Source of the DNA: an uncultured Christensenellaceae bacterium
GTDB taxonomy: Bacteria > Bacillota > Clostridia > Christensenellales > UBA3700
DNA: 64,000 nt
Reading direction: 5' to 3'
Assembly: GCA_944380295.1 (NCBI GenBank)
Contig: CALWHE010000007.1
Span: 1 to 64,000, forward strand
The notes beneath the pieces were generated by a model, which worked only from the letters and a program-made list of their open reading frames with translations, searched no databases and had not been told where the DNA came from. The number at the start of each line of letters is the position of its first letter. Within the stretch, counting starts at the first letter, position 1. The translations under genes and the position numbers were made by a program. Of the stretch, positions 1 through 64,000 are shown one piece after another.

Positions 1-153
1 GCAGTTCTTCTTGCGGTAAAAGGCATGCTGCCCAAAAATTCCATGGGCAGGAATCAGCTCAAGAGGCTGCGCGTTTTTGCCGGTGCGGAACATCCCCACA
101 CCGCTCAAAAGCCCGAAGCGCTCGTCATCGACGCTAACAAGAAGGAGAATTGA
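1..153 (+). CDS. rplM: 50S ribosomal protein L13, C-terminal part (cut by window edge)
   Basis: The first 50 codons read in frame from base 1 to a TGA at 151-153. The translation contains the L13 C-terminal pattern [11 protein letters not shown], then [10 protein letters not shown] and a PHTAQKP segment. L13 is an early-assembling protein of the large ribosomal subunit. The gene sits immediately before rpsI, two bases from its start, which is the conserved rplM-rpsI pair of bacteria. The 5' part lies outside the window, so its start and promoter cannot be judged. Confidence 0.95.
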
Positions 154-155
154 CC

Positions 156-569
156 ATGGCTACCAAAAAGACCAAGAAGAAGATCCAATACCTCGGCACC
201 GGCCGCAGGAAGAAGGCTATCGCGCGCGTCAGACTCATTCCCGACGGCAGCGGCAGCATCACCATCAATAAGAGGACGCTGGAAGAATACTTCCCTCAGG
301 ATATCCTCAAATACGTTGTCAATCAGCCTTTGGAGCTTACCGGCACCGCCGGCAAGTTCGACGTTATCGTCAATGTCAGCGGCGGCGGCTATACCGGACA
401 GGCAGGCGCTATCCGTCACGGCATTTCCCGCGCCCTGGTGGTTGCGGACGAGAGCTTGAAGCCCGCTTTGAAGAGCGCCGGCTTCCTCACCCGCGATCCC
501 CGCGCCAAGGAGCGTAAAAAATACGGCTTGCACAAGGCTCGCAAGGCGCCTCAATTCAGCAAGAGATAA
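156..569 (+). CDS. rpsI: 30S ribosomal protein S9
   Basis: A protein of 137 residues (the family is usually about 130). It has the S9 features [16 protein letters not shown] near the N-terminus, the [19 protein letters not shown] core, and the basic tail ending KAPQFSKR that reaches the P-site tRNA in the ribosome. I chose the ATG at 156 because an AAGGAG sequence ends about eight bases upstream; a TTG two codons earlier is in frame but poorly placed. It is cotranscribed with rplM and followed by a strong terminator. Confidence 0.97.
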
Positions 570-591
570 CAAATCAACATCAACGCAAACG

Positions 592-622
592 TCCGGGAGG
601 CAAGGCTTCCCGGATTTTTTTT
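592..622 (+). terminator. Rho-independent terminator of rplM-rpsI
   Basis: A TCCGGGA/TCCCGGA stem at 592-614 is followed by eight T residues at 615-622, just after the rpsI stop. Confidence 0.9.
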
Positions 623-744
623 GCGCGCACGGGCGGCGGGCGCGGCGCGAATTTATATCTTCCAAAAGGGAAAAAATATGTTATAATGGAAATATAAAAG
701 CAAAAAGGCGCCGCCTCGGACAAACAGGCGCCAGAGGAAGAGTT

Positions 745-1752
745 ATGAAGAAAAAGCCGACAATTACAGCAGCGATCGTAATGATAGTTGTCGCGCTCGC
801 GTGCGCGTTCACCGCCTGCGGCAAAACGCAGGAATCTCCCGCGGCGGAAGAGTTGTCTTATTGGATGAAGACCATCAGGGACGATACGCCGATCACGCAG
901 ATGGTCATCCCCGGTTCGCACGATTCCGGCACGGTGGGCATGGTTTCCGTCTGCGAAACGCAGAACAAGGATTTTGCCGCGCAGCTTGCCGTGGGCACCC
1001 GTTACTTTGACGTGCGCCCCAGGCTGAAAGGCAACGGGGAGATAGTGTTTTATCACATGTTCAGCTCGGATAACAGATATGAAGATTTTTTGGCGGACGT
1101 GGAAGAGTTTTTGAGCGCGAATCCGTCCGAATTTTTAATACTCGATCATCAGCATTGCGATCCGGCGGAAGAGTCTTTTTACAACACCATCTTCGGCATG
1201 CTTGAAGAAAAGCTGGGCGCGGAACGCATACTCTGCGCGCCCGCAGGGGTGAGCGACGCGGACTATATAAATTCGCTCACGCTGGGTGACGTGCGCGGCA
1301 AGGTGCTGGTGACCTTGGGCACGGAAGACCTGCCCGAGCAATACCCCTTTGTGATGACGCGCGACGCGGACGCTCAGGTGCGCGAGGGCAGCGTGCTGCA
1401 TTCGCCCTATATCGGCAAATACAACAAGTCCGGCTCTGAGGAATATGTGAGCGAATATCTGCAAGAGTATATAGACATGTATGCGCAGCTGGGCGGCATA
1501 TGTATTTTGCAGGGGCAGCTCACGGGCGGCATTTTGGAAGACAAGGAGGCAAAGCACGACGCCAATATGTCCGCTTGGATAAGGGCGCTCAAAGACGATG
1601 AGGAAACGCTGGCGCACATCAACGTTATCATGCGCGATTACGTCACGGGCAAAAAGTGCGCCGACATCATCGAGCTGAACAAATACAAGGGCTTTGTCAA
1701 AGACGAATGCGTGACGGAATTTGACGCTTTGGTGGCAAAATTTGCCGAATAA
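745..1752 (+). CDS. Phosphatidylinositol-specific phospholipase C-like lipoprotein
   Basis: A 335-residue secreted lipoprotein. Residues 1-25 form a signal peptide ending in a lipobox-like FTAC, with Cys25 as the likely lipid-anchor site. The mature part carries the PI-PLC X-domain pattern: PGSHDSGT with His59, RYFDVR around residue 89, and a second catalytic-type histidine in FYH at residue 104, followed by a DFLADVEEFL segment and FLILDHQH. Bacterial PI-PLCs cleave phosphatidylinositol or GPI anchors by general acid-base catalysis with two histidines. Substrate cannot be read from sequence. A TATAAT at 682-687 is the likely -10; the -35 is poor. It is monocistronic. Confidence 0.82.
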   Translation: MKKKPTITAAIVMIVVALACAFTACGKTQESPAAEELSYWMKTIRDDTPITQMVIPGSHDSGTVGMVSVCETQNKDFAAQLAVGTRYFDVRPRLKGNGEIVFYHMFSSDNRYEDFLADVEEFLSANPSEFLILDHQHCDPAEESFYNTIFGMLEEKLGAERILCAPAGVSDADYINSLTLGDVRGKVLVTLGTEDLPEQYPFVMTRDADAQVREGSVLHSPYIGKYNKSGSEEYVSEYLQEYIDMYAQLGGICILQGQLTGGILEDKEAKHDANMSAWIRALKDDEETLAHINVIMRDYVTGKKCADIIELNKYKGFVKDECVTEFDALVAKFAE

Positions 1753-1813
1753 GGCGAAAATTTGCGGCAGAGGTCAAATTTCCGTAAAATGTTTGCATAC
1801 TAACCGTTTGGGG

Positions 1814-1842
1814 TTGACAGCCGTATGTGGCATAGATATAAT
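1814..1842 (+). promoter_or_regulatory. Sigma-A promoter of the flavoprotein/ABC operon
   Basis: TTGACA at 1814-1819 and TATAAT at 1837-1842, both perfect and separated by 17 bases, 57 bases before the ATG at 1899. Confidence 0.85.
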
Positions 1843-1898
1843 TGTTATAAAATTGCAAGAAGGCGTTGCCGGGCGGCAAGTGAAAAGGAGATAAAGGC

Positions 1899-2519
1899 AT
1901 GAAGGTTTTGATGCTCAACGGCAGTCCGCACGAGAAAGGCTGCGTTTACACCGCGCTTTGCGAGGTGGCGGAACAGCTGCGGAAAGAGGGGATAGAGTCC
2001 GAGATAATGCATATGGGCGCAAAGCCCGTGGCAGGGTGCGTCGCCTGCGGCAGCTGCGCCAAAACGGGCAGGTGCTTTTTCGGCGAGGACAAGGTGAACG
2101 AGTGCGCGGAAAAATTGCGCGCCGCAGACGCCTTTATCGTGGGTTCGCCCGTCTATTACGCCGGTCCAAACGGCGCGCTGTGCGCCTTTTTGGACAGGCT
2201 TTTTTACAGCGCGTCCAAGAGCTTTGCCGGCAAACCGGCGGCTGCGGTGGTCAACTGCCGCAGGGGCGGAGCCAGCGCGGCTTTCGAGCGCTTGAACAAG
2301 TATTTCACCATTGCCAACATGCCCGTGATCCCTTCGTCCTATTGGAACAGCACGCACGGCAGAACGCCGGAGCAGGTGCGGCGCGACGCGGAGGGCTTGC
2401 AGGTCATGCGCGATCTGGCGCGCAACGCCGCGCGCATGCTCAAAGGACTGCAAGGGCAGCCTCTGCCGCAATACGAGAAGAAGATCTACACGGACTTTAT
2501 TCCGCGCTTGGATAAATAA
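1899..2519 (+). CDS. NADPH-dependent FMN reductase / flavodoxin-family iron-sulfur flavoprotein
   Basis: A 206-residue cytoplasmic protein of the flavodoxin-like fold. The phosphate-binding loop is LNGSPHEKG near residue 6, and the isoalloxazine-side loop is VGSPVYYAGPNGALCAFLDR. Between them is a cysteine-rich VAGCVACGSCAKTGRC segment typical of the iron-sulfur flavoprotein/NADPH:FMN reductase group, which could bind a cluster. It has an AAGGAG ribosome site. The stop overlaps the ATG of the following ABC gene by one base (TAATG), so the three genes are one operon. The electron acceptor is unknown. Confidence 0.82.
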   Translation: MKVLMLNGSPHEKGCVYTALCEVAEQLRKEGIESEIMHMGAKPVAGCVACGSCAKTGRCFFGEDKVNECAEKLRAADAFIVGSPVYYAGPNGALCAFLDRLFYSASKSFAGKPAAAVVNCRRGGASAAFERLNKYFTIANMPVIPSSYWNSTHGRTPEQVRRDAEGLQVMRDLARNAARMLKGLQGQPLPQYEKKIYTDFIPRLDK

Positions 2520-4294
2520 TGAAGGAAAAGGCGAAAAGGGCGAAAAAGGGCGAGATAGCCGTTGTCTTGCGTTATTATGTGCATTATCTGCTTTGGATAG
2601 CGCTGGCGCTGGGCTTCCTCACCTGCGAGGCGGTGTGCGAGTTGGAATTGCCCTCTTATATGTCCTCGATAATTTCCGAAGGCATCATGTCGTCCGACCT
2701 CACGCAGGTGCTCAAAATAGGCGGCGTTATGCTGGCAATATCCCTGGCGGCGTGCTGTTCTTCCATTATTGTGAGTTTTTTGGCTTCTAGGGTGGGTGCG
2801 GGCATGTCTAAGGACTTGCGCAACGATATCTTTGACAAGGTGCTCTCCTTTTCCGCCAAAGAATACAATTCCTTTTCCGTGTCCTCGCTGATCACGCGCT
2901 CCACCAACGATATCACGCAGATACAGATCTTTTCCATCGTCTTTTTGCGCATGGTCATGTATGCGCCCATCATGGGCGTGGGCGGCGTGATCAAGGCGGT
3001 GAACACCTCCTCGGGCATTTCGCAGCTGGGCGTTGTGGTGGGCGTGGCGCTCGCCGTGGTGGTGTGCGCCATCATCATTCTCATGGCGGTGGTGCTGCCC
3101 AAATTCACCAAAATACAAAAGCAGGTAGACGACGTGAACCGCGTGGCGCGTGAGGGACTCTCCGGCATGATGGTGGTGCGCGCCTTCAACACGCAGGGGC
3201 ATGAAGAAGAGCGCTTTGAAAAAGCCAACGCCGCGCTGACCAAGACCAATCTCTTTGTCAACCGCGTCATGGCGCTGCTCATGCCGCTCATAACCATTTT
3301 GATGAACGGCATAAGCGTGGCAACGGTGTGGGTGGCGGCGCTGTTTGTGGAAGACTATATGCAGGTGGCAAACATGATGGCGTTCATGCAATACGCCATT
3401 CAGATAATAATGTCCTTTATGATGATAAGCATGGTGTTCATCTTGCTGCCGCGCGCGGTGGTAGCCATGCGCCGCGTGTCCGAGGTGCTCTCAACCGTGC
3501 CGAGCATCACCGATCCCGCCGGTGCGGAACAGCCGCAGGGCGTCAGATTGAGGGGCGACGTGGCGTTTGAGGACGCGGCTTATAATTACGGCGGCAGTGA
3601 AAACGCCGTGGAGCATATCACCTTTACCGCTTCGCCGGGAGAGGTGGTGGCGCTCATCGGTCCCACGGGCAGCGGCAAGTCCACCATCATCAATCTGATA
3701 CCGCGCCTGACGGACGTCACGCAGGGCAGGGTGACCATAGACGGCAAGGATGTGCGTGAATACAACATTGAAGATCTCAGGCGTAACATAGGCTTTGTGC
3801 CGCAGAAAAACGTGCTCTTTTCCGGCACGATAGAGAGCAATCTGAAAATGGGCGACGGCGCAGCCACGCGGGAGCAGCTGGAACGCGCGGCGGAGATAGC
3901 GCAGGCAAGCGAGTTCATCGCCGAGAGAGAAGAAGGCTTTGAAGATCCCGTGGCGCAGGGCGGCGCCAACGTGTCCGGCGGACAAAAACAGCGCCTGGCG
4001 ATCGCGCGCGCTTTGGTCAAGGACGCGCCCATATATGTGTTTGACGATTCTTTTTCCGCGCTGGACTTTAAGACGGACGCGGCGCTGCGCAAGGCGCTGG
4101 CGGAAAAGATGGGACATGCCACGGTGATCATCGTCGCCCAGCGCGTGGGCACCATCATGAACGCGGACAGGATAGTGGTTTTGGACGAGGGCAAGATAGC
4201 GGGCATAGGCACGCACAAACAGCTTTTGCAAAGCTGCACGGTGTATCGGCAGATAGCCGAGTCACAGCTGAGCGAGGAGGACTTGAAGAGATGA
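2519..4294 (+). CDS. ABC exporter half-transporter, subunit with degenerate ATP site
   Basis: A 591-residue type IV ABC exporter subunit: about six membrane segments in residues 15-310, then a nucleotide-binding domain. Walker A is GPTGSGKST near residue 381, and the signature is VSGGQKQRLAIARAL near 485. Walker B ends FDDS, so aspartate replaces the catalytic glutamate, and the switch histidine is replaced by Gln in IIVAQR. These changes are known from the degenerate site of heterodimeric exporters such as TM287/288. The partner gene overlaps by four bases (ATGA). Drug, lipid or peptide export are all possible; the substrate cannot be inferred. Confidence 0.9.
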   Translation: MKEKAKRAKKGEIAVVLRYYVHYLLWIALALGFLTCEAVCELELPSYMSSIISEGIMSSDLTQVLKIGGVMLAISLAACCSSIIVSFLASRVGAGMSKDLRNDIFDKVLSFSAKEYNSFSVSSLITRSTNDITQIQIFSIVFLRMVMYAPIMGVGGVIKAVNTSSGISQLGVVVGVALAVVVCAIIILMAVVLPKFTKIQKQVDDVNRVAREGLSGMMVVRAFNTQGHEEERFEKANAALTKTNLFVNRVMALLMPLITILMNGISVATVWVAALFVEDYMQVANMMAFMQYAIQIIMSFMMISMVFILLPRAVVAMRRVSEVLSTVPSITDPAGAEQPQGVRLRGDVAFEDAAYNYGGSENAVEHITFTASPGEVVALIGPTGSGKSTIINLIPRLTDVTQGRVTIDGKDVREYNIEDLRRNIGFVPQKNVLFSGTIESNLKMGDGAATREQLERAAEIAQASEFIAEREEGFEDPVAQGGANVSGGQKQRLAIARALVKDAPIYVFDDSFSALDFKTDAALRKALAEKMGHATVIIVAQRVGTIMNADRIVVLDEGKIAGIGTHKQLLQSCTVYRQIAESQLSEEDLKR

Positions 4295-6438
4295 AAGAAA
4301 ACGTCAAAAGACCTCCTTTGAAGCGCATGCCGCGCCGCGGTCCCGGCGCTCACGGACCGGGCATGCCGGCGGAAAAGCCCAAGGAATTCAAAAAGACGCT
4401 GGTCAAGACCTTGAAATACATGCGCAAAAACCTGGCGGCGGTGATAATAGCCTTTGTGCTGGCGATAGGCGGCGTGGTGGCAACGCTGCTGGTCCCCGAC
4501 ATCATGGGACAGGCAACGGACGAATTGCTGACGGGCGTGCTGCGCGCGCAGATATACAAGACCGTAAAAACGGCGGACGCGCTGGTCACGGAAGAGATGG
4601 CGTCGGCGGCGGAAACAACGCCGGATATGCCGCTTGTGCAATGGCTGGCTCAACACCCGCAGGATCTGCCGCAAGAGCAAACGGAGATCTCGCAGGAGGA
4701 GCTGGAAGAGATGGCGCACATCACCATCGGGCAGATGGTGCGCGCGCATTCCAAACAGACGCTGGGAGAATACATGGCGGAGCTGGGCATGTCCGAGGCG
4801 TTCGACAAGTTGCCTGCAGAATATTCGGACGCGGTCTACCACACTTCGCTCACGCAGGGAGAGCCGGGCGTGGACGTGGACGCGGTGGTGCACACCTTGA
4901 CGCTCACGCTCATTTTGGTGTGCGTGTCGGGCGCGCTTTCTTACGGGCAGGGCTTTATTTTGGCAACGGTGGCGCAGAGCGTTTCTTACCGCTTCCGCCG
5001 CGACATTTACGCCAAAATAGACAAGCTGCCCCTCAAATATTTCGACGGCACCACTCACGGCGAGGTGATGAGTTACCTCACCAACGACGTGGACATGATC
5101 TCCACTTCGCTCAACCAATCGCTCTCCCAACTGCTCACCGCCGCCACCACGCTCATCGGCGTGATGGTGATGATGTTCCGCATCAATTGGATACTCACGC
5201 TGGTGGCGCTCGTCATCGTGCCCGTATCGCTGCTCATCGTGCTTTTGGTGGTGAAAAAGTCGCAGAAGTATTATTTGCGGCAGCAGGAATATCTGGGGCA
5301 CGTCAATGGGCAGATAGAAGAGGTTTTCGGCGGACAAAACGTGATCAAGCTCTTCTCCGGTGAAGAGCGCGCCAAAGAGGAGTTTGCCGTTTACAACGTC
5401 AAACTTTACGAATCGGCGTGGAAGTCGCAGTTCTATTCGGGCATCATGATGCCCGCCAACAAGTTGATGGGCAACATCAGCTTTGTGCTCACCTGCGTGC
5501 TGGGCGGTTATTTTGTGATAAGCGGCAGCATGATGGTGGGACAGATCCAGGCGTTTGCCAGTTATGTGCGCCAGTTCAATCAGCCCATCTCCCAGGTGTC
5601 AGGCATCGCCAACACCTTGCAGTCCACCGTGGCGGCTTCAGAGCGCGTGTTCAACTTTTTGGAAGAGGCGGAAGAAGGGGAAACGGGCGTTGCCGCCCTG
5701 GGCGAAGTGCGCGGCGACGTGGACTTCGAGCACGTGCGCTTCGGATACGACCCGGAAAAGATCATCATCAAAGACTTTTGCTGCAACGTGAAGGCGGGAC
5801 AGCGCATCGCCATCGTCGGACCCACCGGCGCGGGCAAGACCACCATCGTCAAATTGCTGATGCGTTTTTACGATTTGAACGGCGGCAGCATAGCCGTGGA
5901 CGGCAAAAACGTGACGGACGTCACGCGCGCTTCTCTGCGTGAAGAAGTGGGCATGGTGCTGCAAGACACCTGGCTGTTCTCCGGCAGCATTCGTGAAAAT
6001 ATCCGTTACGGCAGGCTGGACGCCACGGACGAAGAGGTGATCTCCGCCGCCAAGTGCGCTTACGCCGACCACTTTATCAACACGCTGCCGGGCGGTTACG
6101 ATTTTGTCATCAATGAAGAGGGCGCCAACATCTCGCAGGGGCAAAAACAGCTGCTCACCATCGCCCGCGCCGTGCTCGCCGATCCGCGCATACTCATTCT
6201 GGACGAAGCCACCTCTTCCGTGGATACGCGCACGGAGCAGCTCATTCAACAGGCGATGGATAAGCTGATGGAGGGCAGGACCAGCTTTGTCATCGCCCAC
6301 CGCCTCTCCACCATCAAAAACGCCGACCTCATCCTGGTGCTGATGGACGGGGACGTGGTGGAACAGGGCACGCACGCGCAGCTGCTGGAAAAGGGCGGCG
6401 CTTATGCGGAACTTTATAACGCGCAATTCGCCGGGTAA
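4291..6438 (+). CDS. ABC exporter half-transporter, catalytically complete subunit with large extracytoplasmic insertion
   Basis: A 715-residue partner of the previous gene. The ATPase motifs are canonical: GPTGAGKTT near residue 510, ISQGQKQLLTIARA near 614, ILILDEATSSVD with the catalytic Glu, and the switch histidine in VIAHRLST. It therefore supplies the consensus hydrolysis site. The N-terminus has a basic, Pro-rich cytoplasmic head. Between the first membrane segment (about 49-70) and the second (about 203-225) lies a polar, Glu-rich stretch of about 130 residues, far longer than the short loop usual in this family, so it probably projects outside the cell. Confidence 0.9.
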   Translation: MKENVKRPPLKRMPRRGPGAHGPGMPAEKPKEFKKTLVKTLKYMRKNLAAVIIAFVLAIGGVVATLLVPDIMGQATDELLTGVLRAQIYKTVKTADALVTEEMASAAETTPDMPLVQWLAQHPQDLPQEQTEISQEELEEMAHITIGQMVRAHSKQTLGEYMAELGMSEAFDKLPAEYSDAVYHTSLTQGEPGVDVDAVVHTLTLTLILVCVSGALSYGQGFILATVAQSVSYRFRRDIYAKIDKLPLKYFDGTTHGEVMSYLTNDVDMISTSLNQSLSQLLTAATTLIGVMVMMFRINWILTLVALVIVPVSLLIVLLVVKKSQKYYLRQQEYLGHVNGQIEEVFGGQNVIKLFSGEERAKEEFAVYNVKLYESAWKSQFYSGIMMPANKLMGNISFVLTCVLGGYFVISGSMMVGQIQAFASYVRQFNQPISQVSGIANTLQSTVAASERVFNFLEEAEEGETGVAALGEVRGDVDFEHVRFGYDPEKIIIKDFCCNVKAGQRIAIVGPTGAGKTTIVKLLMRFYDLNGGSIAVDGKNVTDVTRASLREEVGMVLQDTWLFSGSIRENIRYGRLDATDEEVISAAKCAYADHFINTLPGGYDFVINEEGANISQGQKQLLTIARAVLADPRILILDEATSSVDTRTEQLIQQAMDKLMEGRTSFVIAHRLSTIKNADLILVLMDGDVVEQGTHAQLLEKGGAYAELYNAQFAG

Positions 6439-6514
6439 AGAGCGCCCCTGCAAGGGCGCCGGCGGCGCGCGAGCGCGTTTTGCGGCGGAAAAAGGGCGGC
6501 GCAGTTTTCGGACA

Positions 6515-6547
6515 AGAAAAAAAGACGGTCGTGTGACCGTCTTTTTT
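6515..6547 (-). terminator. Bidirectional terminator behind tRNA-Arg and the ABC operon
   Basis: A nine-base AAGACGGTC/GACCGTCTT stem with a GTGT loop is flanked by an A-run on the left and a T-run on the right, so it can end transcripts in both directions. It begins one base past the encoded CCA of the tRNA. Confidence 0.85.
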
Positions 6548-6548
6548 A

Positions 6549-6625
6549 TGGCGTGCCCGAATGGATTCGAACCATCGGCATCAAGCGTCGGAGGCTTGCG
6601 CTCTATCCAGCTGAGCTACGGGCAC
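6549..6625 (-). tRNA. tRNA-Arg (anticodon CCG)
   Basis: Read on the minus strand, the sequence folds into a full cloverleaf: acceptor GTGCCCG/CGGGCAC, D-arm GCTC-AGCTGGATA-GAGC, anticodon stem CAAGC/GCTTG with loop CTCCGAC giving anticodon CCG, and a T-arm with TTCGAAT. Discriminator G and the 3' CCA are encoded in the DNA (6549-6552). It reads the CGG arginine codon. Confidence 0.96.
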
Positions 6626-6697
6626 ATATAAAAGCGCAGTTTTGCCCGCTGCGCTTTTATTATATCACGGTTTTGCGGTTTTTGCACGGAAAAACGC

Positions 6698-7204
6698 TTA
6701 CTCTTCGTCAGCGTCGTCCGCCGCGTCGTCCCCTTCCTCTTCCTCGTCGGGAATGTCTTCCACGGAGTCGATGTCGTAATCGAAGTCGTCTTCCAACTCG
6801 TCGCGCGCGGCGTTCTCTTCTTCTTCGTCCGCTTCCGCGTCCGCATAATCTTCTTCGTTGCCGAACTCTTCGTTGTCGTCGAAAGATTCGTCAAAGTCGC
6901 TGTAAAGCTCGTCGTCACGCATCGCCTCGTAAGAATCCTCAAAGGCGTTTTCTTCCGCTTCCGGCTGAGGCTCCTGCTCGTATTCGTCTTCCTGCGCGCC
7001 CGTGCGGTCGACTTTGGCGCGGCATTCCGCGCACATCTTTTCGCCCGGTTCCAGGGGATTCACGCCGCACACGGGGCAGATCTCTTCTTCATAATCGTCG
7101 TCAAGGACTTTGCCCGCCAGCTCTGCCTTGCAGATCTCGCAATACTCTTCTTCCTCCGGGATCCAGTTCAGTTCGCAGCGGGGGCACTTTTTATATTTTC
7201 CCAT
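6698..7204 (-). CDS. Double zinc-ribbon protein with long acidic tail
   Basis: A 168-residue protein, not matched to a named family. Residues 1-65 carry two CxxC...CxxC sets: CPRC with CEIC, then CPVC with CAEC, as in zinc ribbons. From about residue 70 to the end the chain is almost entirely Glu/Asp with a few aromatic residues and has no predicted fold. Such a metal-binding head with a polyanionic tail could bind basic proteins or nucleic-acid machinery, but that is inference. The start ATG follows a GGGAGAATG context. It lies alone between the tRNA and the dipeptidase gene. Confidence 0.75.
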   Translation of the reverse strand: MGKYKKCPRCELNWIPEEEEYCEICKAELAGKVLDDDYEEEICPVCGVNPLEPGEKMCAECRAKVDRTGAQEDEYEQEPQPEAEENAFEDSYEAMRDDELYSDFDESFDDNEEFGNEEDYADAEADEEEENAARDELEDDFDYDIDSVEDIPDEEEEGDDAADDADEE

Positions 7205-7306
7205 ATCATTCTCCCTTGATGTTGTTATGTATATCGGATAGTATTATATAAGCAAAGCGCGAATTTGTAAATACTTTTTGCCAAAAAAATCCGACTATTT
7301 TTTTAA

Positions 7307-8602
7307 TCAACATATTTCGCGCTTTTTGCAGCACATATTTTTGATGGCTTGCTTATATATCCGATAGATCAGACGGAATTTCTCCACGCTCACGCACTCG
7401 TCTTTCTGGTGTATCGTGGGAGCGTCGCCGGGGAAACAGGGTCCGAATCCCACCGCGCCCGGTATCACGCGCGCAAAGGTGGCGCCGCCTATCGTCAAAG
7501 GCGCGCAGCTCTGCCCGGTCACCTGCGTGTAAGCCTCGCAAAGTCCGCGCACCAGCGGGGAATTTTCGTCCACGTAATGGGGCGCGTGCGCGCCGCACAC
7601 CTGCACCGCGCAGCCCAGCTCGGCTCTTATGCGCTCCACTATCTCTTCCTGCGTGAAGGTGACGGGATAGCGGATGTCGATAAAGGCGTGCAGGCTCTCC
7701 TTGTCCGTTTGCAAAACGCCCGTGTTGGAAGTGAGCGCGCCGCTCTTTTCGTCTTGCAGCGCGCAGCCCAAGCCGCTGCCGTCCAAAGTGCACAGTGCCT
7801 TGGCAAGGCGCGCAAGTTGCGGCGAAACGCCCGCCAGGGCATGCAGGACTTTGTGCGCCGCGTTCTCGCCCAGCTGCGGGGTGGAGCCGTGCGCCGGCTT
7901 GCCGTGCGCCGTTACGATATATTCTCCGCCGCGCTCCTGCACGCTCACGTTCCGCGCGTTTGCCGGCGGCGCGCTTAAACGCGCGCGGCAGAAGTCGGGC
8001 ACCACGTTCACGCGCGTGCCCGCGCTCAGCTTTTTGAGCGGAGCGGGCAGGGGAAAAGTGAGTTTAAGGTGCGCCACGCCCTTTTCGCAGGCGATCACGG
8101 GGAAGTCCGCGTCGGGAGAAAAGCCTTCCCGCGGCCATTTGTCCAGCTGCGCATAGCGTTCCGCGCACTTCCAGCCGCTCTCTTCGTTGCCGCCGGCAAA
8201 AAAGCGGATGCGGCGGGTGAGGGCGTATCCCTCATCCAAAAGCTGCGCCGTGGCGAACAGGCAGGCAAGCAGCGGACCTTTGTCGTCCATCACGCCTCTG
8301 CCGTAGATCACGCCGCCGTCTATCTCGCCCAGGGGAGAATGCGTCCAGCCTTCCCCGAAGGGCACCGTGTCCAGGTGCCCCAGCACGGCAAAAGGCTCGC
8401 CTTCGCCTATGTCCGCGGTGACGTAATAACCGCCTTCGTTGTGCACGGTAAAACCCAGCTTTTTCGCCGTGTCCGCAAAGATATCCAACGCTTTGCCCAC
8501 GCCCTCGCCGAAGGGGGAGAGGGAACAGGGCGCGCTTTGCACGCTCTGCACTGCCAGCAGCCGCATCAGGCTGTTCAATAAGTTGTCGAAGTTATCCATC
8601 AT
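7307..8602 (-). CDS. M20-family dipeptidase (PepV-like)
   Basis: A cytoplasmic metallopeptidase of 431 residues. The co-catalytic zinc motifs are present: GHLDTVP (His76, Asp78), GRGVMDDKGP (bridging Asp at 106), GGNEESGWKC (Glu140 general base, Glu141 metal ligand) and a late histidine in TIHQKDE. The DDKGP and NEESGW wording matches PepV-type dipeptidases that hydrolyse Xaa-dipeptides, including beta-Ala-His. The open frame continues far upstream to 9556 across gltX, but similarity begins only at MMDN, so I start at 8602. It is divergent from gltX. Confidence 0.88.
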   Translation of the reverse strand: MMDNFDNLLNSLMRLLAVQSVQSAPCSLSPFGEGVGKALDIFADTAKKLGFTVHNEGGYYVTADIGEGEPFAVLGHLDTVPFGEGWTHSPLGEIDGGVIYGRGVMDDKGPLLACLFATAQLLDEGYALTRRIRFFAGGNEESGWKCAERYAQLDKWPREGFSPDADFPVIACEKGVAHLKLTFPLPAPLKKLSAGTRVNVVPDFCRARLSAPPANARNVSVQERGGEYIVTAHGKPAHGSTPQLGENAAHKVLHALAGVSPQLARLAKALCTLDGSGLGCALQDEKSGALTSNTGVLQTDKESLHAFIDIRYPVTFTQEEIVERIRAELGCAVQVCGAHAPHYVDENSPLVRGLCEAYTQVTGQSCAPLTIGGATFARVIPGAVGFGPCFPGDAPTIHQKDECVSVEKFRLIYRIYKQAIKNMCCKKREIC

Positions 8603-8752
8603 ATGCCTCGCCCGCCGCGCCGCCTTGCGGTGCGGATAGTTATATCTATTATACGCAATAGGCAAAAAAATGTATACAAAATCGCCGCCTAATAATTTGA
8701 AATGCGCGCGATATGTGGTAATATATTTATATAAAAGGAAAATCGGTGGAAT

Positions 8753-10192
8753 ATGAAAGAAGTAAGAACACGTTTTGCGCCCTCTCCCACGGGCTTTATG
8801 CATATCGGCAATTTGCGCACCTGTCTTTACGCATATCTTTTTGCGCGCAAAGAAGGCGGAAAATTCATTTTGCGCATAGAAGATACAGACCGCGAACGCT
8901 TTGTGCAAGGCGCGGTGGAGACCATTTACCGCACCTTGGAAAAGGCGGGCATAGATCATGACGAAGGACCGGATAAAGACGGCGGCTGCGGACCTTATAT
9001 CCAGTCCGAACGCAAGAGCATTTATATGGAATACGCCAAAAAGCTGGTGGAACTGGGCGGCGCATACTATTGCTTTTGCACCAAAGAGCGCCTGGATTCC
9101 CTGGCGGACAAGGACGGCATAAAAAAATACGACAAGCACTGCCTGCGCCTTTCCAAACAAGAGGTGGAGGACAAGCTCGCCGCGGGAGAGCCGTTCGTCA
9201 TCAGGCAGAACGTGCCCACGGAGGGCGTTTCCGAATACGACGACATGGTCTACGGGCACATCGCCGTGCCCAACGCGGACATGGAAGACGGCATACTCAT
9301 CAAATCGGACGGCATGCCCACTTACAACTTTGCCAACGTGGTGGACGACCACCTCATGCGCATCTCCCACGTCATCCGCGGCATGGAGTATCTCTCCTCC
9401 ACGCCCAAATACAACCTCATGTATGACGCTTTCGGCTGGGAACGCCCCGCCTATATGCATCTGCCGCCCATCATGAAGGACGCACAGCGCAAGCTCTCCA
9501 AGCGTTACGGGGATGCCAACTTTGAAGACTTTTTGGAAAAAGGCTATCTGCCGCAAGCCATAGTCAATTATATCGCGCTGCTAGGGTGGTCGCCGAAGGG
9601 AAATGAAGAGAAGTTGAGCATGGAAGATCTGAAAGCGCAATTCGACGTGGACGGACTGAGCAAGTCCCCCTCCATCTTTGACGAGGCAAAGATGCGCTGG
9701 CTCAACGGCGAATACTTGAAGGCGATGACTCCGTCCGAGTTCACCGCCGTGGCGCTGCCGTGGTATGAAAAGAGCGACGTGAAGGGCATGTTCGACTATG
9801 ACAAACTCTCCAAGCTGCTCATTCCGCGCGTGGAGATACTCTCCGAGATCCCGGAGAAGATAAACTTTTTGGCGCACTTTGAGGCGTTCGACCCCGCCAT
9901 GTTCGAGCACAAAAAGATGAAGATAACGCAGCCGCTTGCGCGTGAGATCTTGGAAAAAGTCCTGCCCGTGCTCAAAGCGCAAAAAGAGTGGACGGACGAA
10001 GCGCTCAAAGCCAAGCTCTCTGCCTGCGCGGAAGAGTGGCAGGTGAAAAGCGGGCAGGTCTTTCTGCCTCTGCGCCTTGCCGTCACCGCCGCCGCCGTCA
10101 CTCCCGGCGGAGCCACGGAGATAGCCGAACTTTTGGGCAGGGAAGAAACGATAAGAAGAGTGGAGTTTTGCCTTGACAATGTGCTGCGGTGA
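8753..10192 (+). CDS. gltX: Glutamyl-tRNA synthetase
   Basis: A 479-residue class I aminoacyl-tRNA synthetase. The HIGH motif appears as MHIGN (residues 16-20) in APSPTGFMHIGNLRT and the KMSKS loop as KLSKR near residue 250. The usual FILRIEDTDR block follows the HIGH motif. The length fits the family (about 470-490). In Clostridia this enzyme commonly also charges tRNA-Gln for later amidation by GatCAB; whether it is discriminating here cannot be decided by eye. A hairpin terminator follows the gene. Confidence 0.96.
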   Translation: MKEVRTRFAPSPTGFMHIGNLRTCLYAYLFARKEGGKFILRIEDTDRERFVQGAVETIYRTLEKAGIDHDEGPDKDGGCGPYIQSERKSIYMEYAKKLVELGGAYYCFCTKERLDSLADKDGIKKYDKHCLRLSKQEVEDKLAAGEPFVIRQNVPTEGVSEYDDMVYGHIAVPNADMEDGILIKSDGMPTYNFANVVDDHLMRISHVIRGMEYLSSTPKYNLMYDAFGWERPAYMHLPPIMKDAQRKLSKRYGDANFEDFLEKGYLPQAIVNYIALLGWSPKGNEEKLSMEDLKAQFDVDGLSKSPSIFDEAKMRWLNGEYLKAMTPSEFTAVALPWYEKSDVKGMFDYDKLSKLLIPRVEILSEIPEKINFLAHFEAFDPAMFEHKKMKITQPLAREILEKVLPVLKAQKEWTDEALKAKLSACAEEWQVKSGQVFLPLRLAVTAAAVTPGGATEIAELLGREETIRRVEFCLDNVLR

Positions 10193-10217
10193 GCGCGGCA
10201 ATCGATAAAAACGAACC

Positions 10218-10244
10218 AAGCGCGTCCGAAAGGCGCGCTTTTTT
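10218..10244 (+). terminator. Terminator of gltX
   Basis: AAGCGCG/CGCGCTT stem with a nine-base loop, running into T residues, 25 bases past the gltX stop. Confidence 0.85.
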
Positions 10245-10340
10245 GCTTGAAAAGCGCATTATTTGCAAAAAACGTTTGCGTAAGCGGAAAAATGCGTTTG
10301 TTGTTTGCCGATACCACTCATCGAGCTGAAAATCGGCATT

Positions 10341-10368
10341 GAAAAGGGCGCGTCCTTGCGGCGCGCCC
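10341..10368 (-). terminator. Terminator of lacZ-1
   Basis: On the minus strand a GGGCGCG/CGCGCCC stem is followed by TTTTC, 45 bases past the lacZ-1 stop. Confidence 0.8.
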
Positions 10369-10412
10369 TTGGTGTTTTACGCTCATCGCGTTTATCTGCT
10401 TTGCGGGGCTGT

Positions 10413-13502
<3,090 letters not shown>

Positions 13503-13511
13503 TTATAAGTT

Positions 13512-13540
13512 ATTATAACATATTAAAAGATATATTGCAA
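13512..13540 (-). promoter_or_regulatory. Promoter of lacZ-1
   Basis: Minus-strand TTGCAA (13535-13540), 17-base spacer, TATAAT (13512-13517), 43 bases before the start codon. Confidence 0.8.
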
Positions 13541-13704
13541 ATTTATTTTTACATTGCGTGCGCCGCGCCGCCGGAGAACGTTTTTTGCTTGCGCAAAAAC
13601 GCCGCGGCAGAGCGGACGCTCCGGGCAGAGGTCAAAATGCGTAAGTGCAGAGCAAAAGAAAGCGGTGTTTGCGCCGCCAAAGAACAAAACAGTTGTTTTA
13701 ATCA

Positions 13705-13733
13705 TTGACGAAAGCGGCGCGGCGTGTTATAAT
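13705..13733 (+). promoter_or_regulatory. Promoter of copA
   Basis: TTGACG (13705-13710), 17-base GC-rich spacer, TATAAT (13728-13733), 34 bases before the TTG start. I see no clear CueR or CsoR-type dyad in or next to it. Confidence 0.8.
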
Positions 13734-13766
13734 GGTTGAAAAGATAAGTTAAGAGAGGCTAACAAA

Positions 13767-16349
<2,583 letters not shown>

Positions 16350-16353
16350 GTAT

Positions 16354-17382
16354 ATGCTGAAAAAAGTCAAAACGCTGCTGAGTTCGGAAGAAGTCAAGGC
16401 GCTCACGCCCGTGAGCGAGAGTTTGCGCGCCGTCAAGGAAGAGCGCGACAGGCAGGCGGAAGCCATTTTGACGGGCGAGGATAAGCGCAAAATGCTGATC
16501 GTGGGTCCGTGCTCGGCGGATAATGAAGACGCCGTGTGCGATTATGTGGCGCGTCTTGCCAAAGTGGCGGACAAGGTGAAGGATAAATTTTTGATCATCC
16601 CCCGCATTTACACCAACAAGCCGCGCACCAAAGGAGAGGGGTATAAGGGCATTTTGCATAATCCCGATCCGCATAACGCCGCCACGGATATCCAGGCGGG
16701 CGTGATAGCGCTGCGCAAAATGCATATCCGCGCCATTTCCGAAAGCGGACTTTCCAGCGCGGATGAGATGTTGTATCCGGACAACCACGTCTTTTTGGAC
16801 GATCTGCTCACTTATGTGGCGATCGGCGCGCGCAGCACGGAAGATCAGCAGCACAGGCTGGTGGCAAGCGGCATAGACCTGCCCGCCGGTTTCAAAAACC
16901 CCATGAACGGCAGCGTGCGCGTCACGCTCAATTCCATTTACGCCGCCCAGATACCCAACGAATTCAAATACCGCCAATACCAGGTGAAAACGGAAGGCAA
17001 CCCTTATGCGCACATGATCTTGCGCGGCGGCGTGGACGTTTATAACAACAACTTCCCCAATTACCATTACGAAGACGTGATGGGTGCGATCGAGCTTTAT
17101 GAAAAAAGCGGGTTGAAAAACCCTGCCATCATCATCGATACCAACCACTCCAACTCCGGCAAAAAGTATATCGAACAGATACGCATCGCCAAGGAGATCT
17201 TCACCAATATGAAGTGGAGCGAAAAAATGCACGAATACGTCAAAGGTCTGCTGATAGAAAGTTATATAGAAGACGGCGCACAGCCCGTCAGCGGCACCAC
17301 TTACGGCATGTCCGTTACGGACGCTTGCATAGGGTGGGAGAAGACGGAGAGGTTGATTTACGATTTGTCAAACATGATATAA
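16354..17382 (+). CDS. 3-deoxy-7-phosphoheptulonate (DAHP) synthase, type I
   Basis: A 342-residue enzyme condensing phosphoenolpyruvate and erythrose 4-phosphate, the first step of the shikimate pathway. Recognised from LIVGPCSADN, RIYTNKPRT, GYKGILHNPDP, RAISESGLSSADE, GARSTEDQQHR, RGG near the middle, DTNHSNSGKKY and the terminal SVTDACIGWE. These are the AroF/AroG/AroH-type blocks, including the metal ligands Cys, His, Glu and Asp. There is no separate regulatory domain. It starts four bases after copA with only a weak ribosome site, so it may depend on copA translation. No other aromatic-pathway gene is nearby. Confidence 0.93.
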   Translation: MLKKVKTLLSSEEVKALTPVSESLRAVKEERDRQAEAILTGEDKRKMLIVGPCSADNEDAVCDYVARLAKVADKVKDKFLIIPRIYTNKPRTKGEGYKGILHNPDPHNAATDIQAGVIALRKMHIRAISESGLSSADEMLYPDNHVFLDDLLTYVAIGARSTEDQQHRLVASGIDLPAGFKNPMNGSVRVTLNSIYAAQIPNEFKYRQYQVKTEGNPYAHMILRGGVDVYNNNFPNYHYEDVMGAIELYEKSGLKNPAIIIDTNHSNSGKKYIEQIRIAKEIFTNMKWSEKMHEYVKGLLIESYIEDGAQPVSGTTYGMSVTDACIGWEKTERLIYDLSNMI

Positions 17383-17445
17383 GCGAAAGAGAAAAAGGAT
17401 AAGGCTTTTCCCGTTACAAACGGGAACTGCCTTTTCCTCTTTCGC
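17383..17445 (+). terminator. Large hairpin ending the copA-DAHP synthase transcript
   Basis: An interrupted long stem pairs GCGAAAGAG (17383-17391) with CTCTTTCGC (17437-17445), enclosing a second GGGA-type hairpin around 17409-17427. It lacks a clean T-run, so it may act as a 3'-end stabiliser rather than a classical terminator. Confidence 0.5.
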
Positions 17446-17855
17446 TTCCCGAAAGACAACCCCGGCATTCGCAATCGACGTTATAATTTCATTATACTTA
17501 TATTTGGGGTGCAGCGTTACGCCGCCTCCGCCTCTCTACCGAGAAATCGATTGCTTGAGCCGCGGTTTTCTCTCTTTTTGCGGAACGGTATAACGCTGTT
17601 GTGCGGAGAGATATGCATATTGCAGAGCACGCTTTTGCGGGGGAAATAAGACAGCGTGGTCACCACGCCACTCTTTCCGCCGCCGCGGGAGCGGCGCGCA
17701 AGGCAGTCGCCTTGCCCAAGGTGCGCTCACCGAAAAGCGCGGTTTTCGGTGGCGGGATATTACACTTTACTATGGAAGTATTGCGAAGAGATTAGCCTGG
17801 AAAACAAACAAGCTACATCAAGGCATATAATGGGTGCAGCGGCACGCTGCCCGCC
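17446..17855. other. Gene-free stretch with short palindromes, left flank of the hairpin arrays
   Basis: No credible coding frame. It holds several hairpins, for example GTGGTCACCAC near 17669, GCAAGGCAGTCGCCTTGC near 17697 and CACCGAAAA...TTTTCGGTG near 17728-17752. A block at 17807-17855 (AGGCATATAATGGGTGCAGC and following) recurs inverted at 63828-63878 near the window end. The GGGTGCAGCG...CGCTGCCC hairpin recurs several times around the arrays. Confidence 0.6.
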
Positions 17856-18101
17856 ACGTCCGCGATGCGCCGTGCTGTGCACGGCAGTATGAGCGGACAT
17901 TTCACGTGCCCTCTCGTCGCTCTGCGGTTTGAGGGCACATTTCACGTTTTTGCCTTGTGAGGCAAAAACATTTCACTTTTGCGCGGCAGTATACGTTCGC
18001 TTACCGCTCACTTATATCTGCGCAAAAATTTCACGTCCGGAGCCGCCGAACATTGCTTGCGCTTACTTCGGTTGTTCGGCGGCGCAGGACATAAAGGGGT
18101 G
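17856..18101 (+). repeat. Hairpin-array element, copy A
   Basis: 246 bp. Five consecutive stem-loops: 17858-17898 (GTCCGC/GCGGAC), 17906-17938 (GTGCCCTC/GAGGGCAC), 17946-17969 (GTTTTTGCC/GGCAAAAAC), 17977-18027 (TTTTGCGC/GCGCAAAA) and 18035-18090 (GTCC...GGAC with inner CCGCCGAAC/GTTCGGCGG). The first four are each followed by the same heptamer ATTTCAC (17899, 17939, 17970, 18028). No open frame with a ribosome site. The function is unknown; it resembles a structured RNA or a recombination or transposition substrate. Confidence 0.85.
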
Positions 18102-18182
18102 GAGCGCCCCGCGCTCCCGTCACGCTGCCGCCCCGCGCTCCGGGTGCAGCATTATACTCTAATAGCGCCGCAGGCAGCCGCA

Positions 18183-18428
18183 ACGTCCGCGATGCGCCGT
18201 GCTGTGCACGGCAGTATGAGCGGACATTTCACGTGCCCTCTCGTCGCTCTGCGGTTTGAGGGCACATTTCACGTTTTTGCCTTGTGAGGCAAAAACATTT
18301 CACTTTTGCGCGGCAGTATACGTTCGCTTACCGCTCACTTATATCTGCGCAAAAATTTCACGTCCGGAGCCGCCGAACATTGCTTGCGCTTACTTTGGTT
18401 GTTCGGCGGCGCAGGACATAAAGGGGTG
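18183..18428 (+). repeat. Hairpin-array element, copy B
   Basis: Direct repeat of copy A at an offset of 327 bases over 246 bp, with a single mismatch that I can see (CTTCGG in A, CTTTGG in B, near 18395). It is followed by a GGGGTGCAGCGTCACGCTGC hairpin at 18424 and ends about 40 bases before the promoter of the ArsR operon. Confidence 0.85.
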
Positions 18429-18469
18429 CAGCGTCACGCTGCCCGCGCAAAAATTTTTCGTCAAAATAG

Positions 18470-18498
18470 TTGACAAGCGCAAATTCGCGGCATATAAT
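18470..18498 (+). promoter_or_regulatory. Promoter of the ArsR-family regulator gene
   Basis: Perfect TTGACA (18470-18475), 17-base spacer, perfect TATAAT (18493-18498). An inverted-repeat operator begins five bases downstream. Confidence 0.88.
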
Positions 18499-18502
18499 GT
18501 AA

Positions 18503-18526
18503 TTGAACATTTGAAGAAGTGTTCAA
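18503..18526 (+). promoter_or_regulatory. ArsR/SmtB-type operator 1
   Basis: Perfect seven-base inverted repeat TTGAACA-N10-TGTTCAA across the likely transcription start, the usual place for CadC/SmtB-type repressor binding. Confidence 0.75.
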
Positions 18527-18538
18527 GTGAGGTCGGAG

Positions 18539-18886
18539 ATGGAAGAGAGCAAACTGAACGAAAAATTGAACGCCGTCAGGGCAGAACTGCCCGATGATGA
18601 CGAGCTTTGCGACCTTGCCGATCTTTTCAAGATGTTCGGCGATTCCACGCGCGCCAAAATTTTGAGTTGTCTGCAACAGGCGGACCTGTGCGTGGGGGAG
18701 ATAGCGGAAGTGCTGGGCATGACGGTTTCCGCCGTGTCCCATCAGCTGCGCGTGCTGCGCGGCGCCAAATTGGTCAAAGGCACCAAAGAGGGAAAAGAGG
18801 TCAAGTATTCCTTGGACGACGATCACGTCACCAAGATCATGGAATACGGCTTGACCCACGTCAACGAGGGCAAAACGCGCGGATAA
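18539..18886 (+). CDS. ArsR/SmtB-family metalloregulator
   Basis: A 115-residue winged-helix repressor. The region LADLFKMFGDSTRAKILSCLQQADLCVGEIAEVLGMTVSAVSHQLRVLR is the classic ArsR fold, with the ELCDLA and DLCVGE segments corresponding to the CadC/SmtB metal-sensing regions and Cys in the alpha-3 position (DLCV). The C-terminal helix contains HVTKIMEYGLTHVNE, with the Asp/His spacing of the alpha-5 zinc site. It therefore probably senses Zn or Cd and derepresses the ATPase downstream. I start at the ATG 18539; a GTG at 18527 is in frame but overlaps the operator. It is flanked by operators 1 and 2. Confidence 0.9.
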   Translation: MEESKLNEKLNAVRAELPDDDELCDLADLFKMFGDSTRAKILSCLQQADLCVGEIAEVLGMTVSAVSHQLRVLRGAKLVKGTKEGKEVKYSLDDDHVTKIMEYGLTHVNEGKTRG

Positions 18887-18924
18887 AGGAGCGGACGTGA
18901 TGTCCGTTTTATTCGCGTAGATAC

Positions 18925-18956
18925 TTGAATAATTGCTCAATAATGTAATTATTCAA
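18925..18956 (+). promoter_or_regulatory. ArsR/SmtB-type operator 2
   Basis: Perfect ten-base inverted repeat TTGAATAATT-N12-AATTATTCAA between the regulator and the HMA gene. It shares the TTGAA...TTCAA arms of operator 1 but is longer and AT-rich. It could control the HMA-ATPase unit separately from the regulator. Confidence 0.7.
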
Positions 18957-19008
18957 ATCAAACAGGGAATGTGCCGCAAGGCAAATATATATTCCGCGAG
19001 GAAAAGAT

Positions 19009-19227
19009 ATGAAAAAGGTATTTAAGCTGCAAGATCTGGACTGCGCCGTGTGCGCCGCCAAGATGGAGGACTCCATCGCCAAGATCGAGGGCGTGAACAG
19101 TGTGAGCGTGAGTTTCATGGCGCAGCGCATGAGCATAGACGCTGACGAAGAGCGCTTTGAAGAGGTGATGGACGAAGTGGTCAAAAGGTGCAGAAGGGTG
19201 GAGCCGGACTGCCGCATAATTCGCTGA
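19009..19227 (+). CDS. Free heavy-metal-associated (HMA) domain protein
   Basis: A 72-residue single HMA domain with LDCAVCAAKME (Cys12, Cys15), a beta-alpha-beta-beta-alpha-beta length and no membrane segment. The LDCxxC form with a preceding Asp is typical of the Zn/Cd/Pb group rather than the Cu group. AGGAAAAG precedes the ATG. It ends ten bases before the ATPase gene, which itself lacks an N-terminal HMA domain, so this protein probably serves as its detached metal-binding domain or chaperone. Confidence 0.9.
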   Translation: MKKVFKLQDLDCAVCAAKMEDSIAKIEGVNSVSVSFMAQRMSIDADEERFEEVMDEVVKRCRRVEPDCRIIR

Positions 19228-19237
19228 GGAGGAGCAA

Positions 19238-21178
19238 ATGAAAGGCTTTGTATTGAGCGCCAAGCAAAGAAAAACGCTGCTGCGCATCATCGTGGCGCTG
19301 GCGGCGTTTGCGGCGATCTTCATCGCGGACAAGGCGGTGGGGCTGGGCACGGTTTTCAGCGGCGGCGCGGCGTGGGTCTTCCCCTTTGCGCTTTATTTGG
19401 CGGTGTATCTTTTGATAGGTTACGACGTTTTGTGGCGCGCGGGGCGCAATATCGCCCACGGGCAGGTGTTCGACGAAAACTTTTTGATGTGCGTTGCCAC
19501 CCTGGGCGCCTTTGCGCTGGCGATCTACCGCGGCGTTTCCGGCATGGACATAGAAGGTTTTGACGAGGCGTGCGCCGTGCTCCTGTTCTACCAGGTGGGC
19601 GAATTTTTCCAGGACTATGCGGCGGGCAAATCGCGCAGATCCATCTCCGCGCTCATGGACATACGCCCCGATCACGCCAATCTGCTCAAAGACGGCGCGG
19701 CGGTGAGCGTGGATCCGGAAGAAGTCAAGGTGGGCGACGTTATCCGCGTGGATCCGGGCGAGCGCGTGCCGCTGGACGGAGTGGTGATAAGCGGCGCTTC
19801 TGCTCTGGATACAAAGGCGCTGACGGGCGAATCTCTGCCGCGCGATGTTCATGAGGGCGACGCGGTGATAAGCGGCAGCGTGAACCTCTCTTCGCAGCTG
19901 AATGTGAGGGTGGAAAAGGAGTTTTACGATTCCACCGTGTCCAAGATCTTGGAACTGGTGGAAAACGCCTCTTCCCAAAAGTCGAGGGCGGAGAACTTCA
20001 TCACCAAATTTGCCAAATATTATACTCCTACGGTGGTCATCGTTGCGCTTTTGCTGGCGGTGATCCCCGGCGCGGTCACGGGCGAGTGGGCGCAATGGAT
20101 ATACCGCGCGCTCAGTTTTTTGGTGGTGTCCTGCCCCTGCGCGCTGGTCATCTCCATCCCCCTTTCCTTCTTTGCCGGCATAGGCGCGGCGTCGCGTTAC
20201 GGCATTTTGATCAAAGGGTCTAATTATCTGGAAAAATTCAACGGCGCAAACACCTTTGTCTTTGACAAGACGGGCACGCTCACCAAGGGCAACTTTGAGG
20301 TGAAAGAGGTGCTGCCGGCGGAAAATGGCAGGGAAGTGCTGCGCCTTGCCGCCATTGCCGAGCGCGATTCTTCCCACCCCATCGCCCGTTCCGTGTGCGC
20401 CGCGTTCGGCGGCGAGGCGGAGGGCGGATACACCCTCACGAACATTGCGGGAGAAGGCGTGGCGGCGCAGTCGGGCGCGGACCGGATAGTCTGCGGCAAC
20501 GAAAAACTCATGGTGCGCGAGGGCATTGAGTATGTGCCGCACGCGGGCGTGGGCACGGTGGTCTATGTGGCGCACAACGGCGAATTTATCGGTTCGATAC
20601 TCATCGGCGATCGGATAAAGCCGGAGGCGCGCGAAGTGACGGGCACACTGGCGCAAATGGGGTGCAAGACCGTCATGCTCACCGGCGACAACGCCGCCGT
20701 GGCGGAAAAGGTGGCGCAGGAGTTGGGCGTGAGCGAATACAAGGCGTCCTTGCTACCGCAAAACAAGGTGGAAGAGGTGGAAAAACTGCTGGCGCGGCAG
20801 GAGAAAGGGCGCGCGCTCTGCTTTGTGGGCGACGGCATAAACGACGCGCCCGTGCTCATGCGTTCGGATATCGGCATCGCCATGGGCGGCGTGGGCAGCG
20901 ACGCGGCGATAGAGGCGGCGGACATCGTGCTCATGCACGACGACCTCAAAGGTCTGCCCCTTGCCAAACGTATAGCGCGCAAAACCATGGCGGTGGTGCG
21001 GGAAAACATCGTCTTTTCCCTGGCGGTAAAAGCCGTTATCCTCATTCTCTCCGCGCTGGGCTTTACCAATATGTGGGTGGCGGTGTTCGGCGACGTGGGC
21101 GTGGCGGTGCTGGCGATCCTCAACGCCATGCGCGTAAATTCGCGCTATGAGGACAAAGGGGCGGAAAAGCGCGCCTGA
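19238..21178 (+). CDS. Zn/Cd/Pb-type P1B ATPase lacking its own HMA domain
   Basis: A 646-residue heavy-metal exporter of the ZntA/CadA group. It starts directly with membrane helices; the N-terminal metal-binding domain is absent. Motifs: ALTGES, SCPCALVIS with CPC near 299, DKTGTLTKG near 342, SSHPIARS, MLTGDN, GDGINDAPVLMRSDIGIAMGG, and the final helix with the Asp-containing FTNMWVAVFGDVGVAVLAI characteristic of divalent-cation P1B-2 pumps. The upstream HMA gene and the ArsR regulator complete a detoxification operon, which ends in a strong terminator. Confidence 0.93.
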   Translation: MKGFVLSAKQRKTLLRIIVALAAFAAIFIADKAVGLGTVFSGGAAWVFPFALYLAVYLLIGYDVLWRAGRNIAHGQVFDENFLMCVATLGAFALAIYRGVSGMDIEGFDEACAVLLFYQVGEFFQDYAAGKSRRSISALMDIRPDHANLLKDGAAVSVDPEEVKVGDVIRVDPGERVPLDGVVISGASALDTKALTGESLPRDVHEGDAVISGSVNLSSQLNVRVEKEFYDSTVSKILELVENASSQKSRAENFITKFAKYYTPTVVIVALLLAVIPGAVTGEWAQWIYRALSFLVVSCPCALVISIPLSFFAGIGAASRYGILIKGSNYLEKFNGANTFVFDKTGTLTKGNFEVKEVLPAENGREVLRLAAIAERDSSHPIARSVCAAFGGEAEGGYTLTNIAGEGVAAQSGADRIVCGNEKLMVREGIEYVPHAGVGTVVYVAHNGEFIGSILIGDRIKPEAREVTGTLAQMGCKTVMLTGDNAAVAEKVAQELGVSEYKASLLPQNKVEEVEKLLARQEKGRALCFVGDGINDAPVLMRSDIGIAMGGVGSDAAIEAADIVLMHDDLKGLPLAKRIARKTMAVVRENIVFSLAVKAVILILSALGFTNMWVAVFGDVGVAVLAILNAMRVNSRYEDKGAEKRA

Positions 21179-21203
21179 CCCGGTTTGACCGGTCGGACGA
21201 ATG

Positions 21204-21256
21204 CGGCGGATATGACGGCGGCAGTCTTGCCGCCCGGCATATGCGCCGATTTTTTT
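21204..21256 (+). terminator. Terminator of the Zn/Cd efflux operon
   Basis: Outer stem CGGCGgATATG/CATATgCGCCG with an inner GCGGCA/TGCCGC hairpin, then seven T residues at 21250-21256. Confidence 0.85.
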
Positions 21257-21271
21257 GCCGTGAGTTCCCGC

Positions 21272-21300
21272 TTGACAGGACAGGCGGCGCAAGCTATAAT
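21272..21300 (+). promoter_or_regulatory. Promoter of the XRE regulator gene
   Basis: TTGACA (21272-21277), 17-base spacer, TATAAT (21295-21300), 18 bases before the ATG, so the 5' leader is very short. Confidence 0.85.
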
Positions 21301-21318
21301 AAAACCGAGGTGAAACTA

Positions 21319-21717
21319 ATGGAAATCGTAAACATTATGGACATCGATTATAAGGCTTTGGGTTATAAAATTGCCGAATTGCGCGCCACCAACGAAAATT
21401 TGCGCAGATACGTCTGTTTTTTCAAGCACGCCACGGCGTGCGACGAATATGTGCCGGAGTGCGCGAGCGGAGCAAGGTGCGACGCCTGCGCCGAGCCGGA
21501 AGAGGCGGAAGTTTCGCAGCAGGAATTGGGTATGGTGCTGGGAGCCAGCCGGGACAAGGTTTATTCCTGGGAAACGGGGCGCACCTCGCCGGAGCTGCCC
21601 GAACTTGACGCGCTGGCAAAGATCTGCGGCATGAGCCTGCCGGAATTGATGGAGAGCGTGTCGGAATACAGATTGCCGCAGGAGATAAATGATATTGACA
21701 GAAACCCCCTTCGGTGA
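21319..21717 (+). CDS. XRE-family regulator with a cysteine-rich insertion in the HTH
   Basis: A 132-residue protein. DYKALGYKIAELRATNE is the first helix of a Cro/C1 HTH and VSQQELGMVLGASRDKVYSWETGRTSPELPEL supplies the remaining helices, but they are separated by about 38 residues carrying Cys33, Cys41, Cys48, Cys54 and Cys57. In ordinary XRE domains this gap is only a few residues. The insertion ends in a CDAC pair and could bind metal or form disulfides, turning the HTH into a sensor; that is inference. The ATG at 21319 has GAGGTG upstream. It lies just after the metal-efflux operon but has its own promoter. Confidence 0.75.
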   Translation: MEIVNIMDIDYKALGYKIAELRATNENLRRYVCFFKHATACDEYVPECASGARCDACAEPEEAEVSQQELGMVLGASRDKVYSWETGRTSPELPELDALAKICGMSLPELMESVSEYRLPQEINDIDRNPLR

Positions 21718-21723
21718 TATAAT
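21695..21723 (+). promoter_or_regulatory. Promoter of the vWA-domain gene
   Basis: TTGACA (21695-21700), 17-base spacer, TATAAT (21718-21723). The -35 lies inside the last codons of the XRE gene. Confidence 0.85.
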
Positions 21724-21762
21724 TGCAATTAGGGCGGCGGCAGTCCGCCGATAGGAGGGAAA

Positions 21763-22434
21763 ATGAGCGAGAAAAAAGTCAGGAACATAGACGTGGTGTT
21801 TGCTTTGGACGCCACGGCGAGCATGGGCGTTTTTATCGACAGATTCAGAAGGGAATTTTTGCCCAAACTCACAGGCGTTTTGTCCGAATATTTTGAAAAG
21901 ACGGAAGATGTGGCGGAAAAATTGAGATATAAGTTCATCATTTTCCGCGATTACGGCTCGGACGGGGCGGACGCCATGCGTGAAAGCCGTTTTTACCGCG
22001 TTCCCGAAGAGATGGAAGCGCTCCGTCACGACATGCTGTTTGTGGAAGCGGGCGGCGGCGGCGATTCGCCGGAGAACGGTTTGGAAGCGCTCTATTACGC
22101 CATGAAGACGGACTTCACCGGCGGAGAAAATTCTTTGCAGATGATAGTGCTGTTCACAGACGCGGACGCGGTGCCGCTGCGCGCCAGAGCGGATTGCGCC
22201 GGCTATCCCGCCGACATGCCGGACGAAGAGGGGCTTGCCGCGCTTTGGCGCGATAAAAACGCCGCTTTTTCCCAAGAAGGCAAGCGTTTGATCGTGTTTG
22301 CTCCGCAGGGTACGGCGTATGAAAAATTGGCGGAAAAGCTGGACAACAGCCGCATTTTTTACACGGTCAAATCGGGCAATCTCAACGATATAGACCTGGT
22401 AGACTTTGCCTGCCGCAGTAAAAATTTGCTTTGA
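21763..22434 (+). CDS. von Willebrand factor A domain protein
   Basis: A 223-residue cytoplasmic protein that is essentially one vWA domain. The MIDAS metal site appears as DATAS (Asp16-x-Thr18-x-Ser20), the Thr form of DxSxS, with the second-loop TG/GG replaced by GGGGDSPENGLEAL and a later VLFTDADAVP strand. No signal peptide or membrane segment is seen. Cytoplasmic vWA proteins usually act with a partner ATPase or in tellurite/stress modules, but no such partner is adjacent. It has AGGAGGG upstream of the ATG and a terminator downstream. Confidence 0.8.
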   Translation: MSEKKVRNIDVVFALDATASMGVFIDRFRREFLPKLTGVLSEYFEKTEDVAEKLRYKFIIFRDYGSDGADAMRESRFYRVPEEMEALRHDMLFVEAGGGGDSPENGLEALYYAMKTDFTGGENSLQMIVLFTDADAVPLRARADCAGYPADMPDEEGLAALWRDKNAAFSQEGKRLIVFAPQGTAYEKLAEKLDNSRIFYTVKSGNLNDIDLVDFACRSKNLL

Positions 22435-22454
22435 TATACGTGCGTTTGGCAACA

Positions 22455-22478
22455 CCGCCCCGGACGGGGCGGTTTTTT
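22455..22478 (+). terminator. Terminator of the vWA gene
   Basis: CCGCCCC/GGGGCGG stem and six T residues, between convergent genes. Confidence 0.88.
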
Positions 22479-22515
22479 GCTTTTCAAAATATATGTCAGA
22501 AAGAACGAGCGAGGC

Positions 22516-23817
22516 TTACGCCGCGGCGGCAAGTTCTCTTTGCTCCACTATCTGTGCAAGCTGCGCCAGCTCTTCGTTTGCGGCGTTGGTGTAATAAGGC
22601 GCGCTCAAAAGGGTGCAGCCGTCTGCGGCGGAGAGGGGAGCGTCGTTCACGCACTTGCCGTTCGGCCAATAGATGAGCGCCACGGTCAGGCGCAGCGCTT
22701 CGCCCGTGCGCTCGTTGGGAATGACGTATTGCATGCAGCCTTTGCCGTAAGTCTTGCCGCTTGCGGAAGCGTCTATGCCGAACGCCTGCGTGAAGTCTGC
22801 CGTGTATGAAGAGATGAACACGTCTTCATAAGTCAAGGCACCGTAACTTATCAGCGCGCCAATCAGAGCCTCTGAGGCGCTTGCCGTGCCCATGTTGGTC
22901 ATGACGTATATCTCGGTGTCGGCGGGCATAGTGTCGCGCGCTTCAAATTTTTCGCACGCAAGCGAGGAATCCACGATGCGCCCCGTGGCAGAGAGCAGCG
23001 TTTTGCCCGCCGCCGCGGCAAAACAGCCGCCTATCTTTGCCGTGACGTCCGTGCTGCCGCCGCCGTTGCAGCGCAGATCGAGTATCAGCGCGTCGCAGCC
23101 CAGAGAATTGAACTTGCGCACCGCAAAGCGGAACTGTTCCGCCGCGTCGCCTTCAAAGGCGGTCAGGCGCAGGTAAGCCGTGCCGTCCGGCAAAAAGGGG
23201 ATGGCGTCGCCCTTGTTTTCCGTCATCGTCAGACCGTTATAAGTGAAACTTATGCCCGTGGAGTTGGTCGCCATAAACACATAGCTGGTTTTATAAGCCT
23301 CCACCGCCGAAACCTCCACGCTCACGCCGCTTGCCGCGGTGAAGGAAGATATGCCGCCGTTATGCGCCGCTTGGGCAAATTTTGCATAAGCCTGCTCGCC
23401 GTCTATGAGGACGGTTTCCCCGTTGATGGCGGCGCTCACGATCTCGTCGCCCGGGCGCAGTCCCTGCTGCCAGGCGGGGGAGTTGGCGACGCATTCCATG
23501 ATGAGGAGCCGCCCTTGATAATAAAAAAAGCCGCACCCGAAATTCACGCTGTTGCCCGCCTCGCCGTAAAGCAACTCCTGATATTCCTCCGCCGTGTAAT
23601 AGACGGAATATTTGTCCAGATACTTTGCCGTCAGCTCTTGCGGGGTCAGCTCGCTTGCGTCCGTCACGGTCACGGGCAGATAATAATTTTCCTCTATTAT
23701 CTGCGCCACCCATTCGGATGAGGTTTGCCGCGTGCAGGCGCAAAAAACGCCCATCACCGCCGCCGTCAGCAGCAGGACCGCAAAAACCCTCAAAGATTTC
23801 TTTGCACGCGCATTCAT
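22516..23817 (-). CDS. S41-family (C-terminal processing type) protease, lipoprotein
   Basis: A 433-residue exported serine protease. The start MNARAKKS leads into a signal peptide with lipobox-like VFCAC; the open frame continues 22 codons further upstream but without similarity. A short N-terminal domain with DKYSVYYTAEEYQEL precedes a PDZ domain (GRLLIMECVANSPAWQQGLRPGDEIVSAAING). The catalytic domain has LRCNGGG, the nucleophile Ser in MGTASASEAL and the general-base Lys in GKTYGKGCMQ. This Ser/Lys dyad is that of CtpA/tail-specific proteases, which trim envelope proteins. It reads alone on the minus strand. Confidence 0.9.
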   Translation of the reverse strand: MNARAKKSLRVFAVLLLTAAVMGVFCACTRQTSSEWVAQIIEENYYLPVTVTDASELTPQELTAKYLDKYSVYYTAEEYQELLYGEAGNSVNFGCGFFYYQGRLLIMECVANSPAWQQGLRPGDEIVSAAINGETVLIDGEQAYAKFAQAAHNGGISSFTAASGVSVEVSAVEAYKTSYVFMATNSTGISFTYNGLTMTENKGDAIPFLPDGTAYLRLTAFEGDAAEQFRFAVRKFNSLGCDALILDLRCNGGGSTDVTAKIGGCFAAAAGKTLLSATGRIVDSSLACEKFEARDTMPADTEIYVMTNMGTASASEALIGALISYGALTYEDVFISSYTADFTQAFGIDASASGKTYGKGCMQYVIPNERTGEALRLTVALIYWPNGKCVNDAPLSAADGCTLLSAPYYTNAANEELAQLAQIVEQRELAAAA

Positions 23818-23944
23818 ATTAATAATATACCGCAAAACGGGCGAAATAACAATCAAAGCGTCGCCGTGAAAAAATATATACAAGATATTTACATGGAGTT
23901 AAGCGGTAAAATATATAAGATATTTAAGCCGATAAACATGCGCG

Positions 23945-24835
23945 TCAATAGCCGTATTCGTTCAGCCTGTCTTGCAGGGCGGAGAGGAAAGAGTTCAAAA
24001 GCGCGTCCTGCGGGCGGCGGATATCCGCAAACCAGTCCGCTTCCACCAAGGCGGCGTAACAGGCGGATTTGAGGCGGTAGTCGGGCGTGAGGGGGCGCAG
24101 GGCGGCGTAATTTTCGAGCAGACGGAAGCGGTCGCCGCCGTTTTGCGTGAGCTGGAAGAGTTCGAGTTCCGGGTCGCCCCAGAGCGAATTTATCGGGTCT
24201 ATCATGCAAAGATAGGAGCGCGCGTCTATCATGATGTTTTCCGCATTGAGGTCGCCGTGAATGAGCGAAGGATAGGGCGGCTCGTTGAAAATCAGGTCAA
24301 AGCGGCAGAATATCCTTGTCAAAAGGTCGGGCACGGCAACGGAGAACAGCCCGGCGCGGGCGGCGTTTTCCGCCTTGGCAAATTGCGCGCCGGCAATGGT
24401 TTTGAAGCAGTCGCGCCAGGTGGGACAGCCGCCGCCGCGCAGATCGGCGGCGCCGCTTATCGCGCCGAAGCCGCTGCCGCGGCAGGAGTGCAGCAGGGCT
24501 ATATCGCGGGCTATCTGCTCGCCTATGCCGTCAAAGTCGCAATGCGCGGGCGGAGCGGAGGCGTTCATGCCCGCCACGTATTCCAGCGCCAGGCAGCCAT
24601 TTGCGCAGCCAAAGAGGCGCGGCAGTCTGACTTTGGCGTTTTGCAGGGCGGCATACCACAGCGCCTCGCGCGCGCAGTCGCCCTCGCGGATAAACGCTTT
24701 CACCGCCACGGCGCGCGGCTTTTCGGGCAACTCGGCGCGGAAAACAACGCCGTAAGCTCCGCCGCCTATCCGCGTCAGAGCCGTGGGCGCAACGCCGAAA
24801 ATAAGAGAAACCGCTTTTGCCGCTCTGTCTTTCAT
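23945..24835 (-). CDS. APH-family small-molecule kinase
   Basis: A 296-residue kinase-like protein. The N-lobe has IGGGAYGVVFRAEL (nucleotide loop) and AVAVKAF (lysine). The C-lobe has LIHGDLNAENIMID (Brenner motif with catalytic Asp and Mg-binding Asn) and CMIDPINSLWGDPELEL (Mg-binding Asp replacing DFG). The family includes aminoglycoside, choline, homoserine and fructosamine kinases; the substrate cannot be assigned. It has 41 bases to the ECF gene upstream on the same strand, so it may share that transcript and its FMN riboswitch. Confidence 0.82.
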   Translation of the reverse strand: MKDRAAKAVSLIFGVAPTALTRIGGGAYGVVFRAELPEKPRAVAVKAFIREGDCAREALWYAALQNAKVRLPRLFGCANGCLALEYVAGMNASAPPAHCDFDGIGEQIARDIALLHSCRGSGFGAISGAADLRGGGCPTWRDCFKTIAGAQFAKAENAARAGLFSVAVPDLLTRIFCRFDLIFNEPPYPSLIHGDLNAENIMIDARSYLCMIDPINSLWGDPELELFQLTQNGGDRFRLLENYAALRPLTPDYRLKSACYAALVEADWFADIRRPQDALLNSFLSALQDRLNEYGY

Positions 24836-24876
24836 AAAAATATTATATCAATTTTGCTTGTCTTTTTCAACCTCGC

Positions 24877-25638
24877 TTAAAGAGGCGTTTTGTCCGTGGG
24901 CGGGGTCTGCACGGTTGCGCGGGCGGAGCCGTCCGGGGCGCCGTCTTGTGCGGAAGAGGTCTGCCGCGCGGGCGGAGTTTGCGGGGGAAGGTCTTTGCCG
25001 GGCGCCGCCTCGCCTGTCTGCGCCGCGGCTTGCTCGGCTGCGGGCGGCTTTTTGCCGGTGATGACCAAATTGCCCAAGCCGAAACGCGCGGCTATCTTGT
25101 CCAGGCGAATGACGTAGACGAGCGCCACGGCTATCGCGCAGCCCACCGCGCCCTGGGCAATGTCTACGGGCAGCTGCAAGAGCGCGCCGGAGAGGCGTGT
25201 GGCGGGGGAGTCGCCTTCTCCCCAAAAGAGCACGTTGGTGCCGAAGTATCCCGTTGCCATCACCAGCGCGCAAAGCAGCATTGCCAGCGTGCCCAGCGCC
25301 GCTTGCAGGGCGGCGTGTCTGCCGCGCGTGAGCTTGGACAGGGCGTATTTGATAAGCAAGCCGCACAGCGCGCCTTCTATGCCTTTGATGAAAAGCGTAA
25401 AGACAAACGTGGCGGGGAAGACGATCAGGTCCATGAGCATGGCGCCCAAACCGCCCGCCACCATGCCCGTGAGCGGACCGAACAGCGCGCCCGCCGTCAG
25501 CACCATGGCGTCGCCCAGGTTGACGTAAGCCGTGCCCAGATTGACGCCGAAATAAGTGAACGCCATCACAAGTCCGGTCATCACGCCGGTGACGGCAATG
25601 CGCGCGGCGGCGCGTTTTGACTTGGTGTTTTGTTTCAT
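24877..25638 (-). CDS. ECF transporter S-component, probably flavin uptake (RibU-like role)
   Basis: A 253-residue membrane protein. About six hydrophobic helices occupy residues 10-195, with the S-component pattern VNLGDAMVLTAGALFGPLTGMVAGGLGAMLMDL near residue 45. S-components bind the vitamin and dock onto a shared EcfAA'T module, which is not in this window. The last 70 residues form a Pro/Gln/Ala-rich polar tail unusual for the family. I chose the ATG at 25638, preceded by GGAGG, over the upstream MFFYGD start. The FMN riboswitch upstream is the main reason to suggest riboflavin as substrate. Confidence 0.82.
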   Translation of the reverse strand: MKQNTKSKRAAARIAVTGVMTGLVMAFTYFGVNLGTAYVNLGDAMVLTAGALFGPLTGMVAGGLGAMLMDLIVFPATFVFTLFIKGIEGALCGLLIKYALSKLTRGRHAALQAALGTLAMLLCALVMATGYFGTNVLFWGEGDSPATRLSGALLQLPVDIAQGAVGCAIAVALVYVIRLDKIAARFGLGNLVITGKKPPAAEQAAAQTGEAAPGKDLPPQTPPARQTSSAQDGAPDGSARATVQTPPTDKTPL

Positions 25639-25688
25639 AAACAGCCTCCAAAGCGTGGTGGAAATATCCCTTTGAAAGCAGTCGCCAT

Positions 25689-25720
25689 AAAAAAACACCC
25701 GCCTTTGCTTTGGGCGGGTG
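25689..25720 (-). terminator. Attenuator terminator of the FMN riboswitch
   Basis: On the minus strand CACCCGCC/GGCGGGTG with a nine-base loop is followed by seven U residues (A-run 25689-25695). It lies between the aptamer and the ECF gene, so it is the likely expression platform. Confidence 0.85.
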
Positions 25721-25737
25721 CAAATTTAAGCATGATA

Positions 25738-25861
25738 GCTTCTTTCCCGATCTGACTTCACAGGCGGTTGCGGATTCTCACCGCATCGGCTGACGGGGCT
25801 GTAGGACTTGTCCGCACGCGGCGGCATCACCTCCGGTCGGCACACAGTGCCTGCCCAAAGA
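25738..25861 (-). ncRNA. FMN riboswitch (RFN element)
   Basis: Read on the minus strand from 25861, the conserved blocks appear in order: CTTTGGGCAGG, GCCGACCGGAGGTGATGCC, a variable arm, AGCCC, GATGCGGTGAGAATCCGC, ACCGCCTGTGAAGTCAGAT and GGGAAAGAAG. These match the RFN consensus (GGGCAGGG..., GACCGGCGGT, GGTGNGAATCCG, GACAGTGAAAGTC, GGGAGAAG) with local differences. FMN binding should favour the terminator downstream and switch off uptake when flavin is plentiful. Confidence 0.85.
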
Positions 25862-26236
25862 ATATTCCGTTGCCATTAATATAGCACCGTCAAGCGCCGC
25901 CGTCAAGCAATTTTCAACAATATTATCCCCGAATAAAACAATTAACAGAAAGAAAATATTTAATTATACCCGATTATAAATTTTGGCACCGTGGCGTGTG
26001 CTTGTATCAAAGACGCTTAGCACAAAGTTTATTTGCGGGAGCAAAAGTGGCTTTGCCGATTGAAATTCATTACGCTTAGCGAAGCCGATATAGAGGACAA
26101 TCCGGTTGCCGCGAAGCCGACTTGTGAGTCGCCCCGCGACCGATATAGCAGCTGTCCCACGGCTGTTTTGACGGCTCGTCCTACGGTCATACTGCGGATC
26201 CTGTAGGTTTAAGCTCTCCGCCACGCGGGGAATGTA
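25862..26236. other. Lower-GC gene-free stretch between riboswitch and truncated upp
   Basis: No frame with a ribosome site or recognisable product. Base composition falls compared with the genes to the left. It may be the left junction of the patch that carries the upp fragment and the sulfatase gene. Confidence 0.5.
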
Positions 26237-26265
26237 TTGACAAATCGCGCAAAATAGTGGATAAT
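26237..26265 (+). promoter_or_regulatory. Promoter of the truncated upp
   Basis: TTGACA (26237-26242), 17-base spacer, GATAAT (26260-26265). Confidence 0.75.
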
Positions 26266-26292
26266 ATAAAATGACAGACAAAGGAGGGGTTT

Positions 26293-26595
26293 ATGAAGAA
26301 TTATCCCAACGTCACTATTTTTGATCATCCTCTTATAGGGCACAAAATAGCTATTTTAAGGGATAAGAACACCGGTACAAAGGAATTCAGAGAGCTTGTC
26401 GAAGAGATCACGATGCTGATGACTTACGAGGCGTTCAAGGACGCTCCGACAAAGGAAATCGAGGTCGAAACTCCGCTTGAAAAATGCACTCAGAGGATAG
26501 TGCAGGAAAGAAAGATAGCGATAGTGCCGATATTGCGCACGGGTCTCGGCGCGTCATATTCAGTGGCGGTCATCGGCTTTTACGTGCGTCAATAA
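26293..26595 (+). pseudogene. upp: Truncated uracil phosphoribosyltransferase
   Basis: A 100-residue frame. Residues 1-87 match the N-terminal part of Upp: [34 protein letters not shown], then VETPLEKC and [13 protein letters not shown]. The similarity stops abruptly after GLG and the last 13 residues are unrelated. A complete enzyme has about 209 residues, so the PRPP-binding loop (VDPMLATGG-type) and uracil site are missing and it cannot make UMP from uracil. A good promoter and AGGAGG site remain. The junction at about 26555 is probably a deletion or insertion breakpoint. Confidence 0.85.
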
Positions 26596-26759
26596 GGCGG
26601 GCGGAAGGGAGGGTATACGCAACCGCTTTGACGGGATAAACCGTAAAGCGCGCAATACAGCGACGGATAAGCGCGGCTTGGCGATAATCAAAACACGGAC
26701 AACAAAAAGCGGAAATTTGCGAAAACCGCATAAAAACCGCGCGGACATAAGGAGAGAAT

Positions 26760-28043
26760 ATGAAAAAAAGACCCGATATAATCTTTATTTTCAGCGATCA
26801 GCAAAGGGCGGATACGATAAACGAGTCCGTGACCCCAAATCTGGTCGGCTATGCGGCAGAGGGCGATATCTTCAACGAAACTTATACCTGCCAGCCGGTT
26901 TGCGGACCCGCGCGCGCCTGTATTCAGACGGGTACTTATCCCAATAAAAACGGCTGCGTGACCAACGGCGTGCCGATGAAAAAAGAGGATATCCACCTTG
27001 CGGACGCGTTCAACGCGGCGGGGTACGATACCGCGTATATAGGCAAATGGCACCTCGCTTCAAAAGGTCTCGAATACAGGGAAAAGGGAGTGCCGGAAGA
27101 ACTTCGCGGCGGATACAAATATTGGCTCGCCGCCGATCTTCTTGAGTTTTCGTCCAACGGCAGCGGCGGCGTTCTGTGGGACAACGACTGCAAAGAGGTG
27201 CGCTTTGACGGCGTAAGGGCGGATAAGATGACGGACTTCGCGCTCGACTATATAAACAAGCCGCACGAAAAGCCGTATTTTTTGTTTGTTTCTTACTTAG
27301 AGCCGCATCATCAGAACACTTCCGGGCGTTTCGAATGTCCGCCGGGAACGGCGTCAAAATTCGAGGATATGCCTTATCCCGAGGATATAAAAGGTCTCGC
27401 CGGCGACTATATTTTTCATTATCCGTCATACCTCGCGTGCTGCGAGGCTCTCGATAAGAACGTCGCGAGGATAGTAAACGCGCTGAAAGAAAGCGGCAGA
27501 TACGACGACACGCTGATAATCTACACGTCCGACCACGGCTGTCATTTCAGGACGCGCAATCTCGAATACAAGCGTTCCTGCCACAGCGCTTCAACGCATA
27601 TCCCGCTTATTATTTTCGGCGGCGCGTATAAAAAAGGCGAACTCGACGCGGAAAAACTCGTTTCGCTTATCGACCTTCCGCCGACAGTACTGACCGCGGC
27701 GGGGGCGGAGTTGCCCGCGGCGTTTTGCGGCGTGCCGCTGCAGTCTGACGAAAAGCGCGACTGCGTATTCGTTCATATCAGCGAAAGCGGCAACGGCAGA
27801 TGCGTTATCACTCAAAGGTATGTTTACAGCGTAACGTCCGGCTTTAACTACAATACGAACGTATATAAAGACGACTACCTTTACGACAAGGAGAAGGACA
27901 AAGGCGAGCGCAAAAACCTCATCAATTCGCGCGAATACGCGGACGTAAAAGAGAAGATGAGAAAGCTGCTGACCCGCGAAATGGTAAACGCCGGCGAACA
28001 GCCGCCGGTATTCAAACGCAGAATATTCAAAAAGAATATATAA
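26760..28043 (+). CDS. Sulfatase (FGly-type, Cys variant)
   Basis: A 427-residue hydrolase of the alkaline-phosphatase superfamily. The start MKKRPDIIFIFSDQQRADT gives the metal-binding Asp, and CGPAR at 48-52 is the CxPxR sulfatase signature whose Cys48 must be oxidised to formylglycine; in anaerobes the radical-SAM anSME enzyme does this and is not in this window. Further blocks: YIGKWHLAS, SYLEPHHQ and TSDHGCH (metal-binding Asp and His). No signal peptide, so it acts in the cytoplasm, perhaps on sulfated sugars from host glycans. The base composition is lower in GC than its neighbours. GGAGAG precedes the ATG. Confidence 0.9.
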   Translation: MKKRPDIIFIFSDQQRADTINESVTPNLVGYAAEGDIFNETYTCQPVCGPARACIQTGTYPNKNGCVTNGVPMKKEDIHLADAFNAAGYDTAYIGKWHLASKGLEYREKGVPEELRGGYKYWLAADLLEFSSNGSGGVLWDNDCKEVRFDGVRADKMTDFALDYINKPHEKPYFLFVSYLEPHHQNTSGRFECPPGTASKFEDMPYPEDIKGLAGDYIFHYPSYLACCEALDKNVARIVNALKESGRYDDTLIIYTSDHGCHFRTRNLEYKRSCHSASTHIPLIIFGGAYKKGELDAEKLVSLIDLPPTVLTAAGAELPAAFCGVPLQSDEKRDCVFVHISESGNGRCVITQRYVYSVTSGFNYNTNVYKDDYLYDKEKDKGERKNLINSREYADVKEKMRKLLTREMVNAGEQPPVFKRRIFKKNI

Positions 28044-28103
28044 AAATTCTTTACAACCTTAAAAAGTCGAAACATATCGGCAATTTTCAATCTGAAAACA
28101 AAA

Positions 28104-28130
28104 AAATCCGCGGAAAGACCGCGGATTTTT
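28104..28130 (+). terminator. Terminator of the sulfatase gene
   Basis: AAATCCGCGG/CCGCGGATTT stem with an AAAGA loop and trailing T residues. Confidence 0.88.
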
Positions 28131-28155
28131 ATAATTTAAAGAGAAGTTAAGGTAA

Positions 28156-28647
28156 GACCGGTTTAAAGACGGCGCCGTGTGCTACGCAGACGAGCAAGGC
28201 ACGCACGTGCTGGCGGAAGTGGAAATAGCCGCAGAGGGACATCTCATTGTTCATCACGAGGCAACGGAAACCAACTCCGAATATTGGGAATGCGCCGTAT
28301 GCGGCGAACTTTTCTCCGATGAGGCGGGTTCCACGCAGATCTCCGCTGTTCCCGCGGCAGAGGAAGACAACACCGGCGAGGTGGTCGGCTTGTCCGTAGG
28401 CGGCGCCGCCGTGGCGGGGCTGGGCGTCGGACTTGCGGCGGCGGAAGAGGTAGGCGAGGACGGCGCAGACGCGGAAGAGCCGGGACATGACGACGGAGCG
28501 CAAGCCGAAGACATTGACGAAGCTGAGGATGTCGGAGAACCGGAGCTTTCCGAAGAGGGTGAGGAACAGGCGCAGGGAGCCGTTGCGGAACAGGCGCCGA
28601 ACAATGCCGTCCGCCGCGGCAGGCGGCGCAGGCGCAGAAAAAAGTAG
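28156..28647 (+). pseudogene. C-terminal remnant of a cell-surface protein
   Basis: An open frame begins right after a stop at 28153 and has no ribosome site, so it is probably a fragment. It starts with GTHVLAEVEIAAEGHLIVHH and EYWECAVCGELFSDEAG, the type of short Cys-x-x-Cys repeat found in large Firmicute surface proteins. A hydrophobic segment follows (VVGLSVGGAAVAGLGVGLAA), then a Glu/Asp-rich region and an Arg/Lys-rich end, as in a membrane-anchored C-terminus. The rest of the protein is absent; the break coincides with the right edge of the lower-GC sulfatase patch. Confidence 0.7.
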
Positions 28648-28679
28648 CAATATAGGGTGACAGGGTGACATCCAAAAAA

Positions 28680-28709
28680 GGCGGCGGGGTGATTTGCTCC
28701 GCCGTTTTT
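28680..28709 (+). terminator. Terminator after the surface-protein remnant
   Basis: GGCGG...CCGCC stem followed by GTTTTT. Between here and 28895 I see no coding sequence. Confidence 0.7.
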
Positions 28710-28895
28710 GCTTGCTTGCGGGCGCGGCGAAAGGCGGCGGGCAGCCGTGCGCAAAGGGAAAAGAATATATTTTTCCGTGTAATATCAGGCGGCAGGGCGC
28801 AAAACAGTCGCGGCAGAATGCCATAACTGTTTGTTGTATGAAACCGCCGTCAAGCAAGAAAAATATGGATAGAACGGGAAAAGAAAGCGATTTTA

Positions 28896-28924
28896 TTGCA
28901 AAAAGTTCATAAAAAGCATATAAT
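28896..28924 (+). promoter_or_regulatory. Promoter of the glmU-like/glmM operon
   Basis: TTGCAA (28896-28901), 17-base spacer, TATAAT (28919-28924). Confidence 0.8.
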
Positions 28925-28998
28925 ATTCGGCAAGTGGAGTTTTTTCGGCGCAGAGAATATATTGATATGTCCGCCGAAAATTGCGTGAAGGAGGAGTT

Positions 28999-29604
28999 AT
29001 GAACGACAATATTTATATCGACAAAGACGCGGTGGTGGAAGAAGGCGCGGTCATCTTCCCCAATAATTACATCGGCGCGGGCAGCGTCATCAAGAGCGGC
29101 GCAGTGCTGCGCCCCAACAACATCATAGAGAACAGCACGGTGGAAGAGGGCGCCGTGGTCACCGCCAGCGTGCTGGAAGGCGCGTTTGTGGGCAAGCGCG
29201 CGCAAGTGGGACCTTTTTGCTATATGCGCATGGGCGCCAAGGTGGGCGAAGGGTGCAAAGCGGGCGACTTTGTGGAGATCAAAAACGCCTCCTTGGGCGA
29301 CGGCACCAAGGCTTCGCACCTTGCCTATGTGGGCGACGCTGACGTGGGCGCGGGCTGTAACGTGGGCTGCGGCGTGATCTTTGTCAATTACGACGGCAAG
29401 CAAAAACACCGTTCCAAGGTGGGCGACAGGGCGTTTATCGGCAGTAACAGTAATCTCATCGCACCCGTCAACATCGGCGACGACGCCTATATCGCCGCCG
29501 GCACCACCATCACGGAAGACGTGCCGGAAGCCGCCCTGGTCATCGGGCGTTCGCGGCAAACCGTGAAAGAGGGCAAAGCCCGCGGCAAGTTCAAACTTAT
29601 CTGA
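28999..29604 (+). CDS. Stand-alone GlmU-type acetyltransferase domain (left-handed beta helix)
   Basis: A 201-residue hexapeptide-repeat protein. It closely follows the C-terminal half of GlmU: VGPFCYMRMGAKVGEG, GDFVEIKNASLGDGTKASHLAYVGDA, NYDGKQKHRSKVGD, FIGSNSNLIAPVNIGDDAYIAAGTTITEDVP. In GlmU this domain acetylates glucosamine-1-phosphate. The N-terminal uridylyltransferase domain (about 230 residues) is entirely missing, and the frame starts at the beta helix with AGGAGG before the ATG at 28999. It is followed 14 bases later by glmM, whose product is its predicted substrate. The UDP-GlcNAc-forming partner must be encoded elsewhere. Confidence 0.88.
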   Translation: MNDNIYIDKDAVVEEGAVIFPNNYIGAGSVIKSGAVLRPNNIIENSTVEEGAVVTASVLEGAFVGKRAQVGPFCYMRMGAKVGEGCKAGDFVEIKNASLGDGTKASHLAYVGDADVGAGCNVGCGVIFVNYDGKQKHRSKVGDRAFIGSNSNLIAPVNIGDDAYIAAGTTITEDVPEAALVIGRSRQTVKEGKARGKFKLI

Positions 29605-29618
29605 GCGGAGGCGCAGTC

Positions 29619-30899
29619 ATGGAAAAAGAGGGTAAAAAGCCGCTCTGCTTCGGCACGGACGGCGTGCGGGCGCTTTGCGGAGAGGAGTTGGAGCGCGCGG
29701 CTTATGCGCTGGGGCGCACGGTGAGCGGCAGTGTGGTGCTGGGCAGAGATACGCGCGTTTCGGGAGCGCGGCTGGCGCGCGTCTTTGCCGAGGGCGCCTG
29801 CGCGGCGGGCGCAAGGGTGACGGATGTGGGGATAATGCCCACGGCGGGCGTGGCATATCTCACCAAAAGCCGCGGCGCAAATTTCGGGGCGGTCATCTCC
29901 GCTTCGCACAATCCGCCCGAATACAACGGGATCAAGATCTTTTCGGCGGCGGGAGAAAAACTTTCCGAAAGTGAGGAAAACAGGTTCAATGCCGCCCTAA
30001 GTGTGCAATTTGAGCGCAAAAGCGTTGCACTCGACGTGACGGACGACTCGCTTGGCGCAAGAGAAGATTATATAAAAGGGCTGACTCAGACAGGGCACGG
30101 CCTTGCCGGCATGAAGATAGCGCTGGATTGCGCAAACGGCGCGGCGGGCGTGATAGCGCCCGAGGTGTTTGCGCGTTTGGGCGCGGATACGGTCACGGTG
30201 AGCGCGAATATCGGCGGCGAAGATATCAACGACGGCTGCGGCGCTCTGCACGTGGAAACGCTGAAAAAGCGTTGCCCGGGGAAGTTTGACCTTTATTGCG
30301 CCTTTGATGGGGATGCGGACAGACTTATGGCGCTCGACGAGCGGGGCGAGGTGATGGACGGCGACCGTATAATGTTTACCATTGCCGCCCTAGCAATACA
30401 AAAAGGCAAAAAAATCCCCTGTGTGGCAGGCACGGTGATGTCCAACGGCGGAACGGAAAGAGCTTTTGCAAAGCTGGGCGTGAGGTTTTTGCGCGCCAAG
30501 GTGGGCGACAAGTATGTCAAGCGCATGATGGACGAGTGCGGCGCCGAGATAGGCGGCGAGCAGTCCGGGCATATCATTTTGAGCAAGTTTGCGCAAACGG
30601 GCGACGGGATACTCACCGCCGTGGTCTTGGCGAGCCTGCTCAAAGGGGCAAAAAAGCGCGCGGGCGAGTTTTCTTACCCCCTCTTTCCGCAATTCAACGC
30701 GGGCGTTTTGACCGAGGAAAAGGGGCGCGCCGAACTGCCGCAAGTGCGGGCGGCGGTGAAAAAATGGGAAGAGCGCGGCGTGCGCGTGCTCGTGCGCCCG
30801 AGCGGCACCGAACCCAAGATCAGGATAATGACCGAGTGCGAAAATGCCGCCCTCGCCCAAGCGGCGCTCAAAGAAATCCAAGAAGAACTTTCCCGCTGA
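29619..30899 (+). CDS. glmM: Phosphoglucosamine mutase
   Basis: A 426-residue alpha-D-phosphohexomutase that converts glucosamine-6-phosphate to glucosamine-1-phosphate for peptidoglycan. Motifs: LCFGTDGVRA at the N-terminus, ISASHNPPEYNGIK with the phosphoserine at Ser96, the Mg loop DGDADR, GGEQSGH (sugar-binding loop) and the phosphate-binding RPSGTEPKIRI near the end. It is slightly shorter than typical GlmM (about 445). It follows the acetyltransferase domain gene in one operon and is closed by a clear terminator. Confidence 0.94.
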   Translation: MEKEGKKPLCFGTDGVRALCGEELERAAYALGRTVSGSVVLGRDTRVSGARLARVFAEGACAAGARVTDVGIMPTAGVAYLTKSRGANFGAVISASHNPPEYNGIKIFSAAGEKLSESEENRFNAALSVQFERKSVALDVTDDSLGAREDYIKGLTQTGHGLAGMKIALDCANGAAGVIAPEVFARLGADTVTVSANIGGEDINDGCGALHVETLKKRCPGKFDLYCAFDGDADRLMALDERGEVMDGDRIMFTIAALAIQKGKKIPCVAGTVMSNGGTERAFAKLGVRFLRAKVGDKYVKRMMDECGAEIGGEQSGHIILSKFAQTGDGILTAVVLASLLKGAKKRAGEFSYPLFPQFNAGVLTEEKGRAELPQVRAAVKKWEERGVRVLVRPSGTEPKIRIMTECENAALAQAALKEIQEELSR

Positions 30900-30911
30900 A
30901 AAGCCGAAAGG

Positions 30912-30935
30912 GCGCGGCGCAAGCCGCGCTTTTTT
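30912..30935 (+). terminator. Terminator of glmM operon
   Basis: GCGCGGC-GCAA-GCCGCGC and six T residues. Confidence 0.92.
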
Positions 30936-31045
30936 ATGCGCGGAAAGGCGCCGAAAAATTCGCCAAAAAGCCGAAAAAAGATAACTCTGCGAAAAAATTT
31001 CGGAAACGTTATTTAGAAATATCTTAGATTAAAACAAACGATCGC

Positions 31046-31074
31046 TTGACAATATGAGACGATGATGATAATAT
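31046..31074 (+). promoter_or_regulatory. Promoter of the repeat lipoprotein gene
   Basis: TTGACA (31046-31051), 17-base spacer, TAATAT (31069-31074). A small inverted repeat AATTACC-ATA-GGTAATT follows at about 31096-31112 in the 100-base leader. Confidence 0.72.
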
Positions 31075-31174
31075 ACATGCGTCGGGGGATATAAAATTAC
31101 CATAGGTAATTGTCCCGAGTGTCGGGAGATCTTGAAAAGTTTGTCCCAAAAAGAATGATCAAGTGAGGCGGAAA

Positions 31175-32713
31175 ATGAAAAAAGGCTTTCTTGTCGCAAT
31201 AATTTTGATAGCCGTGCTGACCTGTGCGTTTGCGCTTGTCGCATGTGCAGAAGTGAGCACGACGGTCACCTATATGGTGGACGGCGAAGTTTTTAAGAAT
31301 ATCGTCGTCACGGGCACGGGTCAGAGCGATCCCGGATTCACGCCCTCGAAGAGCGGCTATACTTTCGGCGGTTGGTATACGGATACGGCGTTGCGCATAC
31401 CCTTTGACTTTGAGGCTTACGCCGCAAACGAAGAGAGAACGAATATTGCCGTTTACGCCAAATGGGAAGTAAATACATACAATATCACCTATGAAAACAC
31501 GTTGGGCGCGGAAAATAGTAATCCCGCGACTTATAATATCGAGAGCGCGACGATAACGCTCGCGGACATAACTTCGCCCGGTTATACTTTCGAAGGTTGG
31601 TTCGCGGGTGAAGAGAAAGTCGAGAGCATAGAGCTCGGCAGTTACGGCGACATCACGCTCACGGCAAAGTGGGCGGTGATCACTTATAATATCACCTATG
31701 AAAACACAAAGGGCGCGGCGAACGGCAATCCCGCGACTTATAACATCGAGACCGCGATAACGCTCTCGGACATAACTTCGCCCGGTTATACTTTCGAAGG
31801 TTGGTTCGCGGGTGAAGAGAAAGTCGAGAGCATAGAACTCGGCAGTTACGGCGACATCACGCTCACGGCAAAGTGGGCGGTAGATATGTCAACTGAGAAC
31901 TATGTGCGCGTAAATGAGAACAACGAGCGTGACGAAGACGGTGGATATATACTCTTCGGGCAGTATCCGCAGACTATAAAGGCGGCGTATGTAAGCATTA
32001 TAAGCACTACGCCCGATACGGACGGCTATTATCTCGGCTCGGACGGGGAGAGATATGCCAAAGTGGTCGCGGATCCGTACGAAAGCGGGTATACCTTCTC
32101 AAATGATAGCAGCGTTATAGACGGTAACACTTATTATTTTAAGGTTGAGCCTATCCGTTGGCGCATACTCTCGGAAAGCGACGGCAAAGCCTTTATCCTT
32201 TGCGACGGCATAATTGCCAACAAGGCGTACCAAAGATACAATAATCACTATTCAATCAGCGACATAAGGGCATGGCTGAACGATGAGTTCTATAAAACGG
32301 CATTCGGGGCATTGCAGCAAGCGCTTATTCAGACCACGGAAGTGGATAACAGCGTTTACAGTACGGGATATTCGTCCAATCCTTACGCCTGTGAAAATAC
32401 TTTCGATAAGGTATTCCTGCTCAGTTATCGTGAGGTGACAAACAGCGCTTACGGCTTTGCGAGCAGCTCTTCGACTTACGACACGGCGCGCCGTATGCTT
32501 ACGAGCGACTATAGCCGCGCCACGGGAGCTCATATGAGCACGGAGTCGAGCTATTACGGCAACGGGCGGTGGTGGCTGCGTTCGCCTAACAACAATTTCT
32601 ACGACTGGGTGCGCTACGTCGACTACCGCGGCTACGCCGCCGGCTACTATGGTAGCTACAGCCACTACAACAGCAACGGCGTCGTTCCCGCTTTGAATTT
32701 GACTTTGTCGTGA
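31175..32713 (+). CDS. Surface lipoprotein with InlB-type repeats and a DUF6273-like C-terminal domain
   Basis: A 512-residue lipoprotein. The signal peptide ends in a lipobox LVAC. Three Listeria-Bacteroides (InlB B/Flg_new) repeats follow: SGYTFGGWYTD, then two of SPGYTFEGWFAGEEKVESIELGSYGDITLTAKWAV form that are nearly identical. The C-terminal half begins YILFGQYPQ and contains EPIRWRILSE, SDIRAWLNDEFYKTAF, NSVYSTGYSSNPY, GRWWLRSP and NSNGVVPALNL, which is the DUF6273 pattern of unknown function seen in Clostridial surface proteins. GTG at 31163 is also in frame, but ATG 31175 has the better ribosome site (GAGGCGG). It probably displays a ligand-binding head outside the cell. Confidence 0.85.
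   Translation: MKKGFLVAIILIAVLTCAFALVACAEVSTTVTYMVDGEVFKNIVVTGTGQSDPGFTPSKSGYTFGGWYTDTALRIPFDFEAYAANEERTNIAVYAKWEVNTYNITYENTLGAENSNPATYNIESATITLADITSPGYTFEGWFAGEEKVESIELGSYGDITLTAKWAVITYNITYENTKGAANGNPATYNIETAITLSDITSPGYTFEGWFAGEEKVESIELGSYGDITLTAKWAVDMSTENYVRVNENNERDEDGGYILFGQYPQTIKAAYVSIISTTPDTDGYYLGSDGERYAKVVADPYESGYTFSNDSSVIDGNTYYFKVEPIRWRILSESDGKAFILCDGIIANKAYQRYNNHYSISDIRAWLNDEFYKTAFGALQQALIQTTEVDNSVYSTGYSSNPYACENTFDKVFLLSYREVTNSAYGFASSSSTYDTARRMLTSDYSRATGAHMSTESSYYGNGRWWLRSPNNNFYDWVRYVDYRGYAAGYYGSYSHYNSNGVVPALNLTLS
31478..31884 (+). repeat. Tandem in-gene repeat (two 204-bp units)
   Basis: The two InlB-type units correspond at an offset of 204 bases. Bases 31564-31677 and 31768-31881 are identical apart from one visible difference (GAGCTC/GAACTC). 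The 5' part of each unit is more diverged. Confidence 0.85.
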
Positions 32714-32773
32714 CGTTGCCTTAAATGGCGCAAATGCGGCTTTCCGCACGCGCGATAAAAGTCATCACCCTAT

Positions 32774-32805
32774 GGGGCGTCGGCAAATGCCGCGCCCCGT
32801 TTCAT
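32774..32805 (+). terminator. Terminator of the repeat lipoprotein gene
   Basis: GGGGCG-CGGC-AAAT-GCCG-CGCCCC stem followed by GTTTCATTT. Confidence 0.7.
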
Positions 32806-32860
32806 TTCGCAAAAAGGGCAAAAAAGGAAAATTGCGAAACGGAAGTTTTTATTTCGCAAG
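32803..32860. repeat. TTTCGCAA/TTGCGAAA motif cluster downstream of the AAA_14 gene
   Basis: Contains ATTTCGCAA (32804), AAAATTGCGAAACGG (32828) and ATTTCGCAAG (32851), alternating in orientation. The same motifs surround the promoter at the other end of the ATPase gene. Confidence 0.7.
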
Positions 32861-32874
32861 ATAGGAGAGCGGCG

Positions 32875-34065
32875 TTATGAAAGCAGCCATTCGGCTATGT
32901 CAATGATCCTTATCCCCTCGACTTGGCTTTCGGGGTGCTTGGTGCGCGCGATCACCATTTTCGGATAAGCGTCCCTGATGGCGAGCAGGGGGGCGATCTC
33001 GCGCTGCAAGGTTTCTCCGCGGCTGAGGTCGTCACAAACTTGGATATAAGTTTTCATGCCCTCTTTCACGGCGACGAAGTCCACCTCTTTTTCGTCGAGC
33101 TGCCCCACATAGACCTCATAGCCGCGGCGCAGAAGTTCGATCGCCGCGATGTTTTCGTAAAGGTGTCCGTAGTCGGCGTTTTTCGTGCCTATGACGGCAT
33201 AGCGCAGGGACAAGTCTGCCAGATAATATTTTTTGTCCGATTCCAAATATCTTTTCCCCTTCACGTCGAACCTCTTGAAGGGATAAAACAAAAAGCTGCG
33301 GCAAAGATAATCGATATAGGCTCCGCAGGTTTTGTCGTTGGTGCGGTATGCGTTCGAGGTAAGCGCATTGGCGATATTTCTCACCGAGGTTTTATTGCCG
33401 ACGTTGTCCATCAAAAAGTCGACTATCATATTCAAAAGGTCTTCGTTTTCTATCTTGAATTTGGTCACAATGTCTTTGGTGATGGTCGTGCGCACGATCC
33501 CCTTCAAATATTTTTTCGCGTCCTCGGGATCGTTGTAGAGATAAGAGCCCGCCATTCCGCCCGCGGAAACATATTTGTCAAAGGCGGCGTTGATGTCGCT
33601 TTGCGGATAATATTGCAGATATTCGGCAAAAGAAAAGGGGTAAAGACTTATCTCAAAGACGCGGCCGCCGAAAAGGGTGGCGAGGTCGCTCGAGAGCAAA
33701 AAGGCGTTCGAGCCGGTCAAAAATATGTTGAATCGCTCTTCTTCGTAAAGGCTGTTTATCACATTCTCAAAGCCGCGGCAAAGCTGAACTTCGTCGATGA
33801 AGAGAAAGTTTTCTTTGTTCGGATCGTAGCGCTCATCGATATATTCATACAAGGCGTTTGCGTCTTTGAGAGCTTCGAATGCTTTCAAATTTAATTTTAC
33901 GCGCACGATATTGTTATTTCCCGCAAGTCCTTCAATATAGTCGATAAAGGCGTCCATCAGCTTAGACTTGCCGCAGCGGCGGATCCCCGTGATGACTTTG
34001 ATGTCGGGGGTATGCATGACGTTTATCAGTCGGCGCAGATAAGATGTTCTTTCGATAAGTTTCAT
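32875..34065 (-). CDS. AAA_14/DUF4143 predicted ATPase
   Basis: A 396-residue protein. The AAA domain begins immediately: VITGIRRCGKSK (Walker A, Lys33-Ser34), NFLFIDEVQ (Walker B, Asp91-Glu92), FLTGSNAFLLSSDLATLFGGR (sensor region) and PFSFAEYLQYY. The C-terminal half (from about residue 200) is DUF4143, with the usual IDYLCRSFLFYPFKRFDVKGKRYLES and ENIAAIELLRRGYEVYVGQLDEKEVDFVA, which has a nuclease-like E-x-D-F look. This family is abundant in gut anaerobes, is often solitary and has no firm function; proposed roles include defence or toxin-antitoxin-like behaviour. GC is lower than surroundings. Confidence 0.88.
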   Translation of the reverse strand: MKLIERTSYLRRLINVMHTPDIKVITGIRRCGKSKLMDAFIDYIEGLAGNNNIVRVKLNLKAFEALKDANALYEYIDERYDPNKENFLFIDEVQLCRGFENVINSLYEEERFNIFLTGSNAFLLSSDLATLFGGRVFEISLYPFSFAEYLQYYPQSDINAAFDKYVSAGGMAGSYLYNDPEDAKKYLKGIVRTTITKDIVTKFKIENEDLLNMIVDFLMDNVGNKTSVRNIANALTSNAYRTNDKTCGAYIDYLCRSFLFYPFKRFDVKGKRYLESDKKYYLADLSLRYAVIGTKNADYGHLYENIAAIELLRRGYEVYVGQLDEKEVDFVAVKEGMKTYIQVCDDLSRGETLQREIAPLLAIRDAYPKMVIARTKHPESQVEGIRIIDIAEWLLS

Positions 34066-34081
34066 TTTTCACCTCGATAAC

Positions 34082-34129
34082 AGTATAACTCATTTCGCAA
34101 ATTTTGTCAAATCGGAAAATTGCGAAACG
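34082..34129 (-). promoter_or_regulatory. Promoter of the AAA_14 gene with embedded TTTCGCAA operators
   Basis: Minus-strand TTGACA (34105-34110), 17-base spacer, TATACT (34082-34087). One TTTGCGAAAT motif sits inside the spacer (34091-34101) and a second, CGTTTCGCAATTTT, lies directly upstream of the -35 (34116-34129). This placement suggests repressor binding. Confidence 0.72.
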
Positions 34130-34207
34130 GAAAATTTCTTGACGGATCGTGACGAGCGTAAAATCACGCCTATAAGTGCAGAATTATGTGAAAAAGCGCG
34201 CTGCGTT

Positions 34208-34316
34208 TTCATTTCGCAATTTCGGTAAAAAAGAAAAATTGCGAAACGAAAGGTGTTTTCGTTTCGCAAAAAAGGTAAAAAATGAAAATTGCGAAACGGG
34301 AACGCTTCGCAATTTT
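34208..34316. repeat. TTTCGCAA/TTGCGAAA motif cluster upstream of the AAA_14 promoter
   Basis: Five motifs in about 110 bases: ATTTCGCAATTTC (34211), AAAAATTGCGAAACG (34235), GTTTCGCAAA (34261), AAAATTGCGAAACGG (34285) and CTTCGCAATTTT (34305). Orientation alternates, giving nested palindromes. No coding sequence is seen in 34130-34355. Confidence 0.75.
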
Positions 34317-34355
34317 GCAGGCATATATCATGTCAAAGGCGAGATGTTCGGCAGG

Positions 34356-35882
34356 TCATATCTCCTGTTTTTCCTTTTGTTTTTCCAGCCGCTTATAATA
34401 TATTTTCTGACCGACGCCGCGGATAAAGGCTGCCACTTTGTCCGTGAGCGGCTGCGCGGGCACTTTGCCGTTACGGCCGTAAGGCTGGAAGATCTCCAAA
34501 TAAGGTTCCAGGCGGCAGGAGGTGATAACCAGGCGCAGGGCGGAAGCCTCGATCGGTTTGAAAACGGCTATGCGTTTGAAGCCTATCGTGGTGCCCGAGC
34601 ACACCTTTTTTTCGCCCTTGTCCGTGACGGCGATGACGTCGAAGCTCTCCACGCGCTGGGAGAAGTCGCAATTTTCGCGCAGCAGCACTTTGTCCACGAG
34701 CGCTGGTGAGGCAAAGCGCGCTTCTATCTCATAACTTTGCGCAATTTCCGCGGCGCGGAAGTAGCCCTGAACGTCCGCCGCCAGATTGGCAGTGGGGAAG
34801 GCGGGGTCGGAGTTTTCTGCCGTATAAGTGCATTTTATCGGTTTGGCAAAGTGCGCGCGCACCGTTTCCCCCAAGCCGAGCAGAGATTTTTTATCCCGCT
34901 CTTCCAGGCGCCCGTTCTTGTTGGGCGGCACGTTGAGCAGCAAAAGCGAGTTACCGCCCACGGAAGTGTAATAGATGTAAGTCAGGTTTTTCACGGAACG
35001 CACCATGCCGTTTTCGCGCTTGTGCCAAAACCAGCCCGGGCGAATGGATACGTCCACTTCCGCCGGATACCAGATAAAGGAGTCGTAACCGTCCAGCACT
35101 TCGCGGCTGCCCAGATCCTCGCTCATGGCGTCCAAGCCCTTTTTGCGGAAGGAAGTATCGTCCGCCTGCTGGGAGTTTTGCTCTATCTTCTGCACGTCGA
35201 AAGAAAATTCCGGCACCACGTTCCACTCGCTCTTGCGCGCCTGTCCCGCCTCGTTGCCCACCCAACGGATATCCGGTCCGCAGTTGGAGATGGCGCAGTT
35301 CGGTTGCAGGGCGCGCACGGTGGCGTATATGCGCTCAAAGTCGTATACCTGCTTGGGTTTGCCGTCCATATAAGAGCCGCAGGCGCCGTCCAGCCACACG
35401 CAGAAGATCTCGCCGTAATCGGTCAGAAGTTCCGTGAGCTGTCTGATATAAAAATCGTTGTATTTATCCGTGCCGTAAAGCGGAGAATTTCTGTCCCACG
35501 GGGAGAGATAAACGCCAAATTTCAAGCCGAATTTGCGGCAGCTCTCGGAAAGTTCTCTCACCACGTCGCCCTTGCCGCCCTTGTAAGGAGAGGACGCCAC
35601 GGAATAAGCTGTGGTCTTGGTCTGCCACAGGCAAAAGCCGTCGTGGTGTTTGCAGGTGAGAATAACGCCTTTGGCGCCGGCGGCTTGGGCGGTCTGCGCC
35701 CACTCGTCCGTGTTTTGCTGCTTGGGATCGAAGAGGGAGGGCGGAAGCGTGCCGTCGCTCCACTCCTTGCCGGCAAAGGTGTTTATGCCGTAATGGATAA
35801 AAATATGAAAACCCGCGTCCTCAAAGCTCTTTTGCACGGGACTGGGCGTTATCGATGTGTAAAGGCGCAGACGATCTTCCAT
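34356..35882 (-). CDS. Alpha-L-fucosidase, glycoside hydrolase family 29
   Basis: A 508-residue cytoplasmic glycosidase. The GH29 barrel shows FEDAGFHIFIHYGINTFAGKEWSDG, GAKGVILTCKHHDGFCLWQTKTTAYSV, KFGLKFGVYLSPWDRNS and EIFCVWLDGACGS, where the Asp in WLDG is the nucleophile. A C-terminal beta-sandwich of about 150 residues follows the LLLNVPPNKNGRLEERD segment. I start at MEDRL (ATG 35882) because AAAGGAGAT lies just upstream; the frame extends 22 codons further without similarity. It would release fucose from host mucin or milk-type glycans imported as oligosaccharides. It is on the same strand as the peptidase gene 95 bases upstream. Confidence 0.92.
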   Translation of the reverse strand: MEDRLRLYTSITPSPVQKSFEDAGFHIFIHYGINTFAGKEWSDGTLPPSLFDPKQQNTDEWAQTAQAAGAKGVILTCKHHDGFCLWQTKTTAYSVASSPYKGGKGDVVRELSESCRKFGLKFGVYLSPWDRNSPLYGTDKYNDFYIRQLTELLTDYGEIFCVWLDGACGSYMDGKPKQVYDFERIYATVRALQPNCAISNCGPDIRWVGNEAGQARKSEWNVVPEFSFDVQKIEQNSQQADDTSFRKKGLDAMSEDLGSREVLDGYDSFIWYPAEVDVSIRPGWFWHKRENGMVRSVKNLTYIYYTSVGGNSLLLLNVPPNKNGRLEERDKKSLLGLGETVRAHFAKPIKCTYTAENSDPAFPTANLAADVQGYFRAAEIAQSYEIEARFASPALVDKVLLRENCDFSQRVESFDVIAVTDKGEKKVCSGTTIGFKRIAVFKPIEASALRLVITSCRLEPYLEIFQPYGRNGKVPAQPLTDKVAAFIRGVGQKIYYKRLEKQKEKQEI

Positions 35883-35977
35883 GTCTATCTCCTTTTGAAA
35901 GTGTTGTTGCGGCGCGCCAGGCGTTAAAGGCTTTGCCGCGCCGCGCAAAATATGCGTTTATTGCCGCCCTAGGAGCG

Positions 35978-36925
35978 TTATTCTTCCGCAGGCTCGGCGC
36001 TTTCGTCAAACAAGATCTTGTATTGCGCGCCGCCGGCGGCGTTCATCACCGCTCTGCCCATCGCCTCCACCGCCGCCGTTTGCAGCAAGATGAAGTCGAG
36101 CGGGCGCTTGACGCCCGTGTTCATGGTGAAGATGGTATCGCCGTCATAGTCGGTGTGCACGGGGGAGATGTGCTTTGCGTAAGCGTTGTGCGCGGCGGTG
36201 GCAAGTTTGTTGGCTTCCACCTTGGTCAGCTTGGCGTTGGTCATCACGCAGCCTATGGTGGTGTTCGCGCCCGTGAGCAGGGTGAGCCACTTGCCTTCGC
36301 GCAGACAGCGCTCCGTGTCTATGTGTTCGCCCTTGCTGCCCGTGGCGCCCGCCAAAATATTGCCTTTTCCGTCCGTGATGTCGCCCATGGCGTTCACCGC
36401 CGCCACCGCCGTCACCAAACAGCCGCCCGCCTTGACCGTGGCGGCGCCCAAGCCGCTCTTCTGCGCATGGCGCAGTCCGCGTATCTTGCCCACGGTGGCG
36501 CCTTTGCCCGCGCCCACCTGTCCGAACGCCACATTCCTGTCCGTTGCGTTTTCGCACGCCTTGTAACCCCATTCGGCGGCGGGGTAATGATAATCTTTGT
36601 CGTTGAGGTCGAACAGCACCGCGCCGCACACGATGGGCACCACTTTTTTGCTTATCTTATATCCTATGCCGCGCTCGCGCATATACTCCATCACGCCGCA
36701 CGTTGCCGCCAGCCCGTAAGCCGAACCGCCGGAGAGCACCACGGCGTTTATCTTCTCCATCGCCTTTTCCGGGCGCAGAAGATCGGTTTCGCGCGTGCCC
36801 GGCGCGCCGCCGCGCACGTCCACGCCCGCCACGCAGCCTTTTTCGCTCATGATGACGGTCACGCCCGTGTATTCGTCGTTAAAGTGCCCGATCTTGATGC
36901 CGGAAGGCACGATTATCTCTTCCAT
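35978..36925 (-). CDS. P1 family (S58, DmpA-like) self-processing peptidase
   Basis: A 315-residue Ntn-fold hydrolase. Recognised from GIKIGHFNDEYTGVTVI, DVRGGAPGTRETDLL, VNAVVLSGGSAYGL-like INAVVLSGGSAYGLAA, GVGYKI-like GIGYKI, the PAAEWGYKA segment and GANTTIGCVMTNAKL. DmpA-type enzymes cleave themselves just before a Ser/Thr that becomes the nucleophile; the ANTT stretch near residue 237 is the likely site. They act as aminopeptidases on D-amino acids or beta-peptides, so the physiological substrate is open. AGGAGGGAGAG precedes the ATG at 36925. It is 10 bases behind the TetR gene and so in its operon. Confidence 0.88.
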   Translation of the reverse strand: MEEIIVPSGIKIGHFNDEYTGVTVIMSEKGCVAGVDVRGGAPGTRETDLLRPEKAMEKINAVVLSGGSAYGLAATCGVMEYMRERGIGYKISKKVVPIVCGAVLFDLNDKDYHYPAAEWGYKACENATDRNVAFGQVGAGKGATVGKIRGLRHAQKSGLGAATVKAGGCLVTAVAAVNAMGDITDGKGNILAGATGSKGEHIDTERCLREGKWLTLLTGANTTIGCVMTNAKLTKVEANKLATAAHNAYAKHISPVHTDYDGDTIFTMNTGVKRPLDFILLQTAAVEAMGRAVMNAAGGAQYKILFDESAEPAEE

Positions 36926-36935
36926 CTCTCCCTCC

Positions 36936-37511
36936 TTAGCCCACGATAGAACTGATGATGTTGGCATACCCCTGCGAAACTATCGTTGCCGCATACTTGC
37001 ACAGATCTTCCAGCGGTATGGGATTTTCACTGCGCAGCCACGCCACATATACGTCCATCACGCCGCCCGTCATAAAGGTCACCGCCACGCGCAAAAACTC
37101 CTCGTCCGAGGCGGGGAATTTCGCCATCACCTTTTCTATCACCTTGTCCGTAAAACACTTTTTCAGCTTGGGCAGAAAAGTGGTGGAGATCTTGCTGTCC
37201 GAAATAAAGCGCGCAAACGCCGGGTCTACGTCCGCTTCTTCCGTCAGCGCTTTGAGCAGGGGATAGGGATTGAGCGGCAGCTGCACCGGATCGAACTTGT
37301 TCACTATCTCGAACATGGTGTCTGTGGTGGTGGTCTCTATGTCCGCCAACACCTCGTATACGCTGTTATAGTGCAGATAAAAGGTGGAACGGTTGATGTC
37401 CGCCGCCTGCGTGACGTCCGTCACGGTTATCTCGTTGATGCGCTTGTCCACGCTCAACTGCATCAGCGCGTTTTGTATCGATTTTCTGGTCTTTCTCGTC
37501 CTTCTGTCCAT
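36936..37511 (-). CDS. TetR-family transcriptional regulator
   Basis: A 191-residue regulator. RTRKSIQNALMQLSVDKRINEITVTDVTQAADINRSTFYLHYNSVYEVLADIE is the TetR/AcrR-type HTH, with the STFYLHY recognition helix. The rest is a helical ligand domain ending in VTFMTGGVMDVYVAWL, as in the TetR_C_33/DhaS-like group. The start at MDRRTRK lacks a strong ribosome site; upstream in-frame codons to 37586 cannot be excluded. It stands first in a unit with the P1 peptidase. The promoter lies about 360 bases upstream, leaving a long leader. Confidence 0.88.
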   Translation of the reverse strand: MDRRTRKTRKSIQNALMQLSVDKRINEITVTDVTQAADINRSTFYLHYNSVYEVLADIETTTTDTMFEIVNKFDPVQLPLNPYPLLKALTEEADVDPAFARFISDSKISTTFLPKLKKCFTDKVIEKVMAKFPASDEEFLRVAVTFMTGGVMDVYVAWLRSENPIPLEDLCKYAATIVSQGYANIISSIVG

Positions 37512-37606
37512 CTTTTTTTGTCGGTCTCCGCTCGGCGGCGCGGGTCTTGCGTCCGGGAACGCGTCTTTACGCACGCTTTCAAACAAATGCGCCTTGACAA
37601 TACCGC

Positions 37607-37790
37607 AAGAGTATTGCCTGCGGCGCCTTTGTCCGAAATCGCACGCAAATCCATCGTTCGCGGACGTAAGCCCCGCGCCGCCGAGCGGAGATATGGCTCC
37701 TTCTCGTATTATTACTTAGTTATTGGTGCGCGTTGCGCACAGTGTTGCATAAAAGCAACAAGTATTGCCTGCGGCGCCTTTGTCCGCATT
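37607..37790. repeat. 26-bp direct repeat pair in the TetR leader
   Basis: Bases 37610-37635 and 37761-37786 are identical (AGTATTGCCTGCGGCGCC and the following TTTGTCCG). Both lie inside the predicted leader transcript, each with short palindromes next to it (CAATA...TATTG, GTTGCATAAAAGCAAC, TGCGCGTTGCGCA). Nothing recognisable as a gene is seen in 37512-37875. Confidence 0.8.
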
Positions 37791-37875
37791 GACCATGCGA
37801 CAGCCGCCTTTGCGCATATATCGCCTTTCGCCGCATTCCGGCGCGAATTGTTGCCACTCATATTGCTTTTACGAT

Positions 37876-37904
37876 ATTATATCACACGCGCGTTCAAATG
37901 TCAA
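37876..37904 (-). promoter_or_regulatory. Minus-strand promoter upstream of the TetR gene
   Basis: Perfect TTGACA (37899-37904), 17-base spacer, perfect TATAAT (37876-37881), reading towards TetR through about 360 untranslated bases. Confidence 0.78.
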
Positions 37905-38074
37905 CATTAAGTCTATAAATAGAAAGTAAAAGGTGGAATGTGGTTTTTTCGGCGTTTTGTCTTTGCCCGCGCGGGCGGCGGAGAACGCATATTTATGCAA
38001 AATGCGAATAATTATGCGATTATGCACAGAAAAATGTATAAACATCGGAAAAATTGAGAAAAAAAGCGCAAAAT

Positions 38075-38127
38075 TGTGAATATTTATGCTCAAAATGCTT
38101 GCCATATCCGTGCAAAGGGAGTATGAT
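38075..38127 (+). promoter_or_regulatory. Arginine operon promoter with ArgR-like box
   Basis: TTGCCA (38099-38104), 17-base spacer, TATGAT (38122-38127). TGAATATTTATGC at 38077-38089 resembles the ArgR/AhrC half-palindrome TGAATWWWWATTCA, and a second similar site GCGAATAATTATGCG lies at 38004-38018. This is the expected control of arginine synthesis by arginine. Confidence 0.65.
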
Positions 38128-38159
38128 ATTGCCATAAACTCAAACAAGGAGAAAGAACA

Positions 38160-39380
38160 ATGGCTGACATCAAAAAAGTGGTGCTTGCATATTCGGGCGG
38201 ACTGGACACTTCCATCATCATTCCGTGGCTGAAAGAAAATTACGATAACTGCGAGGTCATCGCCGTTGCCGGCAACGTGGGGCAGGGCGGTGAGCTGGAA
38301 GGCTTGGAGGAAAAGGCCAAAAAGACGGGCGCCAGCAAACTTTATATTGCCGATCTGACGGACGAATTTGCCGACGATTATATCATTCCCACCGTTAAGG
38401 CGGGCGCGGTGTATGAGGGGAAATACATGCTGGGCACCTCTTTTGCCCGTCCCATCATCGCCAAGAGGATAGTGGAGATAGCGCTCAAAGAGGGCGCGGA
38501 CGCCATCTGCCACGGCTGCACGGGCAAGGGCAACGACCAGGTGAGATTTGAATTGACCATCAAGGCGTTTGCGCCCGACATGAAGATAATTGCGCCGTGG
38601 AGGATCTGGGACTTGAAGAGCCGCGACGAAGAGATAGATTACGCCGAGGCGCACAACGTTCCGCTCAACATCACGCGCGAGACCAATTACAGCAAGGACA
38701 AAAACCTCTGGCACCTTTCGCACGAGGGCTTGGATCTGGAAGATCCCGCCAACGAACCGAATTACGACAAGATATTGGAGTTGGGCGTGACGCCGGAAAA
38801 GGCGCCCGATAAGCCCACTTATATCACACTGTCTTTTGAAAAGGGCGTGCCTGTGGCGCTGGACGGCAAAAAGATGAAAGCAAGCGCGCTCATCGCCGAG
38901 CTGAACAAGCTGGGCGGGGCGAACGGCATCGGCATTGCCGACATCGTGGAAAACAGACTGGTGGGCATGAAATCGCGCGGCGTTTATGAAACTCCCGGCG
39001 GCACCATCCTCTATTTTGCGCACGAGGTGTTGGAGTCTTTGTGCCTGGACAAAGAAACGGCGCACTTCAAGCAGCACGTCGCGCTCAAATTCGCCGACCT
39101 TGTCTATAACGGACAGTGGTTCACGCCGCTCAGAGAAGCGCTTTCCGCCTTTGTGGACAGCACGCAACAGACGGTGACGGGCGAGGTCAAACTCAAACTC
39201 TACAAGGGCAACATCACCCCGGCGGGCGTGACTTCTCCTTATTCGCTTTACGATGAAGACATCGCCACCTTTGCCGAGGACGAGAGTTACGATCAGAAAG
39301 ACAGCGCGGGCTTTATCAACCTCTTCGGACTGCCCATCAAGGTGAAGGCGCTGATGGAGCAGAAGCGCAAGAAAAAGTAA
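38160..39380 (+). CDS. argG: Argininosuccinate synthase
   Basis: A 406-residue enzyme joining citrulline and aspartate with ATP. The PP-loop is [11 protein letters not shown] at residues 8-18, followed by [25 protein letters not shown]-like [32 protein letters not shown], and the substrate-binding [18 protein letters not shown]. The length matches the family (about 400). It is the first gene of the arginine cluster, with AAGGAG before the ATG and an ArgR-like control region. Confidence 0.97.
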
Positions 39381-39411
39381 AAGGCGGCGTTTTGCAAAAA
39401 AATAGCATGGC

Positions 39412-39439
39412 GGCGGTAACGTCCGGAGACGTTATCGCC
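39412..39439 (+). other. Strong hairpin in the argG-argH gap
   Basis: GGCGGTAACGTC-CGGA-GACGTTATCGCC, a 12-base stem with one G-T pair. No T-run follows; instead TTATAATAA comes eight bases later. It may stabilise or partly terminate the transcript. Confidence 0.65.
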
Positions 39440-39479
39440 TTGCCGTTATAATAACGCGCGCGGGCGCAAAGGAGTTAGT

Positions 39480-40886
39480 ATGAGCGAAAAGATGTGGGCG
39501 GGGAGATTTTCCGCGCAAGAGGACAAGAGGGTGAACGACTTCAACTCCTCCATTCGTTTTGACTGCCGCATGTATAAGCAGGACATCAAGGGCAGCATCG
39601 TGCATGCGCGCATGCTGGCGCGCCAAGGGATAATTTCCGGCGAGGACGCGGACAAGATAGAAGAGGGGCTTTTGTCTGTGATGAGCGATATCCAAAGCGG
39701 CAAACTGGCTTTCGATCCCGCCGCGGAAGATATTCATATGTTTGTGGAAGCGGAGCTTACAGCGCGCATCGGCGAGGCGGGCAAGCGCCTGCACACCGCG
39801 CGCAGCCGCAACGACCAGGTGGCGCTCGATCTGAAAATGTATCTGCGCGACGAGGTGAAGAGCGTTGCCGCTCTCGTGCTCGAACTGGAAGAGGCGCTCA
39901 CCGCGATCGCCGCGCGCCATACGCGCACGGTCATGCCCGGATACACGCACTTGCAGCGCGCTCAACCCGTGACCTTCGCCCACCACCTCTGCGCCTATGC
40001 GGAGATGTTTTTGCGCGACCTCAAAAAGCTGAAAAACGCCGCGGAAAACATGGACGAATGCCCGCTGGGCAGCTGCGCTCTGGCGGGGACCACTTATCCC
40101 ACGGACAGAATGTTCACGGCAAAAAAGCTGGGCTTTGCCCGCCCCTGCGGCAACTCCCTGGACGGGGTGAGCGACCGCGACTTTGTGATAGAAACGGCGG
40201 CGGTGGCGGCGCTTTTGATGACGCACCTCTCCCGCCTGGCGGAAGAGATAATTTTGTGGTGCAGCTGGGAGTTCAAGTTCATAGAGCTGGACGACGCCTT
40301 TGCCACCGGTTCTTCCATCATGCCGCAAAAGAAAAATCCTGACGTGGCGGAGCTGGTGCGCGGCAAGACGGGCAGGGTGATAGGCGACCTCAACGCGCTT
40401 TTGGTGATGATGAAGGGGCTGCCGCTTGCTTACGACAAAGACATGCAGGAAGACAAAGAAGCCGTCTTTGACGCGGTGGACACGCTCAAACTGTGCCTCA
40501 CCACCGTCACGCCCATGCTACAAAGCATGAAGGTGAACGAGCAAAACATGCTTGCCGCCTGCAAAAAGGGCTTTGTCAACGCCACTGACATGGCGGACTA
40601 TCTGGTGAAAAAGGGCATGCCTTTCCGCACCGCATACAAGATAACGGGCACGCTGGTGGCTGAGTGCGTGAAGAGCGGCACGGGGCTGGAAGAGCTGCCG
40701 CTCGAACGGCTGAAAAAGGCGAGCGAGTTGTTCGGCGAGGACGTTTACCGAGCGATAGATCCGCTCACCTGCGTGACCAAGAGAGAATCGGAAGGCGGTC
40801 CCGCGCCGGAAGCGGTGGAGAGAGAGCTGCAAACGCTGGGTAAAAACCTGGCGGAGATGAAGGAATATTTCGCAAAGGGGAAGTGA
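39480..40886 (+). CDS. argH: Argininosuccinate lyase
   Basis: A 468-residue fumarase/aspartase-superfamily enzyme that splits argininosuccinate into arginine and fumarate. MWAGRFS at the N-terminus, HTARSRNDQVALDLK, GYTHLQRAQPVTFAHH (catalytic His), and the superfamily signature GSSIMPQKKNPD with the catalytic Ser are all present. GGAG lies ahead of the ATG. The stop is separated from the argC ATG by a single base, so translation is coupled. Confidence 0.97.
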   Translation: MSEKMWAGRFSAQEDKRVNDFNSSIRFDCRMYKQDIKGSIVHARMLARQGIISGEDADKIEEGLLSVMSDIQSGKLAFDPAAEDIHMFVEAELTARIGEAGKRLHTARSRNDQVALDLKMYLRDEVKSVAALVLELEEALTAIAARHTRTVMPGYTHLQRAQPVTFAHHLCAYAEMFLRDLKKLKNAAENMDECPLGSCALAGTTYPTDRMFTAKKLGFARPCGNSLDGVSDRDFVIETAAVAALLMTHLSRLAEEIILWCSWEFKFIELDDAFATGSSIMPQKKNPDVAELVRGKTGRVIGDLNALLVMMKGLPLAYDKDMQEDKEAVFDAVDTLKLCLTTVTPMLQSMKVNEQNMLAACKKGFVNATDMADYLVKKGMPFRTAYKITGTLVAECVKSGTGLEELPLERLKKASELFGEDVYRAIDPLTCVTKRESEGGPAPEAVERELQTLGKNLAEMKEYFAKGK

Positions 40887-40887
40887 A

Positions 40888-41922
40888 ATGGAAAAGATAA
40901 AAGCGGGCGTGATAGGCGCCACGGGATATGCGGGCGCGGAGCTGGTCAGACTGCTCTCACGCCACCCGCACGCGCAGGTGGAAGAGGTTTCTTCCGTCAG
41001 TTTCGAGGGCAAAAAACTCTCCGAAGTTTACCCTTCTTTGCTGGGCGTGTGCGACATGACGCTCACAAACGGAGAGGGCATCGAAGAGCGCTGCGACGTC
41101 ATCTTTGCCTCTCTGCCGCACGGGTTGAGCGAGGAGAGGGCGGAGCGCGCTTTGAAGGCGGGCAAAAAGTTCATCGACCTGGGCGCGGACTTCCGTTTGG
41201 ACAGCGCGGAGGAATACAACAAGTGGTATGGCAAAGAATACAAACTGCCTTATCTGCACGAGCAGAGCGTTTATTGCATACCGGAGCTGCACCGCGCGGC
41301 GCTCAAAGGCAGGAGCATCGTGGGCAATCCCGGCTGTTATCCCACTTCCGCCGCCCTGGCGCTGGCGCCGCTGATGAAGGAACGCCTTGCCGGCGGCGTT
41401 GTGATAGACGCCAAGTCGGGCGTGACCGGTTCGGGCAGGGGGCTTTCCGACACCACTCATTATCCCAACTGCAACGAGGCGTTTTCGCCTTATAAGGTGG
41501 CGTGCCACAGGCACACGCCGGAGATAGAGCAAACGCTCTCCAAACTGGCGGGAGAACAGGTGAAAATTACCTTTGTGCCCCACCTGCTGCCGCTCAACAG
41601 GGGCATCATCTCCACCTGCTATGCGGAGCTGAAAAAGCCGCTCACGGCGGAGCGGCTGCACGCGCTCTACACGCGGTTTTATGCGGAAGAGAGGTTTGTG
41701 CGCGTGATGCCGCTCGGCGCTTGCGCCAATCTGCGCAACGTGCGCATGTCCAACTTCTGCGACATCTCCGTGCACGCGGACGAACATGCGGGCAGAGCGG
41801 TGATCGTTGCCGCCATAGACAATATGGTCAAAGGCGCGGCGGGGCAGGCGATACAAAACATGAACATACTTTTCGGACTGGACGAAGGCGAGGGGCTGGA
41901 ATACGTCCCGCCGGCGTTTTAG
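40888..41922 (+). CDS. argC: N-acetyl-gamma-glutamyl-phosphate reductase
   Basis: A 344-residue NADPH-dependent reductase of the third step of arginine synthesis. The Rossmann start is AGVIGATGYAGAELVRLL; the catalytic cysteine is in VGNPGCYPTSAALAL (about residue 150). Further support comes from FASLPHG, DLGADFRL, DAKSGVTGSGR and FVPHLLPLNRGI. It is tightly packed between argH and argJ (eight-base gap). Confidence 0.97.
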   Translation: MEKIKAGVIGATGYAGAELVRLLSRHPHAQVEEVSSVSFEGKKLSEVYPSLLGVCDMTLTNGEGIEERCDVIFASLPHGLSEERAERALKAGKKFIDLGADFRLDSAEEYNKWYGKEYKLPYLHEQSVYCIPELHRAALKGRSIVGNPGCYPTSAALALAPLMKERLAGGVVIDAKSGVTGSGRGLSDTTHYPNCNEAFSPYKVACHRHTPEIEQTLSKLAGEQVKITFVPHLLPLNRGIISTCYAELKKPLTAERLHALYTRFYAEERFVRVMPLGACANLRNVRMSNFCDISVHADEHAGRAVIVAAIDNMVKGAAGQAIQNMNILFGLDEGEGLEYVPPAF

Positions 41923-41930
41923 GAGGTAAA

Positions 41931-43145
41931 ATGAAAGAGATAAAAGGCGGCGTATGCGCTCCGCTGGGCTTTAAGGCGAACGGCGTGCACTGCGGCATAC
42001 GCAAGAACAAGACCAAAGAAGATCTGGCGCTGCTCACGGCGGACGACATGTGTTCCGCGGCGGCGGTCTACACGACCAACAAGGTCAAGGGCGCGCCCAT
42101 CACGGTGACCAAAGCCAATCTGCAAAACGGAAAGGCGCGCGTGCTCATCTGCAACAGCGGCAACGCCAACACCTGCAATGCCGACGGCGTGCAGAAAGCG
42201 GAACGCATGTGCGAGCTTGCCGCGCAATTTACGGGCGCGGACAAGAGCGACGTCATCGTGGCTTCCACCGGCGTGATCGGTCAGATACTGCCCATAGAGC
42301 CGATAGAGGCGGGCATGCCCGCTTTGGCGGCGGGACTTTCCCGCGAGGGCGGCGCCGCGGCGGCGCGCGCCATCATGACCACAGACACCGTGCCCAAGGA
42401 GTTCGCCCGCGAGGCGCTCATCGGCGGCAAAAGCGTGCGCGTGGGCGCCATGGCAAAGGGCAGCGGCATGATCCATCCCAACATGGCAACGCTTTTATGC
42501 TTTGTCACCACAGACGCAGCCCTTTCTCCCGCCATGCTGGACAAGGCGCTGCACGCGGCGGTGGCGGACACGCTCAACATGGTGAGCATAGACGGGGACA
42601 CTTCCACCAACGATATGCTCACCGTGATGGCTTCCGGCAAGAGCGGCATAAAAGAAATAACGGAGGAGGGCGAGGAATATGCGGCGTTTTTGGCTTTGCT
42701 TACCGCCGTGCTCACGGACGTTTCGCGCGCCATAGCCAAAGACGGCGAGGGCGCCACCAGACTGCTTGAATGCAAAGTGAGCGGCGCGCCCGACGTGCCC
42801 ACCGCCAAAAAGATAGCCAAAAGCGTGGTGTGCTCTTCCCTTTTGAAGGCGGCGATCTCCGCCGCGGACGCCAACTGGGGCAGGGTGCTGTGCGCCATCG
42901 GCTATGCGGACGCGCAGTTCGACATAGACAAAATAGACGTGGATCTCTGCTCCGCGGCGGGCAGGGTGGCGGTGTGCCGCGGCGGCTCCGGCGTGCCCTT
43001 TGACGAAGAAGAGGCAACGGCGGTGCTCTCTCCCGATGAAGTCACCGTGGAAGTGAACTGCAATTCGGGTCCCGCCCGCGCCACCGCGTGGGGCTGCGAC
43101 CTTACTTGCGATTATGTGAAGATAAACGCGGATTACCGCACCTGA
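41931..43145 (+). CDS. argJ: Glutamate N-acetyltransferase / amino-acid acetyltransferase
   Basis: A 404-residue Ntn-like enzyme that moves the acetyl group from N-acetylornithine to glutamate, closing the acetyl cycle. It is made as a precursor that cuts itself before Thr in the KGSGMIHPNMATLLCF segment (about residue 185), giving alpha and beta chains. VYTTNKVKGAPI, ICNSGNANTCNADG and SVDGDTSTND-like SIDGDTSTND further identify it. AGGAGG stands four bases before ATG 41931; the upstream open frame is out of homology. No separate argA is seen, consistent with a bifunctional ArgJ. Confidence 0.96.
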   Translation: MKEIKGGVCAPLGFKANGVHCGIRKNKTKEDLALLTADDMCSAAAVYTTNKVKGAPITVTKANLQNGKARVLICNSGNANTCNADGVQKAERMCELAAQFTGADKSDVIVASTGVIGQILPIEPIEAGMPALAAGLSREGGAAAARAIMTTDTVPKEFAREALIGGKSVRVGAMAKGSGMIHPNMATLLCFVTTDAALSPAMLDKALHAAVADTLNMVSIDGDTSTNDMLTVMASGKSGIKEITEEGEEYAAFLALLTAVLTDVSRAIAKDGEGATRLLECKVSGAPDVPTAKKIAKSVVCSSLLKAAISAADANWGRVLCAIGYADAQFDIDKIDVDLCSAAGRVAVCRGGSGVPFDEEEATAVLSPDEVTVEVNCNSGPARATAWGCDLTCDYVKINADYRT

Positions 43146-43152
43146 GGGGATC

Positions 43153-44019
43153 ATGGATAACGAGATAAAAACGGACATAAATACCAAAGCCGCCATTTTG
43201 AGCAACGCGCTGCCGCATATCCAAAGATATTACGGCAAAGTGGTGGTGGTCAAATACGGCGGCAACGCCATGCTCAGCGAACAGCTCAAAGACGCGGTCA
43301 TGCACGACATCGTCATGCTTTCGCTCATCGGCGTCAAGGTGGTGCTGGTGCACGGCGGCGGACCGGAGATAAGCGAAATGCTGAAAAGGGTGGGCAAAGA
43401 ACCCGTCTTTATCAACGGCTTGCGCTATACGGACAAGGAGACCGCCGACATCGTGCTGATGGTGCTGGGCGGCAAGGTGAACAAAGGGCTTGTGAACAAG
43501 CTGGAAGCCTGCGGCGGCAGGGCGCTGGGCTTGTGCGGCTGCGACGGCGGCATGATCACCGCGCAAAAGCGCACGGGCGTGGATCTGGGATATGTGGGCG
43601 AGGTCAAAGACGTGGACGTGCGCCCCATACGCGACGCGCTGGATAACGGTTATATCCCCGTGATAGCCACCGTTTCCTGCGGCGAGGACGGACAGATCTA
43701 CAACATCAACGCCGACACGGCGGCGGCGCGCATAGCCGCGGCTCTGCACGCGGAAAACCTGGTGCTGATGACGGACGTGCGCGGACTTTTGATGGACAAG
43801 GACGACGAAAGCACGCTGATAAGCGAAGTGAACGTGTCCGACGTGCCCGTGCTGGTCAAAAAGGGCGTCATCTCCGGCGGCATGATCCCCAAAGTGGACT
43901 GCTGCGTGGAGGCGGTCAGACGCGGCGTGAAGCAGTCCATCATCATAGACGGGCGCATACCGCACGCGATATTGATAGACATGCTCACCGGCGAAGGCGT
44001 GGGCACGCTGTTCAAGTGA
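43153..44019 (+). CDS. argB: Acetylglutamate kinase
   Basis: A 288-residue amino-acid kinase. VVVKYGGNAM binds the phosphates, LVHGGGPEIS the acetylglutamate, and the NADTAAARIAAALHAENLVLMTDVRGLL block the nucleotide. ISGGMIPKVDCCVEAV is the C-terminal signature. An N-terminal helix of about 25 residues precedes the kinase fold, as in arginine-inhibited hexameric forms, so feedback inhibition is likely but not certain. It is seven bases after argJ and six before argD. Confidence 0.96.
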   Translation: MDNEIKTDINTKAAILSNALPHIQRYYGKVVVVKYGGNAMLSEQLKDAVMHDIVMLSLIGVKVVLVHGGGPEISEMLKRVGKEPVFINGLRYTDKETADIVLMVLGGKVNKGLVNKLEACGGRALGLCGCDGGMITAQKRTGVDLGYVGEVKDVDVRPIRDALDNGYIPVIATVSCGEDGQIYNINADTAAARIAAALHAENLVLMTDVRGLLMDKDDESTLISEVNVSDVPVLVKKGVISGGMIPKVDCCVEAVRRGVKQSIIIDGRIPHAILIDMLTGEGVGTLFK

Positions 44020-44025
44020 GGAGAT

Positions 44026-45183
44026 ATGGACGGGATAAAGGACAAGGACAGGAAGTATATCGCCGGCACTTACGGCAGATACGATCTGCACATCGTGCGC
44101 GGCAGCGGCACGGAGTGTGAGGACGAAAAGGGCAAAAAGTATATAGACCTGGGCAGCGGCATAGGCGTAAATTGCCTGGGCTGGTGCGACGCGGGTTGGA
44201 TAAAGGCGGTGGAAGAGCAGCTGGAAAAACTGCAACACACTTCCAACCTCTATTATTCCGCGCCGGACGCGCAACTGGCGGAGGCGCTCTGCACGCGCAC
44301 GGGCTATAAAAAAGTGTTTTTCTGCAACTCGGGCGCGGAAGCCAACGAAGCCGCCATCAAGACCGCGCGCAAGTATTCTTTTGACAAATACGGCGCGGGC
44401 AGGGATACGATCGTCACGCTGAACAAGTCTTTCCACGGCAGGACGATGGCAACGCTCACCGCCACGGCTCAACCCGCCATGCACAACTGGTTTTTCCCCT
44501 TTAACGGCGGCTTTGCCTATTGCGACAAGGACATGCGGAGCATAAAGGCGCAAAAAAACGTCTGCGCCGTGATGGCGGAATTCATTCAGGGCGAGGGCGG
44601 CGTTATCCCGCTGGACAAGGCGTTCGTGCGCGAGCTTGCCGACTGGTGCGCGCAAAACGACGTGCTCCTGATCGCCGATGAAGTGCAGACGGGCGTGGGG
44701 CGCACCGGCACTTTTTTGTGCAGCGAGCAGTTCGGCGTGACCCCCGACATCACCACGCTCGCCAAGGGCTTGGGCGGCGGACTGCCCGTGGGTGCCGTGC
44801 TGATTGGCGAAAAGTGTGAAAACACGCTGAGCGCGGGCATGCACGGTTCCACCTTCGGCGGCAATCCCGTGGTGTGCGCGGGCGGCGTTTATATCCTCTC
44901 CCGCATAGACGAAAAACTCTTGCAAGAGGTGAGAGAAAAGGGCGAATTCGTCAAAGCGCGCCTTCAAGGCGTGAAGGGCGTGAAGAGCGTGAGCGGCTTG
45001 GGACTTATGCTGGGCATAGAGCTTGAAGAAAAAAGCGCCGCCGACGTGGTGAAAGCATGTATCGCGCGCGGCGTTATCCCGCTCACGGCAAAAGAAAAAG
45101 TGCGCCTGCTGCCCCCGCTCGTCATCACGCGCGAACAGCTGGAAAGGGCGCTCGACGTGCTGGCGGACGTGATAGCAGAATAA
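44026..45183 (+). CDS. argD: Acetylornithine aminotransferase
   Basis: A 385-residue class III PLP aminotransferase. Blocks: YIDLGSGIGVNCLGW, VFFCNSGAEANEAAIKTARKYS, FHGRTMATLTATAQP, LLIADEVQTGVGRTG with the PLP-contacting Asp, and TTLAKGLGGGLPVGA with the Schiff-base lysine. It converts N-acetylglutamate semialdehyde to N-acetylornithine and may also serve lysine synthesis. It is the last gene before the repeat cluster that separates it from argF. Confidence 0.95.
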   Translation: MDGIKDKDRKYIAGTYGRYDLHIVRGSGTECEDEKGKKYIDLGSGIGVNCLGWCDAGWIKAVEEQLEKLQHTSNLYYSAPDAQLAEALCTRTGYKKVFFCNSGAEANEAAIKTARKYSFDKYGAGRDTIVTLNKSFHGRTMATLTATAQPAMHNWFFPFNGGFAYCDKDMRSIKAQKNVCAVMAEFIQGEGGVIPLDKAFVRELADWCAQNDVLLIADEVQTGVGRTGTFLCSEQFGVTPDITTLAKGLGGGLPVGAVLIGEKCENTLSAGMHGSTFGGNPVVCAGGVYILSRIDEKLLQEVREKGEFVKARLQGVKGVKSVSGLGLMLGIELEEKSAADVVKACIARGVIPLTAKEKVRLLPPLVITREQLERALDVLADVIAE

Positions 45184-45280
45184 ACAAAAAGTCGTTAAAA
45201 ACCGGCAAGCGGTCGGCAAAAACCGCAATAGCAAAATTTGGCACTTGAAAAACAAATGCTTATATGCTATGATGTATATA

Positions 45281-45442
45281 TGCCGCCGGTCGGCTTTGTT
45301 CGGACGCCGCGGGCGCGGTCTTTCCGGCGCCTCTGCGCAAGCCGTCGCTCGACGTAGCGCTGCTACGACTTCGCTCCGTCTTGCGCAGATCCGTCCGAAA
45401 ATACCTGCGCCGGCAGCGCCCGCCCAAAGCCTCCCGGCGGCA
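45281..45442 (-). mobile_element. MITE-like element 1 (162 bp, terminal inverted repeats)
   Basis: Begins TGCCGCCGGtcGGCTTTG and ends CAAAGCCtcCCGGCGGCA, giving an 18-base terminal inverted repeat with two mismatches. The core holds GTAGCGCTGCTACG, in reverse orientation to the array that follows. It contains no transposase. It is exactly as long as element 2. Confidence 0.72.
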
Positions 45443-45590
45443 GAAGAGAACGGACGGGACATGAGGTCGGTAGTTCAAGATCGGTGATAAATGATAGAGT
45501 AAGCCGTATGTTGGGGCAGGAGCGCACGGGCGCCGAAAAGAGCGAGAACAGCCGTATTCATAATGCAGCGAAAAAGATAAAGTAAACACA

Positions 45591-46115
45591 TTGCCGCCGA
45601 CGGGGCTGGGAAAGGCGGTATCGGCACAGGTATTTTCGAGCGGATCTGCGCAAGACGGAACGAAGGCGTGGAAGCGATACGGTCAAGCGACGGTTTACGC
45701 GCAGGCGCCGAAAAGAGCGAGAACAGTCGTATTTATAATGCGGCGAAAAAGATAAAGTAAATACATTGCCGCCGACGGGCTTGGGAAAGGCGGTATCGGC
45801 ACGGAGATTTTCGAGCGGATACGTGCAAGGCGGAGAGAAGGCGTAGCAGCGCTACGTCGAGCGACGGCTTACGCGCAGGCGCCGGAAAGAGGGTGAACAG
45901 CCGCGTGTATAGTGCGGCGAAGAACAAAGACAAAACAAACTTGCCGCCGACGAGGTTGGGAAAGGCGGTATCGGCACGGAGATTTTCGAGCGGATACGTG
46001 CAAGGCGGAGAGAAGGCGTAGCAGCGCTACGTCGAGCGACGGCTTACGCGCAGGCGCCGGAAAGAGGGTGAACAGCCGCGTGTATAGTGCGGCGAAGAAC
46101 AAAGACAAAACAAAC
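45591..46115 (+). repeat. Tandem array of three 175-bp units related to the MITE-like element
   Basis: The start motif TTGCCGCCGACG recurs at 45591, 45766, 45941 and 46116, so the period is exactly 175. Units 2 and 3 are almost identical; unit 1 is more diverged. Each carries the CGTAGCAGCGCTACG palindrome or its remains and shares its left terminus with element 2, but has a different right end (GAACAGCCG...). A partial unit end precedes the array at about 45528-45590. No plausible gene. Confidence 0.85.
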
Positions 46116-46116
46116 T

Positions 46117-46278
46117 TGCCGCCGACGAGGTTGGGAAAGGCGGTATCGGCACGGAGATTTTCGAGCGGATACGTGCAAGGCGGAGAGAAGGCGTAGCAGC
46201 GCTACGTCGAGCGACGGCTTGCGCGGAGGCGCCGAAAAGAACGTGCCCAGACCGCCTTTCCCAACCCCGGCGGCGGCA
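46117..46278 (+). mobile_element. MITE-like element 2 (162 bp, terminal inverted repeats)
   Basis: Begins TGCCGCCGACGAGGTTGGGA and continues AAGGCGGT; ends with the inverse, ACCGCCTTTCCCAACC then CCGGCGGCGGCA, a terminal inverted repeat of about 28 bases with few mismatches. It abuts the tandem array and ends 23 bases before argF. Confidence 0.75.
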
Positions 46279-46301
46279 GAAAAGAACAAAAGGAGGAAAA
46301 G

Positions 46302-47200
<899 letters not shown>

Positions 47201-47204
<4 letters not shown>

Positions 47205-47893
47205 TAAAAACCGTTTATAGGGCGGGCGATATGCCCATCTTTCAGGCGGACGGCGGAGATCTTTCCGCCGTGTCCGCCTTTTTGGACGCGGGCAGGAGAG
47301 CCTTGGCGCGCATAGAGTTTTTTTATCCTTATAAAGAGGAAGAGCTTGTCGCCGTGCTGGAAAAGGGCTGTTTTCTCTGCGCCGCGGACGGGGAGAAGAT
47401 AGCGGGCTGTTTTGCCCTGGATACGGATAAAACTTACGGCGCACAGCTGGCACGGACGGTGAGGGAATGCACGCGCGGAGCGCTTGCGCCCCGTTATGCC
47501 TATGAAACGTCCGGACTGATGGTGGACGCCGCCCACCGCCGCCGCGGCATTGCCGGGGCGCTGGCGGACGCGGTGATGGCGGAAGCGCAAAAGCGCGTGC
47601 CGCACGACTTTTTATGCGGCGTGGTTCAGCTGGAAAATATCGCCAGCATGTCCGTTTTTTTAAGCCGCGGCTTTGTGCTCGCCGGCGTTTACGCCATGGG
47701 CGGGGAATACGATTTCGGTTACTTCGTTCGCCCTGCCGCCGCGCCGCTGCGGGCGGAAGGCAAAGAGGGGGAAGAGGTGCCCTTCCGCGACATGGACGGG
47801 CATAAAAGAGCGCTGGCGCAGGGGCGCGTGGGCGCAAAGCTGACAGAAATCGGCATTGTGTATCTTCCCTTGAAAAAAGAGGAAAAAGCGTAA
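47201..47893 (+). CDS. GNAT-family N-acetyltransferase
   Basis: A 230-residue protein. The acetyl-CoA-binding motif appears as SGLMVDAAHRRRGIAGALADAVMAEA (about residues 106-131), followed by VVQLENIASMSVFLSRGFVLAGVY, the usual motif B. The substrate is unknown. The four-base overlap with argF indicates translational coupling, so a role with ornithine or citrulline pathway metabolites is possible but unproven. The C-terminal 60 residues are charged. Confidence 0.82.
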
Positions 47894-48017
47894 GGCAAAC
47901 CGTTGCCGGGCGTTTTCCCCGCGTTTGCGCACGGCGCGGCGCCCGCTTTTTTGAAGTGCGAGCGGCGGCGCGCTTTTTTTCTAGCAACTATTCGTCTTAT
48001 ATCTCCGCGTAAAAGCC

Positions 48018-48046
48018 TTGCAATACAATATCTTGTGTGGTATAAT
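48018..48046 (+). promoter_or_regulatory. Promoter upstream of pflB
   Basis: TTGCAA (48018-48023), 17-base spacer, TATAAT (48041-48046), about 200 bases before pflB. The leader 48047-48249 holds no gene that I can support. Confidence 0.75.
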
Positions 48047-48176
48047 CAAAATGCGTTCAAGATATTGCGTTTTTTATTGCGGCGCAGATGTCGAAAAAAT
48101 ATATCTTGCGGCTATAAGTCGGGCAATATCGAACCGCTCTCGGAGCGGCGGACCAGAACGTGAAAAAGCGGGGAGA

Positions 48177-48190
48177 GTTGCATTTGCAAC
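48177..48190 (+). promoter_or_regulatory. Palindrome GTTGCA-TT-TGCAAC before pflB
   Basis: A perfect 14-base palindrome 60 bases before the pflB start, with a TATGAT about 30 bases further on. It could be an operator for redox or sugar control; the binding protein is unknown. Confidence 0.5.
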
Positions 48191-48249
48191 AGCATAAAAT
48201 TTTCCCGTGCGCTATGATACATGTGTAATCAAATTTAAGAGGTAGACAG

Positions 48250-50472
48250 ATGGAAGCCTGGAGAGATTTTGTCAAAGGTAACTGGAACAACGCGATCGAC
48301 GTGCGCGATTTCATCAACAAAAATTACACGCCTTACGACGGCGGCGCGGAGTTTTTGTGCGGTCCCACGCCGCGCACCAAGACGGTTTACGCCCACGTGG
48401 AAGAGCTTTTGCAGGAAGAGCACCGCAAGGGCGTGCTGGACGTGGATACGGAGCACGTATCTTCGATTTTGGCGTTTCCTCCCGGATACGTGGACAGGGA
48501 GCGCGACATCATCGTGGGCTTGCAGACGGACGCGCCTTTGAAGAGGGCGGTCAATCCCTTTGCCGGACTGAGAATGTGCAAACAGGCGTGCGAGGCATAC
48601 GGGTATACGCTTTCGGACAAGGTGCTGGAAGAGTTTGCTTACCGCACCACGCATAACGACGCGGTCTTTCACGTTTACAGCAAGGAGATGCGCACGGCGC
48701 GCCACACGGGCGTGATAACCGGTCTGCCTGACGCCTACGCGCGCGGCAGGATCATCGGCGATTATCGCCGCATAGCCCTTTACGGCATGGACTATCTGAT
48801 AGAGAACAAGCAAAAGGACAAAGAGGCGCTGCAAAAAAAGCCCATGACGGAAGAAAACATCCGTCTGATAGAAGAGCTTTATAAGCAGATAGACTTTATG
48901 AACCGCTTGAAGACCATGGCGGCGCAATACGGCTGCGACATCTCCCGTCCGGCGGAAAACGCCAAAGAGGCGGTGCAATGGCTCTACTTCGGCTATCTGG
49001 GCGCGGTCAAGGAGCAGAACGGCGCAGCCAACTCCATTGGCAGGATCTCCACCTTTTTGGACATATACTTCGAGCGCGATCTGCGCGAGGGCACGCTCAC
49101 GGAAGAGGCGGCGCAGGAGATAATAGACGACTTTATCATCAAGCTGCGCCTGGTCAGGCATCTGCGCACGCCCGAATACAACGAGGTGTTTGCCGGCGAT
49201 CCCACCTGGGTGACCATGTCGGAAGCGGGCATCGCCTTGGACGGCAGACACATGGTGACCAAAAACGCTTACCGTGTGCTCAACACCCTTTACAACCTCG
49301 GCTCTTCCGCAGAGCCCAACATCACCGTTTTGTGGAGCGAACAGCTGCCGGAAACTTACAAGAAGTTCTGCGCCAAAGTGTCCATAGACACGGACTCCAT
49401 CCAATACGAAAACGACGACGTCATGCGTCCCGTCTACGACGACGATTACGCCATCGCCTGCTGCGTGTCCGCCATGCGCGTGGGCAAGCAGATGCAATAC
49501 TTCGGCGCGCGCTGCAACCTGGCAAAGGTGCTGCTGATGGCGCTCAACGGCGGCAGGGACGAGATAAGCGGTATCCAGGTGGGTCCCAAGGGCAAGACCT
49601 TCAAAGAGGGGGTGCTCGACTATGAAGAAGTGGTGAAGGCGTTCAAAAAATACTGCGCGTGGATGGCGAAGCTTTACGTCAACACGCTCAACGTCATTCA
49701 CTATATGCATGACAAATACGCCTATGAGCGCCTGATGATGAGCCTGCACGATACAAACGTGGAGAGGCTGATGGCGTTTGGCATCAGCGGTTTTTCCGTG
49801 CTGGCAGACAGTTTGAGCGCCATCAAATACGCCAAGGTCAAAGCCGTCAAGGACGAGCGCGGCATCATCTCCGACTTTGTCACGGAAGGCGACTTCCCCA
49901 AATACGGCAACGATGACGACAGGGCGGACGATATAGCCAAAGCCATTGCGGAATACTTCTATGAGCAGCTTTGCAAACACAAGAAGTATCGCGGCGCCGT
50001 GACCACGCTTTCCATTTTGACCATCACGTCAAACGTGATGTATGGCAAAAAGACAGGCTCCACGCCGGACGGCAGGAAGAAGGGCGAACCGTTTGCGCCC
50101 GGCGCCAACCCCATGCACGGCAGGGACAGCCACGGCGCGCTCGCCTCGCTCAACTCGGTGGCAAAGCTGCGTTACTCCTGCTGCCGCGACGGCATCTCCA
50201 ACACCTTCTCCGTCACGCCGGAAGTGCTGGGACATGAGGAAGGAGAGAGGGTGGAACGCCTGGTGCATATGCTGGACGGTTACTTTGCGCAGGACGCCCA
50301 TCACCTCAACGTCAACGTGCTCAACAGGCAAAAGCTGATAGACGCGATGAACGATCCCACCCTTTATCCCAACCTCACCATTCGCGTGAGCGGATATGCG
50401 GTCAACTTCAACAAGCTCAACCGTGAACAGCAGCAGGAAGTCATCAACCGCACCTTCCATTCCAGTTTGTGA
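48250..50472 (+). CDS. pflB: Formate C-acetyltransferase (pyruvate formate-lyase)
   Basis: A 740-residue glycyl-radical enzyme that converts pyruvate and CoA to acetyl-CoA and formate without oxygen. The catalytic cysteine pair is Cys404-Cys405 in AIACCVSAM, and the radical glycine is Gly715 in RVSGYAV. The N-terminal [23 protein letters not shown] and the [37 protein letters not shown] block are those of true PFL rather than glycerol dehydratase relatives. AGAGG lies ahead of the ATG. The activase gene overlaps by one base. Confidence 0.97.
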
Positions 50473-51200
50473 TGAAGGCTCCCGTTCATTCGGAAGAGAG
50501 TTTTGCGACCCTGGACGGAACAGGCATACGTTATGCCGTGTTTCTCCAGGGTTGTCCTTTCAGATGCGCCTATTGTCACAACCCCGATACGCAGCCGTTC
50601 GCCGGAGGCACGCCCACGGAGGCGGCGGAGTTGGTGAAAAAGATCTTGCGTTACAAGACTTATTTCAAGGGCGGCGGGGGAGTGACGTTCAGCGGCGGAG
50701 AACCGCTTTTGCACCCCGAATTCGTCTTGGAGTGCGAGGTCGCGCTTGCCGCCCGCGGCATTGGTTGCGCCTTGGACACTTCGGGCGCGGTGGCGCTTTC
50801 AGACGCTGTTAGGGCGGCTGTGGACGCAAGCGAGATGGTCATTTTGGACATCAAAATGCCTGACGAGGCGCGCTATGAAAAGTATGTGGGCGGCAGCATT
50901 AAAAACCCCTTGGCGCTGCTGGACTTCTGCCTGGAAAGGGGCAAGCGGCTGTGGCTGCGCACGGTGGTGGTGCCGGGGATAAACGACGGCGCCGCCGCCA
51001 TCGACGAATATCTCGCGCTCTTGGGAGAGCGCGTGAAGGGCGTGGAAAAATACGAGCTTTTGGCGTTCCACACGCTGGGCTTTGCCAAATACGAAAAGCT
51101 CGGCTGGGAAAATCCGCTCAAAGGCACTCCCGCGCTGGACAAGGAAAAACTGGCGCGGCTGCAAAATTATCTGGACGAAAAAATAAGGACAAAAAGATGA
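50472..51200 (+). CDS. pflA: Pyruvate formate-lyase activating enzyme (radical SAM)
   Basis: A 242-residue radical-SAM enzyme that abstracts hydrogen from the PFL glycine. The cluster motif CxxxCxxC is Cys28, Cys32, Cys35 in QGCPFRCAYCHNPDTQ. The SAM-binding GGGGVTFSGGEPLL block and the ILDIKMPDEARY strand follow. The length agrees with PflA (about 245). I use the ATG at 50472 (TGATG overlap with pflB) over the GTG one codon earlier. It overlaps the next gene by ATGA. Confidence 0.96.
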   Translation: MKAPVHSEESFATLDGTGIRYAVFLQGCPFRCAYCHNPDTQPFAGGTPTEAAELVKKILRYKTYFKGGGGVTFSGGEPLLHPEFVLECEVALAARGIGCALDTSGAVALSDAVRAAVDASEMVILDIKMPDEARYEKYVGGSIKNPLALLDFCLERGKRLWLRTVVVPGINDGAAAIDEYLALLGERVKGVEKYELLAFHTLGFAKYEKLGWENPLKGTPALDKEKLARLQNYLDEKIRTKR

Positions 51201-51664
51201 CGGGCAGAGGAGAGAGGGCATATCGGAACTTTTTGCGCGGCTATAATTGCGCGCAGTCTGTGGCAATGGCGTTTGCCGATCTCACGCCGCTCGATCGAGA
51301 GGCGGTGCGCAAGGCGGCGCACGCCTTCGGCGGCGGCTTCGGGCGCACGCGCAACATGTGCGGCGCTTTGGCTGCCTGCGGCATGATCCTGGGGCTGGTG
51401 CAGCCGGACGGAAAGGACATTCAGAAAGACAAAACCCTGCTTTATGAGCGCGTGCAGGAAATTTACGCCCGCTTTTTGCAAAAATTCGGCACGACAAACT
51501 GCGCCGAACTGCTCAAAGAGGTGGAGGGGGTGAGCGCGGGCGGCGCCCCGGCGGAGCGGACCGCGGAATATTACGCCTCGCGCCCCTGCGCGCAATACGT
51601 CAGGCAGGCGGCGGAGATGTTGGAAGGATATCTGACGGAACTGGGCGTTATCCGGGCGGAATAA
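51197..51664 (+). CDS. C_GCAxxG_C_C family protein
   Basis: A 155-residue protein with the spaced cysteines of the C_GCAxxG_C_C family: Cys18 in GYNCAQSV, Cys55 and Cys61 in MCGALAACG, a Cys in TTNCAELL and a Cys in RPCAQYV. Members are usually annotated as putative redox-active or cluster-binding proteins without a known reaction. It shares a start/stop overlap with pflA, so it is translated with the PFL activation system; a role in protecting or serving the glycyl-radical or iron-sulfur machinery is a reasonable guess. Confidence 0.85.
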   Translation: MTGRGERAYRNFLRGYNCAQSVAMAFADLTPLDREAVRKAAHAFGGGFGRTRNMCGALAACGMILGLVQPDGKDIQKDKTLLYERVQEIYARFLQKFGTTNCAELLKEVEGVSAGGAPAERTAEYYASRPCAQYVRQAAEMLEGYLTELGVIRAE

Positions 51665-51722
51665 AGCCCTTTATTCCGCATGGCGCTGCCGCAAGATCGA
51701 GGCGCGGCAGTCATTTTGAGGC

Positions 51723-51747
51723 GCGGGACATAGTTTCCCGCTTTTTT
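51723..51747 (+). terminator. Terminator of the pfl operon
   Basis: GCGGGA/TCCCGC stem with a seven-base loop and six T residues. Confidence 0.88.
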
Positions 51748-51761
51748 CACACCCTCATTTT

Positions 51762-52139
51762 GTGCGTTATGTGAAGAGTGCGGCGCGTTTTGCCGGGAAT
51801 TTTTATTGGAAAACGCTGGGCGGGGCGCTGCCCGCGCTGTTATGGCTGCTGCTCGCCGCGCTGTGCGTGTGCGGCGCGATCACTTTTCCCTTGGCGCCGC
51901 GCGCCCTCAGATACGCCTATATCTCTTATAAGCCCTTTGGCAAGAGCGTTGCCGTCATTTACGGCAAAAACGCATTCTTAGGGTGCCTGTGGGCGTGCTC
52001 ATTGGGCGCGTTGTGCGCCGCGCCGGTTTTGACGGCGGCGCTTGCTGCCTGCGCGGCGGGCTTCGGCTTTTTTCTGCTGCCGCAATGGGTGAAGGTGGTC
52101 AGGCTGATTTTGTTTCCCTTTTCCTGCGCGCTCGAATAA
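51762..52139 (+). CDS. Small hypothetical membrane protein
   Basis: A 125-residue hydrophobic protein with three predicted membrane helices (about 24-45, 70-92, 92-112). It is not assigned to a family; it faintly recalls DUF624/YesL-type proteins in its RYAYISYKPFGKSV spacing. The start is GTG with no clear ribosome site, and it stands alone between a terminator and the lacZ-2 promoter. It may be real or a relic. Confidence 0.45.
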   Translation: MRYVKSAARFAGNFYWKTLGGALPALLWLLLAALCVCGAITFPLAPRALRYAYISYKPFGKSVAVIYGKNAFLGCLWACSLGALCAAPVLTAALAACAAGFGFFLLPQWVKVVRLILFPFSCALE

Positions 52140-52159
52140 GCGCATATTTACAATAATAC

Positions 52160-52188
52160 TTGTATATAACGCGGGCATATGGTATAAT
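52160..52188 (+). promoter_or_regulatory. Promoter of lacZ-2
   Basis: TTGTAT (52160-52165), 17-base spacer, TATAAT (52183-52188), 28 bases before the ATG. Confidence 0.75.
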
Positions 52189-52215
52189 AATAAAAACAAG
52201 TTTTCGGAGCAGAAC

Positions 52216-55200
52216 ATGATATACCGTTTTTCGCACGATAAATTCAACGATTTTTCCCTTTTCGAGGAGAACAAGCTGGCTCCGCGCGCTTACTTTATCC
52301 CTTTCAAGGATAAGAAAGAGTGCGACAAGAGCGAATTTTACAACGAACGCTTCAAAAGCGGCTATGTGCGCTGTCTGAGCGGAGAGTGGGACTTTTTGTA
52401 TTACAAGCAGGTGGACGACGTGCCGCTTGCCATAGACACGTATTTTCATAAATTCGACAAGATAGCCGTGCCCGGCTGCTGGCAATACGAGGGGGTGGAA
52501 AAGCCCAATTATCTGAACGTGCGCTATCAGTTCGATCCGCACCCGCCGCGCGTGCCGGCAAGCAGGGGCGTGGTGGGCAAAAAGGAGCGTTTGGGCGGCG
52601 GAGGAGTGTTCCCCAAGGGCACGCGCGAAGTGTTCAACAGCGTGGGCATATACCGCAAAAAGTTTTCAATCAAGCATGCGGCAAAGCACGTGCTCACCTT
52701 TTTGGGCGCGGCTTCCTGCCTGCAACTTTACGTCAACGGCAGATACGTGGGATACAGCGAGGGCAGCCACAACACGGCGGAATTCGACATCACCGGTTAT
52801 ATCTTCGACGGCGAAAACGAGATGGTGGTGATGGTCTACAAGTGGTGCACGGGCACATACCTGGAAGCGCAGGACATGTTCCGCAATAACGGCATTTTCC
52901 GCGACGTTTACATCACGGACTATCCGGGCAGTTACGTGTGGGATTATTCCGTGAAAGCCGCACCGTTTGAAAAGGATTACAAGATATATCTGCACACGGA
53001 CGCGGTGCTGGAAGAGGGCGCGCAGCTCAAAGCGGAGCTTTACTATCGCGGAGAAAAACTTTATTCCGCTCCCGTGGGTGTGGACGCGGCGATCGAAGTG
53101 CGTTCGGCGCGGCGCTGGACGGCGGAAACGCCCGAACTTTATATGCTCTATCTGCGCGTGGAAAAAGAGGGCAGGGAGATATACTGCCTGCGCCAGGAAG
53201 TGGGCTTGCGCGACATCGAGATACGCGGCAACGTGCTCTATTACAACAACGCTCCCATCAAACTTTTGGGCGTGAACCATCACGACACCACGCCGGACAA
53301 GGGCTGGTGCATGAGCGCGGAGGAGATCTTGCGCGACGTGAAGATAATGAAGGACTTCAACTGCAACTGCGTGCGCACTTCCCATTATCCGCCCGATCCG
53401 GTGTTTATCAAAGCCGCCAATCACGCGGGGCTTTACGTGGTGGACGAGGCGGACATAGAAACGCACGGTTTTTGCGAAACGGCGCCCTTTTACAACGTGA
53501 GCAGGCTGAGCAACGACCTGAGGTGGAAAAACAGGTATTGGGACAGGGTCTACCGCATGTATATGCGCGACAGGAACAATCCCTGCGTGATAATGTGGTC
53601 TTTGGGCAACGAATCGGGCGGACATAAGTGCCAGGACTTCTGCTATGAAAATCTGCGCTCGCTCGACAGCCGCACGCCCATCCATTACGAGGGCGTGAGC
53701 CGCATGCGCAAGTGGGCATACGACGTGGCGTCCGAGATGTATACTTCCACGGAAAAGTGCGAAAAATACGTTGCCGGCACGCTGCCCGCCAAATATTACC
53801 GCAAGCCTTACTTCCTCTGCGAATACGCGCACGCCATGGGCGTGGGCGCCGGTTCTTTGGACAAATACGTGCAGCTGTTCGAGTCCGCGGACGGCTTTTT
53901 GGGCGGCTGCATCTGGGAGTTTGCCGATCATGCGGCAAAAGACGCCTTCGGCAACTATATGTATGGCGGCGACAACGACGAGCCGGTGCATGACGGCAAC
54001 TTCTGCGTGGACGGGCTGTTTTTCCCCGACCGCACGCCGCATACGGGCGCGCTTTCCATGCGCGCGGCGTATCGCCCGGTGAAGGCTTCTTATATTTCCA
54101 GCAATAAATACCGCTTCCGCAGCCGGCTGTTTTTTGCTTCCACCACGGATATGCGGGTGGAATGGAGCTTCCGCATAGGCGGAGAAGAGGCGGCGGGCGG
54201 CAGTTTTGCTCTGGAAATAGCTCCGCGCGACTTTGCGGACGTCACGCTCAAACACCCCGTGCCGGACATCACCAACGACTGCTATATGATCTTCACATAC
54301 CGCCGCATATCCGACGGCGCGGAGATAGCCACCGAACAGATAGAGATATGCAAGTATATCCCCACGCTGCTGGAAGCGGGCAAGGGCGACCTCGCCCTGG
54401 TGGAAGAAAACGACAAGACCATCGTCACCACGGAAGCGGAAGGAAAAAAGATACGCGTGGTCTTTGACGGCGTGGGCGGCAACATCATCTCGTTCAGCGT
54501 GGACGGAGAAGAGCTGATGGCGCAGCAGGCGCAGAACAAGGGCTTCAATCTCTGCCTTTATGCCGCGCCGATAGACAACTATATGAACATAGACCGCGTC
54601 TGGCGCGCCAAGGGGTTTGCGGACATCTCCGTCACCTGCGACGCCTTCAATGCGGAAAAGAAGCTGGAAAACAAGGTGGGCAGGGCGGAGATACGCGCCG
54701 TGCACTCCGTGTTTCTGGCGGGGAAAAAGCGCTTTGCCTTTGAGGTGAATTACACCGTTTGGCACACGGGATACATAGATATGACCGCCTCGCTTTACTC
54801 TCCCATGGTTTACGATCTGCCGCGCTTCGGACTTTCCTTGAAGATGCCCGGCAAGTTTGACACCGTGCGTTATTACGGGCGCGGTCCGGTGGAAAATTAT
54901 CCCGATTTCATGCTGCAAAGCGTGATGGGACTGTATACGCAAAAGGCGGCGGACATGTATGTGCCTTACATCAAGCCGCAGGACTGCGGCATTCGCTGCG
55001 AGTGCCGCCGCGCGGAGGTCACGGATAAAAACGGCAAGGGGCTTTGCTTTATCGCCAAAGACGAAACCTTTGCCTTCACCGCGCAGGACGTGGATCCGGA
55101 GATGCTCTTCAAGGCAAAGCACGACTTTGAGGTGGAGCGCAGCGATATGACGCACGTGGCGCTTTTGCGCTTTGTGCGCGGAGTGGGCAGCAACAGCTGC

Positions 55201-55287
55201 GGACCGGACGCGCGCGAGGAATTCAGATACCGCACGGGCAGGAAAAAAGAGCCGGTGCTCTCCCTGCGCGTGATGCCGCTTTTTTGA
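52216..55287 (+). CDS. Beta-galactosidase, glycoside hydrolase family 2 (LacZ type), second copy
   Basis: A 1023-residue cytoplasmic enzyme. Order as in LacZ: LSGEWDFLYYKQ start, sugar-binding domain with LQLYVNGRYVGYSEGSHNTAEFDIT, barrel with acid/base Glu in MWSLGNESGGHKCQ (about 465) and nucleophile Glu in FLCEYAHAMGVGAG (about 535), and the C-terminal sandwich with RYYGRGPVENYPD. It contains a Gly/Arg-rich insertion (residues about 115-135) between the first strands. It is clearly diverged from lacZ-1, so substrate preferences probably differ. rarA follows after 19 bases. Confidence 0.93.
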   Translation: MIYRFSHDKFNDFSLFEENKLAPRAYFIPFKDKKECDKSEFYNERFKSGYVRCLSGEWDFLYYKQVDDVPLAIDTYFHKFDKIAVPGCWQYEGVEKPNYLNVRYQFDPHPPRVPASRGVVGKKERLGGGGVFPKGTREVFNSVGIYRKKFSIKHAAKHVLTFLGAASCLQLYVNGRYVGYSEGSHNTAEFDITGYIFDGENEMVVMVYKWCTGTYLEAQDMFRNNGIFRDVYITDYPGSYVWDYSVKAAPFEKDYKIYLHTDAVLEEGAQLKAELYYRGEKLYSAPVGVDAAIEVRSARRWTAETPELYMLYLRVEKEGREIYCLRQEVGLRDIEIRGNVLYYNNAPIKLLGVNHHDTTPDKGWCMSAEEILRDVKIMKDFNCNCVRTSHYPPDPVFIKAANHAGLYVVDEADIETHGFCETAPFYNVSRLSNDLRWKNRYWDRVYRMYMRDRNNPCVIMWSLGNESGGHKCQDFCYENLRSLDSRTPIHYEGVSRMRKWAYDVASEMYTSTEKCEKYVAGTLPAKYYRKPYFLCEYAHAMGVGAGSLDKYVQLFESADGFLGGCIWEFADHAAKDAFGNYMYGGDNDEPVHDGNFCVDGLFFPDRTPHTGALSMRAAYRPVKASYISSNKYRFRSRLFFASTTDMRVEWSFRIGGEEAAGGSFALEIAPRDFADVTLKHPVPDITNDCYMIFTYRRISDGAEIATEQIEICKYIPTLLEAGKGDLALVEENDKTIVTTEAEGKKIRVVFDGVGGNIISFSVDGEELMAQQAQNKGFNLCLYAAPIDNYMNIDRVWRAKGFADISVTCDAFNAEKKLENKVGRAEIRAVHSVFLAGKKRFAFEVNYTVWHTGYIDMTASLYSPMVYDLPRFGLSLKMPGKFDTVRYYGRGPVENYPDFMLQSVMGLYTQKAADMYVPYIKPQDCGIRCECRRAEVTDKNGKGLCFIAKDETFAFTAQDVDPEMLFKAKHDFEVERSDMTHVALLRFVRGVGSNSCGPDAREEFRYRTGRKKEPVLSLRVMPLF

Positions 55288-55306
55288 GTAAAAGGGGGAA
55301 GATGGG

Positions 55307-56629
55307 ATGGCGCAGATGACCTTGTTCGACGGCATGGCGGAGCCTTTGGCGGCGCGCCTCAGACCGCGCGATCTGGACGAATTCGTGGGGCAGAAGCACC
55401 TCTTGGGCGAGGGCAAGATCCTGCGCCGCCTGATAGAGGGCGACAACATCGGTTCCATGATCTTCTGGGGACCGCCCGGTGTGGGCAAGACCACATTGGC
55501 GCGCATCATCGCCCACCGCACCAAAGCCAGATTTGTGGATTTTTCCGCCGTCACCAGCGGCATAAAAGAGATAAAGCAGGTGATGGAAGACGCGGAAAAA
55601 GGCAGACGGTTCGGAGAAAAGACCATCTTGTTCGTGGACGAGATACACCGCTTTAACAAAGCCCAGCAGGACGCCTTTCTGCCCTTTGTGGAAAAAGGCA
55701 GCATCATTCTCATCGGCGCCACCACTGAAAACCCCTCGTTCGAGGTCAACGGGGCGCTCTTGTCGCGCTGCAAAGTGTTTGTCTTGCAGGCGCTTTCCGA
55801 AGAAGACATAATGAGCCTTTTGCGCCGCGCCGTCAGCGATGAGCGCGGTTTTGGCGCTCTTAGGGTGGACATAAGTGAAGACGCGCTCAAAATGATAGCC
55901 GTTTTTGCCAACGGTGACGCCAGGAGCGCGCTCTCCACTTTGGAGATGGCGGTGCTCAACGGAGAAGAAGAGAGCGGCGGCGTGCGCGTGACCGCAGACA
56001 CGGTGGAACAGTGCACGTCGCGCAAATCGCTTTTGTATGATAAAACGGGAGAAGAGCATTACAACATCATCTCCGCGCTGCACAAATCCATGCGCAATTC
56101 CGACCCGGACGCCGCCGTTTACTGGCTGGCGCGCATGCTGGAAGCGGGAGAAGACCCGCTCTATGTGGCGCGGCGCGTGATCCGCTTTGCCAGTGAGGAC
56201 GTGGGACTTGCCGATCCGCGCGCGCTGGACATCGCCGTGGCGGCTTATCAGGCGTGCCACTTTTTGGGCATGCCGGAGTGCAGCGTGCACCTCACGCAGG
56301 CGGTGGTCTATATGTCCGTGGCGCCCAAGTCCAACGCCCTCTACATGGCGTATGAAAGCGCCAAAAAAGACGCGCTCACCACGCTTGCCGAACCGGTGCC
56401 GCTGGTGATACGCAACGCGCCCACCAAGCTGATGAAGGAGCTGGATTACGGCAAGGGATACCGCTATGCGCACGACTATGCGGACAAGCTCACGGACATG
56501 CAGTGCCTGCCGGAGAGTTTGGCGGGAAAGACTTATTACCGCCCCACCGAACAGGGCGCGGAAGCCAAGATAAAGGCGCGCGTGGAAGAGATAAAAAGGC
56601 GCAAAGAGCAGCTCAAAGGCAAAAAATAA
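55307..56629 (+). CDS. rarA: Replication-associated recombination protein A (RarA/MgsA AAA+ ATPase)
   Basis: A 440-residue clamp-loader-like ATPase that acts at stalled replication forks. Walker A GPPGVGKTT at 55-63, Walker B ILFVDEIHRFNKAQQDAFLP near 108, sensor GATTENPSFEVNGALLSRC, and the C-terminal tetramerisation region with FASEDVGLADPRAL, ACHFLGMPE and PKSNALYMAY. The N-terminus MAQMTLFDGM with PLAARLRPRDLDEFVGQ is typical. It lies just behind lacZ-2 and is probably cotranscribed, a pairing I cannot explain functionally. Confidence 0.95.
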   Translation: MAQMTLFDGMAEPLAARLRPRDLDEFVGQKHLLGEGKILRRLIEGDNIGSMIFWGPPGVGKTTLARIIAHRTKARFVDFSAVTSGIKEIKQVMEDAEKGRRFGEKTILFVDEIHRFNKAQQDAFLPFVEKGSIILIGATTENPSFEVNGALLSRCKVFVLQALSEEDIMSLLRRAVSDERGFGALRVDISEDALKMIAVFANGDARSALSTLEMAVLNGEEESGGVRVTADTVEQCTSRKSLLYDKTGEEHYNIISALHKSMRNSDPDAAVYWLARMLEAGEDPLYVARRVIRFASEDVGLADPRALDIAVAAYQACHFLGMPECSVHLTQAVVYMSVAPKSNALYMAYESAKKDALTTLAEPVPLVIRNAPTKLMKELDYGKGYRYAHDYADKLTDMQCLPESLAGKTYYRPTEQGAEAKIKARVEEIKRRKEQLKGKK

Positions 56630-56731
56630 GGCGTTTTAAGCAATTTTAATGGCGCTCTCTTGATACCTTGTGATTTTATTCGATGACCGCCGCGGCGGGC
56701 GGTTGCGTTCCGTCCGGCACAAGGAGAAGAG

Positions 56732-56862
56732 ATGAAAAAGTTTGTTGCGTTCACGCTGGTCCTCGCGCTCGCCGTGTTTGCGGCGGCGTGGTCCTGGCGG
56801 CGCTGATCGCGGGCGTGAGCGTTGCCGTTTATAAGCGCAAAAAAGCCAAGGCGAACAAGTAA
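56732..56862 (+). pseudogene. Small single-membrane-helix protein interrupted by a frameshift
   Basis: AAGGAG and ATG at 56732 start MKKFVAFTLVLALAVFAA, after which the frame runs into TGA at 56804-56806. In another frame the sequence continues as VVLAALIAGVSVAVYKRKK, then AKANK and a stop at 56860-56862, as expected of one membrane helix plus a basic tail, about 43 residues in all. The shift falls in the GCGGCGGCG run near 56780-56788. It may be a sequencing error, a real mutation or programmed slippage. Confidence 0.6.
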
Positions 56863-56883
56863 GAGCGGAAATTTACGGGAAAG

Positions 56884-56914
56884 GGGCGCGCCGCCGGCGG
56901 TGCGCCCTTTTTTT
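56884..56914 (+). terminator. Terminator before phoA
   Basis: GGGCGC/GCGCCC stem with an inner CCG/CGG pair and seven T residues. Confidence 0.88.
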
Positions 56915-56926
56915 ATGCCGCGCCCC

Positions 56927-56955
56927 TTGCAAAAGACGGCGTTTTTTGTTATAAT
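56927..56955 (+). promoter_or_regulatory. Promoter of the alkaline phosphatase gene
   Basis: TTGCAA (56927-56932), 17-base spacer, TATAAT (56950-56955). I see no convincing Pho box. Confidence 0.8.
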
Positions 56956-57001
56956 GCCAATAAATACGGAGCGTGCCGAACGCGGACAAAAGGGGGCTTT
57001 T

Positions 57002-58114
57002 ATGGAAGCGGGCAAAAAACGAGCAGTAAAGATCACGGCGCTTGCGCTGATCATCGTCATTCTGGCGGTGGGCGCGGTGCTCTCGGGCATGGCGATAGCG
57101 CAGGCGGTCAAGGTCAAAGAGGCGGAAGAGTATGCCGTGGAATACGCGGGCGAAAGGCTGAACGTCATCTTTATGATCGGCGACGGCATGGGCTTTGATC
57201 ACGTGGCGGCGGCGGAAGCGAAATACGGCAAACTGTTTTTCAACAACAACGCGGACTTCACGGGAGAGGCGACCACTTTTTCGCATAACCTTTTCGGACC
57301 CACGGATTCGGCGGCGGCAGCCACCGCGCTTGTCACGGGGCGCAAGACGGACAACGGTCAGGTGGGACAGCGCGGCGGCAGGGAGTTCACGTCTTTGACG
57401 GAAATTGCGCTGGCGCAGGGCTTTGCCGCGGGCGTCATCGCCACGGAAGGGGTGGACGGCGCCACGCCGGCGGGATTTTCCGCGCACACTTCTTCGCGCA
57501 ACGACAAGGACGGCATCCTCGCAGATCAGCTCAAAAGCGGCATAGACCTGTTTTTCGGCAGCAATGCGGAGCGTTATGACGAGCGCGCGGAACAGATAGA
57601 GCAGGCGGGATACGGCTATGTGCGCGAGTTTGAAGAGATAAGCGCGGACGGCAGGGTGTTTGCCGCTTTCGAGGAGATACCTTTGGACGGAGAGGGCGGC
57701 AGAACGCCTTCCCTGGCGCAGTTGGTCACGGCGGCGCTGGATATTTTGAGCCGGGACGAGCAGGGCTTTTTCCTCATGGTGGAAGAAAGCCACATAGACA
57801 AGTGCAGTCACGATAACGATCTTGCGGGCGCGCTGGAACACGTCAAAGCCTATGACAACGCCGTCAAAGCGGCGGTGGAATATGCCGAAAGGATAGGCAA
57901 CACCGTGGTGATAGTCACCGCCGACCACGAAACGGGCGGGCTGCGCTATAACGGCGAGAGCGCGGAAGAGCTGAACGACGGCATGTATACGCGCGGCAGT
58001 CACAGCGGCGCCAACGTGCCTTATTACGTCTTCGGGGACATAGATTATGAGTTTGCCGAGGTGATGGACAACACCTGGCTCTCCCGTCTGGCGAGAGCGG
58101 CGCTCACCGCCTGA
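57002..58114 (+). CDS. Membrane-anchored alkaline phosphatase
   Basis: A 370-residue phosphomonoesterase. One N-terminal helix (about 9-33) without a clear cleavage site should anchor it outside the membrane. Catalytic features: MIGDGMG (metal Asp), nucleophile Ser in GPTDSAAAATALVTG, VEESHIDKCSHDND (Mg and Zn ligands), TADHETGGL (zinc Asp-His) and the late histidine in RGSHSGANVP. It is shorter than E. coli PhoA (about 450). I start at ATG 57002, near GGGGG; the longer frame upstream lacks similarity. It would release phosphate from organic esters. Confidence 0.9.
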   Translation: MEAGKKRAVKITALALIIVILAVGAVLSGMAIAQAVKVKEAEEYAVEYAGERLNVIFMIGDGMGFDHVAAAEAKYGKLFFNNNADFTGEATTFSHNLFGPTDSAAAATALVTGRKTDNGQVGQRGGREFTSLTEIALAQGFAAGVIATEGVDGATPAGFSAHTSSRNDKDGILADQLKSGIDLFFGSNAERYDERAEQIEQAGYGYVREFEEISADGRVFAAFEEIPLDGEGGRTPSLAQLVTAALDILSRDEQGFFLMVEESHIDKCSHDNDLAGALEHVKAYDNAVKAAVEYAERIGNTVVIVTADHETGGLRYNGESAEELNDGMYTRGSHSGANVPYYVFGDIDYEFAEVMDNTWLSRLARAALTA

Positions 58115-58170
58115 GGCGGGAATAAAACACGCCGCGCAATTCGGCGCGTGGGGCAAAAGAGGAGGAGAAA

Positions 58171-58647
58171 ATGGAAAAGATAGCCAGTTTTACGATAGAT
58201 CATCTGGCGCTGCGTTCGGGGATATATCTCTCGCGCCGCGACAGCCGCGGCGGCGTGACGGTGAGCACTTTCGATCTGCGTATCACGGAGCCTAACCGCG
58301 AGCCGGCGGCGGACATCGCCGCGCTGCACACCATAGAGCATCTGGGCGCCACTTTTCTGCGCGGCAGCGAGAGGAAGGAGGAGATAGTATACTTCGGACC
58401 CATGGGGTGCCGCACGGGCTGCTATCTGCTCATGTTCGGCAGCTTGCAGCCGCAGGACGTGTTTGAGCTTGTTTTGCGCATGTGCGATTTTATCCTCGGC
58501 TTTCAGGGGGAGATACCCGGCGCCAAGGCGGCGGAGTGCGGCAATCATCTCGAACACAACTTGGAGATGGCAAAGTATTATATCCGCATTTACAAGGAGC
58601 GGTTGGAAAAATACGGGCGCACGGAGTATCCGGGCGTGAACGGATAA
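58171..58647 (+). CDS. luxS: S-ribosylhomocysteine lyase
   Basis: A 158-residue metalloenzyme that produces homocysteine and the AI-2 precursor DPD. The metal ligands are His53 and His57 in HTIEH and Cys123 in AECGNH; the catalytic Glu56 and Cys80 (GPMGCRTG) are present. FDLRITEPN and the ribose-contacting R in CRTG match the family. AGGAGG precedes the ATG. No pfs gene is adjacent, but LuxS requires its product. Confidence 0.96.
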   Translation: MEKIASFTIDHLALRSGIYLSRRDSRGGVTVSTFDLRITEPNREPAADIAALHTIEHLGATFLRGSERKEEIVYFGPMGCRTGCYLLMFGSLQPQDVFELVLRMCDFILGFQGEIPGAKAAECGNHLEHNLEMAKYYIRIYKERLEKYGRTEYPGVNG

Positions 58648-58740
58648 CGCCGCTTGGCGCGGCGCTCGGCATTGCCGCAAAAGAGCGAAAGCGGTTGCTT
58701 CGGCGGAAAACGCCCGCCGCGTGAGGCTGATTTTACAAAG

Positions 58741-58772
58741 ATTTTTCCCGCAGAGCGCGGGAAATTTTTTTT
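58741..58772 (+). terminator. Terminator after luxS
   Basis: TTTCCCGC/GCGGGAAA stem and eight T residues. Confidence 0.88.
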
Positions 58773-58787
58773 GAGCGCAAAAATGCT

Positions 58788-58816
58788 TTTACATTGACGG
58801 GCGTTTGTGATATAAT
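58788..58816 (+). promoter_or_regulatory. Promoter of ldh
   Basis: TTTACA (58788-58793), 17-base spacer, TATAAT (58811-58816). A TTGACG inside the spacer is too close to serve as -35. Confidence 0.75.
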
Positions 58817-58879
58817 TCCATATGATTTAAGGGGCATGAGAAAATACACGCGAAAAAGAGTAGAAAAAGAGGTCGATTT

Positions 58880-59815
58880 ATGGGCAGACATTCCAAGATT
58901 TGTATGATAGGCGCCGGCATGGTGGGCGCGACTTCCGCCTTTGCCATCGCCAATCACCGCATCGCTTCCGAATTGGTGATAATAGACGTGAATAACGAAA
59001 AAGCCGAAGGCGAAGCCATGGACATCAGCCACGGTCTTATCACCATGGGCTCGATGAATATCCATTCTGGCAGCTATGAGGACGTGAAGGATTCGGACAT
59101 CATCGTCATCACCGCCGGACTGGGCAGAAAGCCGGGCGAAACGCGCCTGGATCTCGCCGCCAAAAACATCGGCATCGCCAAAGACATCGCCCGCAATATC
59201 ATGAAGTATTACAACGGCGGCGTGATCCTGGTGGTGTCCAACCCCGTGGACGTGCTCACTTACGTGATTTTGAAAGAAACGGGTCTGCCGGCAAACAAGG
59301 TGTTCGGCAGCGGCACGGTGCTGGATTCCGCACGTTTCCGCTATATGCTCAGCGCCAAGATGGGCGCGGATATCAGGAATATCCACGGCTTTATGGCGGG
59401 CGAACACGGGGAGAGCCAATTCGCCGTGTGGTCGAGCGTGCACGTTTCCGCCATGCAGCTGGACAGTTACTGCGCCAAGCGCGGCATCAAGATAGACAAA
59501 GACGAGATGGTGCAGGAGATAATCGGTTCGGGCGCGCAGGTCATCAAGCGCAAGGGCGTGACCAACTTTGCCATTGCCGCCATTGTTGCCGAATTGTGCT
59601 CCACCATCATGGGCGACAGGGGCAGCATTTTTAACGTGACGTCACTTTTGGAAGACTATTACGGCATTTCCGACGTGTGCATCTCCGTGCCCTGCATTTT
59701 GGGCAAGGAGGGCGTGAAGGAGCATTTGGCTTACGACTTCTCCGAGGACGAGATGGTCAGACTCAAAGCCTCCGCGCGCAGCATACGCAATTTTATGAAC
59801 GATCTCAAACTGTAA
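58880..59815 (+). CDS. ldh: L-lactate dehydrogenase
   Basis: A 311-residue NAD-dependent enzyme reducing pyruvate to lactate. Rossmann start KICMIGAGMVGATSAFAIA, the mobile loop with GRKPGETRLDL (the Gln/Arg position that separates LDH from MDH reads Lys-Pro here, while the Arg that binds substrate is present), VSNPVDVLTY, GSGTVLDSARFR and the catalytic His in GEHGESQ. The GTVLDSAR and GEHGES forms favour LDH. Malic enzyme follows 29 bases later, giving a fermentation pair. Confidence 0.92.
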   Translation: MGRHSKICMIGAGMVGATSAFAIANHRIASELVIIDVNNEKAEGEAMDISHGLITMGSMNIHSGSYEDVKDSDIIVITAGLGRKPGETRLDLAAKNIGIAKDIARNIMKYYNGGVILVVSNPVDVLTYVILKETGLPANKVFGSGTVLDSARFRYMLSAKMGADIRNIHGFMAGEHGESQFAVWSSVHVSAMQLDSYCAKRGIKIDKDEMVQEIIGSGAQVIKRKGVTNFAIAAIVAELCSTIMGDRGSIFNVTSLLEDYYGISDVCISVPCILGKEGVKEHLAYDFSEDEMVRLKASARSIRNFMNDLKL

Positions 59816-59844
59816 AAAATTTCAACTCAACAAGGAGAAATATC

Positions 59845-61017
59845 ATGGATAAAAAACAATACGCTTTGGACAAGCACCGCGAATGGGCGGGCAAGATAGA
59901 AGTTGTCACCCGCGCGCCCATCACCAACCGTGAAGAACTTGCCGTGGCTTACACGCCCGGCGTGGCAGAGCCTTGCCTGGAAATATCCAAGAATACGGAC
60001 CTTTCTTATACCTATACCCGCCGTCATAACCTGGTGGCGGTGGTCACGGACGGCACCGCCGTGCTGGGACTGGGCGACATCGGTCCGGAAGCGGGCATGC
60101 CCGTTATGGAAGGCAAGTGCGCGCTGTTCAAGACCTTTGGCGACGTGGACGCTTTCCCGCTGTGCGTGCGCTCCAAGGACGTGGACGAAATCGTCAAGAC
60201 CGTGGCGCTGCTCGCCGGCAGCTTCGGCGGCGTGAACCTGGAAGACATCTCCGCGCCCCGCTGCTTTGAAATAGAGAAAAAGCTCAAAGCCGTGTGCGAT
60301 ATCCCGATCTTCCACGACGATCAGCACGGCACCGCCGTGGTCACCATGGCTGCCATGCTCAACGCGCTCAAACTCACCGGCAAAAAGCTGGAAAACCTCT
60401 CCGTTGTGGTCAACGGCTCGGGCGCTGCCGGCATTGCCATCACCAAACTTCTGATGAGCAAGGGCTTGAAAAACGTGGTGCTCTGCGACCGCAAAGGCGC
60501 CATCTACAAGGGCAGGGAAGGTCTGAATCCCATCAAGAGCGAGATGGCGGAAATATCCAACCTGGAAATGAAAAAGGGCAGCCTTGCCGACGTCATCAAG
60601 GGCGCGGACGTGTTCATCGGCGTTTCCGCTCCCGGCAGCCTGACCAAGGAGATGGTCAAAACCATGAACGCGGATCCCATCGTCTTTGCCATGGCTAACC
60701 CCGTGCCGGAGATCATGCCGGACGAAGCGCTTGAAGCGGGCGTGAAGATAATGGGCACGGGCAGGAGCGACTTCCCCAACCAGATCAACAACGTGCTCGC
60801 TTTCCCCGGTATCTTCCGCGGCGCTCTGGATGTGCGCGCTTCCGACATCAACGACGAGATGAAGATAGCCGCCGCAGAAGCCATTGCAAACGTGATCCCG
60901 GAGAGCGAACTCCGTCCCGATTACATCATTCCCGATTCCTTCAACCCCCACGTGAAAGACGCGGTGGCAAACGCCGTGAAAGAGGCGGCAAGAAGAACGG
61001 GCGTGGCTCGCATTTAA
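59845..61017 (+). CDS. NAD-dependent malic enzyme (short type)
   Basis: A 390-residue oxidoreductase decarboxylating malate to pyruvate. It has the catalytic-site VAYTPGVAEPC, VVTDGTAVLGLGDIGPEAGMPVMEGK, the metal-binding EDISAPRCFEIE and DDQHGTAVV, and the NAD-binding VVVNGSGAAGIAITKLL. The length fits the small bacterial type without a phosphotransacetylase domain. AAGGAG lies ahead of ATG 59845. With ldh it links malate to lactate formation. Confidence 0.94.
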   Translation: MDKKQYALDKHREWAGKIEVVTRAPITNREELAVAYTPGVAEPCLEISKNTDLSYTYTRRHNLVAVVTDGTAVLGLGDIGPEAGMPVMEGKCALFKTFGDVDAFPLCVRSKDVDEIVKTVALLAGSFGGVNLEDISAPRCFEIEKKLKAVCDIPIFHDDQHGTAVVTMAAMLNALKLTGKKLENLSVVVNGSGAAGIAITKLLMSKGLKNVVLCDRKGAIYKGREGLNPIKSEMAEISNLEMKKGSLADVIKGADVFIGVSAPGSLTKEMVKTMNADPIVFAMANPVPEIMPDEALEAGVKIMGTGRSDFPNQINNVLAFPGIFRGALDVRASDINDEMKIAAAEAIANVIPESELRPDYIIPDSFNPHVKDAVANAVKEAARRTGVARI

Positions 61018-61040
61018 TTGTTATAAGCAAGAAAAAGGCG

Positions 61041-61069
61041 GTCTCCGTGCAAACGGGGACTGTTTTTTT
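61041..61069 (+). terminator. Terminator of ldh-malic enzyme unit
   Basis: GTCTCCGT/ACGGGGAC stem (one G-T pair) and a T-run to 61069. Confidence 0.85.
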
Positions 61070-61203
61070 GTCACAAAACCCCGCGGCAGCCGCATAAGTT
61101 CAAAAGAGGCTCAGCCGTTTAAGCGGAAAAACACAGATCGGACAAGATATTGCAAGATTGCAAATCATATGTGAAAGGCGGCGCAAATTTTATGCGCGGC
61201 GGT

Positions 61204-61234
61204 AAAAAAATGCCCGCTCCTTGCGGGAGCGGGC
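61204..61234 (-). terminator. Terminator of the polytopic membrane protein gene
   Basis: On the minus strand GCCCGCTCC/GGAGCGGGC is followed by ATTTTTTT. Confidence 0.88.
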
Positions 61235-61252
61235 GGGAAATGCCGCGTAATG

Positions 61253-62650
61253 TTATTCGTCGATGTCTTCCGTGACTATTTTTTTCACGCGCTTGGTGGG
61301 GCGGATTATCAGCAGCAGTATCAGCAGCACCACCAGCAGGGCGGGGGCGATGAACATGGTCAGGTTGACGGACAGGGTCATGCCCAGAGAGAGATACGTG
61401 TTGCACAGGTAAGAATACACCCAGGCAAACGCCGCCGCAAAACCGGTGAGCAGAATGGCGCTGATGGCGGTAAGTTCGTTGCGCGCCTTCCATTGGCGTT
61501 TGCGCCATCTGTCGCCCACCACATAAGTCTTGGACGCCATGATACAGCCCATTATCAGCGTTGCCAGCACCATTGCCGCGGCAACGCCCAGCGGTATGAG
61601 CCAGGCTTGCAGGTCGAATTCCGCGGGGATATTGGCGGTGAACATGCCGGAAGATACCGCCTGACCTATGCTGAGAGAAAAGCTCTCTCCGCCGCCCGCG
61701 GGGGTGGCGATCAGGGGGTTGGCAAGGGAGAGGGAAAACGCCGAGATGAACATTGCGTCCATGAGCATGTAGCGCAGCAGACCTTTGCCGATAAACTTAT
61801 TGGGATAGGCGGCGTAACGCACCACGCCCACGATCAGCATGCCGGCGAACGCCGCGCCGAAGGTGGCGTATAAGAAGATGCCCGCGTTGCCTATCGCGCC
61901 CAGTTGCAGCATGAGCAGCGCCAAGACGGTGAACATGCAGGTGAGGGGGAAGGCGACGTGCAGGCTCTTGCCGTTGCGGCAGAAGATGAGGATGAAAATG
62001 CCTTTGAGCGCCAGGATGGTCAGCGCGAGCACCGCAAGCCCCATGGGCAGCACCGCGCCCACGCCCACCACCGTCAGACCGAAGGTGACGTATTGCTGCA
62101 CTTTGCCCACCGCGGAAGCGTCACTTTGCGTGGGCATGTTGACCGTGGCGGGATCTATCTTGCCCTGTGAAACTTTGAGCTGCAACAGGGCGTTTACCAG
62201 CACATAACGGGCAAAATTGATTTCCGAATGCTCCGTGAGGAGCTTTTCGTAAAACTCTTTTTCCTTGGTGGCGTCGGAGATGTCCGCGCCGCCCGCCAGC
62301 TTTTCCTGCGCCGCCGTCATAACGGCGGTCTCCGTGTTTGTCTTGTAAGCGATCAGCTCTTCGTCGGACATGGCAAAAGCGGTGAAGGCGGAGCCCATCT
62401 GGATCATGTTTTGGCTCACTTCCGCCTGCGAACCGTCCGAAACCGTGATGATGCCGAAGGTGGCGTTGGAAAACGCGCACATGGCGATCAGGGCAAGGCA
62501 GATGAGCAAAACCAGGATGTTGCCCACCACATGGTATTTGCTTTCAAAGGCGGCAAAAGCTCCGGGAGCCAATTTACGCTCCTTTTTTGCCGGGGCTGCC
62601 TCCTTGCTCTCTTCCGCCTCTTGTTCGGCAGTCAATTCTTCGTCACTCAT
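61253..62650 (-). CDS. Polytopic membrane protein of unknown function
   Basis: A 465-residue protein with no family that I recognise. A Glu/Lys-rich cytoplasmic head (about 35 residues) is followed by a first helix (NILVLLICLALIAMCAF), a polar extracellular region of about 110 residues, then roughly eight helices to the end, with a basic GDRWRKRQWKARNEL loop and a charged tail. The layout recalls sensor-like or transport-accessory proteins. I start at ATG 62650, where AGAGAGGA stands ten bases ahead; an ATG 21 bases upstream is also in frame. It has its own terminator. Confidence 0.75.
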   Translation of the reverse strand: MSDEELTAEQEAEESKEAAPAKKERKLAPGAFAAFESKYHVVGNILVLLICLALIAMCAFSNATFGIITVSDGSQAEVSQNMIQMGSAFTAFAMSDEELIAYKTNTETAVMTAAQEKLAGGADISDATKEKEFYEKLLTEHSEINFARYVLVNALLQLKVSQGKIDPATVNMPTQSDASAVGKVQQYVTFGLTVVGVGAVLPMGLAVLALTILALKGIFILIFCRNGKSLHVAFPLTCMFTVLALLMLQLGAIGNAGIFLYATFGAAFAGMLIVGVVRYAAYPNKFIGKGLLRYMLMDAMFISAFSLSLANPLIATPAGGGESFSLSIGQAVSSGMFTANIPAEFDLQAWLIPLGVAAAMVLATLIMGCIMASKTYVVGDRWRKRQWKARNELTAISAILLTGFAAAFAWVYSYLCNTYLSLGMTLSVNLTMFIAPALLVVLLILLLIIRPTKRVKKIVTEDIDE

Positions 62651-62808
62651 TCGATCCGTATCCTCTCTCATATAATATACGCATTCCGCATACGCATGCG
62701 CATTTAGTATACGATATTATTATAACATCAATTAAAAGATAAGTCAAAAATTTTGAGGGGTTTTATTTTCCGCAAACACGCAGGGCGCATTTTTCATGTA
62801 AAATGTTT

Positions 62809-63486
62809 TCATATTTTTTCCAGCAGAACCAGGGGAACGTAAAATTTGCCGCCCTTGTCCGCGCCCTCGTCCACGATCACGGTGGCGCGTTTGTTCACGG
62901 CGCGCACGGTGGCGGAAAGATATTTGCCTTTATAAAAAAACCGCACCTTATCGCCCGGCTTTATCTGCGTTTTGTCCGCGCCGGGCACGATCAGCACGCC
63001 GTTTTTGCGCACGGGCATGGTGTGTCCCACGGCGCGGGAAGGGTCGTGCCCGAAGTATTTCTGCGCCAGGGCTTTGAAGCGCTTGCCGTGTCCCGTCTTG
63101 CCGTATTTGAGCTTTTCTATCAGGTGCGTAAGCTCGTGCTCGAACACTAAAAGCGCGCTGTCAAGAGAGTGCTCCACCGGCTCGCCGTCTATGGTCACCG
63201 GGTTCATGCCCGTATCCTGCATGCGCATGAACGGATAGGGGTTGAGTTCGATGAAAAAGGCGCCGTCTTTTTGCCTGAACGTGCCCGCGTTGCCGGAGTT
63301 GCTCCTGCCGAAGTAACGCGGCGTGACGTTTTTTGCCTCTTTGAGCACTTTGTCGCCGATGGCGTCCGCGTAAAGATCGAATAAAATGCGCAGGTCGCTG
63401 TTATAACAGGTGAGGAGCGTGCCTTCCGCCCAGCCCGCGCACCGCCGCAAAAATTCGCGTTTGATCTGTTCTCTGTCCGTTGCCAT
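62809..63486 (-). CDS. SprT-like zinc metalloprotein
   Basis: A 225-residue protein. The HExxH zinc site is FEHELTHLIEKL, with a third ligand probably in TGHGKRFKALAQKYFGH, the SprT/Spartan arrangement. The C-terminal 60 residues (PGDKVRFFYKGKYLSATVRAVNKRATV) look like a small beta-barrel rather than the usual zinc ribbon. SprT relatives process DNA-protein crosslinks or other proteins; the role here is open. Start at MATDREQ; the ribosome site is weak. Hairpin-array copy C lies 24 bases upstream. Confidence 0.8.
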   Translation of the reverse strand: MATDREQIKREFLRRCAGWAEGTLLTCYNSDLRILFDLYADAIGDKVLKEAKNVTPRYFGRSNSGNAGTFRQKDGAFFIELNPYPFMRMQDTGMNPVTIDGEPVEHSLDSALLVFEHELTHLIEKLKYGKTGHGKRFKALAQKYFGHDPSRAVGHTMPVRKNGVLIVPGADKTQIKPGDKVRFFYKGKYLSATVRAVNKRATVIVDEGADKGGKFYVPLVLLEKI

Positions 63487-63510
63487 AAATACAGTATACA
63501 CCTATTTTTT

Positions 63511-63745
63511 GTCCTGCGCCACCGAACAAAAGCGAAAAGCGATAAAATGTTCGGCGGCTCCGGACGTGAAATTTTTGCGCAGATATAAGTGAGCGGTAAG
63601 CGAACGTATACTGCTGCGCAAAAGTGAAATGTTTTTGCCAACTTGTTGTCAAAAACGTGAAATGTGCCCTCAAACCGCAAAGCGACGAGAGGGCACGTGA
63701 AATGTCCGCTCATACAGCCGTGCACGGCACGGCGCATCGCGGACG
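63511..63745 (-). repeat. Hairpin-array element, copy C (inverted)
   Basis: Same five-module order as copies A and B when read on the minus strand: 63704-63744, 63664-63696, 63631-63656, 63573-63623 and 63511-63565, separated by ATTTCAC (63697, 63657, 63624, 63566 on this strand as GTGAAAT). Loop sequences differ from A and B in modules 3 and 5, while the stems stay paired. Confidence 0.85.
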
Positions 63746-64000
63746 TGGCGGTGCTGTGGGCACATAAATAGAATATTATAAAACAAGCAAGAGCGACAGA
63801 AAGACGATACAGCTACGCGCTCGTCGTGCGTGGCGGGCAGCGTGCCGCTGCACCCATTATATGCCTTGAAGTAACTTGTTCGTTTTTCCGGCTGATCTCT
63901 TCGCAACAATAGGCAAATGCAATCGGCATGACCATTCACACAACTATGTATTTGGAAAATCAGGGTGCAGCGTCACGCTGCCCGGACAGACGTCTATAAG
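63746..64000. other. Right-hand flank of copy C, no gene seen
   Basis: Bases 63828-63878 repeat, inverted, the block at 17807-17855. Between that and copy C are about 80 bases absent from copy A. A GGGTGCAGCGTCACGCTGCC hairpin at 63963 matches the one after copy B. No coding frame is supported. Confidence 0.6.

Follow-up and report, generated by a model that had tools for sequence, protein, structure and literature searches.

Integron attC sites combine conserved 7-nt boxes (GTTRRRY/RYYYAAC) with variable palindromes and fold in a strand-specific manner, while BOX and NIME/BIME mosaics represent modular intergenic repeats with exchangeable parts. Other bacterial repeats include REPs carrying GTAG and CGTC tags (PMC3733652) and REPINs, which are inverted doublets of REPs (PMC3116915). 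The Gut-1 family (RF01706) has been present in Rfam since 2010, with records from human gut metagenomes only; Rfam curates it as an sRNA gene; its role is unexplained. In Weinberg 2010 (PMC2864571), Gut-1 is listed as RNA “Y” and cis-regulatory “n”, and in its main text that paper is silent on mirrored arms, on copy number and on the terminators of tRNA genes. Among the papers searched, none describes GTGAAAT arrays in Clostridia, and Weinberg 2010 is the only one to name RF01706.

The stretch of DNA considered here (64,000 nt, hereafter the window) harbors at 17856-18101 a chain of five unrelated stem-loops punctuated by four exact copies of ATTTCAC (chain A, Table 1). This layout, proposed in the initial annotation, was upheld by a position check and by the fold z-scores: -6.2 for RNA, -6.9 and -6.4 for the two DNA strands, none of 200 shuffles being as stable. 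A 7-mer occurring at least four times was obtained in 22 of 3000 dinucleotide shuffles, even before stems between the copies were demanded. The reading preferred below, to which we would give an even chance on the sequence evidence, is that the chain works as a REPIN/BIME-type repetitive DNA element, not as an RNA gene, and represents a one-armed, five-hairpin derivative of Gut-1.

Table 1. Hairpin chains of the window and their parts
Feature	Position	Strand	Description
Chain A	17858-18090	+	five hairpins (H1-H5), four linkers
Chain A, hairpin H1	17858..17898	+	outer stem GTCCGC/GCGGAC, inner CCGTGC/GCACGG
Chain A, linker 1	17899..17905	+	ATTTCAC
Chain A, hairpin H2	17906..17938	+	GTGCCCTC/GAGGGCAC
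Chain A, linker 2	17939..17945	+	ATTTCAC
Chain A, hairpin H3	17946..17969	+	GTTTTTGCC/GGCAAAAAC
Chain A, linker 3	17970..17976	+	ATTTCAC
Chain A, hairpin H4	17977..18027	+	TTTTGCGC/GCGCAAAA
Chain A, linker 4	18028..18034	+	ATTTCAC
Chain A, hairpin H5, outer chain end	18035..18090	+	GTCC/GGAC, inner GCCGCCGAACA
Chain B	18185..18417	+	tandem chain nearly identical to A, lying 327 bp downstream; linkers at 18226, 18266, 18297, 18355
Chain C	63511..63744	-	layout as A, other H3/H5 alleles
Solitary H1 remnant	63804..63832	-	GCACGACG class, 60 bp from chain C; read by eye

Chains B and C had been mentioned earlier without their positions; B differs from A at a single place within H1-H5. The mirrored partner arm typical of the relatives described below was looked for within the window for A, B and C, and none was found. 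CRISPR was rejected on layout, the repeat here having 7 nt and the inserts being palindromic, versus long identical repeats and non-palindromic spacers. Around the chains, longer mosaics (window 17384-17850, 18096-18184 and 63750-64000) contain other short repeats, i.e., GGGGTGCAGCGTCACGCTGCC, GGGGTGGAGCGCCCCGCGCTCCC, GCGAAGAGATTAGCC..CAAGTTACTTCAAGGC and GTCCACTTTTGTGGACAG, which recur in many intergenic regions of the same genome.

About 52 chains are situated between genes in the genome of the window (G000, 1.75 Mb). In the 44 chains that were parsed completely, 175 of the 176 linkers are identical (ATTTCAC), so the linker is indeed the constant part, as the initial annotation had claimed, and this holds across many families. 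The stems were also said to differ completely, which is true from position to position; the stems that share a position are alleles of a single hairpin type. Such alleles, with compensated stems, exist at all five positions, e.g., GTCCGC/GCGGAC, GTTTGC/GCAAAC or GCACGACG/CGTCGTGC in H1, GTGCCCTC or GTGCTCTT in H2, TTTTGCGC or TTTTCGGC in H4, and four inner stems in H5. As many as 39 allele combinations occur in the 44 chains, and the mutual information between slots stays at the shuffle level except for H2-H3 (p 0.015, uncorrected); the alleles are shuffled almost freely between the copies, in a manner close to independent. Growth by the addition of hairpins, suggested at the outset, is not borne out here: five hairpins are the rule among the parsed chains of this genome, with few departures (three with an enlarged H2 and a few degraded ones). 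The enlarged H2s (L009, L010, L028) contain one inserted hairpin of the mosaic-repeat kind.

In the covariation test, carried out on an alignment in which H1 of one allele class is misaligned, 98.1% of the cells of the named structure are paired. Cells changed on both sides number 197 versus 58 +/- 8 in the shuffles, none of 500 being as high, a count which is not a probability, since the rows are related; a lack of covariation, one of the outcomes that the initial annotation had held against itself, is ruled out. Compensated stems would, however, also follow from RNA function. The strong covariation and the excess of G-U over A-C on the ATTTCAC strand of the chains speak for Gut-1 being a structured noncoding RNA, in line with its curation in Rfam and its listing in Weinberg 2010, the window containing a many-copy divergent form that acts as RNA, e.g., as a protein sponge or a regulator binding the GUGAAAU or AUUUCAC linkers. 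We regard this as unlikely: there are dozens of copies per genome, and the promoter search gave none for the chain. The one strong hit, a perfect TTGACA-17-TATAAT at 18470-18498, lies 50 bp after chain B and points to arsR, preceding genes for a regulator of the ArsR type and for a heavy-metal ATPase.

The chains are placed at gene 3' ends. According to a simple ORF caller, which supplied the gene neighbors, H5 lies within 10 bp of the stop of a convergent gene, or overlaps it, in 14 of 44 chains, and one of the 28 chains with both neighbors found is located between divergent genes. Orthologous sites differ in the presence of the chain. Chains A and B reside between aroF and arsR; in the nearest relative, Candidatus Caccalectryoclostridium excrementigallinarum (G001, Christensenellales), belonging to the same genus, this site harbors other repeat modules and no chain, and in G003-G005 it contains a terminator or unique DNA (a plain terminator in G003 and G004). 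Directly after the aroF stop, at 17384-17455, there is a long imperfect inverted repeat, AGCGAAAGAGAAAAAGG...CCTTTTCCTCTTTCGCTT, and G001 possesses in the same place a hairpin of like form and different sequence. At the rimI site, a chain is present in both G000 and G001 with different hairpin alleles, and G003 and G005 have a terminator and no chain; the site is thus old enough to be shared by the first two, the hairpins having been exchanged since. The chain supplies the last codons and the stop of rimI (L010 1503-1735 (-), L054, L246), the C-terminus reading MRM-SCAAEQNQ* in G000 and MRM-SCARAQ* in G001.

The location of the elements next to stop codons and after terminators, in many cases those of tRNA genes, together with the native terminators at the orthologous sites of relatives without the chain, would also suit 3' end elements, the hairpins of which, when read through, protect or end the transcripts of neighboring genes in place of the native terminators. 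This seems to us quite improbable, since the T of the stems lies on the 5' side and the A on the 3' side, i.e., the wrong way round for intrinsic terminators (rejected as candidates on this ground), the terminator scan gives weak signals on H3 and H5 only, Gut-1 usually follows a complete terminator, and chain B is found 50 bp upstream of a promoter.

On the opposite strand, the linker reads GTGAAAT. A pattern of three GTGAWAT spaced 18-48 bases apart was detected in up to 40 of 396 genomes of the order, versus about 11 genomes for the reversed-pattern control; the inserts are unrelated perfect hairpins in many of the 40 genomes, some of the matches being chance or plain tandem repeats. Absence outside this genome, likewise foreseen as an objection, is ruled out by these arrays. 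Two linker dialects, GTGAAAT and GTGATAT, are encountered. The best arrays are Gut-1 RNA above the Rfam threshold, with one match per arm on opposite strands (the RF01706 model covers one arm only), while chains A and B, with 28.5 bits (E 0.0038 in 1.3 kb), stay below the 50 bits that the gathering threshold requires. A match to a named Rfam family was another outcome that the initial annotation had held against itself; this objection applies in part, the match to Gut-1 being weak and the role of that family itself unexplained. The link of the window with Gut-1 is strengthened by a canonical Gut-1 of the same genus that passes the threshold (G005, L072, 60.3 bits) and by a chain of G004 having H1 and H2 types as in the window and mixed ATATCAC and ATTTCAC linkers. 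Judged by its letters, the window chain is a distant, divergent, high-copy, one-armed, five-hairpin variant of Gut-1-type elements.

Within the class, RF01706 was recorded in 64 of 391 sampled genomes (46 of 223 genera). One-armed arrays with 6-15 linkers and two alternating hairpin units occur as well (L142-L144, L146, L158, L167 in G042, G045, G104, G393), and the long ones (G042, G393; 8-15 linkers) look as if they had grown by tandem duplication. Phages and plasmids yielded no DNA similarity to the chains; the linker pattern occurs at 80 IMG/VR loci, only two of which contain two or more hairpins, hence this is not a viral element.

Canonical elements, studied outside the window's genus, consist of a left arm with 3-4 GTGAWAT linkers and hairpins and a right arm with 3-4 ATWTCAC linkers and hairpins, separated by a center of usually about 30 nt. 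The arms are mirrored, with 30 convergent pairs and one divergent, and the linker dialect is the same in both arms of all 22 pairs tested. In the best-scoring loci, which are not a random sample, the elements directly follow an intrinsic terminator, which in many cases belongs to a tRNA gene (TTTTTT-CAACGAAAT); the start is often 30-45 nt after the tRNA gene 3' end, behind the terminator of the tRNA operon (L181-L201). In 25 of 30 elements, the center shows complementarity over at least 8 nt with an arm's outermost hairpin, compared with 20% for swapped partners; in L143, L152 and L181-L205, the center strand complements the linker and half of one outermost hairpin. Such complementarity implies a helix competing with the outermost hairpin, i.e., two mutually exclusive folds, as in RNA switches, which counts in favor of the RNA function considered above. 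A rod of linker helices is possible, RNAfold forming part of it for L187. An equal linker number in the two arms was rejected as proof of a paired rod: the correlation of -0.28 is uninformative, because the counts are all 3 or 4. The mirrored arms, loop polarity, center complementarity and terminator placement are a new anatomy for Gut-1, none of them being described in the main text of Weinberg 2010.

The loops bear on the choice between RNA and DNA. Among 232 distinct hairpins of the relatives, the loops on the ATWTCAC strand are C(GNA)G or C(GNNA)G, with the ends G..A in 130 versus T..C in 3, a C-G closing pair in 200, and GNYA (44) exceeding GNRA (21); the terminators of the same loci have no such bias. 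The loop sense depends on the arm (left T..C 50:1, right G..A 45:1; p=2e-25), so that the two arms of any one transcript are opposite in loop sense. Base pairs of the array hairpins are nearly all Watson-Crick; G-U amounts to 0.9% versus 4.7% in the terminators of the same loci, an imperfect control, since A-C is also high in the latter (3.7%), meaning that the terminator search admits spurious pairs. These features argue against an RNA, as one transcript cannot have both arms right, G-U is rare, and GNA and GNYA loops are preferred over GNRA. Triloops of the d(cGNAg) type are stable as DNA. Four motifs were selected for stability as DNA tetraloops in Nakano 2002 (cited in PMC5090098), d(cGNNAg) among them. 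The loop motif, its arm-wise sense and the rarity of G-U favor a fold of single-stranded DNA in which the two arms use different strands, a parallel to the REPINs. This signature comes from outside the window's genus, the window hairpins having larger, different loops, and A and B are devoid of a mirrored arm; both points count against the reading as a REPIN-like DNA element.

The initial annotation had offered a folded single-strand DNA substrate or a modular mobile element; this direction fits best, apart from the growth. As a REPIN-like element, the chain would fold, when its ATTTCAC (ATWTCAC) strand is single-stranded, into a series of small hairpins, with 7-nt tags left unpaired between them. 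A hairpin-binding strand-transfer enzyme, by which the element is or was presumably mobile, or replication-linked recombination might copy elements or their parts into the spaces behind genes and terminators; recombination between the copies, probably at the tags, would swap hairpins position by position, and selection or concerted copying would preserve tags and pairing. We infer the function of the element, too, from these patterns. Searches for a mobilizing enzyme found none: 13 of the 28 genomes with arrays lack a Y1 transposase, and there are no arrays within 1.5 kb of 30 Y1 loci. The genome G000 harbors three truncated, degraded copies of IS200-type Y1 transposase (L066, L067, L068) with no hairpin chains nearby. 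A MITE of a TIR transposon would have terminal inverted repeats and a target-site duplication; presence/absence sites were seen, but amid the other repeats no such duplication was delimited there, and an excision product was not seen either.

The 7-mer, as the only fixed part, present in two matched dialects (GTGAAAT and GTGATAT), could alternatively mark arrays of double-stranded sites for a GTGAWAT-recognizing protein, the hairpins being by-products. This is very improbable in our view: the 7-mer is not enriched outside the chains in the window (2 of 14 ATTTCAC sites), and compensated stems, loop polarity and center-hairpin complementarity would be left unexplained. Extending the DNA element reading to the whole family, we tentatively propose, as a possibility somewhat short of even, that Gut-1 is a Clostridia family of repeats structured as single-stranded DNA, with mirrored ATWTCAC-tagged C(GNA)G/C(GNNA)G arms and a strand-exchange segment, spread behind terminators by a putative enzyme, and that, in the window's genus, one arm became a shuffling cassette of 50 copies. 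Gut-1 obtains from the comparison a definite anatomy and host range, and its nature as a DNA element becomes a testable claim; should this be true, many gut Clostridia possess an uncharacterized strand-transfer system, and a curated RNA family needs re-filing.

With REPs, REPINs and their RAYTs, the elements share short palindromes, a one-sided unpaired tag, inverted pairs, extragenic location, many copies and the occasional supply of stop codons (PMC3116915, PMC3733652). They differ in the tag (ATWTCAC, ATTTCAC in the window, instead of GTAG or CGTC), in the 3-4 different hairpins per arm in the relatives, in stem sequences not conserved between copies, and in the lack of a REP-associated Y1 tyrosine transposase flanked by repeats; the inverted doublet is absent in A, B and C and present in 30 relatives. 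BOX and NIME/BIME mosaics are likewise modular and intergenic with exchangeable parts, but here it is the linker that stays constant, and hairpins unrelated in sequence serve as the modules. The combination of 7-nt constant boxes and variable palindromes recalls attC, but the boxes are GTGAWAT/ATWTCAC and do not conform to its core sites, as the near-invariance of the ATTTCAC linkers (175/176) illustrates. In Gut-1 and the window chains alike, GUGAAAU stands between several hairpins whose sequence is free, but the window chains lack the 5' start CAAUGAAAU, end with H5 and GGACAT, and carry five larger hairpins in a single arm.
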